DNA of 64,000 nt, taken from the NCBI RefSeq assembly GCF_029223585.1, contig NZ_CP119423.1, forward strand, positions 2,604,001-2,668,000, in the 5' to 3' direction. The position numbers and the translations under genes were made by a program. Below the pieces are notes generated by a model. The model made no database searches. It was given only the letters and a program-made list of their open reading frames with translations, and was not told the origin of the DNA. Origin of the DNA: Photobacterium sp. DA100. Lineage in GTDB: Bacteria; Pseudomonadota; Gammaproteobacteria; Enterobacterales; Vibrionaceae. Shown here piece by piece: positions 1 through 64,000 of this stretch (the stretch's first letter is position 1; each line of letters begins with the position of its first letter).

Positions 1-606
1 TTGGCTGTTTTTATTCCTACTTTCTTTTTCGTCTCGGTTACGCCTGGAATGTGCATGACGCTATCGATGACGCTGGGTATGACGATTGGGGTTCGCAGAA
101 GCCTGCCGATGATGTGGGGGGAGCTGATCGGGGTCGCATTGGTTTCCATCGCTTCTGTGGTAGGTGTGGCAGCCATTATGCTCAACTACCCTGCAATGTT
201 CCTGCTACTAAAATATCTCGGTGGCGGCTATTTGTTCTGGCTGGGGATCCAGATGTGGCGCTCTAGGGGCAAGCTCGCAATTCCGGATAATATCGATGAG
301 GAAGTGGATACCTCTGCGGTCGGATTGGCCATACAGGGGTTTGTTACGGCCATTGCCAATCCAAAGGGATGGGCATTTATGATTTCGCTGCTGCCCCCGT
401 TCATCAATACCGGCAACGCCCTGTTACCACAGCTGTCGGTGCTGATCAGCATTATCCTAATCACCGAATTCAGCTGCCTGCTGCTGTATGCAAGCGGGGG
501 GCGTACACTGCGCCGTTTTCTGCAACAGCGTGGCAACGTACAGATGCTAAACCGGATTGCCGGTTCGCTGATGATGGGCGTCGGCATCTGGCTGGCCGCC
601 GGATAA
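1..606 (+). CDS. LysE/RhtB-family exporter, cut at the left edge
   Basis: The product resembles LysE/RhtB amino-acid exporters of the inner membrane. The frame is open from the first base and the first visible codon is TTG, so the true start may lie outside the window. The 201 residues are close to the usual 205, so few residues are missing. About six hydrophobic segments are visible. The N-terminal SVTPGM stretch and the central IANPKGW stretch match conserved family positions (a P-G-P-like turn and a NPK motif). The substrate cannot be read from sequence; threonine, homoserine, lysine or leucine are all known for the family. Confidence 0.85.
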   Translation: MAVFIPTFFFVSVTPGMCMTLSMTLGMTIGVRRSLPMMWGELIGVALVSIASVVGVAAIMLNYPAMFLLLKYLGGGYLFWLGIQMWRSRGKLAIPDNIDEEVDTSAVGLAIQGFVTAIANPKGWAFMISLLPPFINTGNALLPQLSVLISIILITEFSCLLLYASGGRTLRRFLQQRGNVQMLNRIAGSLMMGVGIWLAAG

Positions 607-622
607 CTCGGCATAACAAACA

Positions 623-642
623 GGCATCCTGCAAAAGGATGC
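623..642. terminator. weak hairpin between convergent genes
   Basis: GGCATCC and GGATGCC form a 7-bp stem with a TGCAAAA loop, between the stops of the exporter and the acetyltransferase. No good T-tract follows on the plus strand and only a TGTTTGTT tract follows on the minus strand, so terminator function is uncertain. Confidence 0.35.
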
Positions 643-654
643 CCCATCCAATCT

Positions 655-1431
655 CTATGGCTGCTTGCCCGGCTCAAAGATATAGGGCGTGGTTGTTGAG
701 ACAAAGACAAAGCCATGCTTTGCAACAATGGGGCGACTCATCTCAGAAGCATCAATAATTAAATATTGTTTGCCCCTCTTTTTCGCTTCGTTGATTCGCT
801 TGTTGAGCAATAACGAGTAATGTCCCCTTCCCCGGTATTCAGCGATAGTACTACCTCCCCAGATCCCCGCAAACGGACTCTCATCGTTATAAACTATCCA
901 GGCCGAGGTTACCGGTTTGCCGTCGTCATACACAACGTAGATAGCGATATTATCCGGGGTTTGGGTCTTCATATTGAGCAGATGGGTATATTGCCAATCG
1001 AAATTTCCGCCCCAGACCTGCTCCTGCACGCAGACAGCATCTCTGATCCCTTTGGCATCAAACACTTCAACTATCCGGCTGTCATCAACCTCACGCCCAG
1101 AGACGGTTGACAGTTCTAACGCCATAAAGGATTCTGACTCTTGTTGCTCAAAGCCATTGCTCAGTAACAGCTCACCAATATTCTGCGGTAAGTCTGTGCA
1201 ATAAGTCTTCCATTCAAATGCTTTACCCAATTGAGAAAAGTAAGCCACTTCCCGTTCAATAGCAGCCTTGGCGGATTGCTCGTTGAGACCGTAAAAAGAG
1301 ATGTAACTCCCTTCGGGGTTATCAGAAACAAATTTAATCACACCATCCGTATCAATCACCTTTCCATCGAGATCATTGATAACCTTTCTTTCATGCTTGT
1401 TGTAAGCATGCATAACATCCGTTGTGTTCAT
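655..1431 (-). CDS. GNAT-family N-acetyltransferase
   Basis: A two-part protein of about 258 residues with a C-terminal GNAT fold. The acetyl-CoA-binding motif A is visible as EYRGRGHYSLLLNKR, followed by a C-terminal strand with HGFVFVST. The acceptor substrate is unknown. The open frame extends further upstream to 1527, but that would overlap the end of the next gene. I chose the ATG at 1431 because AAGGAG lies directly before it, although the spacing of 2 nt is short. It is transcribed leftward behind the CopD-like gene. Confidence 0.8.
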   Translation of the reverse strand: MNTTDVMHAYNKHERKVINDLDGKVIDTDGVIKFVSDNPEGSYISFYGLNEQSAKAAIEREVAYFSQLGKAFEWKTYCTDLPQNIGELLLSNGFEQQESESFMALELSTVSGREVDDSRIVEVFDAKGIRDAVCVQEQVWGGNFDWQYTHLLNMKTQTPDNIAIYVVYDDGKPVTSAWIVYNDESPFAGIWGGSTIAEYRGRGHYSLLLNKRINEAKKRGKQYLIIDASEMSRPIVAKHGFVFVSTTTPYIFEPGKQP

Positions 1432-1483
1432 GACTCCTTCTCTCTCTATTACTGCACCTGTTAAACGATTCAGCATCCTCCTA

Positions 1484-1927
1484 TCATACCAGCCAGCCAA
1501 CCCGGAAAGAGACACCAACCAAAACAAACAGCACAGAAATCACCGTAACCGGGATAATATGCCACGCCATATCCCACAGATTCGCCTGAGACAATTTCGG
1601 TATCACTCTAAATCTTGCGTCCAGCGCAAATAGTACGGTTAGTGCCAGCAGCAAAAGTTTAGCCATGATCCCATGAGCTAAAGGAATGCTGGTATCAAAC
1701 CATAGGGTGATATCCGGTAGCATTCTGTATGCCAGCATGAGTCCTGTAACAACCTGGATGATCAACGCTGGCATACCGATTTTTTCGTATACCTGCTCAA
1801 AATCCAGCAACTGCTGTGGATTGCGATTTTTTAACACCGACGGCAAGACTACCAGCGACAATACAATATGCCCGCCAGTCCAAATAGTTGCGGCAATAAT
1901 ATGCAATGCTAGTAACAACCCAAACAT
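1484..1927 (-). CDS. CopD-like integral membrane protein
   Basis: A protein of 147 residues with four hydrophobic segments, similar to the membrane domain of the copper-resistance protein CopD. His residues near the first helix (LHIIAATIWTGGH) and a later HGIMAK stretch resemble the family's conserved histidines. The start was set at the ATG at 1927 because GGAGGGAAGA lies just upstream; two earlier ATG codons lack such a site. Its role in copper handling is inferred from the family and from the metal-related neighbourhood, not shown. Confidence 0.7.
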   Translation of the reverse strand: MFGLLLALHIIAATIWTGGHIVLSLVVLPSVLKNRNPQQLLDFEQVYEKIGMPALIIQVVTGLMLAYRMLPDITLWFDTSIPLAHGIMAKLLLLALTVLFALDARFRVIPKLSQANLWDMAWHIIPVTVISVLFVLVGVSFRVGWLV

Positions 1928-2034
1928 TCTTCCCTCCATCTTAATCATTGACAGTCATCTTGGGTAAACTATAACATATATAAAAAATACAACTTATAAG
2001 CTGCATCACACAAGACCACTAGGAGAGAAGTAGA

Positions 2035-2196
2035 ATGGCCATTTCATTTACCAAGATCTTTAAGAAAGATAACGAAAAAGCCGAAGATAAGACGTTTATT
2101 GAGCAACCTGCTTCCAGCGAACGTCAAGAGTCCGAAAAGACTAAAACAACAAAGAAACACGGTGAACCCGGTTTTTGCTGTGGCTCTTGCTCGTAA
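2035..2196 (+). CDS. CCGSCS-motif small protein (53 aa)
   Basis: A short gene reading MAISFTKIFKKDN at the N-terminus and ending GFCCGSCS just before TAA. AGGAGAGAAG precedes the ATG. The body is charged and Lys/Glu-rich with no membrane segment. The closing CCGSCS is the signature of a small protein family named for that motif in Vibrio-group genomes; the function is not known. The Cys-rich end suggests metal or thiol chemistry. It lies between a CopD-like gene and a zinc/cadmium ATPase whose N-terminus carries similar Cys clusters. Confidence 0.85.
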   Translation: MAISFTKIFKKDNEKAEDKTFIEQPASSERQESEKTKTTKKHGEPGFCCGSCS

Positions 2197-2301
2197 CCAA
2201 ACAATGCCACCAGGGGGCTATGATGCCTGCACCAGCAAATCTCCCCCTGCCGCTTTAGGGCTTCACGCTGTAAACGGCAGATAGACTGTTGAAGTAAACC
2301 A

Positions 2302-2565
2302 TTACTCCTTACCGGCTTTTCCTTTGAAGCCCGAATGTAGCGCCTTCGCCTTGGTTTTGGCGCCATCCTGATAGGCTGTGAAAACATCGGTCTCTTTATG
2401 CCCGGAAAGATACAGCCAGCCGTGTATCAGTGACGTAAAAAAGGAAATCACCACAATAAATATCGGAACAATACCGAGCCCGCTAATATTAAATGCCGCG
2501 AGTCCGATGAAGAAAAAGATTGCTGAAACAATGGCGATTGTCTTATTTTTTTCTGTTTTCATCAT
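2302..2565 (-). CDS. small two-helix membrane protein, function unknown
   Basis: An 87-residue protein with two hydrophobic helices (about residues 8-28 and 32-54) and a basic, Lys-rich tail. GGAGG stands six bases before the ATG, which supports translation. I do not recognise a named family with confidence. It stands alone between the CCGSCS gene and a methyltransferase-like gene. Confidence 0.6.
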   Translation of the reverse strand: MMKTEKNKTIAIVSAIFFFIGLAAFNISGLGIVPIFIVVISFFTSLIHGWLYLSGHKETDVFTAYQDGAKTKAKALHSGFKGKAGKE

Positions 2566-2697
2566 TATTAGCCTCCATGAAAGGTGATAGGCAAGAGTAA
2601 CCGCTTTCGCTTACGCACTTTATGAGGCCAACAACAATTAGCGAAATTGAGCTACTTTCCTCTCCTTAGCGAGTAGAGTGAACACAATTGGGATAGC

Positions 2698-3147
2698 CTA
2701 AACCCAGCGCCGTACTTGCTGACAGTACCGGCGGTACTCTGCGCCGAACAGCTCGGCCAACAACCGCTCCTCTGGCAATATTTGAAACTTCGTCATATAA
2801 ATGACGAATCCGACAACCACCAACACGGCCGTAACCACTGTGCCCACTATCAAGCCAACACCCAACAGGGCGATAGCCATGGCAAGATACATCGGGTTTC
2901 TTGAGTACCCGAACACACCGGAAGTCACCAATGCATTGACATTATCAAACCGGCAGGGATTAACCGTGGTCTTGGCCCGCCTGAAGGTCATCGTTGCTGA
3001 CAGTGCTATCGCCATTGCGATGGCTATCAGTAGGCTGCCTGCCCAAAAGCCTTCGTTATCCAGTTTAATCGGGTAATCTGCCGGCAGTAACATCGCGGCC
3101 GCAAAGATATTGAACAGCAATAACGGCGGGATCTTTAACTCGAGCAT
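2698..3147 (-). CDS. isoprenylcysteine methyltransferase (ICMT)-like membrane protein
   Basis: A protein of 149 residues with four hydrophobic segments. The C-terminal half has the family signature: SRNPMYLAM before a helix pair, then EERLLAELFG, EYRRY and VRRW. Such proteins bind S-adenosylmethionine and methylate membrane or lipid-linked substrates; the bacterial substrates are mostly unknown. The open frame runs on to 3285, but the ATG at 3147 has AAGGAGAGGAG directly upstream, and the extra N-terminal part looks non-coding and covers the zntA terminator. Confidence 0.75.
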   Translation of the reverse strand: MLELKIPPLLLFNIFAAAMLLPADYPIKLDNEGFWAGSLLIAIAMAIALSATMTFRRAKTTVNPCRFDNVNALVTSGVFGYSRNPMYLAMAIALLGVGLIVGTVVTAVLVVVGFVIYMTKFQILPEERLLAELFGAEYRRYCQQVRRWV

Positions 3148-3249
3148 GGCTCCTCTCCTTGGACTTGGTGATAATTGCATTTGTCGCTTGAAACAGCTAT
3201 CAGCGTACGTTGATGTTTGGGGACACTTACAAGCCATGGTACTCAAACT

Positions 3250-3279
3250 GTCAAAAAGCACCCGAGGGTGCCTTTTGAC
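3250..3279 (-). terminator. zntA terminator
   Basis: GCACCC/GGGTGC stem with a TC loop, flanked by AAAAG on one side and CTTTTT on the other, just past the zntA stop codon. Confidence 0.8.
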
Positions 3280-3292
3280 TATCATTACCGGT

Positions 3293-5716
3293 TTAGTCCT
3301 TAAGCTTGAACTTCAACAGGCGAAGAGCATTGAGGGTCACCAGCGCGGTGGCCCCGCTGTCGGCCAGCACCGCCACCCAAAGTCCCGTCATCCCCAGCAA
3401 GGTGGTGATCAGGAAAACCCCTTTCAGACCCAGCGACAAGAACACATTCTGCTTGATATTGGCCAGCGTTGCTTTCGACAACGCGATCATCATCGGCAAC
3501 TCAGCGACACGGTTATGGGTCAGAGCCGCATCGGCCGTTTCCAATGCCACGTCGGTGCCCCCACCCATCGCAATACCAATCGACGCCGTTTTCATCGCAG
3601 GCGCATCGTTAATGCCATCGCCAACCATAGCGACGTTGGTACGTTGGTTGGCCAGCTCGACATGCTTCACTTTGTCTTCAGGCAACAGTCCCGCCTCAAA
3701 GGCAATCCCTATTTCACCGGCAATCGCCGCCGCGGCACGCGGGTTATCACCAGTTAGCATAACGGAGTGGATGCCCATCGCTTTGAGTTGCTCTACCGCC
3801 TTGGCACTGTCTTCGCGCAAGTTGTCACGCCAGGCAATCAACCCGACAGGTTGCTGGTTACGCAACACGACCACCAAGGTCTTTCCTTGGCCTTCAAGCT
3901 CATGGGCTTGCTCAGCCTGCTGCGCGGTCAGCGTAATGCCCAGTGGTAGACGGTCGGCAGCTAGCAGCATCAGGGTATCACCCTGGCAATTGCCCTGGAT
4001 CCCGCGGCCCGGCAACGCTTGGCGCTCCTGCGCTTCTTCAACATCCAAACCGCGTGCTTGAGCAGCATTGACCACAGCTTGTGCCAGAGGGTGGGCTGAT
4101 CCCATCTCTACCGCAGCCGACTGGCGCAGCAAGCGGGCTTCATCGCCATCCCAGCTGACAATATCCGTCATCACCGGTTTTCCTTCGGTCAGGGTACCGG
4201 TCTTGTCGAATGCCACCGTTTCAATCTTGCCTAACTGCTCGAGGGCAGCCCCGCCTTTAATCAGAGCACCTCGACGTGTTGCCGCCGCCAGACCTGAAGT
4301 AATTGCCGCCGGAATGGAAATTACCAAGGCACACGGACAGGCAATCAGCAATAGTGTGAGGCCTTTGTATAACCACTCGTCCCACGCCTGCCCGAACAAC
4401 ATCGGTGGAATGACGACCACCAGAGCGGCCAGCACAATCATCGCAGGGGTATACCAGCGGCTGAACCGGTCGACAAAGCGCTCCAGTGGAGCCTTGCGCG
4501 ATTCGGCATCCTCAATCAAATGCAAGATGCGGTCGATGGCATTCTCGCCCTGCTCGGAAATAATCCTCAGGCGCACCACTTTATCGGCCACCAAAGCACC
4601 AGCCATCACCTGCTCACCAGGTAAACGCTCTACCGGAACGGATTCGCCGGTCAAGGCACTTTCATCAAAGCTGGCCGCCGCATCCATCAACTCGACATCA
4701 GCGGGCAACCGGCCGCCCGGCGCAACTTCAATAATATCGCCAGGTTTAAGCTCACTCGCCGAGACCTGCTCTTTGCGACCGTCCGGCAATACTCGGCTGG
4801 CTTTTTCCGGCACCAAGGCCATCAGTGCTTTCACCCCACTTCTGGCTTTCGCAGACGCGTAACCTTCCAGTTGCTCACCGATCAAAAACAGCAGCAACAC
4901 CATCGCCGCTTCCGCCGTTTCCCCCAGGTACAGCGCGCCGATAGCCGCCACGCTCATCAAGGTTTCGATGGAGAATGGGGTGCCACTCTTGGCCAACCTG
5001 ACAGCCTTGCGGGCGATAGGGAGCAAACCCACCAGCGTCGTTGCGGTAAAGGCAGCTAACCCCATGGCTTGAGACTGCTGGTTGAGCAAAAAAGAAACCA
5101 GCATCATCACCGCTATCGTCAATACGGGCAGGATCTCTCGGAATAAACTCATCCGCTTGCTGTCTTCAGGTGTATTGTCAGTGGTATAGAGAATAAAGCC
5201 TGCTTCGCGGGTTTTCGCTACAATCTCCTCCGACATCGCAGCAGATTGGCAGTTGACGACCAATTTTTCAGTGGCAAACATCACTTTCGCCGAAGCAACA
5301 CCCTCTAAGCCGTTAATGGCCCTTTCGAGTTTATTAGCACAACTTGGACAGTCCATGCCTTCGACTTTCCAACTTAATGTCGTGCTATGAGGAGCGGGAG
5401 CAAGGTCATCGGGGGTAGGTTCATCCGTCGCTGAACTATCACAACTACCTGAGCTGCAACATGACAATTTGGCCGCTGCCTCTGCGGAAGTGATTTTATT
5501 AACTGAACACCCTTTGGAGGCTCCGGAGGCAGGATCATCATCGCCCGGCGACAGCTCCGATTCTTGCGTAATTGATGAGGTTTGTGTTGATTGGCAGCTG
5601 CTTGATGCACAGCACGGTTCCGGGCTGTTATTTTCAACCACAACCGATGGCTGGCCAAAGCTGGCAGCTTTGTCCGCATGAACATGTAACTTCTTATTAT
5701 TGCATTGGGCACACAT
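3293..5716 (-). CDS. zntA: Zn/Cd/Pb-exporting P1B-type ATPase
   Basis: An 807-residue inner-membrane pump that exports divalent zinc, cadmium or lead using ATP. Visible motifs are an N-terminal heavy-metal domain with GMDCPSC (about 120-126), the actuator loop TGES (356-359), the metal-binding CPC in the membrane (460-462), the phosphorylation site DKTGT (504-508), an SAHPL motif and GDGINDAP near the C-terminus. Before the metal domain is an unusual 110-residue Cys/Ser-rich lead with CAQC, CCASSSC and CCSSGSC clusters and HVH. The start at 5716 is set by AAGGAG; the longer open frame to 5914 would run through the promoter. The CPC motif is shared with copper pumps, but overall similarity and the promoter favour ZntA. 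Confidence 0.93.
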   Translation of the reverse strand: MCAQCNNKKLHVHADKAASFGQPSVVVENNSPEPCCASSSCQSTQTSSITQESELSPGDDDPASGASKGCSVNKITSAEAAAKLSCCSSGSCDSSATDEPTPDDLAPAPHSTTLSWKVEGMDCPSCANKLERAINGLEGVASAKVMFATEKLVVNCQSAAMSEEIVAKTREAGFILYTTDNTPEDSKRMSLFREILPVLTIAVMMLVSFLLNQQSQAMGLAAFTATTLVGLLPIARKAVRLAKSGTPFSIETLMSVAAIGALYLGETAEAAMVLLLFLIGEQLEGYASAKARSGVKALMALVPEKASRVLPDGRKEQVSASELKPGDIIEVAPGGRLPADVELMDAAASFDESALTGESVPVERLPGEQVMAGALVADKVVRLRIISEQGENAIDRILHLIEDAESRKAPLERFVDRFSRWYTPAMIVLAALVVVIPPMLFGQAWDEWLYKGLTLLLIACPCALVISIPAAITSGLAAATRRGALIKGGAALEQLGKIETVAFDKTGTLTEGKPVMTDIVSWDGDEARLLRQSAAVEMGSAHPLAQAVVNAAQARGLDVEEAQERQALPGRGIQGNCQGDTLMLLAADRLPLGITLTAQQAEQAHELEGQGKTLVVVLRNQQPVGLIAWRDNLREDSAKAVEQLKAMGIHSVMLTGDNPRAAAAIAGEIGIAFEAGLLPEDKVKHVELANQRTNVAMVGDGINDAPAMKTASIGIAMGGGTDVALETADAALTHNRVAELPMMIALSKATLANIKQNVFLSLGLKGVFLITTLLGMTGLWVAVLADSGATALVTLNALRLLKFKLKD

Positions 5717-5764
5717 GGCCTTCTCCTTTTCGTTATTGATAGTGATTAGCATCACCATACTGTA

Positions 5765-5796
5765 ACTATAAACCTTGGAGCTAAGTCCAAGGTCAA
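5765..5796 (-). promoter_or_regulatory. MerR-family-type zntA promoter and operator
   Basis: Read on the minus strand: -35 TTGACC at 5791-5796, -10 TATAGT at 5765-5770, spacer 20 bp. A 22-bp palindrome, ACCTTGGA-N6-TCCAAGGT (5772-5793), overlaps the -35 end and fills the spacer. An overlong spacer filled by a dyad is the hallmark of promoters activated by MerR-type metal sensors such as ZntR or CueR. The regulator gene itself is not in the window. Confidence 0.85.
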
Positions 5797-5919
5797 GTCG
5801 TAAGATACACAAAGAGCCCCACTTGCTAGCAATAAACAAAACCACTAATTGGCTATGGACATCCCCCTCCCATGTTATATACCCTCTGCCCTCCTGTTCC
5901 CCTACATCCAGCACCGACT

Positions 5920-6201
5920 ATGGCTAAGAAACCCGATCGCCGCACCGCGATGCAACTGATCATCGAACAAGTTAAGCAAGAGCTGCCGCTGTATGATCCC
6001 GACACCTTTGTCTGTGGCCCGGACAACAGCTGTATTGGCTGCCCGAAAAAACTGATGGAATTGCTCGAGTCTGAAGTGTCTTACTGGGAATGTATATTGG
6101 AGCGGGGTGACTCGCCGGACTTCGACGACATTTCTCGCTTTGGCAAAATGTGCCGCAATATCAAGCGCGGCTTGGTCAGAAACAATATTGTGGCGGCTTA
6201 A
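5920..6201 (+). CDS. conserved small Cys-containing protein, function unknown
   Basis: A 93-residue soluble protein starting MAKKPDRRTAMQ, with four clustered or spaced Cys (FVCGPDNSCIGCPKK, then WEC and KMC). The rest is acidic and helical. It is divergent from zntA, whose operator lies about 125 bp upstream. The ATG at 5920 gives a natural start, but no strong ribosome site is visible. I do not recognise a function. The Cys spacing could bind a metal, which is inference. Confidence 0.6.
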   Translation: MAKKPDRRTAMQLIIEQVKQELPLYDPDTFVCGPDNSCIGCPKKLMELLESEVSYWECILERGDSPDFDDISRFGKMCRNIKRGLVRNNIVAA

Positions 6202-6226
6202 ATATACCCAAGCGACTTCAAGATAC
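6202..6226 (+). repeat. dispersed intergenic repeat, copy 1
   Basis: ATATACCCAAGCGACTTCAAG has a close relative, ATATAGCCAAGTGACTTCAAG, at 58,682. Sequences of this kind are scattered between genes in Vibrionaceae from general knowledge; the function is unknown. Confidence 0.5.
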
Positions 6227-6255
6227 AAAAAGCAGGCACAAAAGCCTGCTTTTTA
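6227..6255. terminator. bidirectional terminator
   Basis: AAAAAGCAGGC / GCCTGCTTTTT hairpin between the convergent 93-aa gene and the receiver gene. Confidence 0.85.
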
Positions 6256-6292
6256 GTTTTACTAGCCCTTGGCTAAGCCTTTAGCTAAAACC

Positions 6293-6766
6293 TTAACTTA
6301 GGCGCCTAAACACCACACCATTATCAAGGATCTCCATCCAAGGCTGGTAGTCCATCCCCATATCAAAGATGTACTCGGTGATTAAGCTCCTGGCTGTTGT
6401 CAGCAGGCTGTCAGCTTTCCAAGGTTTTTCGAAATAGCTCTCGATGCGGGCGCGGTTTATTGCCGCAATGGTGTCCTGATGGGTCGCCTGTCCGGTCAGC
6501 AAGACCTTCTTGGTTTTGTGGAAGCGGCTATCCTGCGAAACCTCAGTCAGCAACTCGACCCCGGTTTTGCCCGGCATAACATGGTCTGAGATCACCAAAG
6601 CAATGAACTCGCCTTCGGCATCCAGCTCGTCCATCAATTCAAGCGCCTCATCCGCCGATTCACAATCTTCGACATGAAAGAAATCATTCAAAGGTGATAA
6701 ATCTTTCAATACAGCGCTTAGTACTTCCCTCTGATCATCTACGCAGATGATGTTTAGTTTTTCCAT
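6293..6766 (-). CDS. stand-alone response regulator receiver protein
   Basis: A CheY-like receiver with no DNA-binding domain, 157 residues from the ATG at 6766 (AAGGGA six bases upstream; the in-frame ATG at 6772 is too close to that site). The acidic pair is VDDQ, the phospho-acceptor is Asp61 in ISDHVMPG, the switch residue is Thr in LLTGQA, and the Lys is in FEKPW. After the receiver is a short tail with WMEILD, which recurs in the second receiver at 19,390 and in the kinase at 17,441. It starts 10 bp after the kinase stop, so it is the likely partner. Confidence 0.88.
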   Translation of the reverse strand: MEKLNIICVDDQREVLSAVLKDLSPLNDFFHVEDCESADEALELMDELDAEGEFIALVISDHVMPGKTGVELLTEVSQDSRFHKTKKVLLTGQATHQDTIAAINRARIESYFEKPWKADSLLTTARSLITEYIFDMGMDYQPWMEILDNGVVFRRLS

Positions 6767-6776
6767 AACCATTCCC

Positions 6777-8099
6777 TTACGCGATTGGCAGTTTGATACG
6801 AAATTTTGTTTTCTCCAGGTCGCTCTTCAGTGCAATGGTGCCACCATAACTGTTGACTATCCGCTGTACTATCGAGAGGCCCAGCCCTAATCCGAACGAC
6901 AACCCTCCTTTCTTGGTGGTGAAGTTGGGTTGAAACACTTTGCGCCGCGTCGCTTCATCGATCATCGGCCCGTTGTTGCTGATGGTGATCAGCAAGCGGT
7001 TTTTCGAATGGCGCGTGATGATCTCGATCTGCGGCTCGGCCGTATGCTCCATCGCATCACACGCATTCTTGATGATATTGACCCACACCTGCACCAGCTC
7101 GGTCGTGCTCGCGGTCATCGTGGGTAGCACCGCCGGGCGCAGTACCACATTGACTCGCCTCAGATTGCTTTGCAGCAAGGCCAGGGACTTGTGGATCGTA
7201 TCGTTAACATCAACCTCGGGCTGGCGCGCATTGTCTGTGCCACCGAGCTGTTTCACCGAGCGGACGATACTGGCGGCATGCTTGGCAGCCAGCTTCATAT
7301 CATGCAGGTCGCGGCCGATATCCCAGTACTGCAAGGCTTCGTCGAGATTATCGAGCCAGTAATTCGGAATGTCCCCTACCGGTACTGCCCGGGCCAATTG
7401 CCTGGCCTGATCCCGCTGGAGCGTCAGATCTTGCTCTAGCTGCTTGGCGCGCTTGCGGGCCTGTGCCGAGGTAACAGCCTGGCCATCGCAAATCCCCAGA
7501 TCAAGAAACGGACTGACTTCCGGCTTGTTTTCTTCCAGGAAGCGACAGATCCCCTGCTGCAAGCCCTCGGTTTTACTGCTTAGCACCCCAACCGCATTGT
7601 TGAGTTCATGGGCTATGCCAGCGGCCAGCTGGCCCAAGGTCGTCATCTGCTCCGCAGCATAAAGCTTTTGCAGCGCCTTCTCTTTCTCAATCGCCTGCAA
7701 CCCGGTCATCATCTGGCGCTGGGCCAGTTCATGGACCATAACCGGCATGAACTGCTCAGCCAACGAGCCGAAAGTTTCGGGCTCGACCGGCTGGGTTTTG
7801 AGATCGATCCAGGCGATTTCGCTGTCTTTTTCCGCCACCACCGTGGTCGACGCCATCAGTGTCTGGGCAAAGAAACTGTGGACACCGAAAAACATGCCCT
7901 GCTCGACCCTGAACACTCTTGCCGTTACATCGGCTTCGTTCTTGAGGTAGCCAGACAGCTCGCCTTTTTTCACCCAGTAGAGCTTGTCGTTATAACCATC
8001 CTGAACCAGCACCTGGGTGCCGGCCTTAACCGCTTCGGTCCGGGCGGGATCACGAAAGTACACATCAATGATCCGCTGCATGGCTTTAGGTTGATGCAT
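6777..8099 (-). CDS. sensor histidine kinase with N-terminal cNMP-binding-like domain
   Basis: A 440-residue cytoplasmic kinase. Residues about 15-115 look like a Crp/cyclic-nucleotide-binding fold (LYWVKKGELSGYL, EQGMFFGVHSFF). The phospho-accepting His164 is in AAGIAHELNNAVG. About 95 residues separate this helix from the second helix of the DHp domain, far more than usual. The ATP domain has NIIKNACDAM (N box), ISNNGP (G1) and GLGLGLSIV (G2). No membrane segment is visible. The start is set at 8099, 10 bp after the transporter stop; the frame also offers 8123. It forms an operon with the transporter before it and the receiver after it. Confidence 0.85.
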   Translation of the reverse strand: MHQPKAMQRIIDVYFRDPARTEAVKAGTQVLVQDGYNDKLYWVKKGELSGYLKNEADVTARVFRVEQGMFFGVHSFFAQTLMASTTVVAEKDSEIAWIDLKTQPVEPETFGSLAEQFMPVMVHELAQRQMMTGLQAIEKEKALQKLYAAEQMTTLGQLAAGIAHELNNAVGVLSSKTEGLQQGICRFLEENKPEVSPFLDLGICDGQAVTSAQARKRAKQLEQDLTLQRDQARQLARAVPVGDIPNYWLDNLDEALQYWDIGRDLHDMKLAAKHAASIVRSVKQLGGTDNARQPEVDVNDTIHKSLALLQSNLRRVNVVLRPAVLPTMTASTTELVQVWVNIIKNACDAMEHTAEPQIEIITRHSKNRLLITISNNGPMIDEATRRKVFQPNFTTKKGGLSFGLGLGLSIVQRIVNSYGGTIALKSDLEKTKFRIKLPIA

Positions 8100-8109
8100 G
8101 GCGACTCTC

Positions 8110-9525
8110 TTAGATATGGTCAATCAGGTGCAGAAGCCAAATCATGGCAAAGCTCAGCACCACACCGACAACCCCGATGATCACCCCAACACGGGCCATC
8201 TGGTTACTCTGGACATGGCCAGTGGCATGCGCCAGGGCATTCGGCGGGGTACTGATTGGCAAGGACATCCCCAGCGAGGCTGCGAAAGTGACCACCAAAA
8301 TCAGGGTGATCTCACCGCCAAGCGGCACCAGCGAGACCATGGAGGTACCCAATGCCGCCATGATCGGCATCAGCAAGTTGGCCGTTGCGGTGTGCGACAT
8401 GAAGTTAGCCATGACCAGACACAGCAGCGCCGAGCCACCAAGGACGATGTATGGCGAGAAACTATCGAACGGGATGCTGTGCACCATCAGTCTGGCCAGT
8501 CCGGTCTGATCCAGCGCCAAGCCGAGGGCAATCCCCCCCGAGACCAGCCACAGCACATCCCACGAGATCTTTTTAAGATCTTCCTTGTTGATAATACCGG
8601 TTAGCGAGAACACCGCCACCGGGATCAGGGCTACGGTATATGAGTTCATGCCGTGGGCCGATCCCATCAACCATAGAATGATCGTCAGGGCGAAAGTCAC
8701 GTAAACTGTGATCGCCTTCGGTGTCATCAAGAACTTCCCTTTGATGGTCAGCTCGATTTTTTCCTGTTTGGCCGGGTAAAGCGCATTGATCAGCACCCAG
8801 GCAAAGACCAGCATCACCGCAACAAACGGCACACCGAAGAACATCCACTCACCAAAGGTGATCATGTTGTCGCCAGTCAGGTACTTCAAGGCAATCGCAT
8901 TGGGCGGGGTACCAATTGGAGTACCGATACCACCAATGTTGGCAGCGACCGGGATACACAGAGCAAAGGCGATTTTGCCCGGGTCCTTGGCGCCAAACAG
9001 GGCTATCACTGGGGCCAGAATCGACAGCATCATGGCCGTGGTCGCCGTATTCGACATAAACATGGAGAAAATGGCAGTGATCAGCATCAGGCCAAACATG
9101 ACGTACTTCGGCTGGGTACCGAAAGGCCTTAGCAACACCCGGGCCAAGTTGACATCGAGGCGGTATTTGGTGGCAGCCATGGCGAGGAAGAAACCACCGA
9201 GGAACAGCATAATGATCGGGCTGGCAAAGGTTGCCATAATATCACTGTAGTTCAGCAGCTCACCAAAATGCGGCTGCCCTTCAGCGCCCCGGAACAAATA
9301 CAAGCCTTTATCGGAGAGGAGCAAAAGTTCCAACACGATAATCACTACGGAAGTGGCATAAATCGGTATTGGCTCCAGCACCCAGCACAAGGCCGCCAGC
9401 AAGAAAATGGCAATAACCCGCTGCTGGACAATGGTTAACCCTTCGACTGGAAACGCTGATGCCGGCAGCATCAGAATGATGAGGGGGATGAGAACGGGTA
9501 TGATCACCCTAAGATATTGACGCAT
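8110..9525 (-). CDS. DASS-family sodium/dicarboxylate (or sulfate) symporter
   Basis: A 471-residue inner-membrane transporter with about 11-12 helices of the SLC13/DASS family. Both halves of the repeat carry substrate and sodium motifs: SNTATT with IGTPPNA in the first half, and SHTATA with ISTPPNA in the second. The family consensus is SNT twice, so the second Asn is His here. Substrates in the family include succinate, citrate, tartrate and sulfate; this one cannot be assigned. It heads an operon with a kinase and a receiver, which may sense the same substrate. Confidence 0.87.
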   Translation of the reverse strand: MRQYLRVIIPVLIPLIILMLPASAFPVEGLTIVQQRVIAIFLLAALCWVLEPIPIYATSVVIIVLELLLLSDKGLYLFRGAEGQPHFGELLNYSDIMATFASPIIMLFLGGFFLAMAATKYRLDVNLARVLLRPFGTQPKYVMFGLMLITAIFSMFMSNTATTAMMLSILAPVIALFGAKDPGKIAFALCIPVAANIGGIGTPIGTPPNAIALKYLTGDNMITFGEWMFFGVPFVAVMLVFAWVLINALYPAKQEKIELTIKGKFLMTPKAITVYVTFALTIILWLMGSAHGMNSYTVALIPVAVFSLTGIINKEDLKKISWDVLWLVSGGIALGLALDQTGLARLMVHSIPFDSFSPYIVLGGSALLCLVMANFMSHTATANLLMPIMAALGTSMVSLVPLGGEITLILVVTFAASLGMSLPISTPPNALAHATGHVQSNQMARVGVIIGVVGVVLSFAMIWLLHLIDHI

Positions 9526-9611
9526 GTTTACATTATTCCCTTAAAAACACAAAATCTGGCGTCTGTCGCTGCTGGTTTAGGCAAATCCATGGAAGTCATC
9601 ATTCAGCAGGC

Positions 9612-9644
9612 GCAGAAGCACCGGTAGCGCTTCTGCCTACCGGT
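9612..9644 (-). promoter_or_regulatory. interleaved inverted repeats upstream of the DASS transporter
   Basis: Minus strand, in order: ACCGGTAG, GCAGAAGC, G, CTACCGGT, GCTTCTGC. The first pairs perfectly with the third and the second with the fourth (8 bp each). Loops are too short for both to form at once, so these look like two exclusive hairpins. They lie 87-119 nt before the transporter start and after the MATE gene stop. Confidence 0.5.
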
Positions 9645-9757
9645 CAAAATCTAGATTAAGTGATTGTGCGTCTATAGGTAGGAAATTTCACCGGAACAGA
9701 TCAATAAACCAGTGAAATATAACTCTTTTTAACAATTGACTTACTGAAAAACCAAAT

Positions 9758-11272
9758 TCAGGCCTTGGTATCGCTCGCCAAGCTCTCCTCTATGACATCT
9801 TCATGCCCCATATAGGTCCGTGACGAACAGAACGGGGTCAGAGGCACACTCGGCTCTAGTATTTCCGGCTCTGCCTGCTGCTGCTCATGTTCGATAGCCA
9901 TTTTTCGAACCTGGCTGACCACCAGCAGGCCACTGACGATCCCAAACACAATCGTTCCCGCCGCCTGTCCAATCAGCACCCCAGCCGCCCCGCCAAGGTT
10001 CCCCCCGATCCAGACAAACGGAATCGTCCCCAGGGTCGCCTTGCCCATATTGAGCATTGTCGACCAGGTCGGGCGATTGAGGTTGTTAAAAGCGGCATTG
10101 GCGACGAACATCGCACCATTGAAGATAAACGTAATGGCGATGTAGGTACAAAAGACCGAGATCAGACTTGCGGCTTCCGCTTCCAGGCTGAAGATGGCAA
10201 CCAACCAATCCTGCACCAGCCAAAGCAGAATAGAGACCGCGACACAATAACCCGTCACGAACTTAAGCGCATCCGACAGCGAGCGCAGGATACGATCCCA
10301 GCGGCCGGCGCCAAAGTTTTGCCCGATGATAGGGCCGATTGCCCCGGATAACGAGAAAACCAGTGCAAAGCAAACCGGCATGATCCGGCCAATTACCGCA
10401 TAGCCCGCAACAAAGCTCTCACCAAACTGGGCGATATTGCTGGTCACGATAGCGTTGCCGATCGGTGTGGCGGTATTGGTTAGTATTGCCGGAAAGGCAA
10501 TCGCTGAGACCGGGAGAACCGAAGACAGAAAAGCGCCGAGCCGCGGGCGGGCAACCAGATCATGGTGGATAATCACAGCATGGATCGAGAATATCATCAC
10601 AGCCACCCGCGCCAACACAGAGGCCGCTGCGGCCCCTTCAACGCCCATTGAGAAGCCAAAGATGAGCAGGGGATCAAACACCGCATTCACCCCTCCCCCG
10701 ATGATAGTGGCATACATCGAACGCCGGGCATCCCCGACTCCTCTGAGTGCCGCACCGGCGGCCATCGACACCGCGACAACCGGCGCACTGGGCATCAGTA
10801 TCGTAAGGTAATCGGTCGCCGCCTCGGCAACCTTCCCTTTGGCTCCTATCATCGCCAACAGCGCTTGCAGGTTGCCAAGCATAAAGAACACCAGCACCGC
10901 ACTAAAAATAACGGCAAATATCATGATGTTTATTGTCATTACCCGAGCCTGCTCAGGCTGGTCGGCTCCCAACGAACGCGACACCAGCGCCCCCATAGCA
11001 ATAGACGTACCGATGGAAGCGGAAGTCGTAAAAAACACCAGTGTCCCAGCAAAACCAATCGCTGCGGCTAATTCGACTTCTCCCAGCAAGCTGATGAAAA
11101 ACATATCGAGCAGATCCACCAGAAACAGGGCCATCAGGCCAACGGCTCCGGTACTAGACATCACCACAATATGCTTCATTGGCGATCCGGTGACAAACTT
11201 GGCCTCTTTTTTGGGTATTTGTCGTGATATGTTCGCTTCTTGGCGGGATTGGCTTTGTCTAGGCACAAACAT
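9758..11272 (-). CDS. MATE-family multidrug/cation efflux transporter
   Basis: An inner-membrane antiporter of 504 residues with about 12 helices in two homologous halves. The start of the first half (FVTGSPMKHIVVMSSTGAVG) is typical for MATE proteins that export drugs or metabolites in exchange for sodium or protons. The long acidic C-terminal tail (from about residue 460) is not part of the family core. The start at 11,272 keeps the conserved segment before the first helix; AAGGA is very close to it, so a slightly later start is possible. No neighbouring regulator is visible. Confidence 0.88.
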   Translation of the reverse strand: MFVPRQSQSRQEANISRQIPKKEAKFVTGSPMKHIVVMSSTGAVGLMALFLVDLLDMFFISLLGEVELAAAIGFAGTLVFFTTSASIGTSIAMGALVSRSLGADQPEQARVMTINIMIFAVIFSAVLVFFMLGNLQALLAMIGAKGKVAEAATDYLTILMPSAPVVAVSMAAGAALRGVGDARRSMYATIIGGGVNAVFDPLLIFGFSMGVEGAAAASVLARVAVMIFSIHAVIIHHDLVARPRLGAFLSSVLPVSAIAFPAILTNTATPIGNAIVTSNIAQFGESFVAGYAVIGRIMPVCFALVFSLSGAIGPIIGQNFGAGRWDRILRSLSDALKFVTGYCVAVSILLWLVQDWLVAIFSLEAEAASLISVFCTYIAITFIFNGAMFVANAAFNNLNRPTWSTMLNMGKATLGTIPFVWIGGNLGGAAGVLIGQAAGTIVFGIVSGLLVVSQVRKMAIEHEQQQAEPEILEPSVPLTPFCSSRTYMGHEDVIEESLASDTKA

Positions 11273-11289
11273 TCCTTGCGTGGTAGATA

Positions 11290-11316
11290 CGAAAAAGGCG
11301 CTCGAGGCGCCTTTCT
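11290..11316 (-). terminator. terminator after the CBS gene
   Basis: Minus strand AAAGGCGC-CTCGA-GCGCCTTTTT, between the CBS gene and the MATE gene. Confidence 0.8.
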
Positions 11317-11338
11317 ATGTTCTTTGCGGCTTCGTCAA

Positions 11339-11755
11339 CTAAACCGGATGCTTGAAACAATCTACGATTTGGTTACTTATGGCTGTCAGCACATCCCGTC
11401 TTGTGATCACCCCAACCAGGCGGCCATTGTCGACAACCGGATAGATTTTCGGCTTCTGCCCGGCCATGATGTCAGCCAATTCGATAATTGAATCCTCAGG
11501 CGAGACGGTCAGCACATCTGGCCGCATGCATTCTTCAACCGTGTGCGTATCTTGGCAGTAATACCCTACCTTGAGTAGCTTGTGGATCATATCCTGCTCG
11601 GAAAGGAAACCCACGACATGATGGGTCTCATTAACAACCGGACCACCGATTTGTTTTGAAGAGAGTAGTTTGTCCAGTGCCTTAGAAAGAGACATTTTGG
11701 GTTCGAATGTCACCGGACGCACATTCATATAATCCTTCACCTTCAACGACTCCAT
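11339..11755 (-). CDS. CBS-domain-pair protein
   Basis: A 138-residue protein made of two CBS domains, which usually bind adenine nucleotides. The first starts VKDYMNVRPVTF and ends VVGFLSEQDM; the second starts EECMRPDVLTV and ends LVGVITRRDVLTA. No partner domain is attached. The start at 11,755 has TAGGGGGA upstream; an earlier ATG lacks this. A similar stand-alone CBS protein is at 55,937. The intron pair lies upstream of it. Confidence 0.85.
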   Translation of the reverse strand: MESLKVKDYMNVRPVTFEPKMSLSKALDKLLSSKQIGGPVVNETHHVVGFLSEQDMIHKLLKVGYYCQDTHTVEECMRPDVLTVSPEDSIIELADIMAGQKPKIYPVVDNGRLVGVITRRDVLTAISNQIVDCFKHPV

Positions 11756-11975
11756 ACATCCCCCTAATTCATGCTTGCCGGAGCAATCCACCTCGTTGCT
11801 GACTGCCCAGACCATAATTTTTCAAATTGGTGGTCCCACTCCGGGCTCACCTCCTTTTGATATAAGTGTCGTCTATTTCCTTGAAATTACTAAATTGAAA
11901 TGAGCAATTTTATCAATAGGCATGACCTATCTTGGCGCAAACCCGGTTACCCGCACAGGATTGAGGAAGATTTGA

Positions 11976-13863
11976 ATCGAGTAGGAGGAGGCCTCGCGGC
12001 CTCCGTCCTCTCACACCACCGTACAAGCGTGGGTCGCATACGGCGGTTCCGAATATATTTTCAGTGACTCGTACCCATCTCGCAATGAGTACATGCCCAT
12101 CTCCTTGAACCGTTTCGTTGGCATGGCCTGATTGAGCTGTGGCGATAAAGCCAAGTGCCACCATCCTTTCTCTGACATCGCTAGCTTCCACGCATTGCGT
12201 TCGCTTACGCCCTCTTGGCGTAACCATGACGCTATACTGTGTCTGCGTTTGCGCTGCTTGAGTCGATAGCACCGTAGGCGCCGCCTTATCCATTCATCTA
12301 AGCGCTGCATCGCGCTTTTCCGTATGGCAAGCTTGAAGTAGTGTTGCCATCCTCTTAGGTATTGAGTGAGTTCGACTATTACTGTCTTCAACTCTCGCCC
12401 TCGATTCCGCTTCGTTATTTGACGCACTCGCTTCTTCATATGAGTTTGTGCTCTCTTCGAGATATGGATAATTCCACCTCGTTGGAAGCGATGGCCTAGG
12501 TAAGTCCGCTCTGTCACTCTTGTTGCCGCACTTTTCTCACGGTTGACCGTGAGTTTCAGTTTCTGCTCCAAGAACTCCGTTATTGAGGCTTTTACTCGGT
12601 TCGCGGCTTCCTCACTGCCCACGTAGATTTGGCAGTCATCTGCATATCGGCAGAACTTATGCCCTCTTCGCTCAAGCTCTTTATCCAACTCATCTAATAC
12701 GATATTTGATAGCAGCGGAGATAATGGTCCACCCTGTGGTGTCCCTCGTTGCCTCTGCTCGGCTAACCCGTTTCGCATTATGCCTGCCTGTAGGTATGAC
12801 CTGACCAGCTTCAGTACCCGTTTGTCCGTGATATCCTCCGATAGCCTGTGCATCAGTCTATCGTGGTTCACGGTATCGAAGTATTTCGCTAGGTCAATGT
12901 CGACTACATAACCCCGCCCCTCCCTGATGTAGTGGCTTGCTGCCGCCAATGCATGGTGGGCACTACGGTTGGGCCTGAACCCGTAACTACTGTGGGAGAA
13001 CTTCGGTTCATAGATATCTGTCAGTACTGAGGTGATAGCCTGTTGGACTATCCTATCAAGTACTGTTGGGATACCTAGTTGCCTAACTCCCCCGCTAGGT
13101 TTAGGGATTTCTACACCCAGAACAGGTTGGGGTTGATAGCTCCCATCCAGAAGGCTCTGGCGGAGCGCTTGCCCATTTGAAGACTGCCGAAGCATCGAGA
13201 TAGTCGCTGTTATATCGAGTTTATCGACACCAGCACACCCTTTGTTCTTCTTCACTCTTCTCAGGGCTTGGTTCAGATTCGTTGATGAACAGATCTGCTC
13301 CATCAACTGAGTTGAGGTCACCAAGACTCGTCCTCCTGTCTACGCCGATCATGCTTGTCATTCTTCGTGGCCATGAGCGTCACTTGCGGTGTTGCCCATT
13401 GGTACGTAGAGATTTTGATCATCTTGCTATGACTCCACATGATTGAGTGTCTAGTGACTGCTTCTTGATATATTCAGTTCCGGCCTTCCCTTGGGTTGTA
13501 CTTCCCCAAGGTACTATGCCTTCTGCTGACTTCTTATTTCCCATCACACAGCATCACTGCTGCATTAGTCTCGCCCGAGACAGGTAATAAGATCTCCCGA
13601 GGTAAGACGTTGTTCTTTCCCTTGGCTGTGCCTGATTTACCCGTACACACTTCCCGTCGAGGCATTGGGCTATTCTATATGTTGCTAGGTTACCCAAGTT
13701 GTACTGGCCTACTATCAGATTTCTGTTCGTCACGGCCAAGTTTTGCCATTTGCTTCCTTCAGATCCCGCCTCACGGTGGGCACCCTTGCATAGGCTAACG
13801 GTTCTCGCTCGACTGAGCCCGTAGAGGACTTTCACCTCCTAGAACAACGCCATGCTCGGCGCA
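11976..13863 (-). mobile_element. group II intron, copy 1 (1888 bp)
   Basis: The element is bounded by the ends shared with two other copies. Its 3' end (low coordinates) reads CCTACTCGAT. Domain VI is visible at 11,979-12,012: GAG-AGGA, a GGAGGCC stem with GCGA loop, UCCU, a bulged A seven bases from the end (11,982), and CUC. Domain V fits 12,015-12,047, with CGC where most introns have AGC. The 540-base 5' part holds the other ribozyme domains, and the RT gene sits in domain IV. The 5' end reads TGCGCC, one G short of the GTGCGCC of the other copies. It abuts copy 2 directly. Confidence 0.9.
12011..13324 (-). CDS. ltrA: group II intron reverse transcriptase/maturase, copy 1
   Basis: A 437-residue RT/maturase that assists splicing and reverse transcription of its intron. 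Visible are RT blocks GIPTVLDRIVQQA, SSYGFRPNRSAHHA, the DIDLAKYFDTVNH block with catalytic Asp, RGTPQGGPLSPLLSN and the active-site YADD, then the maturase part with YLRGWQHYF. There is no HNH endonuclease domain, as in group IIC proteins. The start is TTG with GGAGGA six bases before it. The last twelve codons run through domain V of the ribozyme, and the TGA stop touches domain VI. Confidence 0.93.
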   Translation of the reverse strand: MVTSTQLMEQICSSTNLNQALRRVKKNKGCAGVDKLDITATISMLRQSSNGQALRQSLLDGSYQPQPVLGVEIPKPSGGVRQLGIPTVLDRIVQQAITSVLTDIYEPKFSHSSYGFRPNRSAHHALAAASHYIREGRGYVVDIDLAKYFDTVNHDRLMHRLSEDITDKRVLKLVRSYLQAGIMRNGLAEQRQRGTPQGGPLSPLLSNIVLDELDKELERRGHKFCRYADDCQIYVGSEEAANRVKASITEFLEQKLKLTVNREKSAATRVTERTYLGHRFQRGGIIHISKRAQTHMKKRVRQITKRNRGRELKTVIVELTQYLRGWQHYFKLAIRKSAMQRLDEWIRRRLRCYRLKQRKRRHSIASWLRQEGVSERNAWKLAMSEKGWWHLALSPQLNQAMPTKRFKEMGMYSLRDGYESLKIYSEPPYATHACTVV

Positions 13864-15752
13864 ATCGAGTAGGAGGAGGCCTCACGGCCTCCGTCCTCTC
13901 ACACCACCGTACAAGCGTGGGTCGCATACGGCGGTTCCGAATATATTTTCAGTGACTCGTACCCATCTCGCAATGAGTACATGCCCATCTCCTTGAACCG
14001 TTTCGTTGGCATGGCCTGATTGAGCTGCGGCGATAAAGCCAGATGCCACCATCCTTTCTCTGACATCGCTAGCTTCCACGCATTGCGCTCGTTTACGCCT
14101 TCTTGGCGTAACCATATCGCTATGCTGTGTCTGCGTTTTCGCTGCTTGAGTCGGTAGCACCGTAAGCGCCGTCTTATCCATTCATCCAAGCGCTGCATCG
14201 CGCTTTTCCGCATGGCGAGCTTGAAGTAGTGTTGCCAACCTCTTAGATATTGAGTTAGTTCGACTATTACTGTCTTCAACTCTCGTCCTCGATTCCGCTT
14301 CGTTATTTGACGCACTCGCTTCTTCATGTGAGTTTGTGCTGTCTTCGAGATATGGATACTTCCATCTCGTTGGAAGCGATGGCCTAAGTAAGTCCGCTCT
14401 GTCACTCTTGTTGCTGCACTCTTCTCCCGGTTGACCGTGAGTTTCAGTTTCTGCTCCAAGAACTCCGTTATCGAGGCTTTTACTCGATTTGCGGCTTCCT
14501 CACTGTGCACGTAGATTTGGCAGTCGTCTGCATATCGGCAGAACTTATGCCCTCTTCGTTCAAGCTCTTTATCCAACTCATCTAATACGATATTTGATAG
14601 CAGCGGAGATAATGGGCCACCCTGTGGTGTCCCTCGTTGCCTCTGCTCGACTAACCCGTTTCGCATTATGCCTGCCTGTAGGTATGACCTGATCAGCTTC
14701 AGTACCCGTTTATCTGTGATATCTTTCGATAACCTGTGCATCAGCCTATCGTGGTTCACAGTATCGAAGTATTTCGCTAGGTCAACATCGACTACATAAC
14801 CCCGCCCCTCCCTGATGTAGTGGCTTGCTGCCGCCAGAGCATGGTGGGCACTACGGTTGGGCCTGAACCCGTAACTGCTGTTGGAGAACTTAGGTTCGTA
14901 GATATCTGTCAGGACTGATGTGATGGCCTGCTGGACGATCCTATCAAGTACCGTTGGGATACCTAGCTGCCTCACTCCCCCACTAGGTTTAGGGATTTCT
15001 ACACCCAAGACGGGTTGGGGTTGATAGCTACCGTCCAGAAGGCTCTGGCGGAGCGCTTGCCCATTGGAAGACTGCCGAAGCACCGAGATAGTGGCTGCTA
15101 TGTCGAGTTTATCAACCCCAGCACATCCCTTGTTCTTCTTTACTCTTCTCAGGGCTTGGTTCAGATTCGTTGATGAACAGATCTGCTCCATCAACTGAGT
15201 GGAGGTCACCAAGACTCGTCCTCCTGTCTACGCCAAACATGCTTGTCATTCTTCGTGGCCATGAGCGTCACTTGCGGTGTTGCCCATTGGTACGTAGAGA
15301 TATTGTTCATCTTGCTATGACTCCACATGATTGAGTGTCTAATGACTGCTTCTTGATATATTCAGTTCCGGCCTTCCCTTGGGTTGTACTTCCCCAAGGT
15401 ACTATGCCTTCTGCTGACTTCTTATTAACCGTCACGCAGCATCACTGCTGCACTAGTCTCGTCCGAGACAGCTAATAAGATCTCCCGAGGTAAGACGTTG
15501 TTCTTTCCCTTGGTTGTGCCTGATTTACCCGTACACACTTCCCGTCGAGGCATTGGGCTATTCTATATATGGCTAGGTTACCCAAGTTGTACTGGCCTAC
15601 TATCAGATTTCTGTTCGTCACAACCAAGTTTTGCCGTTTGCTTCCTTCAGATCCCACCTCACGGTGGGCACCCTTGCATAGGCTAACGGTTCTCGCTCGA
15701 CTGAGCCCGTAGAGGACTTTCACCTCCTAGAACAACGCCATGCTCGGCGCAC
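13864..15752 (-). mobile_element. group II intron, copy 2 (1889 bp)
   Basis: Full-length element with GTGCGCC at the 5' end (15,752) and CCTACTCGAT at the 3' end (13,864). Domain V fits 13,903-13,935. The domain VI loop is GUGA instead of GCGA of copy 1; both are GNRA. Its 5' end lies 10 nt past the stem of the terminator at 15,757-15,787, in the same orientation as the gene it follows. Its 3' end joins copy 1 without a gap. Confidence 0.92.
13899..15212 (-). CDS. ltrA: group II intron reverse transcriptase/maturase, copy 2
   Basis: A 437-residue RT/maturase, nearly identical to copy 1. It has the same RT blocks and YADD active site and no endonuclease domain. Differences include NSSYGF for HSSYGF, VDVDLAKY for VDIDLAKY, VHSEEA for VGSEEA and ISKTAQ for ISKRAQ. 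The frame is intact from the TTG start to the TGA inside the 3' ribozyme part, so it may be active. Confidence 0.93.
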   Translation of the reverse strand: MVTSTQLMEQICSSTNLNQALRRVKKNKGCAGVDKLDIAATISVLRQSSNGQALRQSLLDGSYQPQPVLGVEIPKPSGGVRQLGIPTVLDRIVQQAITSVLTDIYEPKFSNSSYGFRPNRSAHHALAAASHYIREGRGYVVDVDLAKYFDTVNHDRLMHRLSKDITDKRVLKLIRSYLQAGIMRNGLVEQRQRGTPQGGPLSPLLSNIVLDELDKELERRGHKFCRYADDCQIYVHSEEAANRVKASITEFLEQKLKLTVNREKSAATRVTERTYLGHRFQRDGSIHISKTAQTHMKKRVRQITKRNRGRELKTVIVELTQYLRGWQHYFKLAMRKSAMQRLDEWIRRRLRCYRLKQRKRRHSIAIWLRQEGVNERNAWKLAMSEKGWWHLALSPQLNQAMPTKRFKEMGMYSLRDGYESLKIYSEPPYATHACTVV

Positions 15753-15756
15753 CAAC

Positions 15757-15787
15757 AAAAAAACCGCCGTTGGTAACGGCGGTTTTT
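15757..15787 (-). terminator. terminator of the DUF945 gene; intron target
   Basis: Minus strand ACCGCCGT-TACCA-ACGGCGGT followed by T7 and GTT. The intron pair begins directly after this T-tract. Confidence 0.92.
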
Positions 15788-15811
15788 CGTACTAGCACAC
15801 GCAACTGCAGG

Positions 15812-17125
15812 TTACATGAAAAGCATAAACAGCATCGCAAAGGGCAGCTGGTCACCGTTAGATAAGATAACCTTGTCACCTTCAATCTGCATATCTAGCA
15901 GGTAGTGGGTAGCATTGCGCTCGACAATCGCACTCTGCTCCAGCATATCGATCCGCTCACTAAGCAGCGGATCCGCTTCGACCAGCTCCACCGGCAAGCT
16001 AAGGTGAAGATCCCCCCCTAGCTTCTCCGCAATCTGGCCAATATTCTGGGAAATATTGCTGATCCCAGGAGCGACGGTCATGTTCAGGCGGCTGGTCACC
16101 TGCCCTTCCGGAGCAAGTACACTCAAATCGTTAATAGAGAATGCAAGGCCCTTGGCTACCAGCGCATCCAGTGCCGCAGAGACTTCCATCGCCTGTTGTT
16201 CGGTGAGTGGCTCGTCCAAGTCATCGGTCATATCCCCCAAACGGCTCAATGAGGGATAATCCAGTTCAGAGAAGGCCATTTGGAAGTTGAAGTTACGGTA
16301 TTCGCTGCCGTCTAGCATCACAACTTTGCCAACCTTGATATGGTTGGAATTCGATAGCTGCAGCTCAGGCTTCTCCTGCCCTTCTGCTACTTCAGGCTGG
16401 ATAAGCACATTTTCCATCCCGACCGCCAGCTCGGCCACATCCAGGCTCTGCTCGGAGTTCAAATCGACAAACCGCACCTCATCCAACGTCAGCGCTTGGT
16501 CACCGATCCAGAACTGCCCGTCCAGATAACCCTTACCACCGCCTTTCAGCCCTTTTAGCACCATCTCTTCGCGGGCTGCCGTTGTGAGGTTGGCGGATGG
16601 AAGCTGATAGTGAAACTCGCCTGCCCCCTTAGCATTCACCGTCCCCTGCATGACAAACGAAGCTACGGCAACACTGGTGCCATTGACTTCTTTTTCGCTA
16701 ATTGGATTGATCTGGAAAGTAAAATCAGTCTTGCGTGTCAACGCAGTGTTAGTGGTAAAGGTAACAGGAGAGACCCCTTCTCCCCACAGTGCAGCTGTCA
16801 TTGGCTTGAGCGCATCGTCCACCACCAGCTCGCTAGTCGAGGAGACTCCCATAAAGCCATGGCTGACATGGTGCTTCACAAACCAAACGGTCGGTAAGCC
16901 TTCATCTTCAAACAGAAATTTCAGCTCATCCTTTAGCTCGATTTTTGATACCGCCTCAGACGTCAGGTATCCGCGCTGATAGGTATCATTGGACACAGCA
17001 AGATACGGATTTTCATACTGCCCAAACGTATCAAGATAAATACGCTCGCCAATTTGCCCCGTGGCAAACGGCCAACACAGTGCCACAGCCACTGCACCAC
17101 CAACGGCACCAACTTTTCCTAGCAT
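15812..17125 (-). CDS. DUF945 (YdgA-like) family protein
   Basis: A 437-residue protein with an N-terminal hydrophobic segment (about residues 5-20, likely a membrane anchor) and a large periplasmic part rich in beta structure. It matches the DUF945 family, whose E. coli members include YdgA and YihF; the role is unknown. Conserved features are the GQIGERIYLDTFGQYENPYL start and repeated LDG/FNFQM segments. It is a single gene with its own terminator, divergent from the kinase at 17,441. Confidence 0.8.
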   Translation of the reverse strand: MLGKVGAVGGAVAVALCWPFATGQIGERIYLDTFGQYENPYLAVSNDTYQRGYLTSEAVSKIELKDELKFLFEDEGLPTVWFVKHHVSHGFMGVSSTSELVVDDALKPMTAALWGEGVSPVTFTTNTALTRKTDFTFQINPISEKEVNGTSVAVASFVMQGTVNAKGAGEFHYQLPSANLTTAAREEMVLKGLKGGGKGYLDGQFWIGDQALTLDEVRFVDLNSEQSLDVAELAVGMENVLIQPEVAEGQEKPELQLSNSNHIKVGKVVMLDGSEYRNFNFQMAFSELDYPSLSRLGDMTDDLDEPLTEQQAMEVSAALDALVAKGLAFSINDLSVLAPEGQVTSRLNMTVAPGISNISQNIGQIAEKLGGDLHLSLPVELVEADPLLSERIDMLEQSAIVERNATHYLLDMQIEGDKVILSNGDQLPFAMLFMLFM

Positions 17126-17440
17126 TATTTTTAGGTCCCAGATCTGAAGATGAAAAGATCAGTCTATCATAGCTTGCTGAACAATAAATTTATGCATTGA
17201 TTTTCTAAGATATTTTGCCAGTGCTCCCCGCAAATCGGCTCACAGTCACACCTTGGACAACCGGTAATAATATTCTCACGCGATTGCAGGGTGGCTCTCA
17301 GTCCAGAATGACTAGATCTTATACACTGCGATTAAAGTATCTAAATATAACAGCCATATAGCAATAATTTGACGTGTTTTACTGGCCCTATCGCCTGCGC
17401 GTACCTGGGCAAACGTTATCTGAGCAAGAAGGGTGTAACG
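17126..17440. other. 315-bp divergent intergenic region
   Basis: Lies between the DUF945 gene (leftward) and the kinase gene (rightward), so it must hold both promoters. I see AT-rich stretches but no clear operator, hairpin or small gene. Confidence 0.5.
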
Positions 17441-19393
17441 GTGAATAATTTTGCGATTGTCTGTCTGGATGACGATCCCCTCGTAGTTGAAAAGCTCAAT
17501 CGAGATTTGGCAGATTTTGCCTCTCTTTTTGACATCTACAATGCCTATAGCATTACTGAAGCCAATGAGATCCTTGATGATATTGCGACTAACAACCAGC
17601 TGGTCGCCATGGTGATCTGCGACAATGAGCTGGGCGAAGACAAGGGGGTCAACTTCCTGGTCTCTCTCGATCAGTTCCCAGCCAGCAAGCAGGCGCGATC
17701 GGTGCTGCTCAATGACATGCCACAGCTTGATGCCATCATGCAGGCAGTGAACGAGGGCCGGCTGCACTATTGCCTCACCAAACCCTGGAACTCGCAAGAG
17801 CTCAAGCAAGTGTTGCTCAAGGAGTTGACACAGTTCGTTTTGAAACATCCCGATGAAGATTGGCTCAAGTACAGCCAGTTGCTTGATCACCGCCGGATCC
17901 TCAATGCCCATATCGAACGTCAAATGTCTCGCTTCCGTTCGGGTTTTATCCAGCATAGCCATACCCTCGACGATACCAGCCTGGCCAACCAGGTGATTGA
18001 TGCCCTGCACGATTTCTTTGCCAGCAAAGATGAAACCCGGGCCTGTCGCAGTTACAGTGCCGACCATATCCTGACCCAGGAGGGCGAGCCGAATAACTTC
18101 CTCTGGTTCATCACCAGCGGCGAGGTTGCGCTGTACAAAAAAGATGAACATGGCTGTCGTCATGAGGTCGTTAGGGCTGGACCTGGCCATCTCGTCGGCG
18201 GCATGTCATTCATTTCCGGAGAGAACTCCTTTTCTACCGGTGTGACCTTGTGCGCTACCGACGTGATCAAGCTCGACCGGGAGCTGTTCAACAAGGTCAT
18301 GAACTCCCGCAGCGAACTGCTGCCACTGTTCACCAACCTACTATTACGTAACTTCAACCGCCGCCTCAAAGGCAGTATCCAAACCGAATTGCGGCTGCAG
18401 CAGACCCTGAAGTCGCTCGATGAGGCTTACCACCAGCTGGTTGAAAAGGAAAAAATGGCAATGTTGGGCCAGTTGGTAGCCGGCGTGGCCCATGAGCTCA
18501 ACAACCCGGTATCCGCGATCCTGCGGGGCAGCGATACCCTCCAACAGACCATTGGTAGCATTACCAAAACCGCGCTGAGCCATGAAAACCAGGACCGCGG
18601 TAATGACATTATGCACCAGGCGATGCAGTCACGGCCTCTATCCACGGCAGAGGCTCGCCAGCGGGCCAAGCGACTAACCGACTCACTCGGCGACAGGCAA
18701 TTAGCCCGCAAGGTCGTTCAGATGGGAATAGATGACGATAGCCACCTCCAAGAATGGTTGCTCCCGCAAAAGAATAATCTGTCGCAGGTTTTGGCCGAAT
18801 GGGAAAATTATTACCAGATGGGTAACTTCCTGCGCTCAATCAATGTCTGTGCCCAACGTATTGCGGATCTGGTCAAGAGCCTTAAAAGTTATGCGCGGCA
18901 AGACGATGAGTCAATACACTTTGTCGATATTCATGAGGGGCTGGAAGATACACTGGTGATCTTCGAAAACAAGCTTAAGCGTCACCATGTCATCAAAGAA
19001 TACAATCCACTACCGCCCATACAGTGCCAGCCCATCGCCTTGCAGCAAGTGTGGACCAATCTGATTTCCAATGCCCTTGACGCCATTGATGAACCGGGCG
19101 AGATAAAGGTTATTACCCGATTGGTAACCTCGGGACAGAACGGCCAGCAGGCCATTGAAGTCATTGTCGAGGACAACGGCAAGGGGATCCCGCCGGACCA
19201 GCAGACAAAGATCTTTGAACTGAATTTTACTACCAAGCGAGAAGGAGACTTCGGACTTGGCATTGGATTGTCTGTCTGCCAGCAGATCATCCACCAACAC
19301 AATGGCAGTATCAGGGTCGAATCCGAACCTGGATTGTTTACCAGAATGATAGTCACGTTGCCTTTGGATGAGGCAGCTAAGGAGAGCCTATGA
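17441..19393 (+). CDS. hybrid sensor kinase: receiver, cNMP-like domain, histidine kinase
   Basis: A 650-residue cytoplasmic kinase. Residues about 3-125 are a receiver with Asp61 (VICDNELGED) and Lys114 (TKPW), but the usual Thr/Ser switch residue is Asn91 (LLND). A WLKYSQLLD tail follows, like the tails of the lone receivers. Residues about 200-310 form a Crp-like fold (NNFLWFITSGEVALY). His351 is in GVAHELNNPVS, then a long helical insert before the second DHp helix, and an ATP domain with NLISNALDAI, VEDNGKG and GLGIGLSVC. The GTG at 17,441 is chosen for its GAAGGG site; a TTG at 17,369 is also open. It overlaps the next gene by ATGA. Confidence 0.87.
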   Translation: MNNFAIVCLDDDPLVVEKLNRDLADFASLFDIYNAYSITEANEILDDIATNNQLVAMVICDNELGEDKGVNFLVSLDQFPASKQARSVLLNDMPQLDAIMQAVNEGRLHYCLTKPWNSQELKQVLLKELTQFVLKHPDEDWLKYSQLLDHRRILNAHIERQMSRFRSGFIQHSHTLDDTSLANQVIDALHDFFASKDETRACRSYSADHILTQEGEPNNFLWFITSGEVALYKKDEHGCRHEVVRAGPGHLVGGMSFISGENSFSTGVTLCATDVIKLDRELFNKVMNSRSELLPLFTNLLLRNFNRRLKGSIQTELRLQQTLKSLDEAYHQLVEKEKMAMLGQLVAGVAHELNNPVSAILRGSDTLQQTIGSITKTALSHENQDRGNDIMHQAMQSRPLSTAEARQRAKRLTDSLGDRQLARKVVQMGIDDDSHLQEWLLPQKNNLSQVLAEWENYYQMGNFLRSINVCAQRIADLVKSLKSYARQDDESIHFVDIHEGLEDTLVIFENKLKRHHVIKEYNPLPPIQCQPIALQQVWTNLISNALDAIDEPGEIKVITRLVTSGQNGQQAIEVIVEDNGKGIPPDQQTKIFELNFTTKREGDFGLGIGLSVCQQIIHQHNGSIRVESEPGLFTRMIVTLPLDEAAKESL

Positions 19394-19896
19394 ACAAGTA
19401 CCTGATCCTTTGCGTTGATGATGAGCGGGAAGTGCTCGATAGCGTGCTTAATGATTTACGTGCGCTGGAAGAATATTTTGTAATAGAAGCCGCGGAGTCG
19501 GTCGATGAAGCCAAGGAAGTGCTCGCAGATGCTATTGCCGACCATATGCCGCTGGCACTGATCCTGTGTGATCACATTATGCCCGGCGAAACCGGTATCG
19601 ACTTCCTTATCGAGCTCAAGCACCAGGAAGAGTCCTGCAATGCGCGCAAGGTCTTGCTGACTGGCCAGGCAGGTCTAGAGGAAACCGTTCAGGCAGTGAA
19701 CAACGCCAGCCTGGATTATTACATCGCCAAACCATGGAACGGAGACCAGCTCAAACAGGTCGTAATTGACCAGTTGACCACCTTTATGATCGACAACGAG
19801 TCCGAGGCCGAGCTGATAGCGTGGATGCAGATCCTCGACACCAACCGGATCATGGAAGCGCTGAGCCACCGCCGGATATCGCTGTCAGACATATAA
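19390..19896 (+). CDS. stand-alone response regulator receiver protein
   Basis: A 168-residue CheY-like receiver without DNA-binding domain. The acidic pair is VDDE, the acceptor is Asp61 in LCDHIMPGETG, the switch Thr is in LLTGQAG, and the Lys is in AKPW. A helical tail with WMQILDTNRIMEAL follows. It overlaps the kinase stop by four bases (ATGA), which implies coupled translation and a partner role. It is a clear paralogue of the receiver at 6293-6766. Confidence 0.9.
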   Translation: MNKYLILCVDDEREVLDSVLNDLRALEEYFVIEAAESVDEAKEVLADAIADHMPLALILCDHIMPGETGIDFLIELKHQEESCNARKVLLTGQAGLEETVQAVNNASLDYYIAKPWNGDQLKQVVIDQLTTFMIDNESEAELIAWMQILDTNRIMEALSHRRISLSDI

Positions 19897-19921
19897 CCCT
19901 ACAAATTTAATTGTCATACAA

Positions 19922-20023
19922 ACCTTTTCGGGACAGGGCGGAAGTGTTATCTTGGTCACAAAACAACAAGACCAATTACACTAGTCCAAGGCAATCGCCG
20001 AGGTAGAGTCAACCCGAAAAGGT
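19922..20023 (+). promoter_or_regulatory. long-range inverted repeat covering the ldhA ribosome site
   Basis: ACCTTTTCGGG (19,922-19,932) pairs over 11 bp with CCCGAAAAGGT (20,013-20,023), which contains the AAAAGG ribosome site of ldhA. A smaller TTGGTC/GACCAA stem lies inside. The stem matters only if transcription starts before 19,922. Confidence 0.45.
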
Positions 20024-20028
20024 GATCC

Positions 20029-21018
20029 ATGAAAGTTGCAGTCTTCAGCACCAAAAAATATGACCAGAACTCCTTCGAGCTGATTAATCAACACTACAAC
20101 CATCAGCTCGATTTCTACGATTTCCGCCTAACGCCTCAAACCGTCAAAATCGTTCAGGGTTACGACGCCGTGTGCGCTTTCGTCAACGACGACTTGAGCC
20201 GACCGGTGCTTGAAGCGCTGGCAGCAAACCACGTAAAACTCATCGCCATGCGCTGCGCTGGTTACGACAAGGTCGACCTCGAAGCGGCCAAATCACTCGG
20301 TATTCAGGTCGTCCGAGTTCCTGCTTACTCCCCTGAAGCCATTGCCGAGCACACCCTTGGCCTTATGCTCAGCCTCAACCGCCGTATCCACCGCGCCTAC
20401 CAGCGTACCCGGGATGCCAACTTCTCACTGGAGGGCCTGACTGGCTTCAACTTCTACGGTAAAACCGTCGGGGTAATAGGCACGGGGAAAATCGGTATCG
20501 CAACCATCCGTATCCTCAAGGGGCTGGGGATGAATATACTCGCCTACGATCCATACCAGAATCCAGTGGCGATTGAACTGGGTGTCGAATACACCAGTCT
20601 GGATAACATCTACCACCAGGCCGATGTCATCACCCTGCATTGTCCGATGACCGATGAAAACTACCACATGCTCAATGCCGAGGCGTTTGGCAAAATGCGC
20701 GATGGCGTGATGATCATCAATACCAGCCGTGGCGAGCTGCTCAACTCGAAAGATGCTATCGAGGCATTGAAAAATAGCAAAATCGGCTCCTTGGGTATTG
20801 ATGTCTACGAAAATGAAAAAGATCTGTTCTTTGAGGACAAATCCAACGACGTGATTAAAGACGACGTTTTCCGTCGTTTGTCGGCGTGCCACAATGTACT
20901 CTTTACCGGCCACCAGGCTTTTCTTACCGAAGAAGCGCTTGGCAATATTGCCGATACCACCTTGAACAATATTAAGCAGTTTGAGCAGCAACAGCGTTCG
21001 GGAAATGAGCTGGTCTAA
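20029..21018 (+). CDS. ldhA: D-lactate dehydrogenase
   Basis: A 329-residue NAD-dependent enzyme that reduces pyruvate to D-lactate in fermentation. It is a D-2-hydroxyacid dehydrogenase with the coenzyme-binding GTGKIG, the conserved INTSRGELL (Arg), a DVYENEKDLFF segment (typical of LdhA) and the catalytic His in FTGHQAFLTEEA. AAAAGG lies six bases before the ATG. It is a single gene; the preceding region has an inverted repeat that could hide the ribosome site. Confidence 0.93.
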   Translation: MKVAVFSTKKYDQNSFELINQHYNHQLDFYDFRLTPQTVKIVQGYDAVCAFVNDDLSRPVLEALAANHVKLIAMRCAGYDKVDLEAAKSLGIQVVRVPAYSPEAIAEHTLGLMLSLNRRIHRAYQRTRDANFSLEGLTGFNFYGKTVGVIGTGKIGIATIRILKGLGMNILAYDPYQNPVAIELGVEYTSLDNIYHQADVITLHCPMTDENYHMLNAEAFGKMRDGVMIINTSRGELLNSKDAIEALKNSKIGSLGIDVYENEKDLFFEDKSNDVIKDDVFRRLSACHNVLFTGHQAFLTEEALGNIADTTLNNIKQFEQQQRSGNELV

Positions 21019-21067
21019 ATAGTTTTTTGCAATGACAATTGCTTGCACGCAACAACACTGCAACCAT

Positions 21068-21087
21068 GGGCAGGAGCACACCTGCCC
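21068..21087 (+). terminator. hairpin after ldhA
   Basis: GGGCAGG-AGCACA-CCTGCCC is a 7-bp GC-rich stem 50 bp past the ldhA stop. There is no T-tract, so an intrinsic terminator is not certain. Confidence 0.4.
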
Positions 21088-21137
21088 AGAGTGGCGTTTT
21101 GAAGCCGTTGCAGCAAGAGATCATAAAATTTTACCAA

Positions 21138-21262
21138 TTTTGTCCATTTTTATGCCTATTTCCTCATAAACAAGACAGCAAAATTCTCTAAAACTGCTAT
21201 GAACACTGGCTTTTGTCCATTAAAATAATCCAATTATTTTTAGCCCATTGGACAAATTTGTC
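21138..21262 (+). promoter_or_regulatory. repeated TTTTGTCCATT sites and palindrome before the barrel gene
   Basis: TTTTGTCCATT occurs at 21,138 and 21,211, an inverted near-copy (ATTGGACAAAT) at 21,247, and a perfect palindrome, GACAAATTTGTC, at 21,251-21,262 touching the ATG of the next gene. This is likely an operator set for an unknown regulator. Confidence 0.45.
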
Positions 21263-21811
21263 ATGCGTAAAATCCTAATTGCTTCAGGTCTTGTCCTGGC
21301 ATCTGTTTCAGCGGCTCAGGCAACAGCCCAGCCGACAATGAGCAATTTCAGCTACGACTATGCTGAGGCTCGTATTGGTATTAGCCCGCTGACTTACGGT
21401 GCTGGTTTCAGCACGTCTATTCACCCGAATGCCCACATCACTGGTAGTATCGACACCGAATTCGACAGCGACTGGGATGCTGCGCTAGGGGTAGGCTTCC
21501 ACGCACCCGTCAACAACTGGGCCGATATTACGGGTGAGATTAAAGCCCGCAGTGCTAAAAACAAAGGTGCCCTGAATAGCTCCAGCGGTAAGTTCGGTGT
21601 TGAAGTGAACTTGGGCGTGCGCCAGTGGCTTGGTCCACAGCTAGAAGTTGGCGGTACCATCGGTCACCTGAACATTGATGATTACGAAGAAGTGATCGGT
21701 AGTGTCTACGGCCGCTTCCACGCCACAGAGCTGTTCTCCGTCGGCGTAACAGGTCGTTTCAACGAGCTATATGGTGATCAGGTAATGCTGTCGACTCGAT
21801 TCAAATTCTAA
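21263..21811 (+). CDS. small outer-membrane beta-barrel protein
   Basis: A 182-residue secreted protein. The N-terminus is a signal peptide (MRKILIASGLVLASVSAAQA). The rest alternates polar and hydrophobic residues in about eight strands and ends RFKF, the terminal aromatic signature of outer-membrane barrels. The function is unknown; size and pattern resemble small OmpA/OmpW-like barrels. No ribosome site is visible before the ATG, because a palindrome fills that stretch. A TTG five codons upstream is in frame. Confidence 0.75.
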   Translation: MRKILIASGLVLASVSAAQATAQPTMSNFSYDYAEARIGISPLTYGAGFSTSIHPNAHITGSIDTEFDSDWDAALGVGFHAPVNNWADITGEIKARSAKNKGALNSSSGKFGVEVNLGVRQWLGPQLEVGGTIGHLNIDDYEEVIGSVYGRFHATELFSVGVTGRFNELYGDQVMLSTRFKF

Positions 21812-21827
21812 TCGGCGCATATCCCCC

Positions 21828-21855
21828 AAAACGCCCTGCCGCTGCAGGGCGTTTT
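21828..21855. terminator. bidirectional terminator
   Basis: AAAACGCCCTGC-CGCT-GCAGGGCGTTTT between the barrel gene and the convergent LysR gene. Confidence 0.88.
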
Positions 21856-21883
21856 GCTATCTGGACTTTGGCTGTCGGGCCAA

Positions 21884-22789
21884 TTACGCCTGTACTTCTC
21901 CAAGCCAATCGATAAATGCCTTCACCCTGGGTGAGGTCGCCATTTCCTTACGACACACCAAAAAGTAATTTTGGGGTGATGGTACAGACAAGGTAAATGG
22001 TGTCACCAGACGCCCTGACTGAAGCTGCTCGGCAATAAATGATGCTCGCCCGATCGCGACGCCAATCCCCCGCTCCGCCGCCTGCAGTGCCAAATCGGCT
22101 CGGTCAAACGTACAACCGGCTGCTGGCAGCACAACCCCATTTTGCTGGGCCCAATATTGCCATTCATCGTTTTTCCCCGCTCTGGCCCAGGGTGCGGCAT
22201 CGTGCAGCAGCATACAAGAGGACAGCTTGGCTGGGTTTCCGTATAAGCCATGTTGCTCGGCATACTCATGGCTGCAGACCGGGACCATGCTTTCATCCAT
22301 CAGCTTGACAACATGCAGTCCGGTGTACTTACCATTGCCAAAATAAATCGCACAATCAAAGGACTCGGTGTGGAAATCCACCAGCTCGTTGCGAGTTCGC
22401 AGGTGAAAACGCAACGCCGGGTACTTTTCCAAAAAGCTATTGAGCCTAGGCAGCAGCCAACGCTGGGCAAATGTCGGTGGCACCGAAACATTGAGATCAC
22501 CACTTAATTCAAGTGTCCTCAGATCCCTCAACTCATTGGCAATATCCCCAAAATTAAGCGCCAAAACCTCCTTGAGCCGCTTGCCTTCGTCGGTCAGGGT
22601 CAGTTTCCTCGGCTGGCGAATAAACAGTTTTACGCCTAAGGAGTCTTCCAGGTTTTTAATTTTGTGGCTTACCGCGCTTTGGGTCAGGCATAGGATCTCA
22701 GCAGCGCGGGTAAAGCTCATTTGATCGGCAGCAATAAGGAAGCAATGGAGCCCTGAAAGCACAGGTCCTGTCAAACGTGGTAATCGCAT
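21884..22789 (-). CDS. LysR-family transcriptional regulator
   Basis: A 301-residue DNA-binding regulator. The helix-turn-helix (about residues 15-75) includes SFTRAAEILCLTQSAVSHKI and NLEDSLGVKLFIRQPR; the C-terminal part is the effector-binding domain. Similarity is highest to the DsdC/GcvA branch, but no dsdA or target pathway is adjacent, so the regulon is unknown. Confidence 0.87.
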   Translation of the reverse strand: MRLPRLTGPVLSGLHCFLIAADQMSFTRAAEILCLTQSAVSHKIKNLEDSLGVKLFIRQPRKLTLTDEGKRLKEVLALNFGDIANELRDLRTLELSGDLNVSVPPTFAQRWLLPRLNSFLEKYPALRFHLRTRNELVDFHTESFDCAIYFGNGKYTGLHVVKLMDESMVPVCSHEYAEQHGLYGNPAKLSSCMLLHDAAPWARAGKNDEWQYWAQQNGVVLPAAGCTFDRADLALQAAERGIGVAIGRASFIAEQLQSGRLVTPFTLSVPSPQNYFLVCRKEMATSPRVKAFIDWLGEVQA

Positions 22790-22876
22790 ATATCTCTGAA
22801 CGGCATGGGTTTATCATCACATGATATACCCAAAAACGATCAGATTCCCCCCAACGTTTTCCCGGAAGGAGAAAAT

Positions 22877-22906
22877 AAAAAAGCCACTTCGAAAAAGTGG
22901 CTTTTT
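22877..22906. terminator. terminator after the tfoX-like gene
   Basis: AAAAAAGCCACTT-CGAAA-AAGTGGCTTTTT; T-tracts on both sides, located past the stop of the TfoX gene. Confidence 0.85.
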
Positions 22907-22932
22907 GTTAGCAATGAAATAATGTGGTTCAC

Positions 22933-23520
22933 TTATTCCACATCACGTAATAAGCGCTGTTTCTGATCATCTTTAAGCAATGTCCAATGACAGCCATCGA
23001 TCGCCCCGGCAAACATCCATAGCAACTTCACGTCCAGATCTTTGCCTTGGCTCTGGCGAACTTTGCGAAAAACTTCCACAGCACCAAGAGAAACAAAACT
23101 GGTGACATCCGGTACGCCCGCTTTTTTGACCATTCGCTCCAGCGTTAAGCGCATATTAGGCAGATCCCTGATCCTTTTGCTTTTTCCTGACATCTTATAG
23201 TTTTTCTCAGAGGTCGAAATAGAAATGGACTGCTTAACCAGCCTTGAGCAAAGCGCCAGATCCTGCTGGTAGACCCTAGAAACATCGTAATAATTCACAA
23301 CAGCAGTCGTGCTGCGCTTGATATGCCTAAACTTTTCACAGCCCAACGAAGTCAATTGTTGGTCGAGCTCGCCACCACCTCGAAGGAATAACGCTTCATC
23401 GGTAATGATGGCATACATGGCACTGTCTATAAAAATACCAGTACCACCGAACATGGAGCGTTTTTCAAACCCACCAAATTCGCGCAAATAATTAAATATC
23501 TCATCCCTGAAACCTAGCAC
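22933..23520 (-). CDS. tfoX: TfoX/Sxy-family competence regulator
   Basis: A 195-residue protein with both TfoX domains. The N-terminal part has FEKRSMFGGTGIFID and the C-terminal part has DLPNMRLTLERMVKKAGV. In Vibrio, TfoX and its paralogue TfoY switch on DNA uptake or type VI secretion together with CRP. No c-di-GMP riboswitch, as found before V. cholerae tfoY, is visible upstream, so TfoX is favoured over TfoY; this is inference. The start is a GTG with GGGAG eight bases before it. Confidence 0.82.
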   Translation of the reverse strand: MLGFRDEIFNYLREFGGFEKRSMFGGTGIFIDSAMYAIITDEALFLRGGGELDQQLTSLGCEKFRHIKRSTTAVVNYYDVSRVYQQDLALCSRLVKQSISISTSEKNYKMSGKSKRIRDLPNMRLTLERMVKKAGVPDVTSFVSLGAVEVFRKVRQSQGKDLDVKLLWMFAGAIDGCHWTLLKDDQKQRLLRDVE

Positions 23521-23814
23521 AATTATTCTCCCATTAAACGGTTAATGGCTTATCTTTTCTGCAGCCAGACTGAACTGAGCCGCATCATTGAGATGACTTT
23601 GACATAGCCAAAAAATAATCGCCACATATGAAACAGCGAACATTTAAAAGTGAGAATTCAGACATATTACGAAGCAAAAAATAAGCGAGTTGTGGCAATT
23701 TCGACCACATTTAGGCGGCTGTAAAATCCGATCAAGATCCCAAAATATGCAGCAGCCACTATCTTTATTCTTATCACTAACTTTTACACAACAGGTATTC
23801 TTTTAGGCCATACC

Positions 23815-24396
23815 ATGAATAAGATCGCCCTCTATCCATCAAGTACCCATCTTTTGCCAGGTGGAAGGGCGTCGTTTACGCTAATAGAAAAACGCCATTT
23901 GCGGATGCTAAGAGAATCACTGGCAAATCGTAGCCCATTTGCCCTGTGCATGATTAATGAATCAGAGGAAATGAGCGAGCTCAAGCAGATCCCAGCTATC
24001 GCCACCCAGTGTAAAGTCATTAATTTTGATCAGAATAACGCCGGGTTGCTATCTATTGTGGTAGAGGGTACACAGAAAATCCGCCTGCATGGAATCAGCG
24101 TTGATAGCGACAGCTTGATGCAAGGTGATGCCACTCTTTACCCTAACTGGCAATCAGCCCCCCTCCCAAAAGCCGATACGGAACTGGCAGAAAAACTCAA
24201 ACTGTTCTACCAAACAATGCCTGAAATTGGGGCCTTATACCCAGATGCCTCGTGGGACGATATTTCCTGGGTTTGCCAGAGATGGATTGAAGTTTTACCG
24301 CTTGAAGTACACTATAAGCAACTGTTGATAACACAAGATACGGCTAAATTAACCACACGTTTCCTACACAAACTGCTCCATTCGCCTGAAAGTTGA
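23815..24396 (+). CDS. Lon N-terminal substrate-binding domain protein
   Basis: A 193-residue protein related to the N-terminal domain of Lon protease (LPGGRASFTLIEKRHLRMLRE and VEGTQKIRLH). It has no ATPase or protease domain. Stand-alone members of this family occur widely; their role is not settled. The start ATG is natural. It is divergent from tfoX. Confidence 0.82.
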   Translation: MNKIALYPSSTHLLPGGRASFTLIEKRHLRMLRESLANRSPFALCMINESEEMSELKQIPAIATQCKVINFDQNNAGLLSIVVEGTQKIRLHGISVDSDSLMQGDATLYPNWQSAPLPKADTELAEKLKLFYQTMPEIGALYPDASWDDISWVCQRWIEVLPLEVHYKQLLITQDTAKLTTRFLHKLLHSPES

Positions 24397-24494
24397 CCAA
24401 CTGGACAGTAAGTTCTGAAATTATGAAGTTGGCTCTATCTATCCCCCGCCAGTCCCGATAGAATAGCCAAGTCCAGACTTTTAATAATATAAAA

Positions 24495-25418
24495 ATGACT
24501 CACGTATCTTTTTTTTGGTTGAGACCTGAAAACGACAAGATAATCAAGGGATTGGAGTCAGAATTTTGTTCTCTAGTTAAATCGGCAGTCCAAAAAGACC
24601 GGCTTATCCTTCCCCCTATCCCGTCTGTTCTTAACAAACTCCAGCAGCTTTGCAATGATGACGAGACAACCGTTCGCAGTGTTGCAGACTTGCTTATCGA
24701 TGATCCGGGCATAACCGCCTATATCGTGAAAATATCTAACACTATGATGTTCAATCGACGCAATGTGGTATGTCATGATATCTACACTGCCGTTAGCCGA
24801 CTGGGCATTTTTCGGGTAAGGGATATTATTACCGCCAAAGCCATCGAAGAGCTTAAACTGCGCTACCACTTCAGCCAGGAATGCAATCAGTTACTAAAGC
24901 AGAGTGCGATACGCTCGCGCCAGCTGGCGGCGACCATGGCCCTGATAAGCCATGGCTTAGCGAGTCACGATGAATTTCCCAAAAACATCGAGCCAGAAAA
25001 AGCCCTGCTGGCAGGGCTGTTTGCTGACATTGGCCTATTTAGCTTGATCCACGAATATCAGTCATATCTCGACAGCGGCAACTATCTCGACATTGATATA
25101 GCTAAGTATGTCTTCCAACACAGTTGCCAAGAGGCCAGCAAGGTCATACTCAAGCACTGGGGCTTCGACGATGATTATCTCGAGGTTGCAACCAACCAAT
25201 TCTTGCGAAGCCGTTCATCTGATGACGAGACCGGGTATCTTGACGTAGCCCGTATGGCCCATCATCTATTGATGTTCAAAAGCAATGACGATGCCATCGA
25301 TGAACACCATGTCGAACTCGATCTTGCTGGAGCTGAAGTCATGTATGAACTAACCAACCTGCCCTCTCAGGAATTCAACCAACGCCTCAAGACCGTTATC
25401 AACAATAGCGGGCTATAA
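24495..25418 (+). CDS. HDOD-domain protein
   Basis: A 307-residue cytoplasmic protein. The region from about residue 33 (LILPPIPSVLNKLQQL, DDETTVRSVADLLIDDPGIT) to about 240 matches the HDOD domain, a signalling relative of HD phosphohydrolases without the full metal site. The central AGLFADIGLFSL stretch is the usual HDOD helix. No other domain is attached. Members often act in c-di-GMP-linked signalling, but nothing here shows the partner. Confidence 0.82.
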   Translation: MTHVSFFWLRPENDKIIKGLESEFCSLVKSAVQKDRLILPPIPSVLNKLQQLCNDDETTVRSVADLLIDDPGITAYIVKISNTMMFNRRNVVCHDIYTAVSRLGIFRVRDIITAKAIEELKLRYHFSQECNQLLKQSAIRSRQLAATMALISHGLASHDEFPKNIEPEKALLAGLFADIGLFSLIHEYQSYLDSGNYLDIDIAKYVFQHSCQEASKVILKHWGFDDDYLEVATNQFLRSRSSDDETGYLDVARMAHHLLMFKSNDDAIDEHHVELDLAGAEVMYELTNLPSQEFNQRLKTVINNSGL

Positions 25419-25469
25419 AGCTACCGCCACTCGTGCCTATCACACCCTGTGATGACAAACGTGTAAATT

Positions 25470-25501
25470 GGCTGAGAATGAATATTGACCCATTCTCAGC
25501 C
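25470..25501. other. perfect 11-bp hairpin after the HDOD gene
   Basis: GGCTGAGAATG and CATTCTCAGCC are perfectly complementary around a 10-base loop. No T-tract follows, so it may be a terminator-like or repeat hairpin. Confidence 0.45.
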
Positions 25502-25599
25502 TACCTGATAAGCTGCTGAAATTATACCAAGCCCAGTAATACCAACCGCGGGGGACGGATCTGCCCGCCTTACACCACCGACACCACAAAAGGACCAAC

Positions 25600-26499
25600 A
25601 TGTTCTCTGGCATGCTTTATATTTTCCTGCCGCTAATTATCGGCTACCTCATCACCGTCAAAAATCCTTCAGTACTGGATTTTATCAACACCCAGACCAG
25701 CCGTTTGGTTTTGGTAATCCTGACCCTTATGGGACTTAGCTTGGCCGGCCTAGACAATATTGGGCAAAACCTGAACCAAATTATCACCTATACGTTAGTG
25801 TTCTTTTTAATAATCAGTGCCTGCAACCTACTTGCTCTCCCCCTGCTGGACAGGCTAATGCCCACTGAAACAGAGCATGGCCACCACACACTTCCGCTAC
25901 GTGACATGGTGATGGAATCGTTGAAGCTCATTGTGGTGGTTGCAGGGGGATTGGTTATAGGCCTTGTCACAGGCATCGAGTTGGGCTGGGTCGACCAGGC
26001 CAGTGAGGTGATTCTGTTGCTTCTGCTGTTTCTGATCGGGATCCAGCTCAGAAATAGCGGCATGACGCTAAAACAGATCCTACTCAATAAAAAAGGCATC
26101 ATCATTGCCTTAACGATCATCGCAACTTCGTTGCCTGGTGGCTTGATTGCCGCATGGCTGCTCGACCTACCCTATAACCAAGGCTTAGCAATGGCTTCAG
26201 GCTTTGGCTGGTACTCACTAGCAGGGATCTTGATCGGTGACAGCCTGGGTCCTGTCATGGGTGGGGTAGCCTTCCTCAATGAGCTGCTGCGCGAACTTGT
26301 CGCCCTGAGCCTGATCCCGATGATGATCACCCGCTACCCAAGTACTGCCATCGGCTATGCCGGTGCCACTGCGATGGACTTTACCCTGCCGGTGATCCAG
26401 AACTGCGGTGGGATCCGCTGCGTCCCCATCGCCATTGTCAGCGGCTTTATCCTGAGTTTGCTAGTACCGGTGTTGATGCTGTTCTTTTTGTCGCTGTAA
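25600..26499 (+). CDS. lysO: L-lysine exporter LysO (YbjE family)
   Basis: A 299-residue inner-membrane protein with about eight helices. It matches the LysO family, which exports lysine and thialysine. Characteristic stretches are GFGWYSLAGILIGD, LGPVMGGVAFLNELLRE and AGATAMDFTLPVIQNCGG. GGA-rich sequence lies before the ATG. It is a single gene; no regulator is adjacent. Confidence 0.88.
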   Translation: MFSGMLYIFLPLIIGYLITVKNPSVLDFINTQTSRLVLVILTLMGLSLAGLDNIGQNLNQIITYTLVFFLIISACNLLALPLLDRLMPTETEHGHHTLPLRDMVMESLKLIVVVAGGLVIGLVTGIELGWVDQASEVILLLLLFLIGIQLRNSGMTLKQILLNKKGIIIALTIIATSLPGGLIAAWLLDLPYNQGLAMASGFGWYSLAGILIGDSLGPVMGGVAFLNELLRELVALSLIPMMITRYPSTAIGYAGATAMDFTLPVIQNCGGIRCVPIAIVSGFILSLLVPVLMLFFLSL

Positions 26500-26514
26500 A
26501 AGCAGGAAGAGCAG

Positions 26515-26690
26515 GAGCCTAGGCCCTAGGTGCAGGGTAAGAACAAAATAGATCCTAGTTCCTGGAACCTAGATAAGAGTAAGAAAAGCAAAGCGAGAGT
26601 CTGAGACTCTCGCTTTTTTGTTGATACCGAGTTCCAAGAAAAACGGTCCTAGGTTCTGGGTGCTTGGCCCTAGATAGGAGCGGAAAGCTC
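26515..26690. repeat. clustered CCTAG-rich palindromic repeats around a terminator
   Basis: GCCTAGGCCCTAGG at about 26,518, TCCTAGTTCCTGGAACCTAG at about 26,552 and GTCCTAGGTTCTGGGTGC at about 26,654 are degenerate copies of one theme. CCTAG is rare in most bacterial genomes, so the density is notable. The function is unknown. Confidence 0.5.
26588..26619. terminator. terminator of lysO
   Basis: GCGAGAGTC-TGA-GACTCTCGC followed by TTTTTT; the A-run on the other side lets it serve the convergent gene too. Confidence 0.88.
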
Positions 26691-26706
26691 CTTGAGGCTC
26701 TGGGGT

Positions 26707-27165
26707 TTATAGCCTTACCTTGCCGACTTCATTGATGGTGAAAAAGCGGTATTTTGGGTAGTAGACCCAATAGGTACTTTGCTCTACTGAATCCCTGGCA
26801 AGCTGAAGCAGAATCTCTTCTCTCTTGGTGTAGACCACTATATCGAAACGCTCTTTCGGATGTGAATTTGACCCAATAACATATTTGATATTAGTTAGCC
26901 TTTCAGCCATTAAATTACGGTTGAAGGCTTCATCAGATGAAATACTGTCAATTCCATCAGCAAGCCGGCTTCGAAGCTCAGCTCGCCCGAGCTGAGGCAA
27001 GCTCACCATCAAGGCCAACGCAATAACAAAGTTAATCACCATCACATTAATGATTGTTGGATTTAAGCGCTTGGCAAAGATCATCATCAGAATAAACCCG
27101 ATGATTGAAAGCAGCACCCCTATTCCTGAAACAGTAAAAAGAAAATCCAATACGCTAACTAACAT
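26707..27165 (-). CDS. hypothetical membrane protein
   Basis: A 152-residue protein with two N-terminal helices (about residues 8-30 and 38-58) and a soluble C-terminal part of mixed charge. I recognise no family. It is leftward and separated from ptsG by a terminator. Confidence 0.6.
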   Translation of the reverse strand: MLVSVLDFLFTVSGIGVLLSIIGFILMMIFAKRLNPTIINVMVINFVIALALMVSLPQLGRAELRSRLADGIDSISSDEAFNRNLMAERLTNIKYVIGSNSHPKERFDIVVYTKREEILLQLARDSVEQSTYWVYYPKYRFFTINEVGKVRL

Positions 27166-27255
27166 ACCAATACCTATGCACTAATACTACTAACCCCCTA
27201 CCCTGATCTCCAGCATAGACTGACAGAACCACAGAACCACAGAACCAGAAAAACA

Positions 27256-27280
27256 AAAAGGGAGCCGAAGCTCCCTTTTG
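27256..27280 (-). terminator. ptsG terminator
   Basis: AAAAAGGGAGC-CGAA-GCTCCCTTTT directly after the ptsG stop. Confidence 0.85.
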
Positions 27281-27303
27281 AAGTATTGAATCAGTATTTC
27301 GTA

Positions 27304-28734
27304 TTAGTTGTTACGAATCCACTCATCCATGTCAGATTTCAGGTTGTCAGACTTAGTACCGAAGATAGCCTGAACACCGCCACCAGCTACAACAACACCT
27401 GCCGCACCTAGTTTCTTCAGTTTTTCCTGGTCAACGTTGTCAACGCTTGCAACCGCTACACGTAGACGAGTGATACATGCATCAAGACCAGTGATGTTGT
27501 CTTTACCACCGAATGCCATAACTAGGTCTTTCGCTAGCTCAGAACCTTCAACTGCAGCACCTGCTTCAGCTTCTTCTTCTTCACGGCCAGGAGTCTTAAG
27601 GTCAAGCTTAGTGATTACAGTGCGGAATACTACGTAGTAGATTGCAGCGTAAATCAGACCAACACCAACCATTAGAACCATCTTCTGTGCGTTACCAGAT
27701 AGAACTAGGAAGTCGATTAGACCGTGTGAGAAAGAAGTACCGTGTACGAAGCCTAGGATGTTAGCAACAACGTATGCAGAACCAGCTAGTAGGGCGTGAA
27801 TTCCGTATAGTACAGGAGCAACGAATAGGAAAGAGAATTCGATTGGCTCAGTAATACCTGTTAGGAATGAAGTCAGAGCAGCAGATGCCATGATACCCAT
27901 TACCTTAACGCGGTTTTCAGGCTTAGCACAGTGAGCAATAGCGATTGCTGCAGCTGGTAGACCGAACATCTTGAACATGTAACCGCCCGCTAGCTGACCG
28001 AAGCCGTTACCAGCGATACGAGAAGCTTCGTCAGCAACTAGGTAACAAGTTAGAACACCGTTCTGTGTTTCGCCTGCAGCGTTAACACAAGTACCTGCTT
28101 CGAAGAAGAAAGGTACGTTCCAAACGTGGTGTAGACCGAATGGGATCAGAGAACGCTCAACGATACCGTAGATACCGAATGCCACTGTTGGGTTCTGGTG
28201 AGCAGCCCAGTCAGAGAATGCACCGATAGCGCCGCCGATTGGTGGCCATACGATAGATAGAACGATACCTAGACCGATAGCAGAGAAACCAGTGATGATT
28301 GGCACTGCACGCTTACCAGCGAAGAAACCTAGGTACTCTGGAAGCTGGATGCGGAAGAAACGGTTGAATGCCCAAGCCGCAACACCACCGACGAGGATAC
28401 CACCTAGTACACCAGTGTCGATGGACTCAACACCCATCACACCCGCCATTACGCTTAGTGTAGCGGTCATGATGCCGTAACCAACGATAGCTGCAAGACC
28501 TGCAACACCGTCGTTGTTAGTAAAGCCTAGAGCTACACCAACAGCAAAAAGAAGGGCCATCTGGCCGAATACCGAACCACCTGCTTGTTCCATCAGGTTA
28601 GAGACGATTTCTGGGATGAAGCCAAGGTTAGCTGCACCAACACCAAGTAGGATACCGGCAACCGGTAGTACTGATACTGGAAGCATCAGCGCCTTACCGA
28701 CTTTTTGCAGGTTCGCAAAAAGGTTCTTAAACAT
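27304..28734 (-). CDS. ptsG: glucose-specific PTS permease, EIIBC
   Basis: A 476-residue inner-membrane transporter that takes up and phosphorylates glucose; EIIA (Crr) must be supplied from elsewhere. The EIIC part (about 1-370) has about ten helices with the conserved [15 protein letters not shown]. The EIIB domain has its phospho-Cys in [11 protein letters not shown] near residue 413. Codon choice looks strongly biased to CTA, GTA, ACC and GCT, as in highly expressed genes. The regulatory region upstream is long, and it sits beside tatD as in E. coli. Confidence 0.94.
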
Positions 28735-29155
28735 AATGTGCTCCTGAGTGAGTGTTTTATTTAGATTTTCGGTCTTTATTAGCGGCCTACCCCCGTAGCC
28801 ATCTTGCCAATAAGACCGACATTTTTAATACAGGTTAAGTATAAAATGCGGTGCTAAATATAACTTGATGGCTGTCAAAATTACCAATACGTCATGAAAT
28901 ATAATTTCAAAACTCAATATAGATCACAGTTGAAATTTCGACTACTAAAGATGCAAATTAAACACAATCCATTGATAGATAAAGAAAAAACAACACACAA
29001 ACCCACTTACAGCAACCTGTAATTATCTTTCAGTAATGTAAGCTGTGTTACTTTACGTTACGAAGTTAATAATCAACTTTAATTGGTGTTTTTTGGTGTT
29101 AATTGTAGATTTCGTTGATACTTATTGATGAGCGAATAAATAGGATACAAAAATC
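28735..29155. other. ptsG upstream region, about 420 bp
   Basis: AT-rich, no gene. TGTGA in the minus strand at 28,924-28,928 is a half CRP site (partner weak), consistent with the known CRP/Mlc control of ptsG. No full operator could be assigned by eye. Confidence 0.45.
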
Positions 29156-29187
29156 ATAAAAAAAAGGGGCCAAAGCCCCTTTTTTAC
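29156..29187 (-). terminator. tatD terminator
   Basis: AAAAAAAGGGGC-CAAA-GCCCCTTTTTT just past the tatD stop; ends the long fatty-acid/holB cluster. Confidence 0.9.
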
Positions 29188-29189
29188 TC

Positions 29190-29999
29190 TTAGCTTCGTT
29201 TCGCTCGCGAAAAAAGCGTAAAGAAGTTATCCGTGGTAACCTGCTCGACTTCTTCGACCGAAACACCTTTAAGCAAGCCAATATATTCAGCAACCTCACG
29301 CACATAAGCAGGCTGGTTCTGCTTGCCACGGTATGGGATCGGCGCCAAGTATGGCGAATCCGTTTCAACAAGCAGCCGCTCCAGTGGCAACTGGTTGACA
29401 ACATTCTTGAGCTCAGACGCCTTGTTAAAGGTTACAATACCCGAAATAGAGATATAGAACCCCAGCTCGATAGCGGCTTGTGCCATCTCCAAGCTCTCCG
29501 TGAAGCAATGCAACACACCACCACACTTCTCTGCACCTTCTTCACGCAAGATCTGCAAAGTATCTTCGCGGGCCATACGAGTATGGATGATCAGAGGCTT
29601 GTCCAGCTCTACGGCTAAACGCACATGATGGCGGAAAATCTCTTTCTGCTGCTCGGCAAGCTCAGGTTGGTAATGGTAGTCAAGACCAGTTTCACCGATC
29701 GCTACCACTCGCTCATGCTGGGCATACTCTTTGAGCTTGTCGTAATCAAAGCCGGCTTCGATATCCAGCGGGTGAACGCCACATGATGCAAAGACGTTAT
29801 CGTGCGGCTCAATCAGCTCCATCATGGTCGGGAAACTGTCCAGCGTCACCCCCACCGACAGGCAGTAATCAATGCCACGGGCTTTAGCCTTGGCCAACAC
29901 ATCATCAATCCCTGTATGAAGTTGCTCGTAATCCAATTTATCCAGGTGACAATGCGAATCAACTAGCACGGTTCTTTCCTCTGTATTCATTAATTTCAT
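29190..29999 (-). CDS. ycfH: TatD-family metal-dependent hydrolase (YcfH)
   Basis: A 269-residue cytoplasmic hydrolase of the TatD family of metal-dependent DNases; the physiological substrate of YcfH is not settled. Metal-binding residues are visible in VDSHCHLD, GETGLDYH, IIHTR, HCFTE and ETDSPYLAP. It follows holB by 21 bp, the same order as in E. coli, and closes the cluster. Confidence 0.9.
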   Translation of the reverse strand: MKLMNTEERTVLVDSHCHLDKLDYEQLHTGIDDVLAKAKARGIDYCLSVGVTLDSFPTMMELIEPHDNVFASCGVHPLDIEAGFDYDKLKEYAQHERVVAIGETGLDYHYQPELAEQQKEIFRHHVRLAVELDKPLIIHTRMAREDTLQILREEGAEKCGGVLHCFTESLEMAQAAIELGFYISISGIVTFNKASELKNVVNQLPLERLLVETDSPYLAPIPYRGKQNQPAYVREVAEYIGLLKGVSVEEVEQVTTDNFFTLFSRAKRS

Positions 30000-30020
30000 G
30001 ATGCTTCTTTAACTGAAGCA

Positions 30021-30998
30021 TTACTGTTGACCCATGAAGCCGGTCAGCCACTCGACAATTAGCAGCTCAGCATTCAACCCTGGATGCCGTTCAAGCTTCT
30101 GGTAAAGGCTATTCGCCTCACGAGTTTGATCCAACAGGGTCATGGGAGCAATCACACTTGCCGCTTGCTCGACCAAGGGCAGTGACTCACTGTGAACCAA
30201 GTGCGCGGTTGCGCCCTGTTGCCACTTCAAGCAATCGACCAAGAAGTAACTCAACCATTTAAGGCTATGGTGACCTTCCTGAGTACACAAGCCTGCAACA
30301 TCATATAAGCCGATAAATGGCGGTCGCAAAAACTCGGCAAAGGCAGCCAACAACTTGGCATATCGGATATCCTGGCCTTGTTCAATAAACTGCTGGGTTG
30401 CCAGCGGTGCTGAACCGTTGAGCCTGACAGTTTCCAACTTGATAGTCTGCATCAACTGCTTTTCTACCCAGCGTTTGGTATCTTGTTCGGCTGGCATCGC
30501 CAAGCGCCACTTATTACAGCGGCTATTGATAGTCGGCAACAAATTATCCAGCGAAGAAGCCAGCAAGATAAACTGGCAACCTGATGGTGGCTCTTCCAGG
30601 GTTTTCAGCAACGCGTTGGCCGCCGCCTCGCCCATTGCGTCGGCCCCATCAATCAAGATGATACGTTCACCGCCTAGCTGTGACGTTTCAACCGCCCAAC
30701 GGTTGCACTGCCTGACCGTATCCACACCGATCTGCTTGCCTTCCTGCAGTGGCGCCACCACATGGAAATCCGGGTGGGTGCCCGCTACAAACAACTTGCA
30801 GCTATGGCAAACCCCGCAAGGTTCGCCACCTACCCCTGCCGCCCCATTCTGGCACAAGACCGTTTTCGCCAGATGACGGGCCAGTGCTTCACGTCCGCTG
30901 CCATGGGGGGCAACGAGAAGAATTGCATGGTGCATTCTTCCCTGGGCCAGCAACTGCTGCCAGCCTTGCCATACACTTTCCTGCCACGGATAAAGCAT
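30021..30998 (-). CDS. holB: DNA polymerase III subunit delta prime
   Basis: A 325-residue subunit of the clamp loader. The AAA+ fold has a P-loop-like APHGSGREA, a zinc module with GEPCGVCHSCKLF and the conserved NALLKTLEEPP. It shares the same order as in E. coli (tmk-holB-ycfH) and starts within 2 bp of the tmk stop, so translation is likely coupled. Confidence 0.93.
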   Translation of the reverse strand: MLYPWQESVWQGWQQLLAQGRMHHAILLVAPHGSGREALARHLAKTVLCQNGAAGVGGEPCGVCHSCKLFVAGTHPDFHVVAPLQEGKQIGVDTVRQCNRWAVETSQLGGERIILIDGADAMGEAAANALLKTLEEPPSGCQFILLASSLDNLLPTINSRCNKWRLAMPAEQDTKRWVEKQLMQTIKLETVRLNGSAPLATQQFIEQGQDIRYAKLLAAFAEFLRPPFIGLYDVAGLCTQEGHHSLKWLSYFLVDCLKWQQGATAHLVHSESLPLVEQAASVIAPMTLLDQTREANSLYQKLERHPGLNAELLIVEWLTGFMGQQ

Positions 30999-30999
30999 A

Positions 31000-31629
31000 T
31001 TACTGCCGCTCCAGCCAGTGTTTGACAGCCTGGCGAATATCGGCTGTCACGGCTTCGAGCGTCTGGCTCGCATCTATAATCACCACGCTCGGATCCGCTT
31101 CAGACAATTCGAGGAAGCGAGCACGCGCACGGTGGAAAAAGTCGATATTCATCTTCTCGATGCGATCCAATTCACCGCGCCCACGGGCGCGTTCGAGGCC
31201 TAGCACCGGGTCGATGTCCATGTAAAGGGTAAAGTCCGGGCGGAAATCCCCGAGTACGGTATCGCGCAGGCGCTCCATCACCGTACGGTCGAAGCCACGG
31301 CCACCGCCTTGGTAGGCCTGTGAGGACATATCATGGCGGTCTCCGACGACCCATTGGCCCTGTGACAGGGCCGGCTTGATAACATTCTCAACCAATTGAG
31401 AACGGGCAGCATAAAGCAGCAACAACTCAGCCATATCCGTCAGTGGCTCATCGGGGTGGCCTTGTTTAACCAAGGCACGCATCTGCTCAGCCAATGGCGT
31501 GCCCCCCGGCTCGCGGGTCGACGTAATATCTTTGATACCCTGCTCGGCAAGCACCTGGATCACTTGCTCAATGGCAGTACTTTTGCCGGCGCCTTCCAGC
31601 CCCTCGATTACGATAAATTTACCAGTCAT
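31000..31629 (-). CDS. tmk: thymidylate kinase
   Basis: A 209-residue kinase making dTDP from dTMP. P-loop [10 protein letters not shown], substrate motif [17 protein letters not shown] and the LID region [12 protein letters not shown] are visible. The start overlaps the mltG stop by one base (TAATG), so it is part of the same operon. Confidence 0.95.
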
Positions 31630-32642
31630 TATTGTTGTCTTAGTATTCTTAAATATTCACGCACAGCACGGTTGTGTTCTGTCAGTGTTCTCGAGAATTT
31701 ATGGCCGCCTTTGCCATCAGCCACAAAGTAATAGTACGTACTGTCATCCGGATTCACCGCAGCCAGTACCGATGCCTTGCTCGGCATTGCAATCGGGGTT
31801 GGCGGCAGGCCGAAAATGGTATAGGTGTTGTATGGGGTCGGTGTTTGCAGATCGCGCTTGCGGATCCGGCCTTCATATTTGTCGCCCATTCCATAAATAA
31901 CGGTAGGATCCGTCTGCAGGCGCATCCCCTTATTGAGACGGTTCATGAACACCGATGACACCAAGCCACGCTCATCATCAACAGCCGTTTCCTTTTCGAT
32001 AATCGATGCCATGATCAAGGCTTCATAAGCGTTTTTCAGTGGAATTTTGGCATCACGCTCATTCCAAGCAACATCCAGCAGACGCTGCATATCTCGGTAG
32101 GCCCGGCGTAACAGCTCAAGATCCGAGGTCCCCGCCGTATAGTGATAGGTTTCTGGCAGCAAGAAGCCTTCTAGCTTTTCAACCTTTGCACCCAGTTCCT
32201 TGGCGATATCGACTTCACTCATCCCTTCCGTTGCATGGGTTACGTGAGGGGCTTGCTGCAACTGTACCAACCAATCGACAAAACGCTCACCTTCAACCAA
32301 GGTGATGGCAAACTGATGCTCGCGGCCGGAGGCAACCAAGGTCAGCACCTCCTGCAAGGTCATTGACGGCTTGATCTGGTACGTACCGGATTTCAGGTTT
32401 GCCAATTGCGGCTCAAGCCTCGGGATCCAACGCGTCCATGGGGACTCAGCAAAAATATCTTCTCTAACCAGCTGGTTAAGGAGACCGCGGTATGACGTAC
32501 CGCCCCTTACCGTCAACAAGACTTCCTGCTGGTTTTCCACCTGCATGTCCAGCGATGATTTCACTTGCTGATACGACCACCCCAGTCCACCAGCAGCCAC
32601 TAGGCCCAGCAGGATCACAGCTATTGCCAACTTCTTTAGCAC
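31629..32642 (-). CDS. mltG: endolytic murein transglycosylase
   Basis: A 337-residue membrane-anchored enzyme that cuts nascent peptidoglycan. A single N-terminal helix (residues 4-22) anchors it, followed by a YceG-like periplasmic domain with the catalytic Glu in [14 protein letters not shown] and [12 protein letters not shown]. The start codon is GTG and overlaps the end of pabC by a few bases. Confidence 0.93.
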
Positions 32643-33445
32643 GTGTACAACCTCTTGTTCAGCTCACCCAGCAAAGTACGCTGAGTAAATGTTATTCCAT
32701 TGATTTCATTAACTGGCACTAACGCCATGAGGGCATTAGTAATAAAGACTTCATCTGCGCAAAGCAAGCTATCGAGCGGCGAATTGACAATTTCTAAACA
32801 ATAATCCAATTCGTTTACCAACTGTAATATATGCCGCCGCATCACCCCCCTCACACCAGATAATGCCAGGCATGGGGTATAAAGGGTACGGCCTTTGCGC
32901 CAAAAGATGTTCGATGCTATGGATTCAACCACATTGCCCGCAACATCCAGTACCACCGCATCCAGCCACTGGCGATTTTCGGCTTCCCGCTTGAGCATCA
33001 CTTGCTCAAGGCGGTTGAGGTGTTTGTAGCCAGCCAGCATCGGTGAATGGGACAAACGTTGCTGGCAGACCCCAAGTACGATGCCCTCTTGCTGCCACCG
33101 CTGGTATTGCTGCGGCCATGCAAACTCCGATACCACCACTTGGGTATGGTCACAGCCGGCGGCACTGTAGCCCCGGCCGCCACTGCCACGGCTGATCAGC
33201 ACCTTGAGACCGCCCTTCTCCGGGTAATTGGCAGCAAGCTTATCGACGGTCTCCGCAAGTTCATCCCAGTTCGGCTCAGCCATCTCCAACCATGTCAGTG
33301 TTTCCTTCAGCCGTTCGAGATGAAAAGGCCAAAGGCGCACCATGCCTCTTTCTACCAGCATAGTCGTGAAGCAGCCATCACCGTACTGCATCGCCCGGTC
33401 GGTCACCGCTATCTGGTTGCTGGGTTTTCCGTTGATCAGGATCAT
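32636..33445 (-). CDS. pabC: aminodeoxychorismate lyase
   Basis: A PLP enzyme that makes 4-aminobenzoate for folate. The N-terminal RAMQYGDGCFTTM and the YKHLNRLEQVML stretch with the likely PLP-binding Lys identify it. I prefer the ATG at 33,445 (269 residues), matching the family's short N-terminus; the frame also opens at 33,469. It is separated from fabF by a terminator and overlaps mltG. Confidence 0.88.
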   Translation of the reverse strand: MILINGKPSNQIAVTDRAMQYGDGCFTTMLVERGMVRLWPFHLERLKETLTWLEMAEPNWDELAETVDKLAANYPEKGGLKVLISRGSGGRGYSAAGCDHTQVVVSEFAWPQQYQRWQQEGIVLGVCQQRLSHSPMLAGYKHLNRLEQVMLKREAENRQWLDAVVLDVAGNVVESIASNIFWRKGRTLYTPCLALSGVRGVMRRHILQLVNELDYCLEIVNSPLDSLLCADEVFITNALMALVPVNEINGITFTQRTLLGELNKRLYTC

Positions 33446-33479
33446 CTTGCTGCCTGCCGATAAATTCATACGTACAGAT

Positions 33480-33513
33480 AAAAAAACGGCCCGGTGCGTA
33501 ACACCGAGCCGCT
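33480..33513 (-). terminator. fabF terminator
   Basis: Minus strand CGGCTCGGTG-TTACG-CACCGGGCCG and T7, past the fabF stop; splits fabF from pabC. Confidence 0.85.
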
Positions 33514-33532
33514 CTATGATAACAGGTTATCG

Positions 33533-34771
33533 TTAGATTTTCTTGAACAGCAATGAGCCGTTTGTACCACCGAAACCGAAAGAGTTACACAGTGCGTACT
33601 CAAGATTTGCCTGACGCGCTTCACCAGGAACGTAGTCCAGATCACAACCTTCATCAGGGTTCTCTAGGTTGATTGTTGGCGGAACAGCCTGATCAACCAG
33701 AGTCATAGCAGTGATGATAGCTTCAACAGAGCCAGCCGCACCCAATAGGTGGCCAGTCATCGACTTGGTAGAAGATACCATCACTTTGTCAACTGCTGCG
33801 CCCATTGCACGCTTGATACCCAGCGTTTCAGCAACGTCGCCAGCAGGAGTCGATGTACCGTGAGCATTGACGTAACCGATCTGGTCTGCATTGATGCCAG
33901 CATCACGGATAGCCGCTTCCATTGCCAATGCACCGCCAGAACCGTCGGCACTTGGTGATGTCATGTGGTAAGCATCGCCGCTCATACCAAAGCCAACAAG
34001 CTCTGCGTAGATTTTCGCACCACGTGCTTTTGCATGCTCGTATTCTTCAAGCATCATCATACCGGCACCGTCACCAAGGACGAAACCGTCACGATCTTTG
34101 TCCCATGGACGAGATGCGCCCTGAGGATCGTCGTTACGGGTAGAAAGTGCTTTAGCCGCTGCGAAGCCGCCCATACCTAGCGGTGTCGATGCTTTTTCTG
34201 CACCACCGGCTAGCATCGCATCGGCGTCGCCGTATGCGATCATACGCGCTGCATGGCCAATGTTGTGAAGGCCAGTTGTACACGCAGTAGAGATTGCAAT
34301 GTTTGGACCACGAAGACCGTGCATGATAGACATGTGGCCAGCAATCATATTTACAATTGTTGATGGAACGAAGAATGGGCTGATTTTACGCGGGCCCTTT
34401 TCCATCAATGCTTGGTGGTTAGCTTCGATCAAGCCAAGACCACCAATGCCAGAACCGATAGCAACACCAATACGGGCTGCATTTTCTTCAGTTACTTCAA
34501 TGCCAGAGTCTTTTAATGCTTGGACGCCTGCTGCAATGCCGTATTGGATGAACAGATCCATTTTACGGGCATCTTTCTTCGACATGTATTCTTCACAGTT
34601 GAAGTCTTTGACCATACCAGCAAAACGAGTAGCGAATGCGCTAGCATCAAAATGTTCAATGGTGCTGATACCGCTGGTACCGGCTAGAAGGGCTTTCCAA
34701 GATGATTCAACAGAATTACCTACCGGTGATAGCATACCCATGCCAGTAACAACTACGCGACGCTTAGACAC
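33533..34771 (-). CDS. fabF: beta-ketoacyl-ACP synthase II
   Basis: A 412-residue condensing enzyme of fatty-acid elongation. The active Cys is in [12 protein letters not shown] and the two His are in [11 protein letters not shown] and [12 protein letters not shown]. The start is GTG, with GGAG upstream. It follows acpP by about 85 bp, a gap with a hairpin. Confidence 0.95.
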
Positions 34772-34819
34772 GATTAATTTCTCCGGGAATTGAGGATAAA
34801 ACAGGTTTCAAAAGAAAAT

Positions 34820-34842
34820 CAGGCGGTCATGGTGACCGCCTG
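34820..34842 (-). terminator. hairpin between acpP and fabF
   Basis: CAGGCGGTCA-CCA-TGACCGCCTG followed by ATTTTCTTTTG. A partial terminator would let acpP be made in excess over fabF; this is inference. Confidence 0.65.
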
Positions 34843-34857
34843 GAGGGAGTTCTTTAA

Positions 34858-35094
34858 TTACTCAGAAGCGCCAACAACGTAGTCGATTGCAGCTTGAACT
34901 GTAGTAATTTTTTCAGCTTCTTCGTCTGGAATCTCAGTGTCGAATTCTTCTTCAAGAGCCATTACTAGTTCAACAGTGTCTAGAGAGTCAGCGCCTAGAT
35001 CGTCAACGAAAGATGCTTCGTTCTTAACTTCAGCTTCGTCTACACCTAGTTGCTCAACGATGATTTTTTTTACGCGTTCTTCGATGTTGCTCAT
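34858..35094 (-). CDS. acpP: acyl carrier protein
   Basis: A 78-residue acidic protein that carries acyl chains on a phosphopantetheine arm. The arm-bearing Ser is in [24 protein letters not shown] lies before the ATG. It stands between fabG and fabF as in E. coli. Confidence 0.97.
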
Positions 35095-35251
35095 TAATCT
35101 ATTTCCTTAAAACAAGAATTCGCTAATGCGATTTGCTGTAGTTTATTCAATACTGCAAAAGTTGCAATACTCAACATGCTGGTCAAACCACGATTTTCGG
35201 TGAAAACTAGTTGAGTTTGACTTGCATCATCAAGTTATGCAACTTTTTTGA

Positions 35252-35986
35252 TTAAATCATGTACATGCCGCCGTTCACGTGCAGGGTTTCGCCGGTTACG
35301 TAACCAGCGTCTTCAGAAGCTAGGAAAGCCACTGCTGCCGCAATTTCACGCGGATCGCCAAGACGGCCAGCCGGTACGCCAGCCAAAGTGGCTGCACGCT
35401 GATCGTCTGTCAGCGCCTTGGTCATGTCGGTTTCGATGAAACCCGGTGCTACAGCATTCACCGTAATGCCACGAGAAGCAACTTCACGTGCCATAGACTT
35501 AGTAAAGCCAATCAGGCCTGCTTTTGCAGCTGCATAGTTAGTCTGGCCAGCGTTACCCATGGTACCCACTACCGAACCGATGCTGATAATACGGCCGTGG
35601 CGCTTTTTCATCATTGCGCGCAGTACCGCTTTCGACAGACGGAAGATAGACGTTAGGTTCGTGTCCATGATGTCCTGCCACTCGTCATCTTTCATACGCA
35701 TCAGTAGGTTATCGCGGGTAATACCTGCGTTGTTAACCAAGATGTCAACATCGCCGAACTCTTCTTTGATCTGTTTAAGTACAGCTTCAATAGATTCAGG
35801 CGACGTGACATTCAGCGCAAGGCCTTTACCATTGTCACCCAGATAAGCGCTGATCGCTTCTGCGCCGCCTTCAGAGGTTGCAGTACCGATAACAGTGGCA
35901 CCACGCTCAACCAGAATCTCGGCAATCGCACGACCGATACCACGGGTCGCACCTGTTACCAGCGCAATTTTTCCTTCCAGGCTCAT
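35252..35986 (-). CDS. fabG: 3-oxoacyl-ACP reductase
   Basis: A 244-residue NADPH-dependent short-chain reductase of fatty-acid elongation. TGATRGIGRA binds the cofactor, and YAAAKAG carries the catalytic Tyr and Lys. The start at 35,986 has AAAGAGGA upstream; the longer frame to 36,028 lacks such a site. It lies downstream of fabD with short spacing. Confidence 0.95.
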   Translation of the reverse strand: MSLEGKIALVTGATRGIGRAIAEILVERGATVIGTATSEGGAEAISAYLGDNGKGLALNVTSPESIEAVLKQIKEEFGDVDILVNNAGITRDNLLMRMKDDEWQDIMDTNLTSIFRLSKAVLRAMMKKRHGRIISIGSVVGTMGNAGQTNYAAAKAGLIGFTKSMAREVASRGITVNAVAPGFIETDMTKALTDDQRAATLAGVPAGRLGDPREIAAAVAFLASEDAGYVTGETLHVNGGMYMI

Positions 35987-36011
35987 TGTTAATCCTCTTT
36001 GATGAAATAGG

Positions 36012-36935
36012 TTACTTAGCAGCGTCAAGGCTCGCGGTGTCGTTAACCGCTGCGCCGCTGAGTGAACGGTTGATTCGTTTTGTTAGGCCAGTCAATACTT
36101 TACCAGGGCCAAACTCAAGCAGAGACTCGATGCCTTCTGCCGCCATACGCTCAACAGACTCGGTCCAGCGAACCGGGCTGTGCAACTGCTTAACCAGTGC
36201 GGTCTTGATCGCGGCAGGAGCGGTCTCGGTTGCCACGTCGGCATTGTTGATAACCGGTAGTACTGGTGCCGAGAAAGTGATGTTCTCAAGCGCTTCTGCT
36301 AGCTTGTCGGCTGCTGGCTGCATCAGTGCACAGTGCGAAGGTACAGAAACTGGCAGTGGCATTGCACGCTTGGCACCCGCTTCTTTACAAAGCACGTTAG
36401 CACGCTCAACCGCTTCTTTGTTACCGGCAATCACAACCTGGCCCGGTGAGTTGAAGTTGACCGGTGAACACACCTGGTCTTGCGCCGCTTCTGCACACGC
36501 CGTCGCAATCGCGTCGTTGTCCAAACCGATGATGGCTGACATCGCGCCCACACCCGCAGGCACTGCTTCTTGCATCAACTGACCGCGTAGCTCAACCAGC
36601 TTAACGGCATCTTTGAATTCGATAACACCCGCACAGACGAGTGCCGAATACTCACCTAGGCTGTGGCCGGCCAGTACTTCTGGCTGCGCACCACCCACTT
36701 CCTGCCACACACGCCAGATAGCCACTGAAGACGTCAGAAGCGCAGGCTGAGTGCGGTGAGTTTGATTCAGGTCTTCAGCTGGGCCGTTTTGTACCAGTGC
36801 CCACAGGTCATAACCCAATACTTCAGATGCCTCAGCAAAAGTTTGCTTAACCACATCGTACTGCTCGGCCAATTCAGCCAACATACCTACGGTTTGAGAA
36901 CCTTGACCCGGAAATACAATCGCGAACTTAGACAT
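36012..36935 (-). CDS. fabD: malonyl-CoA:ACP transacylase
   Basis: A 307-residue enzyme that loads malonate onto ACP. The active Ser is in GHSLGEYSAL, and FPGQGSQ marks the N-terminus. AAGGA lies eight bases before the ATG at 36,935; the longer frame to 37,061 would overlap fabH. Operon position is that of E. coli. Confidence 0.95.
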   Translation of the reverse strand: MSKFAIVFPGQGSQTVGMLAELAEQYDVVKQTFAEASEVLGYDLWALVQNGPAEDLNQTHRTQPALLTSSVAIWRVWQEVGGAQPEVLAGHSLGEYSALVCAGVIEFKDAVKLVELRGQLMQEAVPAGVGAMSAIIGLDNDAIATACAEAAQDQVCSPVNFNSPGQVVIAGNKEAVERANVLCKEAGAKRAMPLPVSVPSHCALMQPAADKLAEALENITFSAPVLPVINNADVATETAPAAIKTALVKQLHSPVRWTESVERMAAEGIESLLEFGPGKVLTGLTKRINRSLSGAAVNDTASLDAAK

Positions 36936-37033
36936 TCGAGAATCCTTATTCTGTGTAACTGAACACTCAGTTTTGCTAAATCGGGCGTGGTGGCACTCGG
37001 CCAACCCGCCCAAACTAAATATAAAGAAGGTGC

Positions 37034-37990
37034 TTAGAACTTCACCAACGCAGAGCCCCAAGTGAAACCACCACCGAAGGCTTCAAGCAGCAATGTCTGG
37101 CCACGCTGGATGCGACCATCACGCACCGCTTCGTCCAGCGCTGTCGGCACAGTGGCTGCCGAGGTATTACCGTGGCGATCAAGTGTTACAACGACTTGAT
37201 CCATCGACATCGACAATTTCTTTGCTGTCGCCTTGATAATACGCAGGTTCGCCTGGTGCGGTACCAGCCAGTCAAGCTCGGATTTGTCCATGTCATTGGC
37301 AGCCAGTGTGTCTTTCACCAAGTTGGACAGTTGGGTGACTGCCACCTTGAACACTTCGTTACCTGCCATATACAGCCACTTGTCGTCGCTGAAGTCCTGG
37401 CCGTGCTCCGGCACGCCTAGGCTCAGCAAACCACCAAAATGACCATCGGCATGGAGGTGGGTCGAGATGATACCCGGCTCTTCGCTGGCACCGACTACGA
37501 CAGCACCAGCACCATCACCAAACAGAATGATAGTCGAGCGATCGTTGGGATCGCAGCGGTGCGACAGCGCATCAGAGCCGATCACCAACACATTTTTCGC
37601 CATACCTGTTTTGATGTGCTGATCAGCAACACTCAAGGCGTAGACGAAGCCTGAACAGGCCGCGGCAATATCAAAGGCCGGACAGCCTTTAATATCCAGC
37701 ATTCCCTGGACTTGACAAGCAGCCGAAGGGAACGCGTGGCTCGCACTGGTAGTCGCTACGATGATCAGGTCAATGTCATCTCTTTCAATGCCTGCCATTT
37801 CAATGGCATTCAATGACGCCTGATACCCCATTACCGCGACAGTTTCGTCTTCGGCGGCAATGCGGCGCTCTCGAATACCGGTACGAGCTACAATCCACTC
37901 ATCGTTGGTTTCAACCATTTGTTCTAAGTCGGCATTAGAACGTACTTGCTCCGGCAGATAGCTGCCAGTACCTAAAATTTTGCTATACAT
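37034..37990 (-). CDS. fabH: beta-ketoacyl-ACP synthase III
   Basis: A 318-residue enzyme that starts fatty-acid synthesis from acetyl-CoA. The triad is seen in [10 protein letters not shown] (Cys), VPHQANLRI (His) and HGNTSAA (Asn). It begins 5 bp after the plsX stop. Confidence 0.95.
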
Positions 37991-37995
37991 GAAGA

Positions 37996-39021
37996 CTAAT
38001 AATGCCTCTCGAGTAAGACTTCTTCCAAACGGTCACTGATTTTTGTCGGTATTTGCCGTTTGACCTCGTGTACCGCTTCACCAATCGCATTAGTCAAAGC
38101 GGTTGTATCAGCACTTCCGTGGCTTTTCACCACAATACCGCGCAATCCTAACAGACTCGCGCCGTTATACTGGTCGGGGTTCAACTGTTTCAAGCTGTTA
38201 AACAGGTCACTAAACAGCCACCTAGCTATCAATTGCTTGAACGGATTACCGTAAATAGCACGTTTAATCGCGCCGATAAACAGGTTCGCCACCCCTTCAC
38301 TGGTTTTCAGGCTGACATTGCCAACGAAACCATCACAGACAATGACATCGGCCTTGCCGCTATATAGCTGATCACCTTCAAGGTAGCCGATGTAATTGAT
38401 ATCCGGGGAGTCGGCCAGCATTTCAGCACAGCGCTTGACGAGATCGTTACCTTTGATCTCCTCTTCGCCGATATTGAGCAGCGCAACCCGCGGTGAGGCC
38501 GCGTGACCTTGCTCAGCAAGCACCGAGCCCATCACCGCAAACTGGAACAAGGTATCGGCGTCGCAGGATACGTTAGCCCCTAAGTCTAGCAGCCAGGTCT
38601 TGGTCTCGTTGTGGGTCGGAATAGCAGACACCAGCGCGGGACGATCGACACCGGGCAATTGCTTGAGAATATAACGAGACAGTGCCATCAGAGCACCGGT
38701 ATTGCCTGCGCTGACGCACGCATCGGCAGAGCCTTCGGCAACCGCTTCCAGGGCGGCGCGCATCGATGAGCCCTGACTACGGCGCAACGCCTGAGAAGGC
38801 CGGGTATCGTTTGCTATTACGTGGTCGCAGTGAACAATGCGAAGACGAGGGTGATTCGTATGATTCAGGAGGGATAGTTGGGCAGTGATCGCACTTTGAT
38901 CACCAAATAAAATGACTTTGAGCTCTGGGAATTGCAACAGTGCCTGCACGGAGGCAGGCACTGTTACTTGAGGACCGAAATCCCCGCCCATTGCATCAAG
39001 TGCAACGGTTAGACCACTCAA
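37996..39021 (-). CDS. plsX: phosphate acyltransferase
   Basis: A 341-residue enzyme making acyl-phosphate from acyl-ACP for phospholipid synthesis. Typical start [14 protein letters not shown] and the [21 protein letters not shown] stretch. The start codon is TTG, with AAGG upstream; an ATG start would cut into the conserved MGGDFG motif. Confidence 0.93.
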
Positions 39022-39030
39022 GGCTCAACC

Positions 39031-39201
39031 TTACTTGTTGATAACCTTACGGCCACGGTAGAAACCGTCAGCAGTTACGTGGTGACGTAGGTGAGTTTCA
39101 CCACTTGCAGAATCTACAGATACAGCTGCAGTTGTTAGTGCATCGTGAGAACGACGCATACCACGTGCTGAACGTGATTTTTTGCTCTTTTGTACGGCCA
39201 T
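39031..39201 (-). CDS. rpmF: ribosomal protein bL32
   Basis: A 56-residue basic protein: [20 protein letters not shown] at the N-terminus, ending RGRKVINK. It lies between yceD and plsX as in E. coli. It lacks the four-Cys zinc site found in some L32 proteins. The stop is only 10 bp before the plsX start, so it is cotranscribed. Confidence 0.97.
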
Positions 39202-39221
39202 TAACCCTACTCCTGTTAAAA

Positions 39222-39737
39222 TTACTTACTTAGATTTTTCAATACTGCAAACGGATTCGGACGCTCATCAGCAACGGGGATCTCACCAAAAGTCATGTTT
39301 CCACTGGCTTTGCAGTCAGCTTCATCATGCATAGCGACTTGCGGCAATTCCAAAATCAATTCGTCTTCGACGATTTGAATCAGATTGATCTCACCATTTT
39401 CGTCGACGTCAGCCGGCTCATAAGCTTCCGGTAAATCATCTGCTTTCTCTGGGTCGAGAAGCGGACTGTAACAGAACTCAACACGATATTCGTGCTTGAA
39501 TCCTTCCTGGCATCGCTGACAGGTCAGCATCACTTCGATGTCTGCGCTTCCGCGCATAAATGCGATACGACGCTGGTCCAGGTCAAATGATAAGGTGACG
39601 TTTGCATCACGTGTTACGCTCTGCGTTGACTCGGCCAATCGCTCAAGTAATTCGGCTTTGATGATGCCATCGTAGTCGAGTTTTTTCTGAGCTGCGCGAA
39701 CCGGGTCAACCGTAAGCGGCAATTTTACCTTTTGCAT
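39222..39737 (-). CDS. yceD: YceD (DUF177) family protein
   Basis: A 171-residue protein, related to the plant and bacterial DUF177 family linked to 23S rRNA maturation. The CQRCQEGF stretch and the acidic middle are family features. It heads the cluster, 20 bp before rpmF. Confidence 0.9.
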
Positions 39738-40039
39738 AGGGCGCGAATATTAGCCTTCTAATCAGTTTGAGTCAAAGGAAATGTGCGCGAATTAACAGCA
39801 TTTAGCCAATTCGTATGCTCGATGCCAGATACAAGCACTCCAGCACTGCCACTTCCACCATTTTATCTGTTATCTGCCTATCCACCAATAACTTGTAAGA
39901 CAGCATGCATCAGCTCAAATAACACACAAAAACTGGTGAAAAGCCGACCATTAAGCCTGCTTCACCTTCCATTATAACGTAGCCATCGCAAAGCAAGATG
40001 CGTAGACTACCACAACCTAGCATTAACCCGGTAATAGTC
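39738..40039. other. 302-bp divergent region between yceD and yceF
   Basis: Holds promoters in both directions. I see no hairpin, operator or gene that I can support. Confidence 0.5.
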
Positions 40040-40621
40040 ATGCACCAACCTTTACTTTTGGCTTCGACCTCCCCTTTCCGCCAATCACTGCTCCAGAAAC
40101 TCGGCCTGCCTTTTACCACGGCCAAGCCCGATGCAGACGAAACACCGCAGCCAAATGAGCCAGCAGAACAACTTGTCACCCGTCTTGCCAAGGCCAAAGC
40201 GCTTGCTTGCGCTGACGAGCATGGCGATCACTTGATTATCGGCTCCGACCAGGTCTGTGTTATCGACGGGAAGATCATTGGCAAGCCGCATACTGCTGAA
40301 AATGCCTGCCGCCAACTGAAGGCCGCCAGTGGCCAAACCATTACCTTTTATACCGGGCTTTGCCTGCACAACGCCAAAACGGGTGAAAGCGAAGTGATTT
40401 GCGAACCTTTCCATGTTCACTTCCGCCAACTGACAGATGCCGAAATCCGCCATTATGTCGAGCGTGAGCAGCCCCTCAACTGCGCCGGCAGCTTTAAGAG
40501 CGAAGGTTTGGGGATCGCCCTGTTCGACAAACTCGAAGGCCGCGACCCCAACACCCTGGTCGGTCTTCCACTGATTGCCCTACGGGAAATGCTGGCTAAA
40601 CAAGGTGTCAGCGTTCTGTAG
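40040..40621 (+). CDS. yceF: Maf-type nucleotide pyrophosphatase (YceF)
   Basis: A 193-residue hydrolase of noncanonical nucleotides (m7GTP for YceF). [13 protein letters not shown] and [12 protein letters not shown] are family signatures. The start at 40,040 matches family length; a longer frame begins at 39,998. It lies between yceD and rluC as in E. coli. Confidence 0.9.
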
Positions 40622-40644
40622 TAGTATGTTTGCACGCCAGCAAT

Positions 40645-40673
40645 AAAAAACGGCAGTCGAAACTGCCGTTTTA
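40645..40673. terminator. bidirectional terminator
   Basis: AAAAAACGGCAGT-CGAA-ACTGCCGTTTT between yceF and rluC. Confidence 0.88.
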
Positions 40674-40741
40674 TCATTACCCGTGAGAGCCTTTGCTTCC
40701 TTGCCTGCGAGAGCACGGCTTCATTTATACTAATGAAGGTG

Positions 40742-41710
40742 CTACGCCTTACGGCGCAGTTTCTCCACAGCCTGCTGCAGCTTTTTCTCCATCGGCGCGC
40801 TGATATCCATTAGTTCATCACTGCCCGGATGAGTGAACTTGATGTTCGCTGCATGCAGAAACAGACGATCCAACCCAACCTTTTTGGTAAAGGCATCGAA
40901 GCGCGGATCGCCGTAACGGTCGTCCCAGGCAATCGGGTGGCCGGTATATTGGCAATGGACACGGATCTGGTGGGTACGGCCCGTGACCGGACTGGCCTGA
41001 ACCAAGGTCGCCTGGTCTAACCGCTCGAGCACCTTGAAACGGGTGTCAGAAGGCTTACCGTTAGGGTTAACCCGAACAATACTGTTGACCTCATTTTTAA
41101 GCAGTGGCGCAGTCACTTTCTTGCAGCTGGCCTTCCACTCCCCCATCACCAGGGCAAAGTAATACTTCTGTACCGTCTTGTTGCGGAACTGCTCCTGCAA
41201 CTTGCGCAGCGCCGAACGCTTTTTCGCCACCAGCAAAATACCGGAGGTATCACGGTCGATACGGTGGACCAACTCCAGGAAGCGTGCTTCCGGGCGCAAC
41301 GCCCGCAGCGCTTCGATTGCCCCGAACTTCAAGCCGCTGCCGCCATGGACTGCGGTACCGGACGGTTTGTTGAGGATCAGCATGTGGTCATCTTCATAGA
41401 TGATACACGCCTCAAGCTCGGCCACCTTATCCAGCTTGGTACTGATCGGTGCTTGGTCTTCTTTTTCCGGTACCTTTACCGGAGGAACCCGAACAAGATC
41501 ACCGTCCTGCAGTTTGTATTCTGGTTTTATACGTTTTTTGTTCACTCGCACTTCACCTTTGCGCAAAATGCGGTAAATCATACTTTTTGGTACATTTTTT
41601 AGCCGAGCTCGGAGGAAGTTATCGATCCGCTGGCCTGCAAAGTCATCAGATATTTCGATGAACTGCACTTTTGGTTTATCATCTTTCATGGGTTTCATTC
41701 TAACATGCAT
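40742..41710 (-). CDS. rluC: 23S rRNA pseudouridine synthase RluC
   Basis: A 322-residue enzyme making pseudouridines in 23S rRNA (955, 2504, 2580 in E. coli numbering). An S4 RNA-binding domain (about 20-85) precedes the catalytic domain, with Asp in HRIDRDTSGI. The start may be one of several Met within the first eight codons. Divergent from rne, as in E. coli. Confidence 0.93.
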   Translation of the reverse strand: MHVRMKPMKDDKPKVQFIEISDDFAGQRIDNFLRARLKNVPKSMIYRILRKGEVRVNKKRIKPEYKLQDGDLVRVPPVKVPEKEDQAPISTKLDKVAELEACIIYEDDHMLILNKPSGTAVHGGSGLKFGAIEALRALRPEARFLELVHRIDRDTSGILLVAKKRSALRKLQEQFRNKTVQKYYFALVMGEWKASCKKVTAPLLKNEVNSIVRVNPNGKPSDTRFKVLERLDQATLVQASPVTGRTHQIRVHCQYTGHPIAWDDRYGDPRFDAFTKKVGLDRLFLHAANIKFTHPGSDELMDISAPMEKKLQQAVEKLRRKA

Positions 41711-42127
41711 GCAAAGCAGATTGCCGCAAAAAAGTCACCCTGCTATGATTGGCGTGCAAGGGTAGGAAAATTTGCCTATTCTGCCAACAGGGTGAACAGA
41801 ATAACACCCAACTGATGACTATATATACCGCTCTGATGAAAAACGCAGCATGTGGCGTAAGACGTTTCATTCCTCGGAGTGTTTTTTTAGTGTCCTTAAG
41901 CGACGAATTTTTTATTGGTGTGACAGATACCGCCGTTACCATCGGTGAACCAGCTGTACATTTTCAGATCTAAACGTCTTGGTACAGTTGGATGATACGT
42001 GTTGCCACATAGCACCCCTGAATTCCAGCCGTGAGGTTGCATTTAAGATCAGACTTGGGGTCCGGCACCACCAGTAAAGACACGTTTCTAAGTGCACTAG
42101 CACATGAAAAAAAACGAGTACAATATA
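41711..42127. other. rluC/rne divergent region and likely long rne leader
   Basis: 417 bp without a gene that I support. In E. coli rne has a long 5' leader that RNase E itself cleaves to limit its own level; a leader of this size fits that, but I did not identify the stem-loops. Confidence 0.5.
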
Positions 42128-45100
42128 ATGAAAAGAATGTTGATTAACGCAACTCAGAAGGAAGAGTTGCGCGTCGCATTAGTTGATGGGCAGAAGCTGT
42201 TCGATCTAGATATCGAAAGCCCTGGCCACGAATCTAAAAAAGCAAATATCTACAAAGGACGCATCACACGTATCGAACCAAGTCTGGAAGCAGCGTTCGT
42301 TGACTATGGTGCAGAACGCCACGGTTTCCTCCCTCTTAAAGAAATCGCCCGCGATTACTTCCCAGCAGACTACTCTTACCAAGGCCGCCCTAACATTAAG
42401 GAAGTGCTGAAAGAAGGTCAGGAAGTGATTGTCCAGGTCGACAAAGAAGAGCGAGGCAACAAAGGCGCCGCCCTTACGACCTTTATCTCCCTGGCAGGTA
42501 GCTATCTGGTACTGATGCCTAACAACCCTCGTGCCGGCGGTATCTCTCGCCGTATCGAAGGCGAAGAGCGTACTCAGCTTAAAGCGGCACTTAGCACGCT
42601 TGAATTGCCTCAGGGCATGGGGCTGATCGTACGTACTGCTGGTGTTGGTAAGTCAGCTGAAGATCTTGAATACGATCTGAACTACCTACTGAACCACTGG
42701 GAGCGTGTTAAAGATGCTGCTGACTCGGCACCGGCGCCTTTCCTGATCCATCAGGAAAGCAACGTTATTGCCCGAGCTATCCGTGACTACCTACGCCGTG
42801 ATATCGGTGAAATTGTTATCGACAGCAAGAAAATCTTCGACCGCGCCCGTGATCATATCCAGCAGGTTCGTCCTGACTTCCTGTCTCGGGTAAAACTGTA
42901 TGAAAACAGCGAAACACCGCTGTTCAACCACTATCAGATCGAAAACCAGATCGAGTCCGCGTTCCAGCGCGAGGTTCGCCTGCCTTCTGGTGGCTCTATT
43001 GTTATCGACCCGACTGAAGCCCTGACTTCAATCGATATCAACTCTGCCCGTGCAACCAAGGGTGGCGATATCGAAGAAACCGCGCTTCAGACCAACCTGG
43101 AAGCGGCAGACGAAATTGCCCGTCAGCTTCGCCTACGCGACCTTGGTGGCCTGGTTGTTATCGACTTCATCGATATGACACCGGTTCGCCACCAGCGCGA
43201 AGTCGAGAACCGCCTGCGCGAAGCCGTCCGCATGGACCGTGCGCGTGTTCAGATCGGCCGTATTTCACGCTTTGGTCTATTGGAAATGTCTCGCCAGCGC
43301 CTGAGCCCGTCTCTTGCTGAAGCCAGCCACCATGTGTGTCCTCGCTGTAGCGGTACCGGCGTGATCCGTGACAGTGAATCGCTTTCGCTTTCAATCCTTC
43401 GTCTAATCGAAGAAGAGGCACTGAAAGACAACACCTCGCAGGTCCTGGCCATTGTGCCGGTGGCGATAGCGTCTTACCTGCTCAACGAGAAGCGACGCTC
43501 GGTCCAGTACATCGAGAAATCACACAATGTACGTGTGATCATCGTGCCAAACGCCGACATGGAAACGCCTCACTTTGAAGTGGTGCGTGTCCGCTCTGGT
43601 GACGAGCACGATACGCTGTCATACAACCTTCCAAGCACGTTGGAAGCATTGCGCGAAGCTGAATCTTCTGAGTCTGCCCCGCAAGAGCGTACGACTAAGA
43701 AACGTGAGGAGCCTGTACTGCAGGGCTTTACCGCTCCGGCGCAAACAACAGCCACGCCGAAAGCCAAGCCTCAGCCAGCTAAGAAAGCAGCAGCACCGGC
43801 GGCAGCATCCGATGCCAAGCCAGGCTTCTTTAGCCGCATCTTCACTGCCATTGCTAGCTTCTTCTCAGGTACTGAGCAGGAAGAGCAACCGAAAGAGAAG
43901 AAAGAGCCAAGCAAGCGCAATCGTCGCGACCGCAAGGACACCCGCCGCAGCCAAGACAACCGTCGCGGTGAGCGTCAGGAAGGCCGCCGTGGTGAGCGCC
44001 AGCAAGACAGCCGCCGAGGTAAAGACAATCGCCGTGGCCGTCAGGATCGCCAAGAGTCTGAAAGCAACAAGCAGCAGCAGGTAGCCGAACAGCGCGAGCA
44101 GCGCCAAGCTCGTCGTCGCAACGAAAAAGCGAAAGACAAGCCGGAGCAGAGCGCCGAGAAGCCAACCCAGCAGCGTAAGGACAAAGATCAGAAGCGTCAG
44201 CGCCGTGACCGTGATGATGCCCAGGCCCAGAAGCCTCGTCGCGACCGCGAGCAGGATCAGAAAGCCAAGGCTGACAAGCCGGTTGTTGAAGAACAGCGCC
44301 AGGAGCAGGAAAAAACGGCCAAAGTGAAACAGCGCCGCCAGCGTCGTGAAATGCGTAAGAAAGTACGTATTACCGATGATGTAGAGGTCGCTGCAGTAGA
44401 AGCAACCCAGCCAGCGGTAGCCGAGACACCTGTAGCCAAGTCTGAACTTCAAGAAATGGGTACTGCCATGGCTCAGGAAGCCAAAGCAGTTGCTGAATCG
44501 ACCGAAGAGAAGAACGGTGAGCAAGAAGGTCAGCGCCGTAACCGTCGCTCTCCTCGCCACCTGCGTGCCAGCGGCCAGCGCCGCCGTCGTATCCGTGACA
44601 CCCGCCCAGAGAAAGGCGATGACATGGAGAAGATGGTGACGGACGCTGTCGGCCACGCGGTTGAAGAAGTCACCGATACCCTGAACGATATCGAAAATGT
44701 GGTTTCTATCGTTGAAAAACGCAAGCCGGCAGTTCGCCTCAAGAGCGGTGTAGCTTCTCCTGAAATGGCGATGGGCAAAGTATGGCCTGCGGCAAGCAAA
44801 CCTGCAGTAGCAGCAATCGAAACAGCTGCAGAAGCCAAAGCACCAGTAGCTGAAGTTGCGGACAAAGCGGCTCCTGCACTGGGTGGCGTTGCTATGCCTG
44901 AGCTAGCCATGGGTAAAGCGTTCCCGCTGCGTGCTGAAACAGTTGCAGAGGAGCCTGTAGTTGAAACGCCAGCACCAGCAGTAGAAGCACCTGTTGCTGA
45001 AGAGCAGCCGGTTGAAGCCCCAGCTGTGGCCGAGGCGACGGTTGAAGAGACGGAAGCACCAGCGCAAGAAACGACTGCAGAGTCAGACGTTGCTGCTGCT

Positions 45101-45457
45101 ATCGCGGCGGCGCAAGCAGCAATGCTGGGTATGCACGCTCAACAGCCTGCAGAAGAGCCAGCGACGCAAGCCGAACAGGCTGACGTTGAGGTACCTTTGG
45201 AAGAGGTCGTTGAAGCTGAAGTTGCAGCGACGGTTACCAACGTTGAAGCTGCGCAGGTTTGTGCCACTTCTCCACGTGGGCAGCATGCTACCGCAGCCAT
45301 GGCAAAAGCACCTGCACCAGCAGAAACTGCAGAGCCAGCGGTGGTTGAAATTGCACCGCTGCGCGCCGCTCGCTTTGCTGCTCGCCAAGCCGGTAGCCAG
45401 ACGGCCACTAGCCACGCGACCTCGGGCGCTCAGTCTACGATGCCAAAAGCTGAGTAA
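42128..45457 (+). CDS. rne: ribonuclease E
   Basis: A 1109-residue endoribonuclease, the scaffold of the RNA degradosome. The N-terminal half (to about 510) holds the S1 and catalytic domains with [15 protein letters not shown] and the zinc-link CPRCSGTG. After an amphipathic segment ([15 protein letters not shown]) come Arg/Lys/Gln-rich RNA-binding stretches and a low-complexity Ala/Glu/Val/Pro tail. Within that tail the [11 protein letters not shown] and [11 protein letters not shown] motifs repeat. The start at 42,128 matches [10 protein letters not shown] of E. coli; the frame is open from 42,104. Confidence 0.96.
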
Positions 45458-45476
45458 GCCAACGCCAGCAACCTGA

Positions 45477-45510
45477 TAAAAAGCCATGCATTTTTGCATG
45501 GCTTTTTTTT
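45477..45510 (+). terminator. rne terminator
   Basis: AAAAAGCCATGCA-TTTT-TGCATGGC and T8. Confidence 0.9.
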
Positions 45511-45736
45511 CACCCTATCTCCGCTTATCAAGCTCCCTCCCCTTGCAACTACCGCCACTTTTCACCAATAACATCACCAGCATCAAAGTTTCTTACATTA
45601 ACTAACAACCCCGTTGAATAATTCCGCTTGAAAGTTGAACTGAATCACAGATTTCTGTAGGATCCGCGACTTTGTAGCCGTCTTTGCGGCACGGCTACTT
45701 CAATCCACCACCAGAGTCAGATCAAAACCAATAAGC

Positions 45737-47293
45737 ATGTTTGAATTCCCACAATTTTCACGACAATCCGTCAAAAATGACGTTCTTTCAGGGCTAACTG
45801 TTGCCCTTGCCCTCGTACCTGAAGCGGTTGCTTTCGCCTTCGTTGCAGGTGTTGACCCGATGGTTGGCCTGTACGCTGCCTTTATCGTCGGCTTGGTGAC
45901 TGCCGTACTTGGGGGTCGTCCGGGAATGATCTCTGGTGCTACTGGTGCCATGGCTGTTGTTATGGTTAGCCTGGTCGCAGAACACGGTATTGAGTACCTT
46001 TTTGCCGCCATTATGCTTGCCGGTGTGCTGCAGATCCTCGCCGGCATATTCAAGCTCGGTAAATTCATCCGCATGGTACCGCACCCGGTAATGATAGGTT
46101 TCGTAAACGGCCTAGCTATCGTTATCTTCCTAGCCCAGTTAGGCCAGTTCAAGGTACCGGATGCTTCTGGCACCCTGCAGTGGATGCAAGGCTCACAGCT
46201 GTACATCATGCTTGGCCTAGTTGCCCTGACCATGTTCATCATCCACTTCCTACCGAAACTGACTAAAGCGGTGCCATCTTCTCTGGTTGCGATTATTACA
46301 GTCACGTTACTGGTTCACGGCCTTGGTTTGGATACCCGTACGGTGATTGATTTTGTCCGCTCTATGAGCGGCGATACCAACGCTACCCTAGCAGGCTCAC
46401 TGCCAACATTCGCGCTCCCTGAAGTTGGCTTTAACATGGAAACCCTGCGCATCATCCTGCCTTACTCCTTGATTCTGGCCGCTGTAGGCCTGATCGAGTC
46501 GCTGCTGACCCTGACCGTTATTGATGAGATGACCGGTACCCGCGGTCAAGGTAACCGCGAGTGTGTTGGCCAGGGTGTCGCGAACGTTACCTGTTCAGTC
46601 TTCGGTGCCATGGGTGGCTGTGCGATGATCGGCCAGTCAATGATTAACATCAATTCCGGTGGCCGCGGACGCCTATCCGGCATCACAGGTGCGGTAGGTC
46701 TATTGCTATTTATCCTGTTCGGCTCGTCACTGATTGAAATCATCCCTCTGGCAGCGCTGGTCGGGGTGATGTTCATGGTCGTTATCGGTACCTTTGAGTG
46801 GGCAAGCTTCAAAATGGCTCGCAAAGTACCAAAACACGATTTCTTCGCCATTATCTTGGTTACCGGTGTTACCGTTGCATTTGACTTGGCATTAGCTGTT
46901 ATCGTCGGTGTGATCTACTCTGCGCTGGTGTTTGCCTGGAAACACGCCAAACACATCTACGCTTCAAGCTATATTGATGACAACGGCTCGAAAGTGTACG
47001 CGCTGGACGGCCCGCTGTTCTTCGGCTCGGTGTCCAACTTCCTGGAGCTGTTTGATGCCAAGAACGACCCTGCCGATGTAATCATTGATTTTGCCAAGTC
47101 ACGCGTTGCTGATCACTCGGCAATTGAAGCGATCGATACTATTGCCGAGCGTTATGCTAACCAAGGCAAGACCCTACATATTCGCCACTTGAGCCCAGAG
47201 TGCCGCTCACTGCTGAAAAAAGCAGGCAACCTGGTCGAAGTGAACCTGATGGAAGACCCGACCTACAAGGTCGCTACCGATACCCTCGGCTAA
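45737..47293 (+). CDS. SulP-family anion transporter
   Basis: A 518-residue inner-membrane transporter with 12-14 helices and a C-terminal STAS domain (about 420-515, [13 protein letters not shown]). The SulP motif at the start ([22 protein letters not shown]) is clear. Family members carry sulfate, bicarbonate or dicarboxylates; the substrate here is unknown. It is a single gene with its own terminator. Confidence 0.9.
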
Positions 47294-47312
47294 TCCATAC
47301 GGTTATACCAAT

Positions 47313-47345
47313 AAAAAACGCCCGCATTAAATGCGGGCGTTTTTA
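47313..47345. terminator. bidirectional terminator
   Basis: AAAAAACGCCCGCATT-AA-ATGCGGGCGTTTTT between the SulP gene and the convergent phosphatase gene. Confidence 0.9.
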
Positions 47346-47363
47346 TATATCGGTTTCAAGCCA

Positions 47364-47822
47364 CTATAGTCTATCGAGTAAACCCTCCGCCGCTTCCTCA
47401 ACCAGATCGAGCACATAATCGAAGCCGCGCTGGCCACCGTAATATGGGTCTGGAATTTCCGCGACATCCTGGCGGCCATACTCAAGGAACAGTGCTAGCT
47501 TGCGGTGAAGATGCGTCGGACAGACTCGCTTCAAGTCTCGCAGATTATCGTTATCAGCCGCCAGAATCAGGTCAAAGGCTTCGAAATCCCCATCGATGAT
47601 CTGTCGGGCACGCATTCCCTCAAAACTGTAGCCGCGCGCCTCGCCGGCTGCTCGGGCTCGGTGGTCCGGCATTTCACCTTGGTGAAAGCCGATAGTTCCG
47701 GCAGAATCGACCTCAACATCTAGCCCCCGCTCCGCCACCTTGGCCCGCAGAACCGCCTCCGCTGTCGGCGAACGGCAGATATTACCCATGCATACCACTA
47801 AAATCCGCTGTGTCATTGTCAC
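47364..47822 (-). CDS. low-molecular-weight protein-tyrosine phosphatase
   Basis: A 152-residue cytoplasmic phosphatase. The catalytic loop is VCMGNICRSP (Cys and Arg, C-X5-R) and the general acid Asp is in IPDPYY. Such enzymes often control exopolysaccharide tyrosine kinases, but no capsule locus is adjacent. The second Met (47,816) is an equally good start. Confidence 0.88.
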   Translation of the reverse strand: MTMTQRILVVCMGNICRSPTAEAVLRAKVAERGLDVEVDSAGTIGFHQGEMPDHRARAAGEARGYSFEGMRARQIIDGDFEAFDLILAADNDNLRDLKRVCPTHLHRKLALFLEYGRQDVAEIPDPYYGGQRGFDYVLDLVEEAAEGLLDRL

Positions 47823-47846
47823 TCCTTACTCACCGCCCTTCATCTT

Positions 47847-48536
47847 TCACTGAACACTTTGTTCATTCTCCTTGGCAGTATAAGCGGTCAAGCGAATAAA
47901 ATAGACAATATCTTGGGTAAATTGATCAACAGCCGCTTGAATTTGCTCGAAGCGTAACATTTCTCGATTATTTTCCAGCACATCCTTGGCCAGTAGGACG
48001 CTGACCCGCTCAGCCAAAATCGCCTCACTTTGACTATCGACCAACTGCGACTCAACCAATAACCTGACATTGCGATCCCTTGTACCTAGCAGAGCCTTGG
48101 TGCCGCCAATGAGCGCACCGTAAGGTAAAATCTCAGTGATTTTGATATCTTCCATATCGGTACTGGCGCGGCTTATTTCGACTCTCAGAATCGCTGTTTT
48201 CGGCCCAGGCTCGTCGACTACAGGAACACCGGTTGCCAGCTCTTGCTCCAAGCGCAGCTGCAGCCTGTGCGACACCCGCCCCAGGACAGCCGGGGGGATC
48301 TGGTGAACCGCTTGGGTGCGCGGATGCAACCTGACGGGCTCCACCATGACCTGTTGGTAATCTGACAACGCCAGATGCGGTGATACCCACTGTAGGCCAT
48401 TGGCATCCGCAACATAGCTCACCTCTACCAATTGACGCCGATTGGCCGCCTGCGATACCGCACGCTCCTCGTCTGTCGGCAGCCTACTTGAACAACCTGC
48501 CGCTACCAAGCAGCACATCAGGATCACCCTGCGCAT
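47847..48536 (-). CDS. DUF3313-family lipoprotein
   Basis: A 229-residue protein with a lipoprotein signal (lipobox VAAGC near residue 15), so it is likely anchored to a membrane. The rest resembles the DUF3313 family. Function unknown. It precedes the phosphatase gene in the same direction. Confidence 0.72.
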   Translation of the reverse strand: MRRVILMCCLVAAGCSSRLPTDEERAVSQAANRRQLVEVSYVADANGLQWVSPHLALSDYQQVMVEPVRLHPRTQAVHQIPPAVLGRVSHRLQLRLEQELATGVPVVDEPGPKTAILRVEISRASTDMEDIKITEILPYGALIGGTKALLGTRDRNVRLLVESQLVDSQSEAILAERVSVLLAKDVLENNREMLRFEQIQAAVDQFTQDIVYFIRLTAYTAKENEQSVQ

Positions 48537-48705
48537 TTCATCACTTCCCTTTCCAAATAAACAGGATGGTATACGGAAAAAAGGGAAGATGCCAGACTGC
48601 TATCAGCTTAAAATGCATTTATTTGCAGTCACACTATAACTGGTATCTTATCCTGGCTTAAAGTAACGTACTGTTTTCCAAACTCACCCAACAAGGCCGC
48701 TTACC

Positions 48706-49497
48706 ATGACATTGCATTCTCAGGCGATCAAACAGCAGGGGCAGATATTTCTCATCGCCCTCGCTTTCTTTACCCGGATCCCTATCCCAGCCGATACCCC
48801 TTACTCCGCTGACCTGCTAAACAAGGCCAACCGCTATTTTGCCCTGGTCGGCCTGGTTATCGGTCTGGCGAGTGCGGCAAGTTTCTGGCTCGCCCACCTT
48901 GTCCTGCCAGGCTCGGTGGCGGTCATCATTGCGATGGCGACCAGCCTGCTGCTAACCGGGGCTTTCCACGAGGATGGTCTGGCCGATGTCTTTGACGGGT
49001 TTGGCGGCGGCTGGCAGCCAGAGCAGAAACTCGAGATCATGAAAGACTCACGGCTCGGCACCTATGGTGCGGCAGCGCTGTTCGTCGTGCTTGCTATCAA
49101 ATGGTCCAGCCTGACCGCTTTGGCAGAGCTCTCGCCGACTCTTGCCGCTTCGGCACTATTCTGCCTTCACGGCCTAAGCCGTGCCGTTGCCGCCAGCTTG
49201 ATCTTCAGTTACCCCTATGTTCGGCTCGATGAACAAAGCAAAGTCAAGCCACTGGCCAATGAGCAAAGCCAACAAGATTTGTGGGTTTTAATTATCACCA
49301 GTTTCTTTATATTACTGTTTTTGCCACTGCCAATGGCACTCTCGCTTACTGCCGCCCTCCTTCTTGTCCGCTATGCCTGCGGTCGCTGGTTCAGCCAGCA
49401 ATTAGGCGGCTATACTGGAGATTGCCTTGGCGCCTGTCAGCAACTTGCTGAAATCACAGGTTATCTGATCATATTGGTAATGGTAGCCCAACAATAA
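48706..49497 (+). CDS. cobS: adenosylcobinamide-GDP ribazoletransferase
   Basis: A 263-residue inner-membrane enzyme for the last step joining the lower ligand to cobalamin. The signature GAFHEDGLADVFDGFGGG and about six helices are visible. AAGG lies before the ATG. It is followed after 12 bp by cobO, as a salvage pair. Confidence 0.92.
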   Translation: MTLHSQAIKQQGQIFLIALAFFTRIPIPADTPYSADLLNKANRYFALVGLVIGLASAASFWLAHLVLPGSVAVIIAMATSLLLTGAFHEDGLADVFDGFGGGWQPEQKLEIMKDSRLGTYGAAALFVVLAIKWSSLTALAELSPTLAASALFCLHGLSRAVAASLIFSYPYVRLDEQSKVKPLANEQSQQDLWVLIITSFFILLFLPLPMALSLTAALLLVRYACGRWFSQQLGGYTGDCLGACQQLAEITGYLIILVMVAQQ

Positions 49498-49509
49498 AAA
49501 GGTTCATCA

Positions 49510-50115
49510 ATGGTAGATCAAACCCAGAAAGACAGCCGCTACAAAGCCCGGCAGCAAAAAGTCAAAGCAGAAATAGATGCCAAAGTCGCCTCTGCCCAGG
49601 AAGAAAAAGGCCTGTTCCTGATCATTACCGGTAATGGCAAGGGCAAGTCCACGTCGGGCTTTGGCACTATTGCCCGTGCTGTGGGACATGGCCAGAAATG
49701 TGGCGTCGGCCAATTCATCAAAGGTACCTGGGACTGCGGTGAGCGTGCCCTACTTGAACAACACGGTGTCGATTTTGCGGTCATGGCCACCGGGTTTACA
49801 TGGGAAACCCAGAATAAAGAAGCAGATACGGCAGCAGCCCAAGCCACCTGGGCGGAGTGTAAAAAAATGTTGGGAAGTGATAGTTATGATGTCATTCTTC
49901 TCGATGAGCTGACCTATATGGTGACCTATGGCTATATTGAACTGGCCGAAGTCATTGAAACTATCAATGCCCGTCCAGCCTCGCAATCGGTTATTGTTAC
50001 AGGCCGTGGTGCCCATCGGGAACTCATTGAAATGGCTGATACTGTTTCCGAAATTCGCAATATCAAGCATGCCTTTGAAAGTGGAATCAAAGCACGCAAA
50101 GGCGTGGACTGGTAA
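49510..50115 (+). CDS. cobO: cob(I)alamin adenosyltransferase
   Basis: A 201-residue enzyme (CobO/BtuR) that adds the adenosyl group to corrinoids. P-loop GNGKGKSTSGFG and ILLDELTYMV are the family motifs. It is cotranscribed with cobS. No B12 riboswitch is seen before cobS. Confidence 0.93.
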   Translation: MVDQTQKDSRYKARQQKVKAEIDAKVASAQEEKGLFLIITGNGKGKSTSGFGTIARAVGHGQKCGVGQFIKGTWDCGERALLEQHGVDFAVMATGFTWETQNKEADTAAAQATWAECKKMLGSDSYDVILLDELTYMVTYGYIELAEVIETINARPASQSVIVTGRGAHRELIEMADTVSEIRNIKHAFESGIKARKGVDW

Positions 50116-50291
50116 GCCTGCGCGATACCATCACAGCTTTGTAAATAGCCACTCTATCAATCAGATGTGGCTACTTATCAATCTCGAGCTTTGTCACACT
50201 TTTTACTTGACCCTTGGCAAGAAAAAGCCAATATTTGGCTCATAACAGGCTTTAACTTCTAGGCCGATTACAAGTCTTACAAGGGACACAA

Positions 50292-50726
50292 ATGCCTTCA
50301 CATTTACCAAAAAAATTCAGCGAGATATTTCTAAAACTGTTTCATATTCTCGAGGCAATTTTGCTGGTCGGTATCACCTTGGCAACCTTGGCTGCCATGA
50401 TCAATGAGTTCATTGTGATTTATACCAACCGCCAAATCGCACTGACCGATATCTTACTGATGTTTATTTATCTTGAAGTGCTGGCCATGGTTCAGCAGTT
50501 TGTCACCAACGGCAAGATCCCGGTTCGATATCCGATTTACATCGCGATCATGGCTATAGCCCGATACATCACACTCGGTATGAAAGAGCTCGATGGTGTC
50601 TATATAGTCTGGCTATCGGTTGCCGCCTTTATTCTGGCCGCGGCAACGCTCATCATCCGCGTCGGCCATCATTACTGGCCTTACGAGGACGCCGAAGAGC
50701 CCGGCTATCGCAATTCGCACGATTAA
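50292..50726 (+). CDS. psiE: phosphate-starvation-inducible protein PsiE
   Basis: A 144-residue inner-membrane protein with four helices of the PsiE family (LMFIYLEVLAMVQQFVTNGKIPVRYPIYIA). The function is unclear; in E. coli it is induced by phosphate limitation. AGGG precedes the ATG. It is a single gene with its own terminator. Confidence 0.88.
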   Translation: MPSHLPKKFSEIFLKLFHILEAILLVGITLATLAAMINEFIVIYTNRQIALTDILLMFIYLEVLAMVQQFVTNGKIPVRYPIYIAIMAIARYITLGMKELDGVYIVWLSVAAFILAAATLIIRVGHHYWPYEDAEEPGYRNSHD

Positions 50727-50764
50727 ACGTAAAAGGGAGTGAATATTCACTCCCTTTTACGTTT
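50727..50764. terminator. psiE terminator
   Basis: ACGTAAAAGGGAGTGAAT / ATTCACTCCCTTTTACGT, a fully symmetric 18-bp palindrome with A and T runs on both sides. Confidence 0.85.
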
Positions 50765-50927
50765 ATTCGTGTGATTGAGGCTTCTTGGATTTACCCAGCT
50801 TGGTCTTGTAGTAAGCCTCTGCTTTTTTAACTATTTTGTTGTGCATTTTGGCTCTAAGAGACTCAAAGTCAGCCCCCGCCAAAACCCGTTTTAAATTATT
50901 GATTGCCGCCTCACAGATTATCTTTTG
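50763..50927 (-). pseudogene. possible gene remnant, 54-codon open frame
   Basis: The minus strand reads a peptide that looks coding: AINNLKRVLAGADFESLRAK, then MHNKIVKKAEAYYKTKLGK, ending SHE before TAA. The balance of charged and hydrophobic residues is protein-like. There is no ATG before it, and a TAA stops the frame at 50,928-50,930, so it looks like the 3' end of a broken gene or a small gene with a rare start. It lies beside the third intron. Confidence 0.4.
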
Positions 50928-50930
50928 TTA

Positions 50931-51069
50931 TCAATCATCCAAACGGTGATTGAATCACCGCCACTTCCCAACAAACAAAGTTATTTTTTGACCAATTATA
51001 TACTCAATTAGTTGCTTTTATGTATTTATTTATTTCAACGTAACTTTATTTAATTCCCTGACCCAAAAA
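50931..51069. other. AT-rich region before intron copy 3
   Basis: No gene found. The last bases (CCAAAAA) are the far flank of the intron insertion. Confidence 0.4.
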
Positions 51070-52958
51070 ATCGAGTAGGAGGAGGCCTCGCGGCCTCCGT
51101 CCTCTCACACCACCGTACAAGCGTGGGTCGCATACGGCGGTTCCGAATATATTTTCAGTGACTCATACCCATCTATCAATGAGTACATGCCCATCTCCTT
51201 GAACCGTTTCGTTGGCATAGCCTGATTGAGCTGCGGCGATAAAGCCAGATGCCACCATCCTTTCTCTGACATCGCTAGCTTCCAAGCATTGCGCTCGTTT
51301 ACGCCTTCTTGGCGTAACCATGTCGCTATGCTGTGTCTGCGTTTTCGCTGCTTGAGTCGGTAGCACCGTAAGCGCCGTCTTATCCATTCATCCAAGCGCT
51401 GCATCGCGCTTTTCCGCATGGCGAGCTTGAAGTAGTGTTGCCAACCTCTTAGATATTGAGTTAGTTCGACTATTACTGTCTTCAACTCTCGTCCTCGATT
51501 CCGCTTCGTTATTTGACGCACTCGCTTCTTCATGTGAGTTTGTGCTGTCTTCGAGATATGGATACTTCCATCTCGTTGGAAGCGATGGCCTAAGTAAGTC
51601 CGCTCTGTCACTCTTGTTGCCGCACTCTTCTCCCGGTTGACCGTGAGTTTCAGTTTCTGCTCCAAGAACTCCGTTATCGAGGCTTTTACTCGATTTGCGG
51701 CTTCCTCACTGTGTACGTAGATTTGGCAGTCGTCTGCATATCGGCAGAACTTATGCCCTCTTCGTTCAAGCTCTTTATCCAACTCATCTAATACGATATT
51801 TGATAGCAGCGGAGATAGTGGGCCACCCTGTGGTGTCCCTCGTTGCCTCTGCTCGACTAACCCGTTTCGCATTATGCCTGCCTGTAGGTATGACCTGATC
51901 AGCTTCAGTACCCGTTTATCTGTGATATCTTTCGATAGCCTGTGCATCAGCCTATCGTGGTTCACGGTATCGAAGTATTTCGCTAGGTCAACATCGACTA
52001 CATAACCCCGCCCCTCCCTGATGTAGTGGCTTGCTGCCGCCAGAGCATGGTGGGCACTACGGTTGGGCCTGAACCCGTAACTACTGTGGGAGAACTTCGG
52101 TTCATAGATATCTGTCAGTACTGAGGTGATAGCCTGTTGGACTATCCTATCAAGTACTGTTGGGATACCTAGTTGCCTAACTCCCCCGCTAGGTTTAGGG
52201 ATTTCTACACCCAGAACAGGTTGGGGTTGATAGCTCCCATCCAGAAGGCTCTGGCGGAGCGCTTGCCCATTTGAAGACTGCCGAAGCATCGAGATAGTCG
52301 CTGTTATATCGAGTTTATCGACACCAGCACACCCTTTGTTCTTCTTCACTCTTCTCAGGGCTTGGTTCAGATTCGTTGATGAACAGATCTGCTCCATCAA
52401 CTGAGTTGAGGTCACCAAGACTCGTCCTCCTGTCTACGCCGATCATGCTTGTCATTCTTCGTGGCCATGAGCGTCACTTGCGGTGTTGCCCATTGGTACG
52501 TAGAGATTTTGATCATCTTGCTATGACTCCACATGATTGAGTGTCTAGTGACTGCTTCTTGATATATTCAGTTCCGGCCTTCCCTTGGGTTGTACTTCCC
52601 CAAGGTACTATGCCTTCTGCTGACTTCTTATTTCCCATCACACAGCATCACTGCTGCATTAGTCTCGCCCGAGACAGGTAATAAGATCTCCCGAGGTAAG
52701 ACGTTGTTCTTTCCCTTGGCTGTGCCTGATTTACCCGTACACACTTCCCGTCGAGGCATTGGGCTATTCTATATGTTGCTAGGTTACCCAAGTTGTACTG
52801 GCCTACTATCAGATTTCTGTTCGTCACGGCCAAGTTTTGCCATTTGCTTCCTTCAGATCCCGCCTCACGGTGGGCACCCTTGCATAGGCTAACGGTTCTC
52901 GCTCGACTGAGCCCGTAGAGGACTTTCACCTCCTAGAACAACGCCATGCTCGGCGCAC
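51070..52958 (-). mobile_element. group II intron, copy 3 (1889 bp), mosaic
   Basis: Same ends as the other copies (GTGCGCC at 52,958, CCTACTCGAT at 51,070). Domain V fits 51,109-51,141, and the GCGA loop of domain VI matches copy 1. It begins nine nt past the stem of the terminator at 52,962-52,990. Its 5' part matches copy 1 and most of its 3' part matches copy 2, with the switch inside a 38-bp shared stretch at 52,045-52,082. Confidence 0.92.
51105..52418 (-). CDS. ltrA: group II intron reverse transcriptase/maturase, copy 3
   Basis: A 437-residue RT/maturase with an intact frame, YADD site and no endonuclease domain. The N-terminal part has ITATISML and HSSYGF as in copy 1; from VDVDLAKY on it follows copy 2 (SKDITDK, VHSEEA, ISKTAQ). 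A few residues near the C-terminus are unique (LIDGYESL for LRDGYESL). Confidence 0.93.
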   Translation of the reverse strand: MVTSTQLMEQICSSTNLNQALRRVKKNKGCAGVDKLDITATISMLRQSSNGQALRQSLLDGSYQPQPVLGVEIPKPSGGVRQLGIPTVLDRIVQQAITSVLTDIYEPKFSHSSYGFRPNRSAHHALAAASHYIREGRGYVVDVDLAKYFDTVNHDRLMHRLSKDITDKRVLKLIRSYLQAGIMRNGLVEQRQRGTPQGGPLSPLLSNIVLDELDKELERRGHKFCRYADDCQIYVHSEEAANRVKASITEFLEQKLKLTVNREKSAATRVTERTYLGHRFQRDGSIHISKTAQTHMKKRVRQITKRNRGRELKTVIVELTQYLRGWQHYFKLAMRKSAMQRLDEWIRRRLRCYRLKQRKRRHSIATWLRQEGVNERNAWKLAMSEKGWWHLALSPQLNQAMPTKRFKEMGMYSLIDGYESLKIYSEPPYATHACTVV

Positions 52959-52961
52959 AAC

Positions 52962-52990
52962 AAAAAAGCCAGCAACCGAAGTTGCTGGCC
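52962..52990 (-). terminator. terminator of the Dcu gene; intron target
   Basis: Minus strand GCCAGCAAC-TTCG-GTTGCTGGC and T6, then GTT; the intron starts right after it. Confidence 0.92.
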
Positions 52991-53024
52991 TAACGAGATG
53001 AACTGACTTACTGGATCGATTAAT

Positions 53025-54350
53025 CTATACGATAATTTGCGCGATGGTGTAGCCGAACGCACAGGCAGAGACTACCCCTATCAGACCCGGTACCATGAAG
53101 CTGTGGTTGAAGTACCATTTGCCGATTTTCGTCGTTCCGGTAACGTCGAAGTTGCAGGTCGCAATATCTGATGGATAGTTGGGAATAAAGAAATAGCCAT
53201 AGGTCGCCGGCATCAAACCGATCAGCAATGCCGGATTCAGGCCCATTGCCATCCCGACAGGCAGCATCATGCGTGCCGTCGCCGCCTGGCTGTTTACAAC
53301 CACGGAGACAATGAACAGCGCCAGCGCAAATGTCCACGGATAGTCCTGTACCATTTCCGTAATACCGGTTTTGAATGACGGCATCGCATACTGGAAATAA
53401 GTATCACTCATCCAGGCAATACCGAAGATAGCAATCGCAGCCACCATACCGGATTTGAACACGACCCCTTCAGGTACCTTCTGCACATTGGTGCGGGTCA
53501 CCAGCAGAATCAGGCCGCCAAAGGCCAGCATCATCATCTGGATAATAACGGACATCGGAATGGCCTTGGCACTGTCACCGATAGTGCGGATTTCAGGCAC
53601 CATAGCGACAACCACAATCGATACCAGCGCCAGGATAAACAGCAATACCGCATGCTTGGCGGACGTCGGCAGCTTCTCGTCCAGCGACGTCGCCGTGGTA
53701 TGCAGGATTTTATCTTTCCATAGCGGATCGCGCAGGCGGCGCTGGTACTCCAGATCCTCGGTCAGATCGGCGCCGCGTCGCAAGCTGTATAGTGACAGTA
53801 AGAAGGTACCCAACAAGGTCGATGGCACGGTCACCATCAGGATGGTCAACAAATGAATGCTGTCCTGAACACCAGACAGCTGGGCGAGGTAGTACACCAC
53901 GGCTGCCGAAATTGGACTGGCAGTGATTGCTAGCTGGGAAGCAACAGAAGACGCCGCCATCGGCCGCTCGGGACGAATGCCGTTCTTGAGCGCCACATCA
54001 CCGATAATCGGCATGATGGAATAAACCGCATGGCCTGTGCCCAGCATAAACGTCATGGTGTATGTTACGAGTGGACCGAGGAAAGTAACACGCTTAGGGT
54101 TGCTGCGCAGAATACGCTCGGCAACTTGCAGCATGTATTTAAGACCGCCAGCCGCTTCCAGAATAGAAGCACAGGTCACAACGGCCAAGATAATCAGCAT
54201 AACGGTGATCGGCGGTGAGGTCGGTGGCATCCTGAAAATAAAGACTTCAACCAATAGGCCTAGACCCGATACCACCCCCAAGCCAATACCACCAAAACGG
54301 CTACCAGCGTAGAGCACCAAAAGGAGAAATAAAAACTCCAAGTACAGCAT
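53025..54350 (-). CDS. dcuB: anaerobic C4-dicarboxylate transporter (Dcu family)
   Basis: A 441-residue inner-membrane exchanger of the DcuA/DcuB family, for fumarate, succinate, malate or aspartate under anaerobiosis. About 10-12 helices. TGHAVYSIMPII and YFFIPNYPSDIA match the family. DcuA or DcuB cannot be told apart by eye, so the symbol is tentative. A good GGGAG precedes the ATG. It ends in the terminator used by intron copy 3. Confidence 0.85.
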   Translation of the reverse strand: MLYLEFLFLLLVLYAGSRFGGIGLGVVSGLGLLVEVFIFRMPPTSPPITVMLIILAVVTCASILEAAGGLKYMLQVAERILRSNPKRVTFLGPLVTYTMTFMLGTGHAVYSIMPIIGDVALKNGIRPERPMAASSVASQLAITASPISAAVVYYLAQLSGVQDSIHLLTILMVTVPSTLLGTFLLSLYSLRRGADLTEDLEYQRRLRDPLWKDKILHTTATSLDEKLPTSAKHAVLLFILALVSIVVVAMVPEIRTIGDSAKAIPMSVIIQMMMLAFGGLILLVTRTNVQKVPEGVVFKSGMVAAIAIFGIAWMSDTYFQYAMPSFKTGITEMVQDYPWTFALALFIVSVVVNSQAATARMMLPVGMAMGLNPALLIGLMPATYGYFFIPNYPSDIATCNFDVTGTTKIGKWYFNHSFMVPGLIGVVSACAFGYTIAQIIV

Positions 54351-54674
54351 ATTCGCTATCTCCCTATATCGAAATGTTTACCCCATAAGAGGTAGTTAGA
54401 TGAAATTGGAGGCATAATGGCAGCGTAGAGCTTGCAGCTAATTGATGAGTATCAATTTCCGCAGGTTCTTTCTTGTGGGTAATTTGAACTGTGAAAGGTA
54501 GCATAGAAACGCTGTACGCTAAGCGACAGCTGGCTACAGAAACCGCACTAATGACAAACCAGATATTAACCAAGCCGCTACACTTTTCATCACGACACAG
54601 CGAAAAAATGGCTGACAAGGTAAATATTCATACCTTAGTCAGCCATCCGAGTTCATTTCTGTTAGCGTCTATAC
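54351..54674. other. 324-bp intergenic region
   Basis: Upstream region of the Dcu gene and downstream of the next gene. An open frame exists on the plus strand from 54,491, but it overlaps the next gene antisense and looks non-coding. No clear promoter or hairpin was identified. Confidence 0.45.
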
Positions 54675-55715
54675 TTATCGGCTTGCCAACGGTACTGACG
54701 GCTGCGGACATTCAGATACATGGCATAAATTTGCATCGATATCTTGGTTGCCTAACAATCGAAGCCACAAGTTAGGGATCTGGGCCAGCCTCCCCCTCGG
54801 GCTTTCGACCCTGATTGGCTCAATGCTTGTCCAATCGCTGGTATTTTCAGCAAGCGCGAACTGGAAAGCCAACTGCTCCCCCATTCCCATCCTCAAATCC
54901 GATGCCACGATTTGAGACTGGCGCTGCTCGTACTTGATAAAACCACCCGCGAAACGCTCCAGCATCTGCTGGTATTCTGAATCCAGTTGCCCCGGCCAAG
55001 CTCCCAAGGGCTTTTGCAGAAAATCTATCTCGGTATTCCCATCTAATATCGACGATAACCCTTCGAAGTAATGCCCTTCCCCCTTCACTACGACTCGCCA
55101 AAGTACGGTATTAAATGGCGTCGGGGTAATAAAGACCGGCTGCCCGGCAAGCGGCGTGCCCGCTAACTGCTGCTCCACCCTGCTGTCGATCACATTCATC
55201 GCACTAACCGACCAAACGATATACAGAGTTGAAACCGCAAGCCCAGCGGTGCAGAGCTTGGCGATACGATCTCGCCACAGCAGACTTGCCAGCAGTACCA
55301 GCAGCAGAGGTATCGTGTAGAGCGGATCGATAATAAACAAGCTTGGGATAGCGATCGGAACATTGATCGGCCAAAACAGCTGGGTGCCGTATGCGGTAAA
55401 TGAATCGAGCAACGGATGAGTGACCAAACAGGCTGCAACCAATAGCCATAGGCGGATGAAGCTGAACCGGGTTGGTTGCCATTTTTGCCATAGCCAGCTG
55501 AGTAAAAATGAAAACGGGATGAGCACGAACAGCGAATGGCTGAATCCCCGGTGTTTCACCATATCAGAAACAGGGTCACCGTAACTGATCAAGACATCAA
55601 GATCCGGTAGCGTGCCCAAAGCAGCGCCAGCCAACAAAACCTTCGGCGTACACTTCCGTCCTGCCACCGCACCGGCGACCGCCGCTCCCAATGCGGCTTG
55701 TGTTACTGAATCCAC
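54675..55715 (-). CDS. YdjM/DUF457-family metal-dependent membrane hydrolase
   Basis: A 346-residue inner-membrane protein with about five helices in its first half. The conserved DLDVL and HRGFSHSLF motifs mark the metal-dependent hydrolase family of YdjM, which is SOS-controlled in E. coli; no LexA box was recognised here. The C-terminal half is soluble and unassigned. The start is GTG with AAGGA six bases before it. Confidence 0.78.
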   Translation of the reverse strand: MDSVTQAALGAAVAGAVAGRKCTPKVLLAGAALGTLPDLDVLISYGDPVSDMVKHRGFSHSLFVLIPFSFLLSWLWQKWQPTRFSFIRLWLLVAACLVTHPLLDSFTAYGTQLFWPINVPIAIPSLFIIDPLYTIPLLLVLLASLLWRDRIAKLCTAGLAVSTLYIVWSVSAMNVIDSRVEQQLAGTPLAGQPVFITPTPFNTVLWRVVVKGEGHYFEGLSSILDGNTEIDFLQKPLGAWPGQLDSEYQQMLERFAGGFIKYEQRQSQIVASDLRMGMGEQLAFQFALAENTSDWTSIEPIRVESPRGRLAQIPNLWLRLLGNQDIDANLCHVSECPQPSVPLASR

Positions 55716-55936
55716 AATAATTCCTTATCCTCAACCTGAACCGAGAAATCAGCCGTTTTAATCGTTAAGACCGCCACCTTAACAGAGCCATCAATAGATA
55801 CGCAATTTATTACGATTATGTTTTCTAATTGATCTTTTCCTGAGTAAAAACTGGCGATAGCTCGCAGATCACACATCAAATTTTCGCTACGGTAAATCAG
55901 GCAACACCCATCAACTTTGAATAAAAGGAAGATGCA

Positions 55937-56389
55937 ATGCCAACAAAAGTCTCGGAATACATGACTCGCAAAGTTATCACCACCTCACCGGAAACCGGCC
56001 TGAGAGAAGCCTTTTTCTTGATGCGCGACGAAAATATCCGCCATCTGCCCGTGGTCAACGACGAAGGGGAGCTGGTTGGGATCGTGAGCGACAGGGAGCT
56101 TCGCCGCCCGGGTTGGGTCGATGAATCACCAGAGATCGGCCACGAATACCACCTGACGGATGAGTGGCATATTCGTGATGTGATGATCCGGGACATTGTC
56201 CATGTCCGTACCTACGATACCCTCACCAAAGCCATCAGCACGGTATTGGATTTCCAAGTCGGCGCGGCGCCGGTACTGGATAAGACGGGGCAATTAGTCG
56301 GCATGTTGTCGGCCATCGATCTGTTGATGGCCTTCCAGGATATTCTAGAAAGCCAGAAATCCGCGAAGAAGAGAAAGCAGACCGCTTGA
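55937..56389 (+). CDS. CBS-domain-pair protein
   Basis: A 150-residue protein of two CBS domains (SEYMTRKVITT...LVGIVSDRELR and IRDVMIRDIVHV...LVGMLSAIDLLMA), likely an adenine-nucleotide sensor. A basic tail ends it. AAGGAAG lies before the ATG. Related in layout to the CBS protein at 11,339, but not a close copy. Confidence 0.85.
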   Translation: MPTKVSEYMTRKVITTSPETGLREAFFLMRDENIRHLPVVNDEGELVGIVSDRELRRPGWVDESPEIGHEYHLTDEWHIRDVMIRDIVHVRTYDTLTKAISTVLDFQVGAAPVLDKTGQLVGMLSAIDLLMAFQDILESQKSAKKRKQTA

Positions 56390-56423
56390 GCTAAGGCGGC
56401 CGGTTGGGCGGCCAGTCACCACT

Positions 56424-56450
56424 AAAAAGGCCACAGATGTGGCCTTTTTG
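56424..56450. terminator. bidirectional terminator
   Basis: AAAAAGGCCAC-AGAT-GTGGCCTTTTT between the CBS gene and asmA. Confidence 0.88.
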
Positions 56451-56488
56451 GTGTTTAGCGATTCCCTCGCAGGGGCTGCCCGGACAAC

Positions 56489-58612
56489 TTAGTTGAACAG
56501 TCCCTTGAGCAATTTATCCGCAGCTTTCTTGATATCATCATCCTTGGCCTTGTCGCCCAAGAGTTTTTCAAGTCCGCGTTCCACCTCACGCTGTGCCTTT
56601 TGCTCCAGCTCATTATTCTGCTTGAGCAGCTGAGCCAGATTGAGCGAGAACGTCGGCTCGTTCCAATTACCTTTGACGTCAATCGGCACCGTCAGATCAG
56701 CCACTTCATCAATGTCTTTGCCGCCCTGCCCCTTGCTCGTGGCAACCACAGAGGTATTCACCGCAAAGTCGATGGTTTCGTTGACCAAGCTGGTCGAACC
56801 CTGGCCGTTGATGCGGAGCAGCGGCGAGTCGATATCCAGGTTACTGGTAGAAGCCACGCCTTGGCCCAGCTTGATGGTCGAAGACATCGAGGAGAAATCC
56901 GTCTTCTTCTCTTCTTTGACGTATTCGGCTTTTTGTCCCTTCAGCGTTGCGCGGGCTTCACGGATCATCTCCGGAATATTGACGCCATAAATCGCCCCGT
57001 CGGCAAAGCGGATATCGACTGTACCAGCAATATTTTCACGGATGCGCTTTTCAGCCAAACCGGTACCTGCGACATTAACGGTAATATCACCACTTCCCGC
57101 CAAGGTATCATTTTGTGCCACATCCACCAGCAACGGCTGGACCTGAACTCCTTTGATTTGCTGGGTCACACGGTACGTCGGCAACTGGCCGTTGGCATCG
57201 ATTTTAGCGGTGGCATGCATGCTGCCTTGGTAAAGGTTGGCATCGAGACGGCTCAGCTCGAACACGCCGTTCTTCACTGTCATCGCCAGCTGCACATCGC
57301 TCAGGTGCGCATTCGCCGCTTTGAACTGGCCGATTGCAAGCTTACCGGCAACATCGAGGGTCTTCAGCGCGCTCAGATCTGGCTCTCGGTCTTTGTCCTG
57401 TTCGCCCGCGGCCTCGTCTGCTGTACCCGCTTGGCTCGAATCACTATTACTTTGCGATGCCGTTGGCTTGTCGCCTCCGGTACCAAAGAATGCATCGAGG
57501 TCTATCTGCTCAGACGACAGGTCAAAGCGGATCACCGGAATATCTGCCGATTCGAAGGAAGCATTACCCGCCAAAGCCAATTCATCCACCGACGCCTTGA
57601 TAGCAGGCAGCTCCGCCAGCCCCTTCTCCAAGTGGTACTTGGCATCCGCGTCCAGGCCAATCTTCATCTCAGGGCGAGGCAGGTTGGCACCTTTAACATC
57701 AGCACTGACCTTAGCCGCCTTCAAATCAATGACTTTAACCGCCTCATCCACCATCAGTTGGGTAGAACCCTGGGTGTTGAAGCTCAAATCTGGTACCTGA
57801 CCTTCAATGACAAACTCAACCGTTGACCATTCACCCAGCTTGAAGCTGTCCAGCGAGATGTTGGCGTTGCGGATATCATTGGCCGAATCTTTAGCACTGG
57901 CCCTCAAAGACAATGCTTTAAGCTCAGCGCCATCCAACGCCTTGGCAATCAACAGCTCGGTTTGGCCTTCAGCACTAAAGCTCAGCTCACCCGCACTCCC
58001 GGCAATATTGAACTGCGCCGCTGTCCACGCACCTGGCGCAAATTGTGCCAGGGAGAAGTCAAGCCGGGAAATTTCGGTTTGACTTCCCGCTTGGTCGTCA
58101 ATGATAAGCGCGCTGGCATTGTTGATTTCGACGCCAGCCAAGCTGATCTGCCAAGCTTGCTGTTCGGCCGTCTGCACGGGCTGTTTCACTGCTTGCTCTG
58201 TTGCCGACTCAGCTTGGTCTTGGCCCGACAGGCCATCAAGATTACTGACGCCGCTCTCAAGCGTCTGGATAAACACCCTGCCCCCCAGCAGGCTTACATT
58301 GCCAATTTCCAGCTGCTGGGAAAACAGCGGCATGACAGAGACAGAAAGCTCAGCCTGATCGAACTGGGCAAGATTTTGCTCGGCAAACCCTGGCGGATTT
58401 CTCAATTCGGTCTTGCCGATATCAAATCCAATGCTTGGGAAAAAGCGCCAGCTAATATCACCGTCAATCACCAAGTCGCGACCGGTCGCTTTTTTCACCT
58501 GCTCGGCAATCATCGGCTTGAACTGGTTCGGATCAACCAAAGCCACCAAGGCCGCGATGCCGATAACAGCAACCACAACGACCGCAAGCAATGCCATTAT
58601 TATTTTTTTCAT
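56489..58612 (-). CDS. asmA: AsmA-family protein
   Basis: A 707-residue envelope protein. The N-terminal helix (residues 4-25) anchors it in the inner membrane and the rest is a long beta-rich periplasmic region. AsmA-family members act in outer-membrane biogenesis and inter-membrane lipid movement. The start DPNQFKPMIAEQVKKATGRDL and the C-terminal GKGGWNEPTFSL-like region are typical. It has GGGGA before the ATG. Confidence 0.87.
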   Translation of the reverse strand: MKKIIMALLAVVVVAVIGIAALVALVDPNQFKPMIAEQVKKATGRDLVIDGDISWRFFPSIGFDIGKTELRNPPGFAEQNLAQFDQAELSVSVMPLFSQQLEIGNVSLLGGRVFIQTLESGVSNLDGLSGQDQAESATEQAVKQPVQTAEQQAWQISLAGVEINNASALIIDDQAGSQTEISRLDFSLAQFAPGAWTAAQFNIAGSAGELSFSAEGQTELLIAKALDGAELKALSLRASAKDSANDIRNANISLDSFKLGEWSTVEFVIEGQVPDLSFNTQGSTQLMVDEAVKVIDLKAAKVSADVKGANLPRPEMKIGLDADAKYHLEKGLAELPAIKASVDELALAGNASFESADIPVIRFDLSSEQIDLDAFFGTGGDKPTASQSNSDSSQAGTADEAAGEQDKDREPDLSALKTLDVAGKLAIGQFKAANAHLSDVQLAMTVKNGVFELSRLDANLYQGSMHATAKIDANGQLPTYRVTQQIKGVQVQPLLVDVAQNDTLAGSGDITVNVAGTGLAEKRIRENIAGTVDIRFADGAIYGVNIPEMIREARATLKGQKAEYVKEEKKTDFSSMSSTIKLGQGVASTSNLDIDSPLLRINGQGSTSLVNETIDFAVNTSVVATSKGQGGKDIDEVADLTVPIDVKGNWNEPTFSLNLAQLLKQNNELEQKAQREVERGLEKLLGDKAKDDDIKKAADKLLKGLFN

Positions 58613-58681
58613 TACATCCCCATCTTTTCATCCATGCCCATCAATCGAGCCCAGCACAAATTAACCATGGCTCATTGTGGC

Positions 58682-58704
58682 ATATAGCCAAGTGACTTCA
58701 AGTA
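58682..58704 (+). repeat. dispersed intergenic repeat, copy 2
   Basis: ATATAGCCAAGTGACTTCAAG, a near match to the element at 6202. See that entry. Confidence 0.5.
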
Positions 58705-58748
58705 CATAGAGTATATTCCAGCACGAAGGTTCCTTTGTATTCGGCAGG

Positions 58749-58781
58749 TAAAAAAATAGGCAGCGTAATGCTGCCTATTCA
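58749..58781 (-). terminator. udk terminator
   Basis: Minus strand AATAGGCAGC-ATTAC-GCTGCCTATT followed by TTTTT. Confidence 0.88.
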
Positions 58782-58803
58782 AAATCAGTTGCCAGTGCGG
58801 ACG

Positions 58804-59448
58804 TTATGCGCGCAGCAGCTTAGCAATGTGGGCTTTTAGTACGTCAATCGCGATACGGTTCTTACCGCCGCGAGGAACAATGATGTCCGCGTATTGCTTC
58901 GAAGGCTCGATGAACTGCATGAACATCGGGCGCACTGTCTTCTGGTACTGGTCAAGTACCGACTCCATGGTACGGTCACGCTCGGCCACATCGCGCTGCA
59001 GGCGACGAAGCAAGCAGATATCAAGTGGCGTATCCATGAAAACACTCGCATGCATAATGTCACGCAGGCGAGGATCAGTCAGTAGCAGGATGCCTTCCAG
59101 GATGATCACTTTCTTCGGTGTCATCGTAGTGGTTTCAGCCATACGCGTGTGCTCGCTGTAGCTGTACTGAGGCACTTCCACCGCTTCACCGCGGATCAAC
59201 TGCTCAAGATGGTCACAAAGAAGGTCGTGATCCAAGGCATTTGGGTGGTCGTAATTAGTCTTTACCCTTTCATCCATGCTTAGGTGGCTTTGATCGTTGT
59301 AGTAGCAATCTTCCGTGATAACACCGATCTGATGATCGCCTACTTTTTCTTTTAGCTCTTTATAAACTGTGCTGGCAATCAGACTTTTACCGGATGCAGA
59401 GGCCCCTGCAATACCGATAATAACGCATTGGTGAGAGTGTTCAGACAT
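58804..59448 (-). CDS. udk: uridine kinase
   Basis: A 214-residue salvage enzyme making UMP/CMP from uridine/cytidine. P-loop [11 protein letters not shown] and the [13 protein letters not shown] segment are visible. The start at 59,448 matches family length; the longer frame to 59,517 lacks support. It is close to mrp and metG, as in other gammaproteobacteria. Confidence 0.94.
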
Positions 59449-59595
59449 ATCAGAAAGCACCTGTAAAACAACGTGGCGTAGTGGACAAACCGTAATAAGC
59501 AGAACATTTCCTACCACTCACTGTGTCAGGAAATGACTTAAATAGGGCATAAATAAACCGCCTGATTATAGGCAGATGTAGGGGCAGATGCCAGT

Positions 59596-59612
59596 AAAAA
59601 AGCGGCATCCGC
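59596..59612 (-). terminator. weak mrp terminator
   Basis: Minus strand GCGG-ATG-CCGC then TTTTTT, downstream of mrp. The stem is only about 4 bp. Confidence 0.4.
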
Positions 59613-59655
59613 CTCATTTGCTCAGAAACTCTGCAAGATGGACCAGAGCAATGGT

Positions 59656-60747
59656 TTACATTGTACGAATTGTGATCTGCTCGGCTACGGGCGTGCCCTG
59701 CCAATACAGCCGACTCGCCACCGAACCGGCCAGCTGGATATAGGCCTGAGCCTGTTCCGAGTCAGGGGATGCCGCCACTGTCGGCTTACCGTTATCGATA
59801 TCTTCACGAATTTTGATATGCAGAGGCAGTTGGGCTAGCAGCGGGACGGCATATTCCTGCGCCATACGCTCGGCACCACCGGTACCGAAGATAGGCTCGT
59901 GGTGACCACAATTACTGCAGATGTGGTAGCTCATGTTCTCGACCACGCCCAGTACCGGGACATCGACTTTGTTGAACATGTTGACGCCCTTGATGGCATC
60001 GGCCAGCGCCAGATCTTGCGGGGTAGTGACGACTATCGCCCCGGTAACCGGAATTTGCTGCGCCAGTGTGAGCTGGATGTCACCGGTACCCGGCGGCATA
60101 TCAATCACCAAATAGTCCAGATCCGGCCACCAGGTCTCGGCAATGATCTGAGATAGCGCCTTCGAGGCCATCGGGCCACGCCAAATGGTCGCGCTCTCCG
60201 CTGGCACCAAATACCCCACCGAGTTGGTAAACAGACCGCATGACTCAATCGGCATCATCATTTTGCCGTCCGGAGACTGCGGTTTCTCATCGACAGTACC
60301 CAGCATCATAGGCACCGACGGACCATAGATATCCGCATCCAGCAGACCCACTTTGGCCCCTTGCGCCTGCAAACCCAGCGCAAGGTTAACCGAAGTGGTC
60401 GATTTCCCCACCCCGCCCTTGGCCGAACTCACCACAATGATGTTCTTTACTCCCTTCAATGGTTGCTTGTCGCCTGTCGCCAGCGGGGCCACACGACAAC
60501 CAATCTCAAACTGGGTATCACTGGCAATGTGGTGGAGCTGTTGCTGGGTGATGATCCACTGTTCGAGTAATTCGGCAACCACACCGGCAGCAAACGGAAA
60601 GGTCACCGAAATCTTACCGTCTGCCGACACCGATACCACATTCGTCGTCTCGGCCCATTCATCATGTAGCCAAGGGTGTTCAAATTGGTTCAGCCAACGG
60701 CAAATATCTGCCACGCTTTCGAAACGAGTAATTGAGTCACTGCTCAT
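59656..60747 (-). CDS. apbC: iron-sulfur carrier P-loop ATPase (Mrp/ApbC)
   Basis: A 363-residue scaffold protein for Fe-S cluster transfer. The deviant Walker A is SSAKGGVGKSTTS, and a CxxC is in HICSNCGHHE. An N-terminal DUF59-like region (about 1-90) precedes the ATPase domain. It is divergent from metG, a conserved pair. Confidence 0.92.
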   Translation of the reverse strand: MSSDSITRFESVADICRWLNQFEHPWLHDEWAETTNVVSVSADGKISVTFPFAAGVVAELLEQWIITQQQLHHIASDTQFEIGCRVAPLATGDKQPLKGVKNIIVVSSAKGGVGKSTTSVNLALGLQAQGAKVGLLDADIYGPSVPMMLGTVDEKPQSPDGKMMMPIESCGLFTNSVGYLVPAESATIWRGPMASKALSQIIAETWWPDLDYLVIDMPPGTGDIQLTLAQQIPVTGAIVVTTPQDLALADAIKGVNMFNKVDVPVLGVVENMSYHICSNCGHHEPIFGTGGAERMAQEYAVPLLAQLPLHIKIREDIDNGKPTVAASPDSEQAQAYIQLAGSVASRLYWQGTPVAEQITIRTM

Positions 60748-60915
60748 GATCTTTTAGCGCTCCACATTTATTGTTTACCTACATCCTAACACCGATGGTT
60801 ATTTAACGCCCCATTTTACCGTGTTTTACCGCAGATCCTCCTAGGCAAGGTGCTATCCATCAGGTACTATTCAAAGCTACGTTTTTATTACCCATCACGA
60901 GCGAAATAAGACATT

Positions 60916-62967
60916 ATGGCTGCAAATCCAAGAAAAATTCTGGTGACCTGCGCCCTACCGTACGCTAACGGTTCTATCCACTTGGGTCACATGCTTGAGC
61001 ATGTACAAGCGGATATCTGGGTGCGCTATCAGCGCCTTCGTGGCAACGAAGTTCATTTCATCTGTGCAGACGATGCACACGGTACTCCAATCATGCTTAA
61101 GGCCCAGCAGATGGGTATGGAACCTGAGCAGATGATTGCCGAAGTGAGCAAAGAGCACCAGGCTGACTTTGCTGGCTTCGATATCAGCTTCGACAACTAC
61201 CACAGCACGCACTCTGAAGAGAACCGCGAGCTGGCGTCGTTCGTCTACACCCAGCTGAAAGAAAACGGCTTCATCACCAACCGTACGATTTCTCAGCTGT
61301 TCGACCCGGAAAAAGAAATGTTCCTACCGGACCGTTTCGTAAAAGGTACTTGCCCTAAGTGTAAGTCTGACGACCAGTACGGCGACAACTGTGACAACTG
61401 TGGCGAAACCTACAGCCCGACCGAGTTGATCAACCCGAAATCTGCTGTTTCTGGTGCAACACCAGTAATGAAAGATTCTGAGCACTTCTTCTTCGACCTG
61501 CCTCAATTCGAAGGCATGCTCAAAGAGTGGACCAAGTCAGGAGCCCTGCAAGACGAGACAGCCAACAAGATGCAGGAATGGTTCGAGTCTGGCCTACAGC
61601 AGTGGGACATCTCTCGTGACGCGCCTTACTTCGGCTTTGAAATCCCGGGCGAGACTGGCAAGTACTTCTACGTATGGCTAGACGCGCCTATCGGCTACAT
61701 GGGCTCATTCAAGAACCTGTGTGACAAGCGCGATGACCTGAACTTCGACGAGTTCTGGAACAAAGACAGCTCAACCGAACTTTACCACTTCATCGGTAAA
61801 GACATCGTATACTTCCACAGCCTATTCTGGCCTGCAATGCTGGAAGGTGCGGGTTTCCGCAAGCCGGACAACGTCTTCGTGCACGGCTACGTGACGGTGA
61901 ACGGTGCCAAGATGTCTAAGTCTAAGGGTACTTTCATCAAAGCCGGTACCTACCTGCAGCACCTAGACCCAGAATGCCTACGCTACTACTACGCAGCGAA
62001 GCTGAACAGCCGTATCGATGATCTGGACCTTAACCTTGAAGACTTCACCCAGCGCGTAAACAGCGACGTAGTCAACAAGATTGTTAACCTAGCATCTCGT
62101 AACGCAGGCTTCATCGCCAAGCGCTTCGAAGGCAAACTGTCTGACAACTTTGCCGAGCCTGAGCTATACGCAGAGTTCGTTGCAGCGGCTGATCGCATCG
62201 CCGAGCTATACGAAACCCGCGAGTTTGGCCGCGCTATCCGCGAAATCACCGCCCTGGCCGACAAAGCCAACCAGTACGTTGACGAGAAAGCTCCTTGGGT
62301 TGTGGCTAAGCAAGAAGGCAAAGATCAGGAACTACAGGAAATCTGCTCTGTCGGTATCAACCTGTTCCGCGTACTGATGACTTACCTGAAACCTGTTATG
62401 CCTCAGCTTGCTGAACGTACAGAAGGCTTCCTGAACGAAACGCTGACGTGGGATGGTATTGCCCAGCCACTAACCGGCCACGAAGTGACCAAGTTCAAAG
62501 CGCTGTTCAACCGCATCGATGCCAAGAATGTCGAAGCCATGGTTGAATCTTCGAAAGAAGATGCGGCCGCTGAAGTCGCAGCGAAAGAAAAAGCTGAAGC
62601 AGCGAAGACAGAAACTGAACTGAGCAAAGACCCGATTGCAGACGAAATCGAGTTCGATGATTTTGCCAAGGTTGATATGCGTATCGCCAAAATCATTTCT
62701 TGCGAAGAAGTGCCTAAAGCGAACAAACTGCTTAAGTTCCAGCTCGATATCGGCGGTGAAACCCGTCAGGTATTCTCAGGCATCAAGTCGGCCTACACGC
62801 CGGAAGAGCTTGTTGGCAAGCACACGGTAATGGTGGCCAACCTGAAGCCACGCAAGATGAAGTTCGGCATGTCTGAAGGCATGATCCTTGCTGCAGGCCC
62901 TGGCGGTAAAGATCTGTGGATCCTTGAACCGCACGAAGGTGCCCAGCCAGGTATGCGCGTAATGTAA
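60916..62967 (+). CDS. metG: methionyl-tRNA synthetase
   Basis: A 683-residue aminoacyl-tRNA synthetase. [11 protein letters not shown] (HIGH class), a four-Cys zinc knuckle (CPKC...CDNC), KMSKSKG, and a C-terminal tRNA-binding domain (about 580-683, [12 protein letters not shown]). Full length. Codon choice is that of a well-expressed gene. Confidence 0.96.
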
Positions 62968-62997
62968 TACGCCGGTCTTAACAGACGCCCATGACTA

Positions 62998-63026
62998 AAC
63001 CAGCTCAATTGAGCTGGTTTTTTTAT
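62998..63026 (+). terminator. metG terminator
   Basis: AACCAGCTCAATTGAGCTGGTT followed by TTTTT. Confidence 0.9.
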
Positions 63027-63167
63027 ATCTGAATAAAGGCGAAATTTTTATTTATGCGACGGAAGACCAGGCAAAGCCACTTATAGTTAATTAGCACACG
63101 TTACAAATAAAGCCGATTTGCATGCAGAACAATTGCACCTTGATGGTTCACCAAAGAGGGATACACA

Positions 63168-64000
63168 TTGAATCGCGATGATAATGAAAACCTAAAGCAA
63201 GTACTGTCGGCAGCGTTTACGGCCTCGTTAATCCGCTTCTCGGTTATCACCTTAATTGTTTTAGTGTGCTTTTGGGCATTCTTGCCCTTTCTCCCGATTT
63301 TAATGTGGGCTTTAGTACTTGCCATTGCACTTTATCCTGTCCGGCAATTCCTGGAAGCTAAGTTTGGCTGGTCCGCTGCGCGGACATCCACCCTAATAGC
63401 CATTGTCGGTGTGCTAGTGCTCGGTATCCCAACTGCCATGGTAGGTAACTCGTTCGCATCAAAGATATTTGGCGCCTATGAAGCTTACGAGGCAGGGACC
63501 CTCGAGGTACCTGCACCTTCGGCCAGTGTCAAAGAGTGGCCATTGGTGGGAGATAAAATGCATGAAGCCTGGCAAGAGGCTGCAGCAGATCTCCCCCGTT
63601 TCGTAGAAAGACGTCAACCGCAACTCAAAAGTTTGTCCAGCTGGTTTGTAGAGAAGGCAAGCGGCGCTGCAAGAAGTGTCTTCCTGATGATTGGAGCCAT
63701 TATTCTCGCAGGCATAATGCTGGCCTGGGCTGAGCCAGCTAGCCGTTCGACACGTCGGATTTTCACCAGCTTTTCCAACCGCGAAATTGGACCGGAATTA
63801 CACCATCTCACCACTGCGACGATCAGGCAGGTTGCTGTTGGCATCATTGGCATTGCATTCCTCACCGCGGTGGTATTTGGTGCAGCCGTTGCGCTTGCTG
63901 GCGTACCCGCAGCGGCATTGTTTACATTGATTGCTTTGATATTCGCAATTATGCAGCTGCCAGTGACGATTGTGGCTCTCGTCGCAGTTGGGCTGCTGTG
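63168..64000 (+). CDS. AI-2E-family transporter, cut at the right edge
   Basis: A frame reading TTG then NRDDNENLKQVLSAAFTA, open to the window end (277 codons). GAGGG sits seven bases before the TTG. It has about five membrane segments in the visible part and matches the AI-2E/PerM permease family (first helix pair FWAFLPFLPILMWALVLAI, and a later ALIFAIMQLPVTIVAL). Members have been tied to autoinducer or sodium export; the substrate here is open. The C-terminal end is missing. Confidence 0.83.
   Translation, partial: MNRDDNENLKQVLSAAFTASLIRFSVITLIVLVCFWAFLPFLPILMWALVLAIALYPVRQFLEAKFGWSAARTSTLIAIVGVLVLGIPTAMVGNSFASKIFGAYEAYEAGTLEVPAPSASVKEWPLVGDKMHEAWQEAAADLPRFVERRQPQLKSLSSWFVEKASGAARSVFLMIGAIILAGIMLAWAEPASRSTRRIFTSFSNREIGPELHHLTTATIRQVAVGIIGIAFLTAVVFGAAVALAGVPAAALFTLIALIFAIMQLPVTIVALVAVGLL

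Follow-up and report, generated by a model that had tools for sequence, protein, structure and literature searches.

Two of the three group II introns in a 64,000-nt stretch of DNA from Photobacterium sp. DA100 (the whole stretch analyzed, hereafter the window) appear, as judged from their sequence, to form a nested twintron, i.e., one complete intron (copy 2) lies inside another (copy 1), which is whole once the inner one is removed. Overall, we consider it very probable that these are class C introns, that copy 1 inserted at T7GTT^T and copy 3 at T6GTT^T (^ denotes the insertion point), and that copy 2 became nested in copy 1 by way of its EBS1 sequence, CAUA. The preliminary description of this DNA had taken copies 2 and 3 as insertions at two near-identical sites, which proved to be a misreading; the site of copy 2 reads GTTG^T and is made up of the exon of copy 1 and of the first two bases of that intron.

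The window contains three full-length group IIC introns of 1889 nt, all on the - strand. Copy 2, the inner intron (class A, EBS1 CAUA), occupies positions 13864..15752 and runs from GTGCGCCGAGC to CTCCTACTCGAT. Copy 1, the outer intron (class B, EBS1 AACA), extends from U2 to its 3' end at 11976..13863, with the T at 11975 as exon base +1; its G1 is at 15753..15753, cut off from the remainder by copy 2. Copy 3 is a single intron at a class B site (51070..52958). Each copy encodes an IEP of 437 aa on the same strand (12011..13324 in copy 1 and 51105..52418 in copy 3, both intact; 13899..15212 in copy 2, with RVT_1, GIIM and the YADD motif). The genome of the window (G000; two contigs, 6.0 Mb) carries 17 full-length copies, each of which is 1889 nt long (copy 1 being counted with its split-off G), starts with GTGCGCCGAGC, ends with CTCCTACTCGAT and is followed by T; all 17 IEP frames are intact with YADD present. 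Intron lengths in the relative G025 range from 1888 to 1895 nt.

Assignment of the window introns to group IIC (bacterial class C) is supported by the nearest solved relative of their IEP, i.e., the GsI-IIC RT (6ar1, E 1.6e-119). The second-closest PDB chain is 7uim_D, a "group II intron reverse transcriptase/maturase" from what we take to be a IIC intron. Only the RVT_1 (RT) and GIIM (maturase) domains of Pfam scored above cut-off in the IEP (DUF5329, the third, fell below its own), and no endonuclease domain was found by Pfam; NCBIfam group_II_RT_mat was above cut-off in the IEPs of all three window copies. The elements of a group II ribozyme (5' GUGYG, D1-D4, D5/D6 and 3' AY) were found as well, with Rfam families D1D4-3 and D1D4-1 (RF02001, RF01998) matching all three window copies and RF00029 falling just below its gathering score of 40 in copy 2 (match ending at 13864, 39.7 bits) and copy 1 (11976-12048, 38.5 bits); the ends of these two matches coincide with the intron boundaries used here. 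Copy 3 gave no RF00029 match at the Rfam gathering score. Together with the location of the copies behind hairpins, the RT and maturase domains, the D1D4 matches and the proximity to the GsI-IIC RT bear out the class C membership proposed in the preliminary description. An RNAI match (15755-15862; 25.4 bits, the gathering score being 47) was taken as chance.

The nesting becomes apparent at the terminator of the DUF945 gene (15754..15787, - strand), which is the class B target of copy 1 and consists of a stem (15764-15782) with its A-tract (15783-15787), T7 (15757-15763) and GTT (15754-15756). The 5' flank of copy 2 reads TTTTTTTGTTG followed by GTGCG, i.e., copy 2 starts 11 nt past the stem with one additional G; its 3' end (CTCGAT) abuts TGCGCC, which is copy 1 minus its first G. 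At the orthologous empty site of G025 (locus L172, with 91% identity to the window locus in gene and terminator and 1372/1373 query bases aligned), which reads CGGCGG TTTTTTTGTT^TCAAATC, the flanks are joined without the G; CGGCGGTTTTTTTGTT^TCAAATC lacks this base. As the G is missing there, the base that precedes copy 2 is the G1 belonging to copy 1, which copy 2 thus separates from U2. The site is also empty in G065, G007 and G068, where the tails are too diverged to judge the G, so that this test is one of a single genome, G025. With the split-off G restored, copy 1 measures 1889 nt, as do the other 16 copies in G000, and is identical over its full length to six of the seven other non-mosaic class B copies of this genome, the seventh (L017) being one base off. 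Alignment of empty sites in relatives, which the preliminary description had proposed, thus placed copy 2 one nt beyond GTT and inside copy 1. The sequence GTTG^T is also used in ordinary DNA by CATA copies of G025 (L097 at TTTTTGTTG^T and L139 at TTTTTTTGTTG^T).

One could instead suppose a plain tandem, in which the second copy re-inserted at the same GTT^ site and the junction bases were subsequently gained or lost by mutation. Neighboring insertions behind one terminator do exist, as three introns are found in such an arrangement in G523, a genome of another genus in the same family. However, this account needs both the gain of a G before copy 2 and the loss of a G from copy 1, while nesting covers both with one G, and it is disfavored by the G025 empty site. 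Moreover, exact insertion at GTT^ before copy 1 would give T at exon position -1 and G at +1, both against the rule for this intron, yet +1 is T in 64/65 of the copies examined in three genomes. We therefore regard a plain tandem as very improbable.

A similarly small probability is given to homologous recombination between intron copies, or an assembly artefact, rather than a new insertion. Recombination among these introns has evidently occurred, as L008 and L009 are mosaic between the classes and L130 and L134 have their upstream flank in common but not their downstream flank. A crossover would, however, predict neither the offset of 1 nt at both ends, nor an outer flank collinear with the G025 empty site, nor a complete inner class A copy with its own fitting target; an artefact is hard to reconcile with a two-contig assembly that keeps copies of 95% identity separate. 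Nesting of copy 2 within copy 1 is thus the reading that we follow below.

The sites in G000 fall into two classes, i.e., eight copies at ..TG^T (class A, L001-L008) and nine at (T/C)GTT^T (class B, L009-L017), with approx. 5% divergence in intron sequence between the classes. Bases 182-185 of the intron, which the Rfam D1D4-3 structure places in a hairpin loop, read CATA in seven and AACA in 10 of the G000 copies (L008 included among the latter). In the window, this EBS1 stretch is CATA in copy 2 (15568..15571) and AACA in copy 1 (13680..13683) and copy 3 (52774..52777), all on the - strand. Among the 19 copies of G025, 18 carry CATA and one AACA, and all 29 copies of G004 carry AATA. Exon base -1 varied with these alleles across the 65 copies, being G in 23/25 CATA copies, T in 10/11 AACA copies and T in 29/29 AATA copies, such that it formed a Watson-Crick pair with base 182 of the intron in 62/65. 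Exon base -3 was G in 10/11 AACA copies, in which base 184 is C, as compared to 10/54 others (P = 9e-6), and base -2 was T in 65/65. A short EBS1-IBS1 pairing was thus detected through covariation at 182/-1 and 184/-3. Overall, 188 of 260 possible EBS1-exon pairs were observed against a mean of 150 (sd 4.8) when EBS1 was shuffled among the 65 sites, and 0/20,000 shuffles reached 188; this comparison takes the sites to be independent, and EBS1 class is confounded in it with host, AATA coming from G004 alone. Sites of AAUA introns fit AACA almost equally well (mean 2.69 vs. 2.76 pairs).

Pairing of EBS1 with the target had also been predicted in the preliminary description; it holds for copies 1 and 3, in which AACA pairs with TGTT at 4/4 positions, and only in part for copy 2, in which CAUA pairs with GTTG at 2/4. 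Instead of the single clear target consensus assumed there, the data indicate several consensuses, each defined by EBS1. In other species, bases 182 and -1 were complementary in 12/12 readable loci, including U-A pairs in Psychromonas arctica and Vibrio mytili; these 12, seven of which are from one V. metschnikovii strain, are those that gave both loop and exon among 15 loci (L018-L032) read out of 79 (no reading was obtained from L018 and L020, and L029 yielded only two exon bases; L022 has a second start beside an N). One of these loci, L032 of Vibrio sp. CAU 1672, is class A-like (CATA, exon TATG), and its IEP is 97% identical to that of the window and nearer to it than are the Photobacterium copies among the matches listed, which suggests a recent transfer between genera.

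The EBS1 rule was broken by three of the 65 copies, i.e., L008 (AACA at TATG) and L130 and L134 of G025 (CAUA at CGTA). L009 (copy 3) is a mosaic that matches class B exactly up to position 900 and is nearer to class A from there on. L008 has the same make-up apart from class A sequence in positions 1-170; it now has a class B EBS1 at a class A site and may splice poorly. L130 and L134 share a 48-nt upstream flank approx. 160 nt downstream of tRNA-Trp genes, with differing sequence downstream, a pattern that points to either recombination or duplication between tRNA loci.

Site class could also be set by another region linked to EBS1, such as positions 97-131, or by the IEP. In G000, columns 97, 117, 130 and 131 split the site classes without exception, whereas base 182 has one exception, L008. 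On the other hand, the complementarity between 182 and -1 is seen with three different bases and across three genera, the Rfam structure places the EBS1 stretch in the D1D4-3 hairpin loop, and the IEP gene of copy 3 is class A-like at positions 901-1854 (of 541-1854) and yet its site is class B. A linked determinant thus seems unlikely. EBS1 pairing would be the cause of site choice, in an account for which intron boundaries, nesting, EBS1-exon covariation, hairpins and strand bias are the evidence as read from the DNA.

When the 45 nt upstream of each intron were folded, z was below -2 relative to base shuffles (100 per copy) in 65/65 copies from three genomes (17 from G000, 19 from G025 and 29 from G004), with a median of -5.2. 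Folding replaced an earlier hairpin detector that scored L008 and L141 poorly and returned nothing for L016 and L160. The copies are located behind 63 distinct hairpins, as L001 and L016 have one in common and those of L130 and L134 are identical. L168 of G004 is the sole copy of the 65 with G rather than T at exon position +1. The proposal that terminator targeting marks these introns as group IIC is supported by these results, and the introns are indeed right behind intact terminator hairpins and oriented with the preceding gene; the host genes appear spared as well, the window copies being situated between neighboring genes. Copy 3 follows the terminator of the anaerobic C4-dicarboxylate transporter gene (52959..52990, - strand; stem 52968-52990, T6 and GTT), and its 5' junction, GGCTTTTTTGTT followed by GTGCG, is 9 nt beyond the stem. 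The preliminary description, which placed both copies 2 and 3 9-10 nt past the stem, behind T6-T7-GTT and before T, was accurate in these respects for copy 3; copy 2 starts at 11 nt and has an extra G, and the T6-7-GTT^T target is instead common to copies 1 and 3. At the orthologous position of copy 3, G025, G068 and G007 have a terminator without an intron, with diverged tails in which GTT is not conserved. Terminator targeting by class C introns is already known and not new. Group IIC introns were reportedly described behind intrinsic terminators by Robart et al. in 2007.

Insertion was also strongly biased with respect to replication. Using replication arms placed by the GC skew of sampled stretches (seven of 5 kb for contig C1 of G025), we found 61/62 unambiguous copies (three ambiguous ones being dropped) to be co-directional with the replication fork, as compared to 387/681 terminator-like background sites (P = 3e-13; Fisher's test); the background represents approx. 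2.0 Mb of sampled sequence, with one 20-kb stretch of near-zero skew omitted. The introns thus show the bias towards the lagging-strand template that has already been described for class C introns (PMC8919778). The sole fork-opposed copy of the 62, L011 (G000:C2:1092409), is 0.1-0.2 Mb from the switch in skew and may mark a later inversion.

These observations are consistent with the following course of events. Copies 1 and 3, both with EBS1 AACA, would have entered by reverse splicing, copy 1 at the T7GTT^T that follows the DUF945 terminator and copy 3 at T6GTT^T. Following what is known of group IIC biology, the RNP would reverse-splice into the single-stranded lagging-strand template at a hairpin at the fork, with EBS1 reading the final bases of the exon and EBS3 the T at +1, and the RT would copy the intron from the nascent strand. 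The sister lineage, with EBS1 CAUA, would require TG^T, and the exon-intron junction of copy 1, GTT/GU, would offer GTTG^T one base past the class B site of the same hairpin, where copy 2 would have entered. The change in the EBS1 loop thus apparently makes the start of a sister intron resemble a landing site. Copy 2 would have to splice first, which would rebuild the 5' end of copy 1 (GUUGUGCGCC), and only then could copy 1 splice. The dN/dS between the IEPs of the two lineages is approx. 0.07, which points to maintenance of both through repeated mobility.

By scaling up from 800 kb of sampled sequence, we estimated that G000 has approx. 258 class A and 115 class B co-directional sites; these estimates are rough, as the terminator detection behind them, which includes a T-run rule, recovers 55/65 copies. 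As each of the nine class B copies adds one site, the probability that at least one of eight class A insertions would be nested is approx. 0.24. One nested case is within chance, and no preference for nesting is therefore claimed; the single case is what opportunism would be expected to yield. Target saturation as a driver was likewise dropped, given approx. 258 and 115 sites for eight copies at class A and nine at class B sites, respectively.

Exact-pattern searches of 52 genomes of the genus, 329 of the family and 394 of the order (overlapping sets) gave no further nested junction; such searches overlook diverged introns, and short-read assemblies collapse repeats. The pattern CTACTCGATN{0,12}TGCGCC matched 2/52 genus genomes, i.e., G000 and G016, the latter without intron sequence on either side. 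The pattern ACTCGATN{0,3}TGCGCCGAGC matched 2/394 order genomes (G000 and G323, the latter without an intron) and 2/329 family genomes (G000 and G523). In G523 (C2, approx. 1577800-1583470; L340-L343), three introns of the same lineage (EBS1 AATA) follow one terminator; this resembles the window locus in having several introns behind one terminator, and differs from it in that these are separated by one-T spacers and not nested. Slipped re-insertion in the T run or duplication of a unit could account for this triple. In addition, copies of approx. 640 nt with both intron ends and no ORF match were observed in G017 (C1 766973-767612, L102, preceded by ..TTTTTTGTT; also at 610532, L117, and at 257289); these were perhaps mobilized in trans.

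It is tempting, though rather doubtful on present data, to generalize that, once base 182 is C instead of A, the near-invariant GU at the start of a sister intron would serve as a homing site one nt further on wherever that intron follows ..TT/ behind a terminator, with one lineage preying on the other. The site rules imply that A should not re-enter A and that B should not enter A, and the relation would therefore be one-way. If true, every new class B insertion would open a class A site at the same hairpin, and twintrons could arise without a new host target; a small change in EBS1 that makes an intron the target of its sister would thus be a simple route to twintrons. Natural EBS1 alleles and 65 sites from three genomes also constitute a data set on how little IIC introns read past the hairpin, i.e., essentially -1 and -2, sometimes -3, and +1. 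With this set of alleles, retargeting of class C introns becomes directly testable.

Terminator targeting and strand bias are already known, as are EBS divergence and twintrons (PMC8919778, PMC2882425, PMC4424553, PMC3522654, PMC4649490). A literature search that had most subscription journals outside its reach turned up no IIC intron described as nested at the G1/U2 junction of its sister via a change in EBS1. The class C introns described behind terminators (PMC8919778, PMC3522654) are like those reported here in having a class C IEP, a target composed of a hairpin and short pairings with EBS1 and, putatively for the introns reported here, EBS3, and a lagging-strand bias; here, by comparison, two EBS1 lineages occur in one genome, with one inside the 5' splice site of the other. 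Nested prokaryotic group II introns are likewise represented by those of Trichodesmium, whose twintron interrupts a protein gene and for which sequential splicing is reported (PMC4649490), and of Methanosarcina (PMC4424553), although use of a terminator and of an outer 5' splice site is not described in the accessible parts of these two accounts. A further parallel is provided by the IIB introns of Thermosynechococcus elongatus (PMC2882425), in which EBS divergence produced families with different targets and insertion of family into family produced twintrons. In T. elongatus, however, the inner introns are ORF-less and are located between the first two ATGs of the domain IV ORF of the outer intron, whereas in the window a IIC intron with a complete IEP is located between G1 and U2 of its sister, behind a terminator.
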